Assembly: GCA_029262855.1 (NCBI GenBank)
Contig: JAJCYP010000087.1
Location: 1-35,881 of the forward strand
Source: Bacteroidota bacterium
GTDB lineage: Bacteria; Bacteroidota; Rhodothermia; Rhodothermales; UBA10348
Direction of reading: 5' to 3'
DNA length: 35,881 nucleotides
Part shown: piece by piece, positions 1-35,881 of the stretch
Numbering within the stretch: the stretch's first letter is position 1
Layout of the letters: every line of letters begins with the position of its first letter
Program-made: the position numbers and the translations under genes
The notes under the pieces: model-generated
What the model was told of the DNA's origin: nothing
Seen by the model: the letters and a program-made list of their open reading frames with translations, nothing else
The model's database searches: none

Positions 1-410
1 CCCATCAGCCAATCGGAATGCCGAACCGAGAGTGTCCGTCCGAAGATGCCGACGCCGGAAATCTCGGACTTGAATGGCAGCGTGGCCACGAAGCCATTCC
101 CCCGATCATCGAATCGATTCAGAACAACCGGCATCCGAAAGCTGTCCTTGACCGGGAATAGCCGGCTGACGTCGGGAAGCGTTGACTCAAGCGTGGCGGC
201 CAACCCTCTGGCCTGATCCTCCGTGCCGGCCTGGTATATTACGTCGAAGTGCGCCGAGCGCATCACCAGGTACTTCACGTCCGGAGGTCGATACGCCACC
301 GAGTAGACCGGGATCACCTGGGCGAGAACTGCTGCCGGCCATCCCATCGCCAGAACCAGAATCCCAAAAACGAAGACCCGGAGGCGCGGGGTCAGGACCG
401 GTATGGACAT
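1..410 (-). CDS. Secreted protein, N-terminal part (peptidase-MA/TolB-like, partial)
   Basis: An open frame of 136 codons begins at the ATG at 410 and runs off the left edge without a stop. The first 30 or so residues form a clear signal peptide: basic start, hydrophobic stretch FVFGILVLAMGW, then AAVLAQ as the likely cleavage site. The mature part begins with segments such as YLVMRSAHFDVIY and DQARGLAATLESTLPDV. These resemble the N-terminal module of bacterial peptidase-MA/TolB-like surface proteins, where HFD(V/I)YY is followed by a helix and later by an HE..H zinc motif. That motif would lie outside the window. The last visible residues, RHSDWLM, fit the lead-in to it. The family call is therefore an inference; export is well supported. 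It is transcribed away from the tRNA-Ser. Confidence 0.7.
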   Translation of the reverse strand, partial: MSIPVLTPRLRVFVFGILVLAMGWPAAVLAQVIPVYSVAYRPPDVKYLVMRSAHFDVIYQAGTEDQARGLAATLESTLPDVSRLFPVKDSFRMPVVLNRFDDRGNGFVATLPFKSEISGVGIFGRTLSVRHSDWLM

Positions 411-522
411 GCGGTGGAAGCCCGAGGCTGGGCGGGTTGCGAGGCAGACTGGCGAGGCGGAGTTTCGGAGCGAAGATAGCCGCCACGAGGAACGCCGTTT
501 CACGCGATATCCCGCCATCTGG

Positions 523-556
523 CTTGGTACCTCGTTCGGCCTCGCCCTACTTTTTG
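523..556 (+). promoter_or_regulatory. Possible promoter of tRNA-Ser
   Basis: TTGG at 523-526 and TACTTTTTG at 548-556 resemble a Bacteroidota-type -33/-7 pair (TTG and TAnnTTTG) with a spacing of about 22 bases. They lie directly before the first base of the mature tRNA at 560. This is a pattern match only. Confidence 0.3.
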
Positions 557-559
557 CGC

Positions 560-645
560 GGAGAGGTGCCGGAGTGGTCGAACGGGGCAGTCTCGAAAAC
601 TGTTGTACGCTATGCGTACCGAGGGTTCGAATCCCTCTCTCTCCG
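560..645 (+). tRNA. tRNA-Ser (anticodon CGA)
   Basis: The 86-nt sequence folds into a class II tRNA. The acceptor arm pairs GGAGAGG (560-566) with TCTCTCC (638-644) and has one G-U pair. The anticodon stem GCAGT/ACTGT encloses the loop CTCGAAA, giving anticodon CGA. There is a long variable arm (TACGC/GCGTA), and the T arm is GAGGG-TTCGAAT-CCCTC. The discriminator base is G645, as expected for serine tRNAs. CCA is not encoded. It reads UCG codons. tRNA genes are frequent integration targets, and a partial copy of its 3' end lies at 797-819. Confidence 0.95.
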
Positions 646-658
646 CACCCCCGCAAGG

Positions 659-708
659 CGAACCAAGTTCGCCTGCGCTTGGGATCGGAGCGAACCAAGC
701 TCGCTTGA
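659..708. repeat. Two tandem imperfect copies containing GCGAACCAAG
   Basis: GCGAACCAAGTTCGCCTG (from 659) and GCGAACCAAGCTCGCTTG (from 689) are near-identical and lie 30 bases apart. The first contains a perfect 6-bp inverted repeat (GCGAAC-CAA-GTTCGC). They lie in the non-coding spacer between the tRNA-Ser and the aldolase gene. The role is unknown; a dispersed intergenic repeat family is the simplest explanation. Confidence 0.55.
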
Positions 709-731
709 GTGAGCGGAGTCCCAGGCGCCGG

Positions 732-748
732 GGCCCGCGCAGCGGGCC
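732..748. repeat. GC-rich stem-loop
   Basis: GGCCCGC (732-738) and GCGGGCC (742-748) form a perfect 7-bp stem with a GCA loop. On the plus strand only two T follow, so it is not a convincing intrinsic terminator for the tRNA, though it could help transcript processing. Confidence 0.4.
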
Positions 749-767
749 TTGCGAGGGGTGCGCGCTC

Positions 768-804
768 CCCACCAAAGGATGTGCGAGCGCAGCGAGCAAA
801 TCCC
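768..804. repeat. Direct repeat copy 1 (partner at 13735-13767)
   Basis: Bases 768-791 match 13735-13758 at 23 of 24 positions (core GGATGTGCGAGCGCA). Both copies are soon followed by CAAATCCC. A third, shorter copy (GGATGTGCGAGC) is at 827-838. The two long copies bracket a 13-kb block holding the accessory gene clusters. They could be island boundary repeats or members of a dispersed intergenic repeat family. Confidence 0.65.
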
Positions 805-819
805 TCCCGCTCCGCACCC
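797..819 (+). repeat. Partial copy of the tRNA-Ser 3' end
   Basis: Bases 799-819 match the tRNA-Ser 3' end and its flank (630-650) at 19 of 21 positions, including AATCCCTC and CTCCGCACCC. This is the T-arm/acceptor part of the gene, the segment usually duplicated when an integrative element inserts in a tRNA gene. No complete second tRNA is present here. Confidence 0.5.
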
Positions 820-850
820 ATCCCTCGGATGTGCGAGCTTCGCCTCCCCC

Positions 851-1831
851 CTACTTCATCCCCTCCGCCACTTTCCGGACCTCCGCCTCCGTCAACTCGG
901 TCAGGTTCAGCGCGGACTCGTCCAGCTTCCGTGACAGCAGAATGAACGAGACGCCCACCTCGGTTGCGACCATTTCAAGCAGGGGTCGGAACCGGTTGTG
1001 GATGTTGTAGACCCCCATCGCTAACTGCTGCGGGTCCGGCGCGACCGCGACGTTGGGCTCGCGCTGTCCCAGATATTGCCGCAGTTCCATGACGCGCAGA
1101 AGATCGAAAGACATCTTGTGCTCGCGGCTCAGATAGGTCGTAATTGCCTCGAGAGGGGTGTTGCCGGTGGCCTGTCCCATGCCTCCGATGGAGGCGTCAG
1201 CAAAGTCGAGGCCGTTCCCCACGCCGGCGACCATGTTTGCAACCGCGAGGCCGAGGTTGTTGTGATTGTGGTATCCGATGGGCTTCGACGTCACGCCGCG
1301 GACCTGATCCATGAGCTTGACGAGGTAGGACGGGGTCATATTCCCGTTTGAGTCCGCCAGGTAGATCACGCTGGCCCGCTCGGCAGCAGCCTCGATACCA
1401 GCCAGTAGCACCTTGCGGGAGTAGTTGGTGCACATGGTGAAGTTGGCCGTCGCGATGATCCCTTTGGAGGTTGCGACATCGATGAGCGCGTCGGTCGGGC
1501 CCCGCTTGGATGCGGGATAGATGAACCGCAGCATCTTCACCCCGAGCGACGCCATGTCCAGGACGTCCTGTTTGGCGACGTACTGAGGGTGGCACATCAC
1601 GGCCAGATTGGCGTCCGGCACGGCCGTTCGGAGCGCCTCGATGTAGGCGTTTGAACTGGCGGAAGTCAGACCGGTGAAGGGCACCTGGACCGAGACATTC
1701 CGATATCCGATTTCGACGTAGTCCACGCCGATGTGATAGAGTTGGTCGGTGACGTGGTTCGCGATCTCCTGTGTGAAACACCAGTTGTTCCGGTATCCAC
1801 CATCGCGAAGGGTGCAGTCAAGTAGCTTCAT
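851..1831 (-). CDS. HMGL-like aldolase (4-hydroxy-2-oxovalerate aldolase type)
   Basis: The 326-residue protein starts at the ATG at 1831. It opens with MKLLDCTLRDGGYRNNW, the metal- and substrate-binding signature of the DRE-TIM (HMGL-like) aldolase/acyltransferase family. A longer frame to 1993 would lie inside the preceding gene and is not used. Further family motifs are IYLADSNGNM, the metal-binding GYHNHNNLG, and GGMGQATGNTPLE, which is typical of 4-hydroxy-2-oxovalerate aldolases. Such enzymes make or break a C-C bond between pyruvate-like enolates and aldehydes. It is the last gene of a six-gene minus-strand set, 40 bases after the LodB-like gene. The upstream oxidases would produce aldehydes or 2-oxo acids, so an aldol step on these products is a reasonable inference. 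The substrate is unknown, and a polysaccharide-type paralogue of the same fold is an alternative. Confidence 0.85.
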   Translation of the reverse strand: MKLLDCTLRDGGYRNNWCFTQEIANHVTDQLYHIGVDYVEIGYRNVSVQVPFTGLTSASSNAYIEALRTAVPDANLAVMCHPQYVAKQDVLDMASLGVKMLRFIYPASKRGPTDALIDVATSKGIIATANFTMCTNYSRKVLLAGIEAAAERASVIYLADSNGNMTPSYLVKLMDQVRGVTSKPIGYHNHNNLGLAVANMVAGVGNGLDFADASIGGMGQATGNTPLEAITTYLSREHKMSFDLLRVMELRQYLGQREPNVAVAPDPQQLAMGVYNIHNRFRPLLEMVATEVGVSFILLSRKLDESALNLTELTEAEVRKVAEGMK

Positions 1832-1845
1832 GGCTGAGTTGTATT

Positions 1846-1861
1846 TGCCACCGCGGTGGCA
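1846..1861. promoter_or_regulatory. Perfect 16-bp palindrome
   Basis: TGCCACCGCGGTGGCA is a perfect palindrome in the 40-base gap between the LodB-like stop and the aldolase start. It could be an operator, a recombination site or an RNA hairpin affecting translation of the last gene. No T tract follows, so it is not an intrinsic terminator. Confidence 0.4.
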
Positions 1862-1871
1862 TGGTGGCGTC

Positions 1872-2999
1872 CTAGACGCGCGAGTCGAGAGTGGACGCAG
1901 CCCTTCGGGCGCGCCAGAAGGGCTCGTCGACCCAGCGCCGCTCCCGTTCGTAGAGATAGGCCCGGTTCCGGGCGTATTGTTGGAAGTCAGCATCCTCGGC
2001 CGCCTGCAGTGATGTCAACGCTGAGCGGTGTCCGTGGAGCCTTCGACCCACGGCCGGAAGAGACCGGACGGCAGAGCTCAGGGCCTTCATCATACCCTGA
2101 GCTGAAATCGGGTCGTAGCTGCTTGCGGCGTCGCCGATGGCGACCCAGTCTTCGCCCGCGACGAGATTCAGGCGCCCGGATCGAGCTGAGACAGGCTTCA
2201 GCGACTCGGCGATGCCACTTGAACCTTCGAGTCCCTCCGACACCAGTCGGGTCCGGACGAATGCCCTACACCAGCCCGCGAGTGAGGTCAGTCCCAAATG
2301 CTTCGCCTCCAGGACATCGGCCGTGACCGATACCACAGCCCGCCCGCCCGGAAGACGGGCGGCATGCCACCACCCTTGCGGGAAGGCCTCCAGGCGCGTG
2401 AGCCCGGAAAACCGCTCGCTGTCTACGCTCTCAAACAACAACGAGATGTTGGTGAGCCGATCAAACTCCTGCCGGACCGCCCCCAAGCTTCTCCCGACCA
2501 CAGCGGCTGGACCGGTTGCATCAATCACCACGCGTGCTCGCACGGTCGCAGGACGCCCGTCGCTAAGCCCCACCTGCGCCCCTCCTTGGGAAAGAGGCGT
2601 CACATGGCGAAAGCGCGTCCGCTCCTGCACCTCGACTCCGGAGGCCCGAGCCTCCTCAAGCAACCAGGCCTCGAGCTTGACGCGGTCCACATGCCAGCCG
2701 CTACCGTGTGGATTGAACAGGAAATCGTTGTAGCCAGGCTCGTCGCTGCCCCACAGGGAGACACTCCCCGGGCAGGGATCGTGGCCCTGACTGCAAAAAC
2801 CTTCCCACAGTCCGAGCCGAGAAAGTGGAAGCCGCACATCGGGCGGCAGGCTCTCCCCGATAACCAGTCCTCTCTCCGGCCGCCTGCCTCCGATCAGTAG
2901 GACGCGGCCCACCTCCAGACGCCGTAAACCGATCGCGGCAGCGGCGCCGGCCACACCTGCGCCGACGACCAGAACATCCAACTCCTGCATGCCAGGCAA
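1872..2999 (-). CDS. lodB: LodB/GoxB-type FAD-dependent maturation protein
   Basis: This 375-residue flavoprotein has an N-terminal Rossmann FAD motif (VVGAGVAGAA, GxGxxG near residues 13-18), a central VVIDATGP segment, and a C-terminal FAD motif, WVAIGDAASSYDPISAQGM. This is the layout of the tryptophan-halogenase/monooxygenase-like family to which LodB and GoxB belong. Those proteins are needed to build the cysteine tryptophylquinone cofactor of LodA-type oxidases. The gene follows the lodA-like stop with no gap (3000/2999). Its TTG start has AGGAG nine bases upstream. An internal ATG at 2990 is possible but lies 18 bases from that site. Adjacency to the lodA homologue makes the maturation role much likelier than a free-standing oxygenase. 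Confidence 0.88.
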   Translation of the reverse strand: MPGMQELDVLVVGAGVAGAAAAIGLRRLEVGRVLLIGGRRPERGLVIGESLPPDVRLPLSRLGLWEGFCSQGHDPCPGSVSLWGSDEPGYNDFLFNPHGSGWHVDRVKLEAWLLEEARASGVEVQERTRFRHVTPLSQGGAQVGLSDGRPATVRARVVIDATGPAAVVGRSLGAVRQEFDRLTNISLLFESVDSERFSGLTRLEAFPQGWWHAARLPGGRAVVSVTADVLEAKHLGLTSLAGWCRAFVRTRLVSEGLEGSSGIAESLKPVSARSGRLNLVAGEDWVAIGDAASSYDPISAQGMMKALSSAVRSLPAVGRRLHGHRSALTSLQAAEDADFQQYARNRAYLYERERRWVDEPFWRARRAASTLDSRV

Positions 3000-5012
3000 C
3001 TAGGCCGGCTCCTGGTGCGTCGCATTCATCGGCCACGATTTGATTGCGGGCTCGTCCAAGCGGCTCTCGACCTCCAGAAACTGGTCGAAACTGTACTCGG
3101 TCCCGTCTCCAATGGCTGTGCCCTGGATGATGATGCCGATTTGCGACCACTTCTCCAGCATGTGACTGGAGTCTTGGAAACGACCCATGAGCGCCGGATT
3201 GGGATTCGTTGTGCCGTCACCTCGGACGGAGTAGCGCTGCTCTCCCAACTTCCCGTTCTTTACATCTTCAGCCCGGTAGACAGCCACAGGCCGCTCTGCC
3301 GGCCACGACCAATACAGGGTGAGGTCAATGTTCGGTTCCGTTGTGTGGATGGCGCATGAGTTGTAGTCTGTCTGCCACGGCACGGCCATGAACTTGCAGA
3401 TATCCCCAGGCTCGACCGAATTCTGACCGGTTTGGAGGGGCAGAAATCCAACGGTCAGGAAGGGCTGGGTCGGGTTGCAGGAACGGTAGTCGAGAGGCTT
3501 GCCGGCAATCCGAAATGGCCCGCCACCGTTCGTGCGCCAGTCGTCCTTGTACAGGTCCGGCAATCGAATGATGAAGCTGAATTCGATGCCGGGCGTAAAC
3601 CTTCCGCCCAGGCAGTTCATCAGCGAGACCTTGTCGAGTCTTTCGCCCGGACCTAGCCGATCACGCTCGCCTTTGGTGAACTTTCCGGCATTCCACTGCT
3701 CCAGGAAGAAGTACTGAGTGAGGGAGAGCGAGAGGAAGGACTGACCGGCGTCCCCAAGCGCCAAGGGCATGAGAGGAGCACCAAGCTGGGACTCCGCGTT
3801 GCCCCGCTTCGGATTTCGAACGAACGTGAGCCCGGCCATAATCGTGGATCCGGGGTCATCGTCCTCGGAGATGTCCCCCACTGCATTGTGTGCGTCGATC
3901 GCATAACTCGGCAGGTTCGTGTTCCACGTCTGCAACTGAGTCGCCCGGAAAATGGGGTGGATGTGCTCCCGGAAATTCGGCTTGAAATCCTCTCGATACC
4001 CGTTGTCGTACACATCCGGGCGAAGGCCCATATTCCGGATCCAGCTGTCAAACATGTCGTCCCACAGGGGCACGATATTGAGCGTCTGGGGCGCAAACGC
4101 GGGATCCGCAGTAACCACCCATGCACCGGCAACGGTTTGGGTCGAACCGTCCTCGAACACGATTACGGCATCGACCGGGCCATCGGAAGTATCGTCGAAC
4201 CACCCGTCGTTGTCTACGAAAACCGGGAGCCCGTAATACTCGCCGTCCGGCTGGGCCCAGGCGACGGCCCTCCCGTACCCTCCTGCCACGATGAGTCGCC
4301 CTTCATCATCGGTCTCCATCTCTCCCAACGTATCCAGGGGGCCGTGGGGCTCGCTGAGCTTTGGGAAATGGTCTGCAGGGTAACTCTTGGGGTACAAATG
4401 CAAGGCGTGGACGGCTCCGTGCTCGTCCGCGAAAGCCGCCGGCGTCGCTCTGTTGAAGGCGACCTGCTCGGCTGCGCTGCCCCGCACCACACGCGGCCCC
4501 GCGTCGATGGTGAGCATCCGGATGCGCGCGGGGTTATGGGGATCTTCGCCAACCTGCTGATTTCGGAGTCCTGGGTTTCCGCCATCTTTGTAGAAACTCA
4601 GAAGCGACTGGTCTACTGAGAGATCAGTCTCCTGCCGGTACCCGTTGGCTTTCTTGTTGGCCAAGTGGACCGTCCAGACGATGTCCTTGACGACCTTTCC
4701 GCCAACCTTCGAGCCGATGACCACCTCAACGCCGCCACCGTTGGGATAGGAGTCGCCCCCTTTTTTTGTCGAGTACGCATAGATCCGGAACCGGGCGGCC
4801 TGACGACGGAGAGCGCCCGTGTTGTCCCTCAGGTCATCGCTGGTGATTGGCGTGTCCAGGGTGCCGCGTTTGATGGGCAGTCCGCCTGAGACCTTCGCGC
4901 CTCCGGGTGGGGTGATCCCCGCCGTCGTTTCTGGGGCCAGGTAGTATTCGCTTGAGTTCCCTACCCGTGCGAAGCCGATGCTTGGGTGGACCCGGAGTGA
5001 CAAATCGCTCAT
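3000..5012 (-). CDS. lodA: LodA/GoxA-family quinoprotein amino-acid oxidase
   Basis: The 670-residue protein begins RVHPSIGFARVGNSSEYYL, the hallmark start of LodA-like CTQ-dependent oxidases. LodA oxidises the epsilon-amino group of lysine to the semialdehyde; GoxA oxidises glycine. Both release ammonia and H2O2. The cofactor-forming residues are probably Cys near 467 (LMNCLGGRFTPGIE) and Trp near 546 (MAVPWQTDYNSC), both in the expected family context. There is no obvious signal peptide, as in other family members, some of which are found outside the cell. It sits between the ferritin-like gene and lodB in one transcription unit. The substrate cannot be read from sequence and could be lysine, glycine, another amino acid, or a side chain on a peptide. 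Confidence 0.93.
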   Translation of the reverse strand: MSDLSLRVHPSIGFARVGNSSEYYLAPETTAGITPPGGAKVSGGLPIKRGTLDTPITSDDLRDNTGALRRQAARFRIYAYSTKKGGDSYPNGGGVEVVIGSKVGGKVVKDIVWTVHLANKKANGYRQETDLSVDQSLLSFYKDGGNPGLRNQQVGEDPHNPARIRMLTIDAGPRVVRGSAAEQVAFNRATPAAFADEHGAVHALHLYPKSYPADHFPKLSEPHGPLDTLGEMETDDEGRLIVAGGYGRAVAWAQPDGEYYGLPVFVDNDGWFDDTSDGPVDAVIVFEDGSTQTVAGAWVVTADPAFAPQTLNIVPLWDDMFDSWIRNMGLRPDVYDNGYREDFKPNFREHIHPIFRATQLQTWNTNLPSYAIDAHNAVGDISEDDDPGSTIMAGLTFVRNPKRGNAESQLGAPLMPLALGDAGQSFLSLSLTQYFFLEQWNAGKFTKGERDRLGPGERLDKVSLMNCLGGRFTPGIEFSFIIRLPDLYKDDWRTNGGGPFRIAGKPLDYRSCNPTQPFLTVGFLPLQTGQNSVEPGDICKFMAVPWQTDYNSCAIHTTEPNIDLTLYWSWPAERPVAVYRAEDVKNGKLGEQRYSVRGDGTTNPNPALMGRFQDSSHMLEKWSQIGIIIQGTAIGDGTEYSFDQFLEVESRLDEPAIKSWPMNATHQEPA

Positions 5013-5055
5013 GGTTCTTGCTCAGTGGCCTTTCGGAAAAAGGCGATAACGGTGA

Positions 5056-6036
5056 TCAGGAGATTCTAGGCTCGGCGCCGTTCTGCCAGCAGTTCGACAT
5101 GAACGCACCGACGGCGCTCATTTGACGGCCGAAACGCGGAGGATTCTGTCCGCTGAAGAGCTTCTCCATCGTGGCACAGAGCTGATCGAACCCTTTGATG
5201 AGCTCTGCCTGAGCTCGGGCTCCGGCCGAGCCGGCGTCTGGTTTCCGCACGCCACGATAGACCGCTGGAAAGGACGACGCCTTGCGGATCAATTCGAACT
5301 TGGTGAAGTGGTCGAGCTCGGCGTCGGTTGAGGCAGCGGTGTTCTGGAACTCAGGCGGAATCGTTGCGGCCCCCTCGGTCTTGCCTTCACCCTGCTCCAC
5401 AATGGCCGACATGATCCCATAGATCTGTTTCAGCCCCTCCCGCCCGTTCAGCGTCACCGTTTGGTGCTCGAACTGGTTGAAGTAGTTCGCGAACATGTTC
5501 ACCTGGTTCACGCCGCCCACGATTTGGTCCTGAAAGAGACTTGCCGCGTAGCGCATCGACTCGTAGAGGGCGCCGATTGACCCGTACGTGGTCACGTCAG
5601 CATGCAAAGTCGAACCCTGGCCCGTATCCCACTCGGGATATTCTATGAGGCACATGGTGTTGATTCGCGTTTGGTCCAGCGGCCCCAGCTCAGCAGAGTA
5701 CGGGGAGTAGATCGCAGTGGGATTGGGCGTATCAAGGGAAAAGTCGATATGGGGAATGTCGTTGCCGCGGTACACCGGTGCCTTGAACGTGGGTGTCAGA
5801 CCAAAGGCGTTCGCGATGTTCGAGGCGAGTTGTACATGAAACATCTCCTCGTTGACCACAGACTGAATGAGCGTGAACGCGGGGTCCGTCCGGTCCTTGA
5901 TGGAGTACATCGCCGTGAGATAGTACGGGATGGTCCAAAATTCCAGGTCGACCATGTACTGAAGATGATCGTGGAGCTGTCGGAGCCCCCAGGACGGGTA
6001 GGCTTTCGACTTGGGCGAAGTTGGGCTGTCTTTCAT
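5056..6036 (-). CDS. Ferritin-like protein of the VioB/RebD imine-dimer synthase type
   Basis: The 326-residue protein has the ferritin-like helical core seen in the iminophenyl-pyruvate dimer synthase domain of VioB, RebD and StaD. Likely metal ligands are Glu32 (DLEFWTIPYYLTAMYS) and Glu63/Glu64 with His67 (NEEMFHVQLASNIANAFG). In violacein and rebeccamycin synthesis such proteins couple two imines made by a flavin amino-acid oxidase. Here a flavin amino-acid oxidase is the gene just upstream, as in VioA-VioB. Only the ferritin-like part is present; the rest of the roughly 1000-residue VioB protein is missing. An AGGA ribosome site precedes the ATG. The role as an imine coupler is an inference from family and neighbour; a peroxide-consuming diiron oxidase is an alternative. 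Confidence 0.82.
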   Translation of the reverse strand: MKDSPTSPKSKAYPSWGLRQLHDHLQYMVDLEFWTIPYYLTAMYSIKDRTDPAFTLIQSVVNEEMFHVQLASNIANAFGLTPTFKAPVYRGNDIPHIDFSLDTPNPTAIYSPYSAELGPLDQTRINTMCLIEYPEWDTGQGSTLHADVTTYGSIGALYESMRYAASLFQDQIVGGVNQVNMFANYFNQFEHQTVTLNGREGLKQIYGIMSAIVEQGEGKTEGAATIPPEFQNTAASTDAELDHFTKFELIRKASSFPAVYRGVRKPDAGSAGARAQAELIKGFDQLCATMEKLFSGQNPPRFGRQMSAVGAFMSNCWQNGAEPRIS

Positions 6037-6089
6037 TTCCTGATTATTGAGCTTGGCTGGGCCGAATGCCTGCCGTTCATGCCAATGGG

Positions 6090-7676
6090 CTAGTCGTAGA
6101 AGGGCAGTCCCGCTGCCTCATAGGCCGTGCGAATCCCGGCCTCGATGGCACCCTCAATCCACGCCACCTTGAAGGATGTAGCGTCCCCACCGAAAAACAC
6201 GTTCTCCTCCGGCTCCAACACGAGACCTTCCAGTTCTTCGAACTGCCCGGGGGCAAGCATCGCCGCTTCGCCGATCGAGTACGAATCCAGTTGCCAACTC
6301 TGAGAGGTGCCGACCACGAAGTACTCCCGGATATAGTCGCCGTGGATCCTGGCCAGATTGTCCAGCGCGTATTCCACCCGCAGTGCGCCTCCCAGCGAAT
6401 CCCAGGCCTTCGCCTCTGTCGCCCAGGTGTAGCTGGCAATCACGACCCCACCTTCTCCGCTCCCCAGGTCGGTGGACGGATAGTAAACGAACCGCACCGG
6501 GAGGTCCGTAATGGTGTGCCCTCCATAGATGCCATCGACTTCCTCCCAGAATCGACGGTCGAATTGCAGGAATAGCTTGGTCGACGCGTTGTAGTTCAAC
6601 TCCCGGATGGCCTTTCGCTTTCCCTGCGAGAACGGAGGTTCCACGTCCAGATAGCGCATGGAAGTGAAGGGAATGGTCAGGACCAGAGCGTCCGCCTCAT
6701 AGGAGCGCTCATTTTCGCTACCCGCGCCAACATCGATTTCGCGGTCTGCGCCCATGGTGGCGGCCCGCTCGAATCTCGAAGCAATGGTCCCATCCGCCTG
6801 TGAGCGCCGTAGGCCGACCAGCCGGTGGTTGAAATGGATCTTGACTCCGGCGTGCTGCAGCCCGGGCAGAAAGGCCTTGGGCAGTAGATCCATGCCTCCG
6901 CTGATCCCGAAGTACTTCACGCCCGGCTCGTGATTCACAGTCTCGACGATCTGCTGCATCAGACTGAGGCTCGAGCGCGACTCCAGGTTCACCATGACCT
7001 CGATCATCAGGATCGCTCCAGCCGATAGATCGGTCTCCGTTCTCAGGTACGAGTAGACGGAATGCGATCCGTACCGCTCAACCACCTTGGCCCAGTTCTC
7101 GACGGTGTCTCGTCCAAGCTTCGGATCCACCATCCTTTGGATTGGGGCGAGTGCCTCGATCCACAACTGTTCGCCGGTCTTGCCTCGCTCAGATCCGGTG
7201 GTTGGGAAGTTCAGAATGTCCGGATTCGCCTCGTACTCCTTCCGCCGCACCTTCACGTTGTTCACGAAGATCCACTCCTGCTTGGCCTCGTCGTGATTGA
7301 TGAATTCGAACGTATCCAGGCCAAACTTTTCTATGTACTTGAAGACCAGTTCGTAGGTGTCGATGAGACGCATAGCCCCAGCCTCGCTCATGAGGCCGTC
7401 CGTGAATGGGGCACGTATCGTCTTTACGCGCCCGCCTACTCGGGTGCTCGCCTCAAACAGCCGCACGCGGTGTCCGGCCTCCGCCAGAAGGGTTGCCGTT
7501 ACCAGGCCCGAAACCCCGGCTCCGATCACATCGACACGTCGGGGCGCCTTGGCGGCGGGTAGACCATGCTCAATCGCGTGAAGGAATAGCTTCGTCCGAT
7601 CGGTATAGATCCGCTTGCCACGCTTCGTGCTGAACTCCGGCAAGAGCTCGGGCAGCATTCGCTTCCAGGATTCCAT
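6090..7676 (-). CDS. Flavin amine oxidase (L-amino-acid oxidase type)
   Basis: The 528-residue protein has an N-terminal FAD site (VDVIGAGVSGLVTATLLAEAG, GxGxxG near residues 52-57), followed by RLFEASTRVGGRVKT, the standard flavin amine oxidase pattern. The C-terminal FAD segment is NVFFGGDATSFKVAWIEGAIEAG. The internal layout (YNASTKLFLQFDRRFWEE, SYTWATEAKAW) fits L-amino-acid oxidases, which convert amino acids to imines/2-oxo acids with release of H2O2. A 46-residue lead precedes the FAD fold and is not a signal peptide. GAGG lies about eight bases before the ATG. It is second in the operon, between the propeller gene and the ferritin-like gene. VioA/RebO-like imine supply is the likely role; the substrate is unknown. 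Confidence 0.9.
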   Translation of the reverse strand: MESWKRMLPELLPEFSTKRGKRIYTDRTKLFLHAIEHGLPAAKAPRRVDVIGAGVSGLVTATLLAEAGHRVRLFEASTRVGGRVKTIRAPFTDGLMSEAGAMRLIDTYELVFKYIEKFGLDTFEFINHDEAKQEWIFVNNVKVRRKEYEANPDILNFPTTGSERGKTGEQLWIEALAPIQRMVDPKLGRDTVENWAKVVERYGSHSVYSYLRTETDLSAGAILMIEVMVNLESRSSLSLMQQIVETVNHEPGVKYFGISGGMDLLPKAFLPGLQHAGVKIHFNHRLVGLRRSQADGTIASRFERAATMGADREIDVGAGSENERSYEADALVLTIPFTSMRYLDVEPPFSQGKRKAIRELNYNASTKLFLQFDRRFWEEVDGIYGGHTITDLPVRFVYYPSTDLGSGEGGVVIASYTWATEAKAWDSLGGALRVEYALDNLARIHGDYIREYFVVGTSQSWQLDSYSIGEAAMLAPGQFEELEGLVLEPEENVFFGGDATSFKVAWIEGAIEAGIRTAYEAAGLPFYD

Positions 7677-7715
7677 TTCGCGCCTCAGGATTGTCCGATA
7701 AGCGGGGTAAAACCC

Positions 7716-8339
7716 TTAGCAGCAGCACGACGAACTCGCCATACCCCAGTGTGTCAGGCTATTCTTCCCGATGACCGTGGCCTGTCCGGTCGCAACGTTG
7801 ATGTCTAGGAGCTCACCTGCTCCAGAACTTCCGAAGAGTCGGCAGCAGAAGAACGTCAGGCCATAGACCGAACTGAGTCCCGTGGTCCCTATCGTGGATG
7901 CCGCCCCGGTATTGCGGTCTATGCGGGCGAGCACCACTCCGCCGGTAGCGTTGAGCGCCCCGAAGAGAACACCATTCGAGTCGATAGCCAGATCGCCGCT
8001 CGATGAGAGGCCGCTCCCGAAACTTCCGACAGCCGTCCCCGCTCCCGTTACAGGATTGATTTCAATCAGCTGCGCTCCTGCAGCCGCGTAGATGGTTCCG
8101 TCTGGCGCGACAGCCAAACCATTGGTCGAGAAGCCTGTCGCCCCAACCGCGGCACCGGCGCCCGTGGAGGGATCAATCCTCAGAAATTGTGAGAAGCTGA
8201 CTCCATACAAGGTCGGGCCGTGAAAGGCTATGTCGGTGACATGAGAAATCCCGACAGGTCCAACTAGTCTCGGTGAAGCCGTTGCCGGGTCCAGGGTATA
8301 TAGATTGCTAGTCGGGTCGACGACATAAAGTTTGTTCAT
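7716..8339 (-). CDS. Small beta-propeller-like protein with a C-terminal Cys-Cys-Cys
   Basis: This 207-residue protein is built from about five repeats of some 40 residues, each with a DP.TG....VG.TG core (IDPSTGAGAAVGATG, INPVTGAGTAVGSFG, IDRNTGAASTIGTTG, INVATGQATVIG). This resembles DUF4394/YncE-like propeller blades. No signal peptide is visible. It ends in SSSCCC, and a CC pair also occurs near residue 173 (FFCCRLFG). A GAGG ribosome site lies eight bases before the ATG. As the first gene of the oxidase operon it may be a scaffold, a metal or quinone-related partner, or even a protein substrate. None of these is established. A cysteine tail of this kind is unusual for a propeller and may form disulfides or bind metal. 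Confidence 0.8.
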   Translation of the reverse strand: MNKLYVVDPTSNLYTLDPATASPRLVGPVGISHVTDIAFHGPTLYGVSFSQFLRIDPSTGAGAAVGATGFSTNGLAVAPDGTIYAAAGAQLIEINPVTGAGTAVGSFGSGLSSSGDLAIDSNGVLFGALNATGGVVLARIDRNTGAASTIGTTGLSSVYGLTFFCCRLFGSSGAGELLDINVATGQATVIGKNSLTHWGMASSSCCC

Positions 8340-8416
8340 GTTTGAACCTCTTCAGGGACAGTTGTGCGCGCGAAAACGTGAACCTACTTCTGATGCAATC
8401 CGAGGCCTTAGTCTTT

Positions 8417-8548
8417 TCGCACCATTCTGAAGGCTATTTCGCACCTTTCCGAAGGCAATGTCGCACCATCCCGATGGCTATTTCACACCATCCCGATGGC
8501 TATTTCGCACCATCCCGATGGCTATGTCGCACCGACCCGGTGGCAATT
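8417..8548. repeat. Six tandem 22-bp repeats, each with an internal palindrome
   Basis: Six units of exactly 22 bp start at 8417, 8439, 8461, 8483, 8505 and 8527. The core of units 3-5 is CCATCCCGATGG, a 5-bp inverted repeat around CC. Unit 2 keeps the symmetry with changed bases (CCTTTCCGAAGG). Unit 6 can pair as CACCG/CGGTG. The array lies about 80 bases upstream of the first gene of the amino-acid-oxidase operon. A phased protein-binding array or the multiple-repeat end of an IS21-type element would both fit. There are no spacers, so it is not CRISPR. Confidence 0.85.
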
Positions 8549-8554
8549 TGTTCG

Positions 8555-8645
8555 TCAACCGAGCATCTCCGACAGGACCCCCGCCGACGCCTCAATGGCC
8601 TCGCCCAGCGAGCGTACCGACCAGCTTCCCGGCCGTCCTTGATCA
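8555..8645 (-). pseudogene. Decayed 3' end of a divergent alaS
   Basis: Read on the minus strand this segment encodes GEAIEASAGVLSEMLG followed by TGA, identical to the C-terminus of the intact AlaS whose gene ends at 14649 with TAG. Upstream of a roughly 75-base deletion, which also shifts the frame, it encodes AGKLVGTLA, again identical to AlaS. Within the aligned codons about nine third positions differ and no amino acid changes. This shows it comes from a functional but diverged alaS and is not a recent local copy. Similarity fades beyond about 8645. Confidence 0.88.
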
Positions 8646-8839
8646 TAGCCGCCATGTCGCCCCGCTTTCTGTCGCGACTTGGAGGGTACTCGTAGGCGGG
8701 ACTGTACAATCGCTCCCCTTGGGCACCTGCCAATCTGGCGTCGCTGCTCCCGGGGACGGTGACCTCCGGTCGAGAATGATCGTACCCACTGGAGCGAAAA
8801 CCTTGTGAAAGCTCCTTTCAATTGAGAGAATCGAAGTAG

Positions 8840-9060
8840 GAACACTCGGACCGCATCCAAAGACTCCGAAAGGGGCTCGCTCTCGGGCAGGTGGCACCCG
8901 TCCATGTCGCCGCCTACCTGAAACAGCGCGGCGCCGTGGCCACCATCAGTCAGCACCGCGCAGCGCTAAAGGTGCCCTTTGACCGATCGCGCCCTCACCC
9001 ATTCGATGCTCTATACGTTCGGCCGGGTGTCGGCGGTCACCGGGTTCTTGAGCGAGTCCT
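8840..9060 (+). pseudogene. Decayed tyrosine recombinase (phage-type integrase) fragment
   Basis: One frame gives KGLALGQVAPVHVAAYLKQ and then TISQHRAALKVPFD, matching the N-terminal core-binding (SAM-like) domain of tyrosine recombinases, where PVHVAAYI and QHLAALR..FDW are typical. From about 8981 another frame gives DRALTHSMLYTFGRVSAVTG, matching the start of the catalytic domain (RDRALI.LM.YTFARV.A..G). The linker between the domains is deleted with a frame change, and the catalytic Arg-His-Arg-Tyr region downstream is gone. Its right end runs under the antisense 3' end of the P450 gene. It is next to the alaS relic, so both probably record one integration event. Confidence 0.75.
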
Positions 9061-10317
9061 GGCCTCGAGCTTTTCCGGAGAAGACCCCGTCGTTGATTTC
9101 GCGCGGTATGTGAGCGAAGCGTCGACGGCGAAAGAGACTAGTCGGCCGCCCCGCCCCCTTGGGAGCGATCCGCGGCGGACGAGGGCGATGTGGCTTGCGT
9201 CGGAGCAGACGTACCGAAGGGTCTCGATCATCAGAGACATCGAGAGGCGCCGGCCGGGGCAGTTCCGCTTCCCCATGCCGAAGGGCAAGTAGCTGAACCC
9301 CTTCGCCGCCCTCGGGTCCTCGAACCGCTCGGGATGAAATCGATGGGGGGCGTCCCAGTAGTCCGCGTTCCGGTGGAGCGGGCAGACCGAGATCATGAAC
9401 TCGTGCGGCGGCGTGCCTATCGCGGGGGCGCCGTCCGCCAAAACCGGCTCGTAGCCGAACTGCCGGAACGGCGGGTAGAGGCGGAGCACCTCGAGAGCAA
9501 AGTAATTGGCGAACGCCGGGTCCTCGCGGATCCGCTTCTGGTACCGTGGCCGAGCCGCCAGGCAGAGCAGGGCGGACCCCAGCGCGGACGCGAGGCTGAA
9601 CGACGAAACGAGCATGCTCCGGATCTCGCCCATAAACTGGGCTTCCGTGATCTTACCCGAGGTCCTGAGGTCGGCGAGCGCCTTGAGCCAGGAGTCGGGC
9701 TTCGGGATCGAGAAGTCGCACACCATCTGGTCGAGCGTTCGAGCGATCCTCAGCATGGTGTAGTCACGTTTGAAGACAGTCCGCTCCAGGACGTACCGGA
9801 CCGGAAGGAGCGCTTTCGTGTGCAGCCGGAGGGATAGCATGATCCCCTCGAGTACCATGGTCCGTGTCCCGTGGGGGAATCGGGTTTGTGAGATGCAGTC
9901 GTCGAGGGGCTTTAGCACTTCCACGCCGAGTGTGTGCTCCAGCATGGCCCGGTAGAGCTCCCGGATGAGGGGGTCGGTGAGGAGGACCGTCCGCTCCCCC
10001 TCGTCCAGCGGCGGCAACACACCGTAGACGATCGCTCGCGCCATCTTGGGGATGACGGCCTCGCGCGGCATGTACGCGAGCGACATCCGCTTAAGCCACC
10101 GCGCATGCCCGTCCTCGCTGACGACGATGGATTGCTGACTCAGGTGGAACTGAGTCAGCATTTCCATCACGAACCTCGAGCGGGTGAACGGCGTCCTTGC
10201 ATAGGCGGCGATCCGCTCGGGATCGGAGCTGTATTCGAGACGGTTCTTGAGCCATGGCAGAGAGTAGACTCTCCCGGTCCCCAGCCACTTGAAGGCGTCT
10301 AGCAGACCCCGACTCAC
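9037..10317 (-). CDS. Cytochrome P450, translationally coupled to the borosin-like gene
   Basis: The likely start is the GTG at 10317, which overlaps the TGA of the upstream gene in GTGA. This gives 426 residues. A longer frame to 10623 lies wholly inside the upstream gene and is compositionally aberrant. The heme-thiolate loop is FGMGKRNCPGRRL, with Cys near 353. The ExxR motif is in ALEVLRLYPP, and the PERF region is HPERFE. The I-helix region reads MLVSSFSLASALGSALL and lacks the usual acid-alcohol (A/G)Gx(D/E)T pair used for O2 activation. No membrane anchor or signal is visible. The last 25 or so residues lie antisense to the integrase relic and may be a recent extension. Tight coupling suggests that it acts on the product of the partner gene, but the reaction is unknown. 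Confidence 0.87.
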   Translation of the reverse strand: MSRGLLDAFKWLGTGRVYSLPWLKNRLEYSSDPERIAAYARTPFTRSRFVMEMLTQFHLSQQSIVVSEDGHARWLKRMSLAYMPREAVIPKMARAIVYGVLPPLDEGERTVLLTDPLIRELYRAMLEHTLGVEVLKPLDDCISQTRFPHGTRTMVLEGIMLSLRLHTKALLPVRYVLERTVFKRDYTMLRIARTLDQMVCDFSIPKPDSWLKALADLRTSGKITEAQFMGEIRSMLVSSFSLASALGSALLCLAARPRYQKRIREDPAFANYFALEVLRLYPPFRQFGYEPVLADGAPAIGTPPHEFMISVCPLHRNADYWDAPHRFHPERFEDPRAAKGFSYLPFGMGKRNCPGRRLSMSLMIETLRYVCSDASHIALVRRGSLPRGRGGRLVSFAVDASLTYRAKSTTGSSPEKLEARTRSRTR

Positions 10318-13247
10318 CGGCCGGAGGCTTGGTCGAGCTTCCGCTTGCGCAGCCGCAGCCGGACTTTGTGGTAGGGGAGGCACACTTTTAAGGCGGCCTT
10401 GAGGGCCAGGTACCGGAGCGGATACGGGAGTCGGAGCTTCGCGAGCGGCCGGAGCCCGTACGCGTAGACCTCGTCCACCAGTTCCGCGTCGTCGTAGGCC
10501 GTGGCCTTCTTGTCGACGAGGTCGGCGGTCGCGATCTTGTAAAGGTCCTTCGCAAGGTCGAACTCGCCCTCCTTGATCAGGGCCGTGATCGGGCGGAGGT
10601 GACGGACCCAGAACGAGTGCCACTCCGCCTCCGTGGAGCGGTCTACGATCGTCGGCGCTACCTTGTAGTAGAGCTCGACCGAGGCGCGGTCTTCGCCGCT
10701 CGTCATCTGGGCGTCGCGGAGGTAACGGGCCAGCCGGAGCGGCTCGCTGTGGTCGGGGAGTCCGAGGCTGCCCACGACGGCCGTGGTCAGGAAGCAGACG
10801 CTGTCGTCGGCGTCGTCGGCGTCGTTATCGTCGTTGTCGTCGTCGTTGTTGTCGTCGTCGTTGTTATCGTCGTCGTTGTTATCGTCGTTATCGTCGTTGT
10901 CGTCGTTGTCGTCGTTATCGTCGTTGTCGTCGTCGTCTCCACCCGGATTGTCTTCGTCGTTGAACTCGTTGGCCTCGTCCTCCGGCACGCCCTCGTTGTC
11001 CGGGTTGTCCTCAAGGTCGCCCCCATTCTCTTCGGCGTTCTTGAACTTGCTTGAGAGGTAATTGAACCCCTTCTTCGCGAGGTACTTCATGACCTCGAAG
11101 ATGACCATGGCACTGACCAAGACGAAGATCTGGGTCCCGATTTTCACCCATGCCTGGTCCGCACTCTCGTCCGAACCTGGGGTCGGGGGCGGGTCCGTGC
11201 CGAGGATCCCGTTCACGTTCGGGCTTGAGGGCTTAGTCCCGGAGTAGTAGTACCCGAAGAAATTGGGGCCGGTGTACTCGTTGTCGCTGTAGATTTGGAA
11301 GTACGCCCACTGCATGTAGAGGATGAGTGTGTCGCTCCCGATCGTCGCTTCAAAGTAGCTGTAGAACGGGTTGAACGTGGCGTCCACCGTCGTCCCCTGG
11401 TACGTGATCTTCGACCCATCAGAGGATATCGTCAGCGTGGCCGACGACGAATCGACCGTCGCGGTGTAGTCTCCGGCCCAGAATGAGGGGTCGTCGACGG
11501 TGGCCGCCTTGAGGGCGGCCTCTGAGGACCAAACGCTCCGCCGTCCGGCCGAGGTGATCTCTGGTTCGCTGCTGCTAGTCAGCGAGACCGAGACGTCAAA
11601 GTCCGTCGTGTCCGTCCCGTCCTCGGTCACGACACAGGACGAGAACGTGATCGAGCCGGTGTACGTGAAGCTTCCCGTCGGCGACACGATAAACGCGCCC
11701 GTGGTGCCGTTAAACGCACTCCCTGCGGTGATGTCGATGAGCTCTTTCGAAGTCGGAGTCGCCACCTTCAACTGGTAGACTCCGTTGTTGCTATAGATCT
11801 TGATCAGCAGGCTCGGCTGCCCCGCCGCATCGAAGGTCTGGTACGTTCCGTACAGGATCGAAGGGCTGGTCCCGAACGGGGGGTACGTGACGTTTGAGCC
11901 GTCGTTGCTGGAGTCGCCGACCGAGTCGTACGAGCCCCCCGTCACAGTTGTGATCGAGTCCTCGACATCCTGCACTGACACCCCGGAGTAGCCGGCGTTA
12001 TTGATGTAGGTCTGGACCGCATCGCTGGCCTGCTGCTCCGTGTCCCCGTTGCTGAGGGCAGAGTAGTACGTGCTGTACAGGTCAGACGCTGTGCCGTTCT
12101 CCAGCAGGCTATTCAGGAAGTCGTTGACGGTGGGCTGGCTGGCGTCGTCGTTCTTAGCCGCGTAGGAGACCCGACTGATCGACCCAGAGAGCAGGGCGCG
12201 CTGTTCGAGCTTGGTGAGGGGGTGAGACTCGACGACTGCCTTCGGATCGCTCTTGAACGCCCTGAGCGTGCTCGGGTCGGTCGCGAGACTGTGGATGAGG
12301 TCCAACATCGGCCCGTTCGCTCGCCGCTGGACGTATCCCTCGGGAAGTTGGTGATACGGCAGGTTTGCGGCGACCTTCCTTGTCTTGTCCGTGTTGGACT
12401 TTTCCCAGTCCGTCGGGCCCATCACCAACTTCGCGCCTGCCCGGCCGTAGCCGGCCTTATCGACGCGGTCCGCCTCCGCACCTCGGAGGGCCTTAGGGGG
12501 GATGTAGAGCGTTGAGACGCCGGTCACGTGGCGGCGGACTGTGTCCGGGTCGAGGAGGTTCGAGAGGTCCAATTCGACCTTCTCCGACTCGATGCCCGGG
12601 AAGTTCGACCCCCGGTACAGGACGCACGGCGTGTCGCCCCCGTAGTCCTCCATGAGGGCCTCAATGAGGAGGGGGAATTTAGCCTTCTCGTAGCCTGAGA
12701 AGTCGAATTTCCCGTCGGCGAACGCGCCGATCTGGAGCATGATCACCTGGCTGGTCGGGTCCAGCGGGCGCTTGCGGAGGTAATAATCATTCGCGTCGAC
12801 GATCATGCAGCCGTTCCGCGAGGGATCCACCTCAAGGTCAGCGAAGAGGTAGTCCATCGTCGTAATCCCTGGGTACAAGAGGGCCTCGTGGCCCTCCTGG
12901 CGGGCCTGGTACAGCACTCGACGGACTGCCTTCACAAACACGCCTGGGTGCCCGTAGTACACGCCGCACACCGACTCGCCGTCTCGGACCGCGGCCAGCA
13001 TGGCCTCTGCCATCTGGAGGTATGTGATGTTCCGACGCTTCCCCGTTCCGTAGTACTGGTAGAGGTCGTGGCACTGGCTGTTTAGCGAGCGAATAAAAGA
13101 GGCGGTAACGCCGTCTGCAGCGTGGTAGAAGACCCGATCCGCAGCCTCGATCTCGCCGACCGCCTCAAGCGTCAGGTGGGAGATAGCCTTGAGGCCTGTA
13201 CCGACGAATGCAATCCGACCCTTTGATTTCTCGCTTTTCTTTTTCAT
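10314..13247 (-). CDS. Borosin-type SAM methyltransferase fused to beta domains, TM helix, Asp/Asn linker and CFLTTA domain
   Basis: The 977-residue protein starts at the ATG at 13247; a GTG at 13268 is possible. Residues 10-255 form a tetrapyrrole-methylase-fold SAM methyltransferase of the OphMA/SonM borosin class. Visible motifs are RIAFVGTGLKAISHLTLEAV, the YQYYGTGKRRNITYLQMAE segment, VCGVYYGHPGVFV and LYPGITTMDYLFADL. Residues 318-362 (LATDPSTLRAFKSDPKAV, PLTKLEQRALLSG) match the LigA-like/borosin-binding module found in borosin precursors. Two beta-rich stretches follow (about 455-560 and 590-670), then a transmembrane helix (about 700-722), an acidic Asp/Asn tract (768-814), and a C-terminal domain starting SVCFLTTAVVGSLGLPD. 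Borosin enzymes methylate backbone amides of a fused or separate peptide. Which part would be the substrate core is unclear. The call of a methyltransferase of this class is firm; peptide N-methylation is an inference. Confidence 0.85.
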   Translation of the reverse strand: MKKKSEKSKGRIAFVGTGLKAISHLTLEAVGEIEAADRVFYHAADGVTASFIRSLNSQCHDLYQYYGTGKRRNITYLQMAEAMLAAVRDGESVCGVYYGHPGVFVKAVRRVLYQARQEGHEALLYPGITTMDYLFADLEVDPSRNGCMIVDANDYYLRKRPLDPTSQVIMLQIGAFADGKFDFSGYEKAKFPLLIEALMEDYGGDTPCVLYRGSNFPGIESEKVELDLSNLLDPDTVRRHVTGVSTLYIPPKALRGAEADRVDKAGYGRAGAKLVMGPTDWEKSNTDKTRKVAANLPYHQLPEGYVQRRANGPMLDLIHSLATDPSTLRAFKSDPKAVVESHPLTKLEQRALLSGSISRVSYAAKNDDASQPTVNDFLNSLLENGTASDLYSTYYSALSNGDTEQQASDAVQTYINNAGYSGVSVQDVEDSITTVTGGSYDSVGDSSNDGSNVTYPPFGTSPSILYGTYQTFDAAGQPSLLIKIYSNNGVYQLKVATPTSKELIDITAGSAFNGTTGAFIVSPTGSFTYTGSITFSSCVVTEDGTDTTDFDVSVSLTSSSEPEITSAGRRSVWSSEAALKAATVDDPSFWAGDYTATVDSSSATLTISSDGSKITYQGTTVDATFNPFYSYFEATIGSDTLILYMQWAYFQIYSDNEYTGPNFFGYYYSGTKPSSPNVNGILGTDPPPTPGSDESADQAWVKIGTQIFVLVSAMVIFEVMKYLAKKGFNYLSSKFKNAEENGGDLEDNPDNEGVPEDEANEFNDEDNPGGDDDDNDDNDDNDDNDDNDDNNDDDNNDDDNNDDDNDDNDADDADDSVCFLTTAVVGSLGLPDHSEPLRLARYLRDAQMTSGEDRASVELYYKVAPTIVDRSTEAEWHSFWVRHLRPITALIKEGEFDLAKDLYKIATADLVDKKATAYDDAELVDEVYAYGLRPLAKLRLPYPLRYLALKAALKVCLPYHKVRLRLRKRKLDQASGR
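10802..10945. repeat. Trinucleotide-rich tract coding for Asp/Asn
   Basis: About 140 bases consist almost only of GAC, GAT, AAC and AAT codons on the minus strand, giving a low-complexity DDN run in the borosin-like protein (residues near 768-814). It is a simple-sequence tract prone to length change. It makes a long, acidic, probably disordered linker between the transmembrane helix and the last domain. Spurious Val- or Ser-rich frames on the other strand come from it. Confidence 0.9.
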
Positions 13248-13347
13248 GATCTGGTGGATCACTCTCACTGACCCTATTAAGGTGAATCACGCCCGGGTTC
13301 GTAGCGCGCCCGATGCCTCGAGCGACCGGACCACTTCGCGAAAGCGT

Positions 13348-13376
13348 CACTTCGGGTTGTCTGGCGTCCCGAAGTG
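13348..13376. promoter_or_regulatory. 9-bp perfect inverted repeat, possible operator
   Basis: CACTTCGGG (13348-13356) and CCCGAAGTG (13368-13376) are perfect inverted repeats around an 11-base spacer, about 100 bases upstream of the borosin-like start. The centre-to-centre distance of two DNA turns suits a dimeric regulator. There is no adjacent T tract, so a terminator is less likely. Confidence 0.45.
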
Positions 13377-13734
13377 CGTGAAAGCCGCGTTAAAACTTTA
13401 CGAGTCGTGGAATAGAAGCACAATGGCAGTTTTTGACCATTCTGGTGCTCAGTTTTGAGGCGAGATGACTATTGCGTTTGAGGGCTGTTTGTGTTATGGC
13501 CGGTATCAAGTAGGGGCTAACAAGGGCGTATCGGCAAATTCTCCGCGCCGCTCATATCGGTGCAGCGCCAGCTGATGCTCATCTGACTCTTAATCAGAGG
13601 ATCGCATTGTCCAGCCTGTGGATCTCCTCAATCGAAAGTGGCCGGCCAACCTGGCGGTTGGCTCATCCAGACAACCTGACCGAAGAATGGGTTTTCCGAC
13701 TGTGGGAACGAGCGAGTGGGCTTGTCCAGGATGA

Positions 13735-13767
13735 CCCACCAACGGATGTGCGAGCGCATCAAATCCC
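13735..13767. repeat. Direct repeat copy 2 (partner at 768-804)
   Basis: Bases 13735-13758 match 768-791 at 23 of 24 positions, and CAAATCCC follows in both. This copy lies 17 bases from the 3' end of the GGGP synthase gene, at the right edge of the accessory block. Confidence 0.65.
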
Positions 13768-13783
13768 ACTTAGCGCCGGGTCC

Positions 13784-14608
13784 CTAAACCCCAACCCCGC
13801 TGTGCGCCGCCGCGGCCATCTCCCGCATAAACCCGGGATCGCCGTCTTCTTCAAACGCGTTGCCGACAACCACGAAAGACGCACCAGCCGCAACCTTCGC
13901 CGCAACCGCCTTCGGAGTCCGCACTCCACCGCCCACGATAATCGGCGTCTTCACCGCCGCGGCAATCGCCGCAATCATCTCGTCGGGCACCGCGTGCTCC
14001 GCGCCTGACCCGCCATCGAGATAGGTAGCCTGCAGCCCCAGCATCTCGCCCGCCATCGCGGTGGCCACGGCCACCTCGGGCTTGGCACGCGGCAGCGGCA
14101 GCGACCCCACCATGTACTGAGCGGTGGTCAACGGACCCGACTCAATTAGCATATACCCCGTTGAGATGGTCTCCAGCGCCATCTTGCGGATGAGCGGTGC
14201 GGCCACCACGTGTCGCCCAATCAAATAGTCCGGATTCCGTCCGCTGATCACCATCAGGTACAGCAGCGCATCAAGATTGGCCACAACCTGGGTGATGGCT
14301 CCCGGAAATCCAATCACCGGCAGCGTCGTATGGCGCTTCAGAGTGGAAACGTAGCGGTCCAGCTCGGTGGCATGCACCAGGCTGCCACCAACAAAGAAGA
14401 GATCCACGCCCACGGCCTCGGCACGGGTGGCGAGGTCTGGCAACGCCTGCTCGGGCGTGTCATCTGGATCAATCAGCAATACGAAACCCGCGCCGCGCTG
14501 GTCACGGATGTCGAGAAGTCGCTGGAAAACTGACTGCAATGCTTCGGTCGTTATCAGAAAACAATGATGGAGCTGAACAGCTAGCCGGCGGACCCGAATT
14601 GATTCCAC
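13784..14608 (-). CDS. Geranylgeranylglyceryl phosphate synthase family protein
   Basis: The (beta-alpha)8 prenyltransferase signature of the GGGPS/PcrB family is complete: FVLLIDPDDTP near the start, FFVGGSLVHATEL, LPVIGFPGAITQV, ATYLDGGSGAEHAVP and the phosphate-binding IIVGGGVRTPKAV. The enzyme joins sn-glycerol-1-phosphate to a polyprenyl diphosphate by an ether bond. This is the first step of archaeal lipids, and it is also found in Bacteroidota and relatives with less well known products. The first 30 or so residues before LQSVFQRLLDIRD are not typical, and a TTG at 14539 could be the real start. The gene lies 40 bases after alaS on the same strand and may be cotranscribed. Confidence 0.9.
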   Translation of the reverse strand: MESIRVRRLAVQLHHCFLITTEALQSVFQRLLDIRDQRGAGFVLLIDPDDTPEQALPDLATRAEAVGVDLFFVGGSLVHATELDRYVSTLKRHTTLPVIGFPGAITQVVANLDALLYLMVISGRNPDYLIGRHVVAAPLIRKMALETISTGYMLIESGPLTTAQYMVGSLPLPRAKPEVAVATAMAGEMLGLQATYLDGGSGAEHAVPDEMIAAIAAAVKTPIIVGGGVRTPKAVAAKVAAGASFVVVGNAFEEDGDPGFMREMAAAAHSGVGV

Positions 14609-14648
14609 CGGGTCGGTGGAATCTACCGAAGTCTTGGTCGGGGCTCAA

Positions 14649-17471
14649 CTACCCAAGCATCTCCGAAAGGACACCCGCCGACGCCTCAATGGCCTCTCCC
14701 AGGCGCGAGGCGTCCTTGCCCCCGGCCGTGGCAAGCGTGGGCCGCCCACCTCCGCCACCGCCTACGATCCTGGCGAGCGTGCCGACCAGTTTTCCGGCCT
14801 GAATGCCGCGTCCCTTGATGAGATCGTCCGACACGGTGACCACCAGATAGGCCTTCTCCCCGTCTGTGGAGCCGAGGACGCCGACGCTGCTCTCGCCTAG
14901 ACGCGCCCGCAGGTCCTCGCCCAGTGTCCGGAGCGCATTCATGTCACCGCCGTCAACCTTGCCGCGAGCGAGCGTAACACCAAAAATCTCAACCGCGCCC
15001 TCAATGAACCCAGCCAGTCGACCTGCCAGCGCCTGCTGGCGCAGCTTCTCGACCTCCTTCTCGAGCCGCTTGTTGGCATCGAGCAGATCGGCGACCTCCT
15101 CGTCCGAAGGCCGCTGAAGCGACTTGAACTGCCCACGAACCCGGTCGAGTTCTTCGAGCTCGTGATGCAGATGGGCCACGGCGTCAGACCCGGCAACGGC
15201 TTCCACACGCCGAATGCCCGACGCAACCGAACCCTCGGAGCGGAACCGGAAAACCCCGATCTCGCCCGTGGCAGCGACGTGAATGCCTCCGCACAACTCC
15301 ACGGAGTAGTCCGGATCGAACGTGATCACGCGGACCGCATCGCCGTACTTCTCGCCGAAGAGCGCCATCGCCCCACGCGCCATGGCCTCTTCGATGGGCA
15401 CGTCACGCTCCTCACTCAGCGCGATGTTGCGTTGTATGACCTCGTTGACGCGCTCCTCCACCCGCTTCAGTTCGTCCGGCGTAACGCGCTCGAAGTGGCT
15501 GAAGTCAAACCGAAGCTGTCCAGGCGCAACGAGCGAACCCCTCTGCTGAACGTGCGGCCCCAGGACTTCCCGAAGGGCAGCGTGCATGAGGTGGGTCACC
15601 GAGTGGTGCTTCTTGATCCGGGCGAGGCGCTCGACGTCGACCTGAGCGGTGACAGGCGCGTCCGATTCGCGTGGCAACTGATCCACAACGTGAATCACCT
15701 GCCCGGGCCCCTTGACCGTGTCGAGCACGCGAATCTCCTGACCGCCAATCATCAGCGTGCCGGTGTCGCCCACCTGACCGCCGGACTCGGCATAGAACGG
15801 TGTCTGGTCGAGAACGATTTCGTATCGCTGGGCCTCATCGTTCCCGGCCTCGCGCATGGCACGCACCGCTGCGCCCTCGACGCGGGACTGATCGTACCCG
15901 ACGAACGCGCTCTCGCCCGACGTCACGGTAGTCCATGAGTCAGATCCGGACTGATCCACCTTGAAACTGCTGGCAGCACGGGCCCGATCCCGCTGGGCCT
16001 TCATCGAGGTGTTGTACCCGGTCATCTCCACGCCGATGCCCTCTTCACGGGCCATCAACTGGGTGAGATCGACCGGAAACCCGTAGGTGTCGTGCAGCAG
16101 GAAGGCCACCTCACCGGGCAGATTGCCGTCGGCGATTGCGGCACCGAAGCGCTTCAGTTGCCCGGCCTTGTCGAGGTCCGGATAGGCCTTGGAGAGCAGG
16201 TCCGTGGCCTTCCCATCCGCCTTCAGGGCCGCAACGTCTGCCTCCGGACCCGCCTTCACAAACGGAAGGAGTCGCTCGAAGAACGCCAGGCCGGTGCCGA
16301 GCGTCTCCAGGAAGCTCTCCTCTTCGGCCTTGGTCACGCGGATGAGATAGTCCCGACCGCGTTCGAGCTCCGGAAAAACCGTGCCCATCATGTCCACCAC
16401 CGTCCCGGCGGCCTTGTACAGGAAAGGCTCCTGCAAACCCAGCGTCTGATAGCCGTACCGCACCGCCCGCCGAAGAATGCGCCGGATGACGTAGCCACGG
16501 CCGGTGTTGCCCGGCATCACGCCATCGGCAATCGCGAAGGCAATCGTCCGGACGTGGTCGGCAATCACACGCAGGGCCACGCGGATCCGGTCCGCGTCGT
16601 CCCCCGTGGCGCCGACGGTATCGTAGCTGCTCAGCCCCTCCAGCGGCGACAGCGCGGCCACCTGATCCAGAACGGGCCGAAAGAGGTCGGTATCGTAGGT
16701 GCTCCCTGCCGTCTGCTGGAGCACGGAGACCATGCGCTCGAAGCCCATTCCGGTGTCCACGTGCTTGGCAGAGAGGGGTTTCAGGGAGCCATCGCTCTGG
16801 GCGTTGTACTGGATGAAGACCAGATTCCATATCTCCATCACCAGGGGATGGTCCTCGTTCACCAGATCCCGGCCCGGGACCTTCGCACGCTCCTCGTCTG
16901 AACGCAGATCCACGTGGATCTCGGAGCACGGTCCACACGGCCCCGTGTCACCCATCATCCAGAAGTTGTCCTTGCTCCCGCAAAAGAGAATGTGCTCCGG
17001 GGAGAGCGTTGTCTCGGTCTTCCAAAAACCGGCGGCCTCATCGTCCGGCGAGAGGCCGAGCTTCTTGTCGCCCTCGTGCACGGTGGCGTAGAGACGGCTG
17101 GGATCGAGGCCCCATCGATCAACGAGGAGCTCCCATGCCCATCCGATGGCCTCCTTCTTGAAGTAGTCGCCGAAGCTCCAGTTGCCCAACATCTCGAACA
17201 GGGTGTGGTGGTACGTGTCGTACCCCACCTCCTCGAGATCATTGTGCTTTCCGGAGACCCGCAGGCATTTCTGGGTATCTGCCGCGCGGACGTAGGGCCG
17301 CGTCCCCTCGCCAAGGAAGACATCCTTGAACTGGTTCATCCCCGCGTTCGTGAACATCAGCGTCGGATCGTTGTCCGGCACGATGGACGCGCTGGGCACG
17401 ATTTCGTGCTTCTTCTCACGGAAGAACTCCAGAAAATCGTTGCGAATGCGCTCTGCCGAGAGCTTTTCCAT
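14649..17471 (-). CDS. alaS: Alanyl-tRNA synthetase
   Basis: The 940-residue protein contains the class II catalytic core (FTNAGMNQFKDVFLGEGT, TYHHTLFEMLGNWSFGDYFK, MGDTGPCGPCSEIHVD). The editing domain has zinc ligands in HHSVTHLMHAALR and CGGIHVAATGEIG, and there is a C-terminal oligomerisation part with glycine-rich VGGGGGGRPTLATAGG. It charges tRNA-Ala and clears mischarged Ser/Gly. The ATG at 17471 (MEKLSAERIRNDFLEFF) fits the family; an in-frame ATG at 17495 would add eight residues. A hairpin followed by six U lies in the 5' leader at 17515-17552. The 3' end of a diverged copy is found at 8555-8645. Confidence 0.97.
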   Translation of the reverse strand: MEKLSAERIRNDFLEFFREKKHEIVPSASIVPDNDPTLMFTNAGMNQFKDVFLGEGTRPYVRAADTQKCLRVSGKHNDLEEVGYDTYHHTLFEMLGNWSFGDYFKKEAIGWAWELLVDRWGLDPSRLYATVHEGDKKLGLSPDDEAAGFWKTETTLSPEHILFCGSKDNFWMMGDTGPCGPCSEIHVDLRSDEERAKVPGRDLVNEDHPLVMEIWNLVFIQYNAQSDGSLKPLSAKHVDTGMGFERMVSVLQQTAGSTYDTDLFRPVLDQVAALSPLEGLSSYDTVGATGDDADRIRVALRVIADHVRTIAFAIADGVMPGNTGRGYVIRRILRRAVRYGYQTLGLQEPFLYKAAGTVVDMMGTVFPELERGRDYLIRVTKAEEESFLETLGTGLAFFERLLPFVKAGPEADVAALKADGKATDLLSKAYPDLDKAGQLKRFGAAIADGNLPGEVAFLLHDTYGFPVDLTQLMAREEGIGVEMTGYNTSMKAQRDRARAASSFKVDQSGSDSWTTVTSGESAFVGYDQSRVEGAAVRAMREAGNDEAQRYEIVLDQTPFYAESGGQVGDTGTLMIGGQEIRVLDTVKGPGQVIHVVDQLPRESDAPVTAQVDVERLARIKKHHSVTHLMHAALREVLGPHVQQRGSLVAPGQLRFDFSHFERVTPDELKRVEERVNEVIQRNIALSEERDVPIEEAMARGAMALFGEKYGDAVRVITFDPDYSVELCGGIHVAATGEIGVFRFRSEGSVASGIRRVEAVAGSDAVAHLHHELEELDRVRGQFKSLQRPSDEEVADLLDANKRLEKEVEKLRQQALAGRLAGFIEGAVEIFGVTLARGKVDGGDMNALRTLGEDLRARLGESSVGVLGSTDGEKAYLVVTVSDDLIKGRGIQAGKLVGTLARIVGGGGGGRPTLATAGGKDASRLGEAIEASAGVLSEMLG

Positions 17472-17514
17472 GGCATGGAATAGAGTATGGCCCATAACTG
17501 AAGGACCCGGGGAC

Positions 17515-17552
17515 GGAAGAAAAAAGGCCCGTGATCACCATTGATTCGGGCC
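17515..17552 (-). terminator. Terminator-like hairpin in the alaS leader (possible attenuator)
   Basis: On the minus strand GGCCCG (17552-17547) pairs with CGGGCC (17531-17526). An inner ATCA/TGAT stem around a 4-base loop extends it, and TTTTTT follows at 17525-17520. This is an intrinsic terminator shape lying about 45 bases before the alaS start. The next gene upstream is divergent, so no other minus-strand gene needs ending here. The structure may therefore attenuate alaS itself. Confidence 0.55.
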
Positions 17553-17563
17553 CTGAAACCGAG

Positions 17564-17593
17564 CGAAATATACGGCGATCGTACTTCGACCGG
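17564..17593 (-). promoter_or_regulatory. Possible alaS promoter (TATATTTCG box)
   Basis: On the minus strand TATATTTCG (17572-17564) resembles the Bacteroidota -7 box TAnnTTTG, and TTGAAG lies 21 bases upstream. Transcription would begin shortly before the terminator-like hairpin. This is a pattern match only. Confidence 0.3.
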
Positions 17594-17746
17594 CTTCAAG
17601 ATCGCGCAAAAGGCAGCCTGGCCCTGGCCGGCGCAATGCCGACCGGGTGCTAATTATTTAACTTCATGTAACCTCGATCAATCGCGACCGTAGCAAACCT
17701 TCCAACACCCTCCCGTGTCTGATCGAAAACGGAACCCCCATTCGAA

Positions 17747-18841
17747 ATGAAAACGCGCTTCCTGGGCATTGCCCTCATCGTACTGGCCGGCCTCGCCCTG
17801 ATGAATCTGTATCAGGCCGTCGCCAGGAATTTTGGAGACAGTGAAGTTCACGCGACCGAAGAGGGTGGCAAGTACACCTACTCGACAGCCACGGCAACCG
17901 CCAAGGCTGACGACTTCGATTTCGACTTCGACTTTGATTTCGATTTTGACTTCGACTTTGATCAGGACAGCGACGGCGATCAGTCAGACGCCTCTCGCTC
18001 AGTCATGATCGACAAGACCTTCAGCGTCCGGGATGGGCAGCAACTCCTGATCGATGTCCAGCACAGCGACATCGACGTGCAGACCCGAACGGGCGGTGAC
18101 GAGGCCCGCATCATCGTCCGACTCGAAAGCCGGAATTGGGAGCGTGCGGTTTCCAGGTTCGAGGACATGGACTTCCGGGTCGGCCAGGACGGCAACCGCG
18201 TTTGGCTTCGTTCGGACATGCCCCGGAATACGAATTGGCGCACCCGGATGAACATTCAAGTGGTCGCCATCATCCCGGCTCGTTTTGACGTGGACGTCCA
18301 GAGCACCCACGGTGACTTGGAGATGGAGCAACTGATGGGCGATTTGCAACTCAGGACCACCCATGGTGACGTGGAGCTGCAAGGCATTGCCGGCCGCCTT
18401 ATCGACGTAAACACCACCCACGGTGACATCGAGAGCGGCGATCTGAAGGCGGAGACCGTCAGGATCAAGACTACTCACGGGGACATGGAGCTTGGTCGGG
18501 TCGATTCGGACACCTTCACCGCGTCTACCACCCACAGCGACGTGGTCATCGAACACCTCACGGGCGACTCCGAGATTCGGACGACACATGGCGACGTCCT
18601 TGTCCAGGTGGATGACACAGAGCGCCTCAAAGTCTCGACCACGCACGGCGATGTCGCCGTGACCGTCCCGAGCAGCTTCGGTGCCGACGTCAGCATGTCG
18701 GCCGAACGGGTGTCACTCCCCAGTGGCTCCGACTTCAAGGGCGATGTCAAGAAGAAATCGGCTCGGGGCGAGTTGAACGGGGGCGGCGCACGGGTGAACA
18801 TCTCGACCACCCACGGAAGCGCGACGCTACGCAATCGTTAG
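17747..18841 (+). CDS. DUF4097-like beta-helix protein with DF tract and THGD repeats
   Basis: The 364-residue exported protein has an N-terminal signal or anchor segment (residues 5-24, FLGIALIVLAGLALMNLYQA). A low-complexity D(FD)8 stretch lies near residues 56-72, and a DUF4097 ('putative adhesin') beta-repeat domain follows to the end. The repeat domain carries about eight TTHGD-type motifs spaced some 20 residues apart, such as STHGDLEM, TTHGDVEL and TTHGDIES. In many DUF4097 proteins the equivalent position is Ser or Asn; here it is almost always His, which would stack as a ladder on the helix. The gene stands alone, diverges from alaS, and ends in a strong terminator. The function of the family is not established; a cell-envelope role is likely. 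Confidence 0.85.
   Translation: MKTRFLGIALIVLAGLALMNLYQAVARNFGDSEVHATEEGGKYTYSTATATAKADDFDFDFDFDFDFDFDFDQDSDGDQSDASRSVMIDKTFSVRDGQQLLIDVQHSDIDVQTRTGGDEARIIVRLESRNWERAVSRFEDMDFRVGQDGNRVWLRSDMPRNTNWRTRMNIQVVAIIPARFDVDVQSTHGDLEMEQLMGDLQLRTTHGDVELQGIAGRLIDVNTTHGDIESGDLKAETVRIKTTHGDMELGRVDSDTFTASTTHSDVVIEHLTGDSEIRTTHGDVLVQVDDTERLKVSTTHGDVAVTVPSSFGADVSMSAERVSLPSGSDFKGDVKKKSARGELNGGGARVNISTTHGSATLRNR
17912..17962 (+). repeat. Hexanucleotide-type tract coding for (Asp-Phe)n
   Basis: Seventeen codons alternate GAC/GAT and TTC/TTT, giving D(FD)8 just after the signal segment of the DUF4097-like protein. The period is six bases with third-position variation, so selection for the dipeptide pattern, not only slippage, may maintain it. 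Confidence 0.9.
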
Positions 18842-18898
18842 GGCGGGGCGGCAACGGCTGGCGCGCATCCGCCCCAGCCAACCGGCACACCCAAGCCT

Positions 18899-20947
18899 TC
18901 AAGCCTCCGTGCGACTCAGCGTCGCACGGAGGCTTTTTACATCGGTCAAGGGCTGCTCGCACACGAAATCGCGGCATACATATGCCCTCGCTGCCGACCG
19001 GGCTGTCATGGACTCGACCGCCGGTATGAGCGCCTCTATGGCCTCGCGGTCCGCCCCTGAAGCAGGAAGCCAGAAGGAGACGTCGCCGGCGCGGGGTCGG
19101 CGGCGAACCTCCTTGACCAGATCGTCTCCCGCGTCGTCGGCTACCACGATGATCTCGCGTCCCCGGGCCCACAATGCTGCGGATCCCGAGAGAAACCCTG
19201 ACAGCGCGCTTGGCGACGCATTCAACACCACGCTGGCGGGTGCCATCAGCCGCGCGGCCCGCTCGGTGTATCGGGCTTCAGACGTGAGCGCTCCCAGGCC
19301 GAGAATCAGCCCGGCAGCCTTCGAGACCCCGGCCGGCATCGCCCCGTCGTTCCAATCCTGCTTCCGGACCAGCAGGGCCTCCCCCTCGGTCGAGCCTCGG
19401 TGGAAACCGCCGTCCGGCGCGTCGCAGTAGGCCATCATGTGTTCGGCCAACTCCACGGCATCCTTCAGGCAGACCGGATTGGAGGTGGCCTGGAAAAGCT
19501 CCAACAGACCGGCGCCGAGATAGGCGTAATCGTCCAGCATGGCCGGCACCGCGGCATCGCCTTCAAACCAGCGGTGCAGCCAACCCGCATCACTTCTGAG
19601 GTGCGTCCGCACGAACCGGTGAGCCCGCTCGGCCGCTTCTACGAGCGCAGGCGCCTCAAAGGCCCTTCCCGCACGCGCGAGTGCTCCGATCATGAGGCCA
19701 TTCCAGTCGGAAAGGACCTTCTCATCTCTCAGCGGACGAATCCGGCTGGCGCGCCCCGCGAGCAGCGCTGCCTGAATCCTCGGGAGCTCGACGGGAGGTT
19801 CGGCAGATCGGTCTCCCGGATGCATGACATTCGCGCCCGTCCGCTCTCGCGTGGCCTCATCCAGGAAATTGCCGGCATCCTCCATGCCGAACCAGGCGAT
19901 GGCGGCAGCCGCGTCCTCGGGGCTGAGCAGGGACCGTATTTCGTCCGTCGTCCAAACATAGAACAGCCCCTCTTCTCCCTCTGAGTCTGCGTCCTCGGCA
20001 GAGAAGAATCCTCCCTCCCTGTGCGTGAGATCCCTCATGACATACTCGGCCGTCTGAAGTCCGGCCTCCCTCAGGCGTTCATCTCCGGTCGAGAGGAAGC
20101 CGTCGACGCACGCGTCGAGCATGGTGGCCTGGTCGTGGAGCATCTTCTCGAAATGCGGCAGGCGCCATTCCGAGTCGGTGCTGTACCGGTGCCAGCCGTA
20201 CCCGATCTGGTCGAAGACCCCGCCCCTCCACATGGACAGGACGGTGTCTCGCGCCATGTCGGACTTCACGGAATCGCCCGTGACTTCGGCCTGTCGGAAC
20301 ATCAAAGACAGGTTCTGAGGAGCGGGAAACTTCGGCGCGGAGCCAAAGCCGCCGTGCGTCGGGTCATAGCGCGAGGCGAGTTCGCGGCAGGCTTTCGCGG
20401 GCCAGTCGGGGTCGAACTCGGCGGGGCCATGGGAGACCGTGCCAGGCGCAAACCGGTTGACCAGGACCTGCGTGACCTCATCGGCTGATTCCACGATATC
20501 GGCACGCTCATCCCGCCACGCGGCCGCAATCCTCGGAACCAGATCCATCATCCCGATCCGGCCAAAACGCGAGTGCTTCGGGAGATAGGTCCCGGCATAG
20601 AACGGCTTGCGGTCCGGCGTCATGAGGATCGTGAGCGGCCATCCGCCCTGCTTGCCCATGAGGTGACAGACAGCCATGTACACGTCGTCGATGTCGGGTC
20701 GCTCCTCCCTGTCGACTTTGATGGCCACCATATGCTGATTCATCAGAGCCGCCACCTCCTCGTCCTCGAATGATTCGTGCTCCATCACGTGGCACCAGTG
20801 GCAGGTGGCATAGCCGATGGACAGAAAGACGGGGACGTCTCTCCGCGCTGCTTCTGCAAATGCGTCTTCACCCCACGGAAACCAGTCCACCGGGTTGTTC
20901 TGGTGCTGCAGCAGATATGGAGAGCGAGCGTCGCGGAGTCTGTTCAT
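18899..20947 (-). CDS. DUF255 thioredoxin-domain protein (YyaL/SSP411 family)
   Basis: The start at 20947 gives [22 protein letters not shown], the conserved beginning of this family; the frame can be read back to 21004 but those residues are not conserved. The thioredoxin-like domain has the family signature [20 protein letters not shown] with a CxxC pair. It is followed by [15 protein letters not shown] and [12 protein letters not shown]. The rest is the alpha/alpha-barrel part (for example [21 protein letters not shown]). With 682 residues it is full length. The biochemical role of the family is not settled; a redox-linked sugar or protein enzyme has been suggested. It diverges from the M24 peptidase gene. 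Confidence 0.93.
18901..18938 (+). terminator. Strong intrinsic terminator overlapping the 3' end of the convergent gene
   Basis: GCCTCCGTGCGAC (18903-18915) and GTCGCACGGAGGC (18921-18933) form a perfect 13-bp stem, 15 bp with the flanking AA/TT. The loop is TCAGC and TTTTT follows. It ends the DUF4097-like transcript. Read on the minus strand the same bases are the last codons ([10 protein letters not shown]) and stop of the DUF255 gene. Confidence 0.92.
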
Positions 20948-20961
20948 GAACGGGGGGCGCG

Positions 20962-20969
20962 TATCTTGG
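20962..20969 (+). promoter_or_regulatory. Possible -7 box (TATCTTGG) of the peptidase-kinase-DUF819 operon
   Basis: TATCTTGG in the 47-base divergent gap resembles TAnnTTTG and lies 26 bases before the ATG of the M24 peptidase gene. This is a pattern match only. Confidence 0.3.
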
Positions 20970-20994
20970 GACCTGTTCAATCCCTCCTGGAAGC

Positions 20995-22128
20995 ATGAGT
21001 TCAATGACAGCTCTTTCCGAGGCCCTGGCTGGCCGACACGCCCGGCTTCGCGAGGCCATGAAGAGCCACGGACTTGGTGCCGTGGCCATCAACGCGAGTC
21101 CGACACTGGGCTACCTGACTGGGCTCGGTTTCCACCTGTCCGAGCGGCCGGTGATGGCGGTTTTTACGGTTGAAGGCACCCCCACCATGGTTGTGCCGGA
21201 ACTGGAATCTCTCAAATTCAAGAAGGCCCAGTTCGACGTCAATCTCTACACGTACACCGAGTCGCTGGACAGTTGGCAGACGGCCTTCAGCGACGCGTTG
21301 TCATATCTCGCGTCGTCCAAAGTTGGGGTTGAGCCTCGCTGGCTCCGGGTTCTGGAGCTGAGATTCCTGGAGGGTGCCGCTTCCCGCGCCACGCTGGTGT
21401 CTGGCGAAGAGGCCATCGCCCACCTCCGCATGCACAAGGACGTCATCGAACTGGACATGATGCGAACGGCTACCCGCATCGCTCAGGATGCCCTCAGGGC
21501 CACGCTCCCCGAACTCAAGGCGGGCATCACCGAGCTTGAGGCCGCCTCGATCCTGATCCAGAACATGCTGCGGCTCGGATCGGGCGGAGAGCTTCCCTTC
21601 CAGCCGATCGTGGCGTTCGGTCCCAACAGCGCGAATCCTCACGCGGAACCCACGGATCGCCCTCTTCAGGAGGGCGACTTGGCGCTGTTCGACTGGGGCG
21701 CCAACTACAACGGCTATTTCTCAGACTTGACGAGGACCTTCACGTTTGGCGATGTCGATCCCGAATTGCTGAAGATCGCGGGCTTGGTCGAGGCCGCCAA
21801 CGGTGCCGGTCGCGCTGCCAGCGCCCCGGGGGTGGAGGCAGGAGATATCGATCGCGCGACCCGGGCCGTCATCGCCGATGCCGGGTACGGCGAGTACTTC
21901 ATGCATCGCACGGGCCACGGACTCGGGCTGGAAGTGCACGAGGAGCCGTACATCCGCGATGACAACACGCAGGTAATGGCCCCGGGCATGACCTTTACGG
22001 TTGAGCCCGGTATCTACCTGGCCGGTCGGGGTGGGGTGCGAATTGAGGATGACGTGGTCATCACGGCCGACGGGGCCGAGAGCCTGAGTGATATGCCTCG
22101 CGCGGTGGTTCCGATCCCGCGGGGCTAG
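20995..22128 (+). CDS. M24 family aminopeptidase (Xaa-Pro type)
   Basis: The 377-residue protein has an N-terminal creatinase-like domain followed by the pita-bread metallopeptidase fold. All five metal ligands are visible: two Asp in [19 protein letters not shown], His in [17 protein letters not shown], and Glu in [10 protein letters not shown] and VRIEDDVVI. Such enzymes remove N-terminal residues before proline in the cytoplasm. There is no signal peptide. The stop codon is followed at once by the GTG of the histidine kinase gene, so the two are cotranscribed and probably coupled. Confidence 0.95.
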
Positions 22129-23580
22129 GTGGTAGCGGACTCGCTCCATATCCTCTTCGTTGCCCTGGATTCCTCTGATGCTGACGATCTCACAGCCAGA
22201 ATGAGGATGGCCACGAGGCCGAGCCTGAGTGTGTCCCGCGCTCACGGCGTCTCGGAGGCTACCAGCCGGGCCGGTGAGAATGCGTACGATCTGCTCCTGC
22301 TGGACATCTCGCTTGCCACTGGCATCGAGGACGGCTTTCTGAGTCTCTCCCCGTCGTTGCTGGCGCTCCCCATCGTGATCGCCCTGGACCCGATTCTGGA
22401 CCGGGAGTTGGCCAGGAGTCTCCCGGAAGGGGTGATGGACTACATCGACCGGCGTGCCGCCGACGCCCATGCCCTGGAGCGGATGTTTTTCTATGCCAGC
22501 CGGCGGTATGCGGGTCTTCGGTCCCTGCAGGACGCGGAAGGGCAGCTCCGGTCCATTGTCGAGGGAATATCGGACGGCATTACCATAGTGGACCAGGAGC
22601 AGCTTGTGGTGTTCGCCAATCCCGCTGCCGAATCGATCCTGCACCGCCCCCTCTCCGAAATGCTGGGCGCTCCGCTGGGATTCCGCCTTCCGGATCCTAC
22701 GGGTCAGGTCGAGATCCTGTCGCATCGCCACGAGCCGCTTCAACTGGAGATACGCGTCGAACCCATCACCTGGGAAGGCCGGGAGGCAACGCTCGTCGTG
22801 TTCCGCGATGTGACGGCCCAGATGGCCCTCGAAGACAATCTGCGGCGATCCAAGGAGGAGGCCCTCCGCGTTGCCAAGCTCAAGACCGCGTTTCTGGCGA
22901 ACATGAGCCACGAGCTGCGCATGCCGCTGGCCAGCATCATTGGTTATGCTCAGTTGATCCAGGAAGGCCTGGGCGACCACGAGTTTCAGGAATTCGCCGA
23001 CAGCATTATATCGGGGGGCAATCGGCTTCTCGAAACCATCAACTCGGTCCTCGACCTGACCCGACTCGATGCCGATGCGATTGAGGCGCAGTCCAGGCTG
23101 GTTGAGGCCTCCGCCGTGACCCGGGAAGCCGTGGGCATGCTGCAGGCTCTCGCTACCCGCAAGGGCCTGGATGTGATCATCGAGCCCGCCAAGGCGGACG
23201 ATACAGTACTTGCCGATCCGACGATCCTCCGCCGGATTCTGAATAATCTGGTCGGCAACGCCATCAAGTTTACGAGCACTGGCTCGGTTCGCATCGAGAT
23301 TGAGGCCGACAGTCAGATTGTCAGACTGCACGTCATCGACACCGGGATGGGCATCGACGAGGAGTTCATGCCACAACTCTTCGAGGAGTTCACCCAGGAA
23401 TCGAGCGGGTTTGACCGCTCGCACGAAGGCTCCGGACTGGGCCTCGCCATCACCAAGAGACTGTGTCGTCTGATCGGTGGGCGCATCGACGTGGAGAGCG
23501 AGAAGGGAGTCGGCTCAACCTTCACGGTCACCCTGCCCCACGCCGAGCCACCGGACTACGAAGACATCGAGACCTCATGA
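22129..23580 (+). CDS. Sensor histidine kinase with N-terminal receiver-like domain and PAS
   Basis: Translation probably starts at the GTG immediately after the preceding stop, giving 483 residues. Residues 5-120 resemble a response-regulator receiver, with Asp59 in DLLLLDIS as the likely phosphate acceptor. A PAS domain (about 138-235) follows. The HisKA dimerisation domain has the phospho-His261 in ANMSHELRMPLASI. The HATPase domain has ILNNLVGNAIKF, DTGMGIDEEF and GSGLGLAITKRLC. No transmembrane helix is seen, so it is cytoplasmic. The position after HELR is Met where Thr or Asn is usual. No separate response regulator lies next to it. Confidence 0.93.
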   Translation: MVADSLHILFVALDSSDADDLTARMRMATRPSLSVSRAHGVSEATSRAGENAYDLLLLDISLATGIEDGFLSLSPSLLALPIVIALDPILDRELARSLPEGVMDYIDRRAADAHALERMFFYASRRYAGLRSLQDAEGQLRSIVEGISDGITIVDQEQLVVFANPAAESILHRPLSEMLGAPLGFRLPDPTGQVEILSHRHEPLQLEIRVEPITWEGREATLVVFRDVTAQMALEDNLRRSKEEALRVAKLKTAFLANMSHELRMPLASIIGYAQLIQEGLGDHEFQEFADSIISGGNRLLETINSVLDLTRLDADAIEAQSRLVEASAVTREAVGMLQALATRKGLDVIIEPAKADDTVLADPTILRRILNNLVGNAIKFTSTGSVRIEIEADSQIVRLHVIDTGMGIDEEFMPQLFEEFTQESSGFDRSHEGSGLGLAITKRLCRLIGGRIDVESEKGVGSTFTVTLPHAEPPDYEDIETS

Positions 23581-24749
23581 TTACCGAACCCACGACACTG
23601 TTTGCATTTCTCTCCGGAGTTCTTGGCCTGATCTTCTGGTTGAGCAAACAGCCGGCGCTGAGCAAGCTCTTTCGCATCCTCCCGGCCGTGATCTGGGCGT
23701 ACTTCGTCCCGATGCTGCTGACCACGGCCGGCATCACCCCGGACGCGAATGCGCTGTACAGCTGGATGTCGCGCTATCTGTTGCCGGCGGCGCTGTTCCT
23801 ATTGATGGTCACCGTTGACGTGAAGGCCATCCTCAGACTCGGGCCGAAGGCGTTGCTGATGATGGTCACCGGGACGGTCGGGATTGTCATTGGTGGGCCG
23901 ATCGCGCTGGCCATCCTGGGCGGCGTCCTGCCCGAGGGGACCTGGCAGGGATTTGCCACGCTGTCCGGAAGTTGGATCGGCGGGACGGCCAACATGGTGT
24001 TCATGCAGAACTACATCGGAGCCCCGGATTCGATCCTCGGACCGGTCATTGTCGTGGATACAGTGGTCGGCTACGGCTGGATGGGCGTCCTGATCTTCCT
24101 CAGCACCGTCCAGGGCAAGTTCGACACGTGGGTCAAGGCGGACATGACCCTCATTGAGGACGTGAATAAGCGCCTCGAGGAAATCGACACCGAGCGCCGG
24201 CCAGCCATGACGAGCGACCTCGCCGGCATGGTGGGCATGACCTTCGTTGCCGTGGCCGTCAGCATCTGGGTCGCAAACAATGTGATGCCGGAGAGTACGT
24301 ACATCGGGACCTCCACCTGGGCCATCCTGATCGTGGTCACATTGGGGCTGGCGATATCCTTCACGCGGGTTCGCGAAATCGAAAAGCCCGGCGCTTCGCA
24401 GGTCGGGTTTCTGTTTCTGTACCTCCTCCTGACATCCATCGGGGCGCGTGCCAACCTGTTGGCCGTCCTGGACGCGCCGCTCTACCTGCTGGCCGGCTTC
24501 ATTTGGATCGCCGTCCACGTCGGCCTCCTGGTCCTGATGGCCCGGATCATTCGGGCACCTCTCTTCTTCGTGGCCACCGGTTCGATGGCCAACATTGGGG
24601 GCGCGGCGAGTGCCCCCATCGTCGCCTCCGTGTATCTGCCGGCCATGGCCCCCGTCGGACTCCTCATGGCGACCGCGGGGTACATCCTGGGGATCTACGC
24701 GGCCCCATTGGCCGGCGAGCTGCTACGGTGGGTTGACGGGATGCTCTAG
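23577..24749 (+). CDS. DUF819 family multi-pass membrane protein
   Basis: The start at 23577 overlaps the kinase stop in ATGA, giving 390 residues. The protein is strongly hydrophobic with about ten to twelve membrane spans. It has the DUF819 (YjcL-like) signatures GSWIGGTANMVFMQN and ANIGGAASAPIVASVY. These glycine-rich segments recall transporter re-entrant loops, and the fold is thought to be related to secondary transporters, but no substrate is known. A longer frame upstream lies inside the kinase gene and is not used. It is the third gene of the peptidase-kinase operon, and its stop overlaps the convergent pepF stop. Confidence 0.92.
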   Translation: MITEPTTLFAFLSGVLGLIFWLSKQPALSKLFRILPAVIWAYFVPMLLTTAGITPDANALYSWMSRYLLPAALFLLMVTVDVKAILRLGPKALLMMVTGTVGIVIGGPIALAILGGVLPEGTWQGFATLSGSWIGGTANMVFMQNYIGAPDSILGPVIVVDTVVGYGWMGVLIFLSTVQGKFDTWVKADMTLIEDVNKRLEEIDTERRPAMTSDLAGMVGMTFVAVAVSIWVANNVMPESTYIGTSTWAILIVVTLGLAISFTRVREIEKPGASQVGFLFLYLLLTSIGARANLLAVLDAPLYLLAGFIWIAVHVGLLVLMARIIRAPLFFVATGSMANIGGAASAPIVASVYLPAMAPVGLLMATAGYILGIYAAPLAGELLRWVDGML

Positions 24750-26533
24750 GCAGCCAGCGCTTCGGCCTCGGCCACCATTTTGTCAATAGCATCCAGCCCT
24801 CTGTTCCAGAACGAGAGGTCCGTCAGGTCAATCCCCAACCGCGAGACCAACACATGGGGCCAGTCGGAGCCGCCTGAGGCCAGGAGCTCCAGGTACTTCT
24901 CCGGGAAGGCCGAGCCTTCCTCCAGGTAGCGGGCGTACAGCGCCAAGACAAGAAGTTCGCCGAACGCATACGCATAGACGTAGCCCGGCGTATGCAGGAA
25001 GTGCGGGATGTAGGACCACCAGTAGCGGTAGTGCTCGCCCAGGGTAACGGCGCCGTCGAACATGGACATCTGCGTCTCGATCCAGGCTTCCGACAGGGCG
25101 TCCACCGAGAGCTCGCCCTTCGATCGGCGGTCGCTGTGGATCCGATCCTCGAAGCGATTCATTGCCACCTGCCGGAATACGGTGGCAACCGTGTCGTCAA
25201 TCTTGGAGACCAGCATCGCGAGGCGATTCTTGGGGTCTGTCTCTGCCGCCATGAGGCGCTGAAAGACCAGCATTTCACCGAACACAGAGGCCGTTTCCGC
25301 CGTGGTCAGGGGCGTATCCGCGTGGAAGACGCCCTGGCTCCGGGACAGGTACTGATGCACCCCGTGACCCAACTCGTGGGCGAGCGTCTGCACGTCCCGG
25401 ATCTTACCGGTGTAGTTCACCAGCACGTACGGATGTGCACTCGGAACGGCGCCGTGGCTGAATGCACCGCTGCGCTTGTTTGGAGCCAATCGGGCGTCAA
25501 TCCATCGTTTGTCGAAGAACTCTCCCGCGATGGCCCCCATTTTCGGGTGGAAGTCGCCGTACGCATCCAGGACGATAGACCGTGCCTGTTCCCAACTGTA
25601 GCGTGTGTCGGCCTCGCCGACCGGCGCGTACCGGTCGTAGTCCATCATCTGGTCCACACCCAGCAGGCGACCCTTCAGCCGGTAGAAGCGACCGACGATG
25701 TCAAAACGGGAGGTCACAGACGAGACGAGGCTGTCGACCACGTTGTCCTGAACCTCGTTTGAGATGTTTCGACTGCTGAGCCAGTGCGGGTAGCCACGGA
25801 GACGATCGTCCGACGCCTTGTCCGCAAGAATGGTGTTGAAGATGAACGCGAGGGGCCGAATGTTCTCCTTCAGCCCGCTCGTGAATGACTCGGCTACTTC
25901 TTTCCTTCGGTCCCGATTGGTGACATACAGCTGCGCCATCACCTCCTGCTGGGTGACGCGCTTGCCGTCCAGATCGAACCGAATGGCTCCGGTGGTCTCG
26001 TCAAAAAACCGGTTCCAGGCGCTCCGGCCCGTTACCGATTTTTCGACCAGGACCTTCTCCTCCGGCTCGGAAAGCTGATATGGCTTCGTCAGGCGAAGCA
26101 CCTCCAGATAGTGCCGATAGTCGTCCAGGCGTCCGTCCTTCAGGATCGACTCGGCCGCATCGTCCTCCACCTGCGACCACTCGAGATCGAAGAACAGGAT
26201 GGACTGGGCGATGGCCGTGTAGGCCTCCCGGACCGTCTGCAGCTGGGCTCCCAACTCCTCGTTGGCCGTGTCGGTCGACCAGGCCAGATAGGCGTAGGTA
26301 TAGGCCCGGCCCACAATGTCCTGGATCTCCCCCAACTCGCCCATTGCCCTGGACATCGCCTGCGCGTCCAACCCGCCCACATTGCCCCGATACAGGGTCG
26401 AGAACGCCGTACCACGGTCTCCTGCGTGAGCGATTGCCGCCTTCAAGGCCGCCGGGTCAGGGTAGAGGTCGGTCAGATCCCAGGTTACCTCTTCCGCTCC
26501 GGTGGCATCGGTCAGGCTCGTGTCTGTGGTCAT
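24746..26533 (-). CDS. pepF: Oligoendopeptidase F (M3 family)
   Basis: The 595-residue protein starts at MTTDTSLTDATGAEEVTWDL (ATG at 26533); WDLTDLYPD is the usual start of the family. The zinc motif is LAHELGHGVHQYLS, with a downstream Glu in TAETASVFGEM. It cleaves short peptides in the cytoplasm. The frame can be read upstream to 26626, but those residues are not family-like. Its stop and the DUF819 stop share the four bases CTAG at 24746-24749, so transcripts of the two genes converge with no gap. Confidence 0.95.
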   Translation of the reverse strand: MTTDTSLTDATGAEEVTWDLTDLYPDPAALKAAIAHAGDRGTAFSTLYRGNVGGLDAQAMSRAMGELGEIQDIVGRAYTYAYLAWSTDTANEELGAQLQTVREAYTAIAQSILFFDLEWSQVEDDAAESILKDGRLDDYRHYLEVLRLTKPYQLSEPEEKVLVEKSVTGRSAWNRFFDETTGAIRFDLDGKRVTQQEVMAQLYVTNRDRRKEVAESFTSGLKENIRPLAFIFNTILADKASDDRLRGYPHWLSSRNISNEVQDNVVDSLVSSVTSRFDIVGRFYRLKGRLLGVDQMMDYDRYAPVGEADTRYSWEQARSIVLDAYGDFHPKMGAIAGEFFDKRWIDARLAPNKRSGAFSHGAVPSAHPYVLVNYTGKIRDVQTLAHELGHGVHQYLSRSQGVFHADTPLTTAETASVFGEMLVFQRLMAAETDPKNRLAMLVSKIDDTVATVFRQVAMNRFEDRIHSDRRSKGELSVDALSEAWIETQMSMFDGAVTLGEHYRYWWSYIPHFLHTPGYVYAYAFGELLVLALYARYLEEGSAFPEKYLELLASGGSDWPHVLVSRLGIDLTDLSFWNRGLDAIDKMVAEAEALAA

Positions 26534-26657
26534 TGTCTGGGCATTGGTTCTGAGTAACGGTTCAGGCGCGAATGCAACCACCAATTGGTAGCGGGGTTCA
26601 TCCCGTTTCGGCCTTTTGACGTTCAATCGGTCTTCCTACTGCCTAAGCCAGTCACTG

Positions 26658-27557
26658 ATGTTCGGTTTTCTGAAGAACAAGAGTCCACACGCACCGGCGG
26701 TCTTCAGGCCGCTCGGTACCTCTGAGGAGCTGGAAGCGGCACTCCTTGCTTCGGAAGAGAAACCCGTCCTGCTGTTTAAACACAGCGCTACCTGTGGGGT
26801 GTCGTTCTTCGCCCGGCGCGAAGTCCTGCAACTCACAGAGGAGGACGATCCGCCCGTCTTTGAGGTGGTAGTGCAACAGGCTCGCCACATATCCAACGCG
26901 ATTTCAGAGATGTTCAACATTCGCCATGCCAGCCCACAGGCCATCCTGGTAAAGGGACGGGAAGCCGTCTGGAATGGGTCGCACGGATCGATTACCGACG
27001 CGGCTCTCAGGGCTGCAGCCAAGAGCATCCTGCCGGTCCTTCTGATGGCTCTCGTGAGTGCGTGTGCACCGTCAGCCGACCGGCCGGCGGCACAGGCCGA
27101 ATCCCCGCCGTCCGATCCTGCCGTGGTGGTCGCGGAGGATCTTCCCGCCGCACCCGACTTCACCTTGCCGGCTCTCTCGGGAGACACCTACAGCCTGGCA
27201 GACCAGCGCGGCAAGGTGGTCATCGTCAACTTCTGGGCTACCTGGTGTGGCCCCTGTGTCCGCGAAACCCCGGGCTTCGTCGACCTCCAGAATGAACTCG
27301 GCGGCGACTCCTTCGAGATCGTGGGAGTCTCGCTCGATCAGGAGGGGTTTGAGGTCATTCGGCCCTTTGCCGAGCGCTATGAGGTGAGCTATCCGATGCT
27401 GCTCGACGACGGTGCGCTGGCCGACGAGTTTGGCGGCGTGTACGCGATGCCCTCGTCTTTCATTATCGACAAGGAAGGCCGGGTGGCCCACCGGGTGATC
27501 GGCGAGTTTCCGTTTGACGATCTCCGGCCCGAGCTCGAGCGACTGATCGCGGAGTAG
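26658..27557 (+). CDS. Fusion of YtxJ-like domain and TlpA/ResA-like thioredoxin lipoprotein
   Basis: The 299-residue frame begins MFGFLKNKSPHAP. Residues 15-120 match YtxJ (bacillithiol-associated, DUF2847), with LLFKHSATCGVSFFARRE, AILVKGREAVWNGSHGSIT and a single active-site-like Cys. Residues 127-142 (SILPVLLMALVSAC) are a lipoprotein signal with lipobox LVSAC. The rest is a TlpA/ResA thioredoxin with VNFWATWCGPCVRETPG. In the usual arrangement these would be two proteins, one cytoplasmic and one anchored outside. Here there is no stop codon or obvious second start between them. The result is a type II-like topology, or a genuine fusion in which signal peptidase II would free the YtxJ part. 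A lost stop or a sequencing error is possible. Confidence 0.82.
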   Translation: MFGFLKNKSPHAPAVFRPLGTSEELEAALLASEEKPVLLFKHSATCGVSFFARREVLQLTEEDDPPVFEVVVQQARHISNAISEMFNIRHASPQAILVKGREAVWNGSHGSITDAALRAAAKSILPVLLMALVSACAPSADRPAAQAESPPSDPAVVVAEDLPAAPDFTLPALSGDTYSLADQRGKVVIVNFWATWCGPCVRETPGFVDLQNELGGDSFEIVGVSLDQEGFEVIRPFAERYEVSYPMLLDDGALADEFGGVYAMPSSFIIDKEGRVAHRVIGEFPFDDLRPELERLIAE

Positions 27558-27608
27558 TCGGGTCTCGGCAGGCGCAGGTCTCGGCGGGCGCGGCCCTCGC
27601 GCGTGGAG

Positions 27609-28889
27609 TCAGGCCGTCGGCACGAATCGACCAACCGTCATCTTGTCGCGCACGAGATAGCGGCGGGCTGCCGCCTGGACATTCTCGCTGCCGAGTTTCG
27701 ACAGGCGCTCCAGGTGGTCCACGTAGAGCGTCCAATCGCCCGCCGCGATAGCCTCATTCAGCTGCGCTGCCACTGAATACGGACCGTCTCTGAGGTAGGC
27801 TTCCTGCGCGCGAAGTGCACTCAGCGTACGAGCGATCTCCGACTGCTCGACGCCACCGTCCACCACCTCGGCAATCGCCTTCCGCACCGCCTCCTCGACC
27901 ACCGCGTGTGTCGATTCGGGGGCCAGCATGCCGAGCACATAGAAAAGCCCCGGATCGCGGAATCGGGAGACTCCGGCCGACACGCTGGTAGCAATGCCAT
28001 TGTCCACCAAGGCCCTGTACAGCCTGCTGCTCTTCCCCCTTGTCAGGATGGAGGCGAGCAGGGCCAGCGCGTCCGTGTCCCCGTCCAGTGCTGCCGGACT
28101 CTTGAAGGCCAGCATGGTCGCGCCCAGTTCACCGCGCATCCGGACCTCAAGCCGCCGCTCTCCTGACTGCTCAGGTTCTCGGGTCGCCCGCTGAGGCATG
28201 GCAGCCGGCGCATTGCCCAGCCCGCCGAAATGGGCCTCGACGCGCTCGAGGGCGCTCGCGACGGTCGTGTCGCCGATTACGGATACCGTGGCATTCTCGG
28301 GCCAGTAGTAGCGGTTGTAGAACTCCCGAAGGCCATCCGGCGACATGGTCTCCACGTCGTGTCGCCAGCCAATCGTCGGATGGTGATATGGATGGGCCAG
28401 GTAGGCCATGCTCCAGACTGACTGGTACAGTTTCCGGATGGGCTCATTTTCGCCGCGATCCAACTCGTTCAGGATAACGGTCCGTTCGCTCTCGATATCC
28501 TCGTCCCGAAGCAGCGCGCCGCGCATGCGGTCTGACTCGACCTGCATCGCCAGGTCCAGTTGATCGGACGGCAGGACCTCGTAATAGTTGGTCCGATCGT
28601 TCCAGGTGGTGGCGTTCACCTGCGCGCCAACCCGCTGAAGGGTCTGGAAAATGGACGATCCGGTGTCCTTGTTGAAGCGGCTGCTCCCCTTGAACATCAG
28701 GTGCTCAAGGAAGTGGGTCGCCCCGGTCAATCCCGCGGACTCGTTTCGCGATCCCACACGGTACGTTACCATGAACGCGGCCACGGGGGCACTGTCGTCA
28801 GGCAGTACGAGCACCTCCAGTCCGTTTCCGCGGTGCTTCCAGGCCGTGATTCCGGATCGCTCTCCGGTCTTTTCGAATGTTTCGTGCAT
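27609..28889 (-). CDS. M16 family zinc peptidase
   Basis: The ATG at 28889 lies four bases after the polA stop, giving 426 residues. The inverted zinc motif HxxEH is in GATHFLEHLMFKG, with the distal Glu in SERTVILNELDRGENEP. The C-terminal half is the second, non-catalytic M16 lobe. The size fits the single-chain processing-peptidase type (PqqL/YmxG-like). No signal peptide is seen. It is probably cotranscribed with polA. Confidence 0.93.
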   Translation of the reverse strand: MHETFEKTGERSGITAWKHRGNGLEVLVLPDDSAPVAAFMVTYRVGSRNESAGLTGATHFLEHLMFKGSSRFNKDTGSSIFQTLQRVGAQVNATTWNDRTNYYEVLPSDQLDLAMQVESDRMRGALLRDEDIESERTVILNELDRGENEPIRKLYQSVWSMAYLAHPYHHPTIGWRHDVETMSPDGLREFYNRYYWPENATVSVIGDTTVASALERVEAHFGGLGNAPAAMPQRATREPEQSGERRLEVRMRGELGATMLAFKSPAALDGDTDALALLASILTRGKSSRLYRALVDNGIATSVSAGVSRFRDPGLFYVLGMLAPESTHAVVEEAVRKAIAEVVDGGVEQSEIARTLSALRAQEAYLRDGPYSVAAQLNEAIAAGDWTLYVDHLERLSKLGSENVQAAARRYLVRDKMTVGRFVPTA

Positions 28890-28893
28890 CAGG

Positions 28894-31707
28894 TCAATGG
28901 GCGTCCAGCCAGTTGTCTCCCGTATCCATCCCCACTTCCACCGGCACATCCAGCTTCAGGGCTCCTTCCATCTCTTTCTTGACGAGGGTCTTCACCGCAT
29001 CGATCTCCTCCGGAGGCACCTCCAGAACGAGTTCGTCGTGCACCTGAAGCAGCATGCGTGCCTGGAGGCCGGCCTTCGCCAGTTCGCGGTCAACGCCGAT
29101 CATGGCAATCTTGATCATGTCGGCCTGTGATCCCTGGATGGGCATGTTGACCGCCACTCTTTCGGCCGCCGCACGAACCACCCGGTTGCGCGCGTGGAGA
29201 TTCGGCACGTAGCGCCGGCGCCCCAGAATGGTCTCGGAATAGCCACTTTCCCGGGCCCGCTCAATCTGCGCCGTAAGGAACCGGGATACGCCCGGAAAGG
29301 AGGTGAAGTAACCATCGATCAGCTCCTGGGCCTCGGTTCGAGAACACCGTAGCCTCTGGGCCAGACCGAACGCCGACACGCCGTACGGAATGCCGTAGTT
29401 CACTTCCTTGGCCTTTCGGCGCTGATCCTTGTCGATGTCCTCGACGGGGCACCCGAACACCTTCGCCGCCGTGGTGGTGTGGATGTCCAATCCGTCACGA
29501 AAGGCCTGTTGAAGCGCCTCATCCCCCGAGAGCGATGCCAGAATGCGAAGCTCGATCTGGGCATAGTCCGCGCTCAACAGCTGCCAGCCTTCCTGCGGGA
29601 CGAAGGCCTTGCGAATCTCGCGTCCTCGCTCGGTACGCACCGGAATGTTCTGCAGGTTGGGGTCGGCACTCGACAGGCGACCCGTGGCGGCCACCGTCTG
29701 ATTGAAGCTGGTGTGGATGCGCCCCGTCTCCGGATGAACCAGGCCGGCGAGCGTGTCCACGTAGGTGCTCTTCAGCTTGGAGAGTTCACGCCAATCGAGA
29801 ATCAAACCCGGCAGTGGATGCTCCAGCGCCAACGTCTGGAGTACGTTCTCGCGCGTGGACGCTTTCCCCTTGCCCGTCTTTCCGACCACGGGGAGCCCGA
29901 GTCGCTCAAACAGGATTTCCCCGAGTTGCTGGGTGGAGCCGATGTTGAATTCTCCCCCAGCGGCCTCATAGATGGCTATCTCGAGACCGGCGATGTCCTC
30001 GTTGAGTCCTTTGGAGATGCCCTCCAGGATCGACGTGTCGAGGCGAATTCCATTCCGCTCCATCTTGGCAAGAACCCTGAGGAGCGGGAATTCGATATCG
30101 CCGGAGATCCCCTCCAGGCCGTCCTTTTTGAGTGAGGCCCGCAGCAGCACTGCCGCTCTCAAGGCGAAGTCCGCGTCCTCGCAGGCATACGGCCCTACCT
30201 TGTCCACCGGGACATCCCGCATGCTGATCTGGCTCTTGCCCGTCCCGATCAGCGTGGAAATAGGTATCATTCGATAGTCGAAGTACCGAAGGGTAACTGC
30301 GTCCAGCCCATGTGGTTCTTCCGGGGCTACGAGGTAATGTGCGACCATCGTGTCGAAGAGAACGCCACCGAGAGTCACGCCGTGCCGGGACAACACGATC
30401 GAGTCGTACTTCAGATTGTGGCCCACCTTGGGGATCGCTCCTTCCAGTACAGGCCGGAGGAGATCCAGCACATCCTCGATGGGGGTGTCGTCCGGCAGGG
30501 GCGTCGGAACGTAGGCCGCCTCTCCCTCACCCCAGGAGACGGAGACTCCGACCAGCGAGGCGAGCATGGGATCGCGCGAGGTGGTCTCGGTGTCCACCGC
30601 CAGCTCTCCGGCACTCTCCAAAACGGAGATCAAATCCTGAAGGGCTGGCACCGTGCGAATCAGTTGGTACCGGACGGCCTCCTCATCGAACGAGGTCTCC
30701 TCGACATCCGCTTCTGAGGGCGCCGAAGGCGTCGAGAACAGATCGCTCTGCTCGCCGGGACCGGCGGCCTTCACGGTGTGTCCGGCAACCGTCTTGATGG
30801 TCCGCTGCGTCAGCGTCGAGAACTCGAGATCCGCGAACAGCTGCTTGATGCGCTGCACATCCGCGTCCTTGCGCTTGAAGTCCTTCCAATCCACAGTGAC
30901 CGGAACGTCGGTCAGGATGGTTACCAGCTTCTTGGAGAGAAGGGCATCGTCCCTGTGCTGCTGCAGGCCTTCCCGGGCGCGCTTGCCCTTGACCTCGTCC
31001 GCGTGGTCCAGGAGAGCCTCAACGCTGCCATACTCCTGAACCAGCTTCATTGCGGTCTTCTCCCCGATGCCGGGCACCCCAGGAACATTGTCGCTGGCGT
31101 CGCCCATCAGGGCCAGGACCTCAATGAACTGGATGGGCGCAAGGTCGAACTTGGCCCGGAACGTGTCTTCCGTGATGGGATCGAACGAATCCCCCCGGTA
31201 GGCGGGCCTGAACATCGAGATCCGGTCACTCAAGAGCTGCTGGAAATCCTTGTCCGCCGAGACGATGACTACCTTTTCGCCATCGGCCTCTGCCTTTCGG
31301 GCCAGGGTGCCGATCACATCGTCGGCCTCGACACCCTCCTCCTCGACCACTGGAATGTCCATCGCGCGCAGCACGGCCTTGATGTCAGGCAGGTTGCCAA
31401 CCAGTTCTTCGGGAATCGGATCTCGGTGCGCCTTGTAGTCCGCGTAGAGCTCATCCCGGAAGGTGCCCCCCTCTCCGACAAGGTCAAATACCACGGCCAC
31501 GTGCTCCAGGCCGTGGTCCTCGATCAGTTTCAGCAGCGTGTTGATGAAACCGTACGTAGCCGACGTATTGCGGCCCTTGGAGTTGATGAGCGGCCGATTG
31601 ATGAACGCGAAATGGGCGCGATAAATCAGCGCCAGCGCATCAAGTAGATAGAGCGTGCGGTGGGAAGCCAAGTAAGCGGGGCGTGGGTGGACAGTACCGG
31701 CGCTCAA
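28894..31707 (-). CDS. polA: DNA polymerase I
   Basis: The protein of about 937 residues has all three domains. The first is the 5'-3' nuclease (YLLDALALIYRAHFAF, SADKDFQQLLSD, GDASDNVPGVPGIGEKTA). The 3'-5' exonuclease has intact acidic residues (LAVDTETTSRDPM, GHNLKYDSIVLSRHG). The polymerase has motif A DYAQIELRILA, motif B RRKAKEVNYGIPYG and motif C QVHDELVLE. Motif B has Tyr in NYG, where E. coli has Phe. No ATG precedes the conserved start. The TTG at 31707 or the TTG at 31671, just before the ASHRTLYLLD segment, is the probable start, and neither has a clear ribosome site. It serves in repair and Okazaki fragment processing. Confidence 0.96.
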   Translation of the reverse strand: MSAGTVHPRPAYLASHRTLYLLDALALIYRAHFAFINRPLINSKGRNTSATYGFINTLLKLIEDHGLEHVAVVFDLVGEGGTFRDELYADYKAHRDPIPEELVGNLPDIKAVLRAMDIPVVEEEGVEADDVIGTLARKAEADGEKVVIVSADKDFQQLLSDRISMFRPAYRGDSFDPITEDTFRAKFDLAPIQFIEVLALMGDASDNVPGVPGIGEKTAMKLVQEYGSVEALLDHADEVKGKRAREGLQQHRDDALLSKKLVTILTDVPVTVDWKDFKRKDADVQRIKQLFADLEFSTLTQRTIKTVAGHTVKAAGPGEQSDLFSTPSAPSEADVEETSFDEEAVRYQLIRTVPALQDLISVLESAGELAVDTETTSRDPMLASLVGVSVSWGEGEAAYVPTPLPDDTPIEDVLDLLRPVLEGAIPKVGHNLKYDSIVLSRHGVTLGGVLFDTMVAHYLVAPEEPHGLDAVTLRYFDYRMIPISTLIGTGKSQISMRDVPVDKVGPYACEDADFALRAAVLLRASLKKDGLEGISGDIEFPLLRVLAKMERNGIRLDTSILEGISKGLNEDIAGLEIAIYEAAGGEFNIGSTQQLGEILFERLGLPVVGKTGKGKASTRENVLQTLALEHPLPGLILDWRELSKLKSTYVDTLAGLVHPETGRIHTSFNQTVAATGRLSSADPNLQNIPVRTERGREIRKAFVPQEGWQLLSADYAQIELRILASLSGDEALQQAFRDGLDIHTTTAAKVFGCPVEDIDKDQRRKAKEVNYGIPYGVSAFGLAQRLRCSRTEAQELIDGYFTSFPGVSRFLTAQIERARESGYSETILGRRRYVPNLHARNRVVRAAAERVAVNMPIQGSQADMIKIAMIGVDRELAKAGLQARMLLQVHDELVLEVPPEEIDAVKTLVKKEMEGALKLDVPVEVGMDTGDNWLDAH

Positions 31708-31801
31708 GGTAGGGAGCGGGGCGTGTCAGGTCTGCGTCACACCGCCGGCAGACACGGTCTTTTTTGCGGAACTCCAAATAGCGCGAACCCTACAATGCGG
31801 C

Positions 31802-32902
31802 ATGCCATCAAACCGCCACACCCCGCGATCCGTTCTGGTCACCGGCGGCGCCGGATTCATCGGGAGCAACTACCTCCTGGCCGCCGTCCCCACGCAAACT
31901 GCCGTCCGGTTCGTGAATCTGGATGCACTGACGTACGCGGGCCAGCGTGAGAACCTCATGTCCCTCGAGGACCTGCCCAATTACGCGTTCCAACAGGGAG
32001 ACATCGCCGATCGCGGCCTTGTTGAGCGGCTGTTTGAGTCGCACAACTTCGACACCGTCATCCACTTTGCGGCGGAGAGCCACGTGGACCGGTCCATTCT
32101 GGATCCCCTCGCCTTCGTCCGCACAAATGTCCTGGGAACGGCCACGCTGCTGGAGGTAGCGCGGCAGCGCTGGAAAAGCCGGGGCGATGTCCGGTTCCAT
32201 CATGTCTCTACAGACGAGGTGTTTGGCGCTCTCGGCCCGGAGGGGTTCTTCACCGAGGACACTCCCTACGCCCCCCGCTCGCCCTACTCAGCTTCGAAGG
32301 CTGGCGCCGACCACCTTGTCAGGGCGTACCACGAGACCTACGGGATGCCGGCAGTCATCAGTAACGCGTCCAACAACTACGGGCCCCTCCAGTATCCGGA
32401 AAAGCTCATTCCGCTGGTCATTCAGAACGCGGTGAGCCAGGATCCCGTACCAGTTTATGGAATGGGCGAGAACGTTCGGGATTGGCTCCATGTCCTCGAT
32501 CACTGTGAGGCCATCGACAGGATTCTTAGAAGCGCTCCGGATGGGACCACCTACCTCGTCGGCGGCGGCGAGGAGCGTTCCAACATGGACATTGTCCACC
32601 TGCTCCTGGACCTGGTAGACGAGGCCCTGTCGCGCGAGGCCGGAAGCTCACGCCGGTTGGTGCGATTTGTGACGGACCGCCCCGGCCACGATTTCCGCTA
32701 TGCGCTGGATGGAAGCCGACTAGCGGCGGACCTCGACTGGCGGCCCTCCCGCTCTCTGGAACAGGGTCTTCGCGAGACGGTGGCCTGGTATCTTGCGAAT
32801 CCCGAGTGGCTGGAGCAGACGAGGAGCAGGACCTACGACGAGTACTACACCACCCAGTACCGGGATCGCATCGACGCCGGTAACCCGATCCAAGCTAGAT
32901 GA
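31802..32902 (+). CDS. rfbB: dTDP-glucose 4,6-dehydratase
   Basis: The 366-residue protein has the extended SDR NAD site VLVTGGAGFIGSNYL, the catalytic FHHVSTDEVFG and YSASKAGADHLVRAY (Tyr-x3-Lys). The substrate segment ASNNYGPLQYPEKLIP is typical of RmlB. It converts dTDP-glucose to dTDP-4-keto-6-deoxyglucose. It begins a four-gene operon with ATGA overlaps. A T-rich TTTTTTG at 31762-31768 and TACAAT just before the ATG may be promoter elements. Confidence 0.95.
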   Translation: MPSNRHTPRSVLVTGGAGFIGSNYLLAAVPTQTAVRFVNLDALTYAGQRENLMSLEDLPNYAFQQGDIADRGLVERLFESHNFDTVIHFAAESHVDRSILDPLAFVRTNVLGTATLLEVARQRWKSRGDVRFHHVSTDEVFGALGPEGFFTEDTPYAPRSPYSASKAGADHLVRAYHETYGMPAVISNASNNYGPLQYPEKLIPLVIQNAVSQDPVPVYGMGENVRDWLHVLDHCEAIDRILRSAPDGTTYLVGGGEERSNMDIVHLLLDLVDEALSREAGSSRRLVRFVTDRPGHDFRYALDGSRLAADLDWRPSRSLEQGLRETVAWYLANPEWLEQTRSRTYDEYYTTQYRDRIDAGNPIQAR

Positions 32903-33648
32903 AGGGCGTTGTCCTCGCTGGCGGAACTGGCAGCCGGCTCTTTCCACTGACCAAGGTGACCAACAAGCACCTCCTTCCGGTGGGACGCTATCCGATGATT
33001 TACCATCCGCTGATGCGTTTGCGTCGGGCGGGGATCACCCAGATCGCGGTGGTCACAAGCCCCGAGCACATGGGCGACGTGGTGAACCTTCTGGGGAGCG
33101 GAAGAGATCTTGGCGTGGACCTGACGTTCCGGGTTCAGGACGAGCCGGGCGGGATCGCACAGGCCATGGCGCTCTGCGAGAACTTTGTCGGCGGAGATCC
33201 GGTGGTGGTGTTTCTCGGTGACAACGTCCTGGAGGAGGACATCAGCCGGGACGTCAGGGCGTTCGAGGAGCAGCTGTCCAGGGGTGGGTCAGCTGCCAGG
33301 GTGTTGCTGAAGGAGGTCCACGACCCGGAGCGTTACGGTGTGCCCCGCATCGAAGGAGACCGAATTGCCGAGGTGATCGAGAAGCCAACCAATCCCCCGA
33401 GCAACTACTCGGTGACCGGGATCTACATGTACGATGCGGCTGTGTTCGACGTTGTGCGGGGACTGCACCCAAGCCGTCGGGGAGAGTACGAGGTCACTGA
33501 CGTGACCAACTGGTATGCCTCGAGAGACCTGCTGTCGTTTGGAGTCCTGGAGGGCTGGTGGGGCGACGCCGGAACGCTCGAAGGCTGGCACGAGGCCAAC
33601 ACCCTCGCCGAACACCTCGCCTATGACGAACTGGAGAGCGGCGCATGA
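32899..33648 (+). CDS. rmlA: Glucose-1-phosphate thymidylyltransferase-like enzyme (short form)
   Basis: The 249-residue nucleotidyltransferase has MKGVVLAGGTGSRLFPLTKV and NKHLLPVGRYPMIYHPL, the RmlA nucleotide-binding start. The metal-binding VVFLGDN follows, then AEVIEKPTNPPSNYSVTGIYMYD. It would make dTDP-glucose from dTTP and glucose-1-phosphate. It is shorter than the 290-residue E. coli type because the C-terminal regulatory part is absent, as in many bacterial and archaeal short forms. The ATG overlaps the rfbB stop. Confidence 0.92.
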   Translation: MKGVVLAGGTGSRLFPLTKVTNKHLLPVGRYPMIYHPLMRLRRAGITQIAVVTSPEHMGDVVNLLGSGRDLGVDLTFRVQDEPGGIAQAMALCENFVGGDPVVVFLGDNVLEEDISRDVRAFEEQLSRGGSAARVLLKEVHDPERYGVPRIEGDRIAEVIEKPTNPPSNYSVTGIYMYDAAVFDVVRGLHPSRRGEYEVTDVTNWYASRDLLSFGVLEGWWGDAGTLEGWHEANTLAEHLAYDELESGA

Positions 33649-34118
33649 ACTGGAAAGACGGCATCATCGGCGATTGCCCGGTGAGCCCGCTTCGGCGCTT
33701 CTCGGACGATCGGGGCTGGCTCTCCGAGCTGTTCCGTACGGATGAAGCGCCTGACGGCCATGATCCCGCCATGGCGTACATCTCGGAAACACTGCCGGGC
33801 GTTGCCCGCGGACCCCACGCCCACACGCACCAGACCGATTTGTTTGCCTTCTTCGACGGGCGATTCCGGGTGTACCTGTGGGATGACCGACCGGGCTCGG
33901 CAACAAACGGAGTGAGGCAGGTCTTCGAGGCTGGACGCGATAACCCGATGACCGTCAGGGTCCCCCCCGGTGTGGTTCACGCCTACCAGTGTCTGAGCGA
34001 CACGCCGGCGCTGATCCTGAACCTGCCCGACCGACTGTACGCCGGGCCTCAGCGCGCCGAGCCCATCGACGAGATTCGCCACGAGGACCGCCCGGACTCT
34101 CCCTACCGCCTCGATTGA
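33645..34118 (+). CDS. Cupin, RmlC/FdtA-like dTDP-sugar epimerase or isomerase
   Basis: The 157-residue single-domain cupin has PLRRFSDDRGWLSELFR, SETLPGVARGPHAHTHQTD and VPPGVVHAYQCLSDTPALILN, matching the RmlC/QdtA/FdtA family. Members epimerise or isomerise dTDP-4-keto-6-deoxyglucose, the product of the first operon gene. It overlaps the rmlA-like stop by four bases. No rmlD reductase is in the window, so the final sugar need not be rhamnose. Confidence 0.82.
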   Translation: MNWKDGIIGDCPVSPLRRFSDDRGWLSELFRTDEAPDGHDPAMAYISETLPGVARGPHAHTHQTDLFAFFDGRFRVYLWDDRPGSATNGVRQVFEAGRDNPMTVRVPPGVVHAYQCLSDTPALILNLPDRLYAGPQRAEPIDEIRHEDRPDSPYRLD

Positions 34119-34799
34119 GTGTCCGTTCTACTGTTCGACATTGACGGAACGCTTCTATTGGCTCCTGGCCTGGGTCGACTCCATTTCGAGACAGCACTTA
34201 CCACCCTGTGCGGGCGCCATGTAAGTGCCGAGGGCGTGATATTTTCGGGCCGTACGGACAGGTCGCTGGCCCGGGAAATGCTTCTGAGAGCGGGATACAC
34301 GTCCGGCATTGAGCACGCAATTTCAGAGGTGCTTGATGCCTACGCCACGCTGTTGGAAGACGAAATAGACCCCGCCGAAGTCCGCGTGCTTCCCGGAGTT
34401 CGGGAATTACTGGAGGCACTGAGCCAGAAAACGCACCTCCACCTCGGAGTGCTGACCGGCAATCTTCAGCGGACGGGGCACGCAAAGCTGGCCGCCGCCT
34501 CGCTCGACCTGTTTTTCGGGTTCGGTGCCTACGGCTGCGACCACGAGGACCGAAACCAACTCCCGGCGTTCGCGCGTGATCGGGCCCAGGCGGTCCTCGG
34601 AAAGCCGGTGCCGCTCTCGACGTTGATTATCGTCGGTGACACCGAGCATGACATAGCCTGTGGCCGGGCGGTCGGGGCGCGAACGGTTGCTGTCTGCACG
34701 GGTCTCGTGGATCGCAATTCGCTTCGGAATGCTGAGCCCGACCTCCTCCTGGACGACTTTCGCCAGCCAGAGGCCCTCTGGGCATTTCTTGACGACTGA
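34119..34799 (+). CDS. HAD-family phosphatase (phosphoglycolate phosphatase-like)
   Basis: The GTG start directly follows the cupin stop, giving 226 residues. Motif I is LLFDIDGTLLLAPG, motif II is LGVLTGNLQRTG, and motif IV is LIIVGDTEHDIACGRAVGA, all intact. The helical cap fits the phosphoglycolate phosphatase/beta-phosphoglucomutase subgroup. Placement at the end of the dTDP-sugar operon suggests a sugar-phosphate or general housekeeping substrate. Confidence 0.9.
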   Translation: MSVLLFDIDGTLLLAPGLGRLHFETALTTLCGRHVSAEGVIFSGRTDRSLAREMLLRAGYTSGIEHAISEVLDAYATLLEDEIDPAEVRVLPGVRELLEALSQKTHLHLGVLTGNLQRTGHAKLAAASLDLFFGFGAYGCDHEDRNQLPAFARDRAQAVLGKPVPLSTLIIVGDTEHDIACGRAVGARTVAVCTGLVDRNSLRNAEPDLLLDDFRQPEALWAFLDD

Positions 34800-34835
34800 G
34801 TCCGCCTGGAGTCGAACCTCCTCCCATCGCCCTCC

Positions 34836-34844
34836 TATATTCGG
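34836..34844 (+). promoter_or_regulatory. Possible -7 box (TATATTCGG) of the M14 peptidase gene
   Basis: TATATTCGG lies 28 bases before the ATG at 34872 and resembles TAnnTTTG. It parallels the boxes upstream of alaS and the M24 peptidase gene. This is a pattern match only. Confidence 0.35.
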
Positions 34845-34871
34845 CCAGTCACCGACCCAAACCGAACCCCT

Positions 34872-35881
34872 ATGCGTGCTTTATTCCTGGCTCTGACCCT
34901 TCTTGTCGTCGCTCCCGTCCACGCGCAGGATGTCACGCCGCCAGCCGACGTGCTCGGATTCAACATTGGGGATGACTACCAACTGGCTACCTACGATCAG
35001 CTGTACGACTACTGGCAGACCCTGGCCTCGGAGTCGGACCGGATGACGGTCGAGGACATCGGACTGACCGAGGAGGGACGACCACAGATCATGGCCGTGA
35101 TCACCTCTCCCGGAAATCGGGCAAACCTGGAGGGCTATCGCGATATCGCCAGGCAATTGGCCCTCGCCGAAGGCCTGACGGACGGCGTGGCCCTCGCCAT
35201 GGCCGAGGCCGGAAAGGCCATCGTCTGGATCGACGGCGGACTCCACGCCACGGAGGTTCTGGGTGCCCAGCAGCTGATGGAGACGGTCTACCAACTGGTC
35301 AGCATGGATGACCCCGAGACCCTTCGCTTCCTGGACGATGTGATTGTGCTGGCCGTGCACGCCAATCCCGACGGCATGGAGCTCGTGTCAAACTGGTACA
35401 TGCGCGAAGACAACCCCGAGGACCGCAGGTCTGGCGGCATTCCGGTTCTGTACCAGAAGTACGTAGGGCATGACAACAATCGGGACTTCTACATGTCCAC
35501 GCAGTCCGAATCGGTCAACATGAACCGCATTCTGTACCGCGAGTGGTTCCCCCAGATTGTCTACAACCACCACCAGACGGGGCCGGCCGGGACAGTGATG
35601 TTCGCGCCCCCCTTCCGGGATCCCTTCAACTACAACTACCACCCGCTCGTCCCACTGAGCATTGAAGCCGTGGGGACCGCGATGCACAGCCGGTTTGTGC
35701 GTGAGGGCAAAGGTGGGACCACGATGCGGTCCGGGGCGAGCTACAGCACGTGGTGGAACGGCGGGCTGCGCACCACCCCTTACTTCCATAACCAGATCGG
35801 CCTGCTGACGGAGACGATTGGAAATCCGACGCCCATCGACATCCCACTGATTCTCGAACGCCAGCTCCCCAAGAACGACAT
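34872..35881 (+). CDS. Secreted M14-family zinc carboxypeptidase (partial)
   Basis: The 336 visible codons run off the right edge. Residues 1-19 are a signal peptide (MRALFLALTLLVVAPVHAQ). The carboxypeptidase domain shows the zinc pair in WIDGGLHATEVLGAQQL (HxxE) and the substrate-side VLAVHANPDGMELV. YVGHDNNRDFY and NHHQTGPAGTVMFAPPF follow, and the last contains further His residues. This resembles the large M14 peptidases common in Bacteroidota and Gemmatimonadota. It would digest peptides in the periplasm or outside the cell. Confidence 0.93.
   Translation, partial: MRALFLALTLLVVAPVHAQDVTPPADVLGFNIGDDYQLATYDQLYDYWQTLASESDRMTVEDIGLTEEGRPQIMAVITSPGNRANLEGYRDIARQLALAEGLTDGVALAMAEAGKAIVWIDGGLHATEVLGAQQLMETVYQLVSMDDPETLRFLDDVIVLAVHANPDGMELVSNWYMREDNPEDRRSGGIPVLYQKYVGHDNNRDFYMSTQSESVNMNRILYREWFPQIVYNHHQTGPAGTVMFAPPFRDPFNYNYHPLVPLSIEAVGTAMHSRFVREGKGGTTMRSGASYSTWWNGGLRTTPYFHNQIGLLTETIGNPTPIDIPLILERQLPKND

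What the first reader, a model, noticed from the sequence alone, without database searches (positions are those of the whole stretch)
10314..13247. Borosin-type methyltransferase built into a 977-residue membrane-tethered multidomain protein
The N-terminus is a clear TP-methylase of the OphMA/SonM kind followed by a LigA-like precursor module. The chain then continues through beta domains, a transmembrane helix, a 45-residue Asp/Asn linker and a CFLTTA domain. Known fused borosins end in short core peptides; this one does not. Either the substrate core is hidden in the chain, or the enzyme methylates its own surface or linker, or the class has been reused for another task.
Basis: partly seen in the sequence, partly recalled or inferred. 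Interest (0 to 1): 0.88.

Follow-up and report, generated by a model that had tools for sequence, protein, structure and literature searches.

The report
Fused borosin with Asp/Asn-tract candidate core
This bacterial gene most likely encodes a self-modifying protein in which a peptide-backbone methylase is fused to its own substrate carrier, and the best candidate substrate is an unusual run of aspartate and asparagine; the class is known, but this layout and this candidate substrate are unusual.

Summary
A 977-residue ORF (minus strand, ATG 13247 to stop 10314) starts with a borosin methyltransferase: 240-251 bits to OphMA/dbOphMA and 108 to SonM, against 62 to the generic TP-methylase model. 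Four SonM-type active-site positions are intact by motif spacing. The premise that known fused borosins end in short cores is outdated: bacterial type III KchMA carries up to 11 methylations at residues 742-796 (PMC11395268). Two Bacteroidota MAGs encode the whole architecture (62-64% identical) and, like the window, have a P450 gene directly downstream. Borosin systems of a Spirochaetaceae MAG, Burkholderia, Azospirillum and Mycetohabitans carry acidic repeats (EAA, TTEV, DVDT) at comparable positions. Among 432 open frames of the loci held, such tracts occurred only in these borosin genes. Best explanation: a fused borosin, akin to types III/VIII, whose substrate is the 45-residue Asp/Asn "linker", with 162 residues after it. 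The tract lacks the aliphatic residues that known enzymes prefer, so its methylation remains unproven, as does membrane tethering. New variant of a known kind.

The parts
10314..13247 (-). whole fused protein, 977 aa (984 aa if the upstream GTG at 13268 is used; residue numbers below count from the GTG)
   Evidence: relatives begin at about the same place
12483..13220 (-). borosin-type SAM-dependent alpha-N-methyltransferase domain (residues 17-262)
   Evidence: Pfam TP_methylase 62.5 bits; OphMA/dbOphMA 240-251 bits and SonM 108 bits; 79-83% identical among the window protein, P0002 and P0003
12954..13061 (-). active-site motif stretch holding Y70, R79, Y83, Y105 = SonM Y58, R67, Y71, Y93 by spacing
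   Evidence: motif scan; invariant in A1 and A2; SonM numbers from PMC8429565
12153..12482 (-). clasp plus borosin-binding-domain-like (LigA-like) helices (residues 263-372)
   Evidence: covered by the OphMA alignment; SonA E 0.7-0.9; helices predicted (low confidence)
11949..12131 (-). second helical module (residues 380-440), of unknown family; in B. arboris the methyltransferase gene ends after the equivalent stretch
11871..11948 (-). Gly-Gly containing linker (residues 441-466) between the methyltransferase module and the carrier module
   Evidence: alignment; GG invariant in the window protein, P0002 and P0003
11199..11870 (-). beta-rich carrier module (residues 467-690)
   Evidence: hhalign of its second half plus helix against the Spirochaetaceae/B. 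arboris carrier, E 4.6e-4 but probability only 33%; strands predicted, poor model
11034..11159 (-). hydrophobic then Lys-rich helix (residues 704-745); membrane role unproven
   Evidence: hydropathy scan; long helix predicted, low confidence
10803..10937 (-). 45-residue Asp/Asn tract (residues 778-822), proposed methylation substrate (core)
   Evidence: acidic repeats at comparable positions in related borosin proteins
10317..10802 (-). C-terminal 162 residues with the CFLTTA/CFI-box helical domain (residues 823-984)
   Evidence: NCBIfam NF041770 33.5 bits, below cut-off; 60% identical to each of two relatives; all-helical model, pLDDT 56
9037..10317 (-). cytochrome P450, 426 aa, GTG start overlapping the stop of the methyltransferase gene (GTGA)
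   Evidence: Pfam p450 1.2e-18 on the longer frame 9037-10623; junction; orthologues in the same place in L005 (64%) and L006 (59%)

Best explanation
It is a fused borosin: an autocatalytic peptide-backbone N-methyltransferase and its own substrate carrier in one chain. The methyltransferase and BBD/clasp (residues 17-372) do the chemistry. What follows the Gly-Gly linker is the precursor, which a relative (Burkholderia arboris) encodes as a separate gene: a beta-rich carrier, a helix, the low-complexity acidic tract, and here a 162-residue follower with a CFLTTA/CFI-box domain. The likely substrate is the 45-residue Asp/Asn tract, threaded into the active site of the partner subunit and methylated on backbone nitrogens; the P450 encoded downstream would then oxidise the product. 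Shown: methyltransferase family, active-site motif, whole architecture and P450 neighbour conserved in three genomes (the window's, whose phylum is not told, and two Bacteroidota MAGs), acidic tracts at comparable positions in related systems. Inferred: dimer and cross-subunit methylation (from OphMA), that the tract is methylated, what the P450 acts on, and the fate of the product.
For: Methyltransferase identity: OphMA/dbOphMA 240-251 bits and SonM 108 bits against 62.5 bits for generic TP_methylase and 46 for YabN; active-site motif intact. Conserved whole: L005 975 aa and L006 998 aa keep every part including the D/N tract and CFLTTA domain, each followed directly by an orthologous P450. 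Tract position: L007 has the same order of parts but ends in EAA repeats; B. arboris has methyltransferase, BBD and helices in one gene and carrier plus TTEV repeats in the next. The L007 and B. arboris carriers are homologous (BLASTP 1e-9 for that single comparison); the window/P0002/P0003 carrier matches their joint profile at E 4.6e-4, probability 33%. Azospirillum and Mycetohabitans have DVDT-tract precursor-like proteins beside the methyltransferase gene, with 187 and 179 aa after the tract. Of 432 distinct open frames of 150 aa or more in the 32 sequences held then, 8 had an acidic low-complexity 40-mer; these are 7 genes, all in borosin systems. The tract is 37, 45 and 48 residues in P0002, the window and P0003 by my trimming of the stretches, with mixed codons in L005 and L006. 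PMC11395268: type III cores alternate acidic and other residues; KchMA is methylated at 742-796; 'cluster 4' fused borosins have about 160 aa after the potential core.
Against: The tract has no aliphatic residue except two Ala, while KchMA prefers Ala/Val/Leu with some Asp, AboMA takes only uncharged residues, and KchMA-TEV did not methylate acidic residues at its site (PMC11395268). The CFLTTA-type domain occurs at the C-terminus of unrelated Chitinophagales proteins, once after a Ser/Gly run, so the tract could be a plain spacer. No similarity was found between the window-type carrier or follower and the Azospirillum/Mycetohabitans precursors. The methyltransferase tree leaves the place of the window's three-protein clade open and does not join it to L007 or B. 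arboris. No protease or exporter was seen among the immediate neighbours; the peptidases M24, M3 and M16 lie some 8 kb or more away and look like housekeeping genes. The control sampled loci fetched mostly because of borosins. KchMA's sequence was not at hand.
Confidence: 0.6

Rival explanations
1. Fused borosin, but the Asp/Asn tract is only a spacer in front of a mobile CFLTTA domain. The core lies elsewhere, for example in the strongly conserved segment after the Gly-Gly motif (residues about 461-480), or is a separate peptide elsewhere in the genome.
For: The CFLTTA-type domain is a detachable C-terminal module in unrelated proteins. The segment TYPPFGTSPS-LYGTYQTF after the GG is nearly invariant in the window protein, P0002 and P0003. 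The tract lacks the residues known enzymes prefer (PMC11395268).
Against: The equivalent of 461-480 in L007 and B. arboris is the start of the carrier and lacks the YPPFGTSPS part. Acidic repeats at comparable positions recur in relatives without a CFLTTA domain.
Confidence: 0.27
2. The protein keeps its methylated tract: it is not a natural-product precursor but a self-modified structural or adhesive stalk, protease-hardened by backbone methylation.
For: The chain continues for 162 conserved residues after the tract in 3 of 3 proteins of this type; no protease gene adjoins in the window; the split precursors' tracts match staphylococcal SD-repeat stalk models, a low-complexity match only.
Against: The adjoining P450 suggests peptide tailoring; no signal peptide apparent by eye; membrane span unproven.
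Confidence: 0.1
3. The methyltransferase acts on a non-peptide substrate, as a tetrapyrrole-type methylase.
For: The Pfam family is named for tetrapyrrole methylases.
Against: Similarity to OphMA/SonM far exceeds that to the tetrapyrrole and YabN models hit, and the borosin active-site motif is kept.
Confidence: 0.03

Closest known systems
Type III borosins (AboMA; bacterial KchMA, WP_084224105.1)
   Same: Methyltransferase, BBD and a long acidic-patterned core in one long chain; KchMA methylated at residues 742-796 (PMC11395268)
   Different: Here the tract is almost pure Asp/Asn and is followed by 162 more residues with a CFLTTA domain; KchMA sequence not compared
Unclassified fused borosins 'cluster 4' and type VIII split borosins
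   Same: About 160 residues follow the potential core (PMC11395268); here 162
   Different: Homology of that follower not testable, sequences not at hand; no similarity to the Azospirillum/Mycetohabitans precursors, which I take for type VIII-like from their layout alone
Type I borosin OphMA/dbOphMA
   Same: Methyltransferase plus clasp, 38-39% identical, same active-site residues
   Different: OphMA is 417 aa (PMC8429565) with a short C-terminal core (recalled); no carrier, tract or CFLTTA domain
Spirochaetaceae L007 fused protein
   Same: Methyltransferase, BBD, carrier, helix, acidic-type repeat in the same order
   Different: Extra N-terminal Doc/Fic domain, EAA repeat at the very C-terminus, no CFLTTA domain, and by eye no P450 beside it

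Membership tests
Borosin alpha-N-methyltransferase | Closer to OphMA/SonM than to other TP-methylases | tested here: met
   (240-251 and 108 bits) against (62.5 and 46 bits)
Borosin alpha-N-methyltransferase | Active-site Tyr/Arg/Tyr/Tyr set | tested here: met
   Y70, R79, Y83, Y105 by motif spacing; SonM numbering from PMC8429565
Borosin alpha-N-methyltransferase | Borosin-binding domain or clasp | tested here: met
   OphMA alignment continues through it; SonA alone only E 0.7-0.9
Borosin alpha-N-methyltransferase | Homodimer with cross-subunit backbone N-methylation | not testable with these tools
   needs protein and mass spectrometry
Type III fused borosin | Methyltransferase, BBD and acidic-patterned core in one chain | tested here: inconclusive
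   all present in sequence, but that the tract is a core is not shown
Type III fused borosin | Core at the C-terminus | tested here: not met
   162 residues follow the tract
Cluster 4 / type VIII-like | About 160 residues after the core | tested here: met
   162 residues, on condition that the tract is the core
Cluster 4 / type VIII-like | Follower homologous to type VIII C-terminus | tested here: inconclusive
   no similarity of P0001 to P0009 or P0003 to P0007; reference sequences not held
CFI-box-CTERM domain | Score over the curated cut-off | tested here: not met
   33.5, 26.8 and 26.1 bits for the three proteins against 40; 37.5 in the six-frame search

The most novel reading that the evidence does not exclude
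A borosin whose substrate is a near-pure Asp/Asn tract inside a long protein: a backbone-N-methylated polyanion, oxidised by a partner P450 and possibly kept as part of a mature protein rather than released as a peptide. No ribosomal product of that chemistry is known to me, and acidic residues are ones that the enzymes described in PMC11395268 handle poorly.
Probability: 0.3. Interest if true: 0.8.

Novelty: new variant of a known kind. Interest (0 to 1): 0.55.

Why it matters
It makes a clear test possible: can a borosin enzyme methylate the backbone of an Asp/Asn polymer? That would widen the substrate range of the main known ribosomal route to this modification. The set of relatives (fused and split, different repeats, P450 or StrG-like partners) shows where to look for the substrate in borosins whose core is not obvious.

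Tried and rejected
Rejected: tetrapyrrole or YabN function. Left as unproven: a simple membrane tether. Rejected: the whole minus-strand run downstream (LodA, LodB and others) as part of the system, because only the P450 is shared beside the gene in L006, and the L005 contig ends after it (read by eye).

Led nowhere: Pfam on the second helical module (no match); CFLTTA part in viral contigs (9 stretches matched a pattern, none a relative); carrier against plasmids (no match); papers naming the CFI-box domain or its motif (none). The AlphaFold models of residues 318-745 (pLDDT 42.5) and of the C-terminus (pLDDT 56.3) were too poor for a fold search, so none was run. The tree is invalid (my script read gapped rows); one search replaces it and leaves the place of the window's clade open. 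Two hits (G722, G935) match only the EAA repeat region and were not counted as relatives. The DVDT tract ends printed came from a poor pattern; one search gives better ones. In one search frames with the same first 60 residues were counted once, so the window's gene appears through a truncated copy (L017).

Full report
Observation. The ORF is on the minus strand, 10314-13247 from ATG (977 aa) or to 13268 from GTG; the finding gave no strand, and the plus-strand reading has stops. Its anatomy is as described: TP-methylase at 19-219, an OphMA-like stretch to 375, a second helical module, a beta-rich part, one hydrophobic helix (706-724), a tract of 45 residues with 30 Asp, 13 Asn and 2 Ala at 778-822, and 162 residues after it that begin with a CFI-box/CFLTTA domain scoring 33.5 bits, under its cut-off of 40.

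The methyltransferase is a borosin enzyme. phmmer against solved structures gives dbOphMA 250-251 bits and OphMA 235-240 bits to residue 375, MroMA 181 and SonM 106-108; the Pfam model gives 62.5 and the best NCBIfam model, YabN, 46. The residues that SonM uses (Y58, R67, Y71, Y93; PMC8429565, passages) correspond by spacing to Y70, R79, Y83 and Y105. The motif was found in the window protein, P0002-P0006, B. arboris, the viral-contig protein of L015 and OphMA; it was not found in the type IV-like protein of L009 (the proteins of L029 and L030 were not scanned). The window genome holds one other TP-methylase gene, not studied.

Relatives. A pattern scan of genome contigs matched 46 stretches, of which 3 encode relatives (two short patterns, so not exhaustive): L005 (Chitinophagales MAG, 975 aa), L006 (Cytophagales MAG, 998 aa) and L007 (Spirochaetaceae MAG). 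L005 and L006 keep the whole order of parts and are 64 and 62% identical to the window protein. Among these three proteins the methyltransferase is 79-83% identical, the beta parts 65-74%, the CFLTTA part 66-74%, and the hydrophobic helix region only 28-38%. The window's own phylum is not told by the tools.

How rare. In the window's order 2 of 114 genomes matched: its own, and one with a partial 27% hit. In a sample of its phylum 2 of 395 matched: its own and one split system. In the order of L006 1 of 241 matched, the genome of L006 itself. In the order of L005 5 of 298 matched: its own, one methyltransferase-like domain and three CFLTTA-type domains. In the order of L007, searched with a query that lacks the CFLTTA part, 3 of 241 matched: its own and two repeat-only hits. 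These searches score only the best few candidates per genome.

Partner gene. In 3 of 3 loci with the full architecture a P450 follows at once: window 9037-10317 (GTG overlapping the stop), with L005 64% and L006 59% identical to it. The best NCBIfam hit of the window P450 is the RiPP enzyme ApyO, at 45.9 bits against a cut-off of 525. By eye no other neighbour is shared with L006; the L005 contig ends there. In Azospirillum and Mycetohabitans the gene after the methyltransferase is annotated StrG, and B. arboris has a similar frame by eye; I read these as possible dioxygenases, but Pfam found no domain in the Azospirillum one. ABC transporter genes lie beyond the Azospirillum precursors.

Where the substrate is. 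Relatives act as a key. B. arboris plasmid DNA (L026) has a gene for methyltransferase, BBD and helical module that stops, and after it a second gene with its own ATG for the beta carrier and TTEV repeats. In L007 the same pieces are one chain that ends in EAA repeats. The L007 and B. arboris carriers are homologous (BLASTP 1e-9 for the single comparison), and the second half of the window-type carrier plus helix matches their joint profile at E 4.6e-4, though with a probability of only 33%. Azospirillum lipoferum and Mycetohabitans endofungorum have, beside the methyltransferase gene, precursor-like proteins with 89- and 82-residue DVDT tracts and 187 and 179 residues after them. So what follows the Gly-Gly linker in the window protein looks like a precursor, and its Asp/Asn tract sits where relatives have an acidic repeat. 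PMC11395268 (abstract, introduction, sections 2.1-2.3, discussion, methods and legends read, passages in 113) says that type III cores alternate acidic and other residues, that bacterial KchMA is methylated up to 11 times at 742-796, and that a 'cluster 4' of fused borosins has about 160 residues after the potential core. Of PMC8429565 I read the introduction, one results section and passages; of PMC11285071 passages only.

Control. In the 32 sequences held (262,651 bases, some overlapping), 432 distinct stop-to-stop frames of at least 150 aa were examined; 8 had a 40-mer with entropy of at most 2 bits and at least 25% Asp+Glu. Two of the 8 are the same L007 gene, so they are 7 genes, all borosin fusions or precursor-like genes beside a borosin methyltransferase. 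The loci were fetched mostly because of borosins, so this is a control inside them only. Not every borosin locus has such a tract: none was flagged in L009, L015, L016, L029 or L030. The tract uses mixed codons in L005 and L006; in the window its codon choice follows the gene's own bias, and at DNA level it is a degenerate 9-base repeat.

Against. The tract lacks the aliphatic residues that KchMA prefers; AboMA modifies only uncharged residues and KchMA-TEV did not take acidic ones (PMC11395268). CFLTTA-type domains end unrelated Chitinophagales proteins (L023-L025), so the tract may be only a spacer. No sequence similarity links the window-type carrier or C-terminus with the DVDT precursors. 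The methyltransferase tree puts the window with L005 and L006 (100/100) but leaves that clade's place open. The AlphaFold models are poor. The membrane claim is weak: one helix, Lys-rich at its C-terminal end, with a SAM enzyme before it and no signal peptide apparent by eye. A real span would part enzyme and tract.

Place in the known. Member of the borosin methyltransferase family: yes on sequence. Type III in the strict sense: no, since the tract is not C-terminal. It may fit the fused, type VIII-like cluster noted in PMC11395268; that could not be tested because those sequences are not at hand and the papers by Imani (2022), Cho (2022) and Lee (2024) are not held. My literature searches (listings only) showed no paper that I recognised as describing a borosin with a CFLTTA domain or an Asp/Asn core; they cover open-licence papers only.

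Verdict. A fused borosin on all sequence evidence, with a P450 partner, conserved in three genomes, and a new variant of a known kind. That the Asp/Asn tract is the substrate is the best-supported but unproven reading.

Noticed in passing
L007 1153-4149: A Doc/Fic-family domain (DOC_P1, 46 bits, cut-off 38.65; Pfam Fic) is fused in front of the borosin methyltransferase in a Spirochaetaceae MAG.
   Followed up: partly
L026 5004-7325: Burkholderia arboris plasmid: methyltransferase-BBD gene and, after a stop, a separate carrier gene with TTEV repeats, then by eye a StrG-like frame; no features listed for this stretch.
   Followed up: partly
L027 1139-8032 and L028 1061-7824: Azospirillum and Mycetohabitans gene runs with hypothetical proteins, one in each with an 82-89 residue DVDT tract, a methyltransferase gene and a gene annotated StrG.
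   Followed up: partly
L015 7458-8822: A viral contig encodes a BBD-first borosin methyltransferase (type 0-like by eye); neighbouring frames look by eye like a terminase and a portal protein.
   Followed up: no
window 17747-18841: A DUF4097 protein carries a (DF)n run of about 20 residues near its N-terminus, an alternating acidic pattern; probably unrelated low complexity.
   Followed up: no
window 1872-7676: Minus-strand run with LodA- and LodB-like genes (both under their NCBIfam cut-offs), a ferritin-like protein and a flavin amine oxidase, downstream of the P450.
   Followed up: no
window 7716-8339: Small DUF6923/DUF4394 repeat protein that ends in Ser-Ser-Ser-Cys-Cys-Cys.
   Followed up: no
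window 9037-10317: The P450 and both orthologues keep SMLVSSFSLASALGSALLCLAARP where I would expect the I helix, without the usual acid-alcohol pair (recalled motif), so it may not be an ordinary monooxygenase.
   Followed up: no
L023 532-1815, L024 75-638, L025 1486-2481: CFLTTA/CFITTA/CFVTTA-type domain as a C-terminal module on unrelated proteins of genomes in the order of L005; function unknown.
   Followed up: partly
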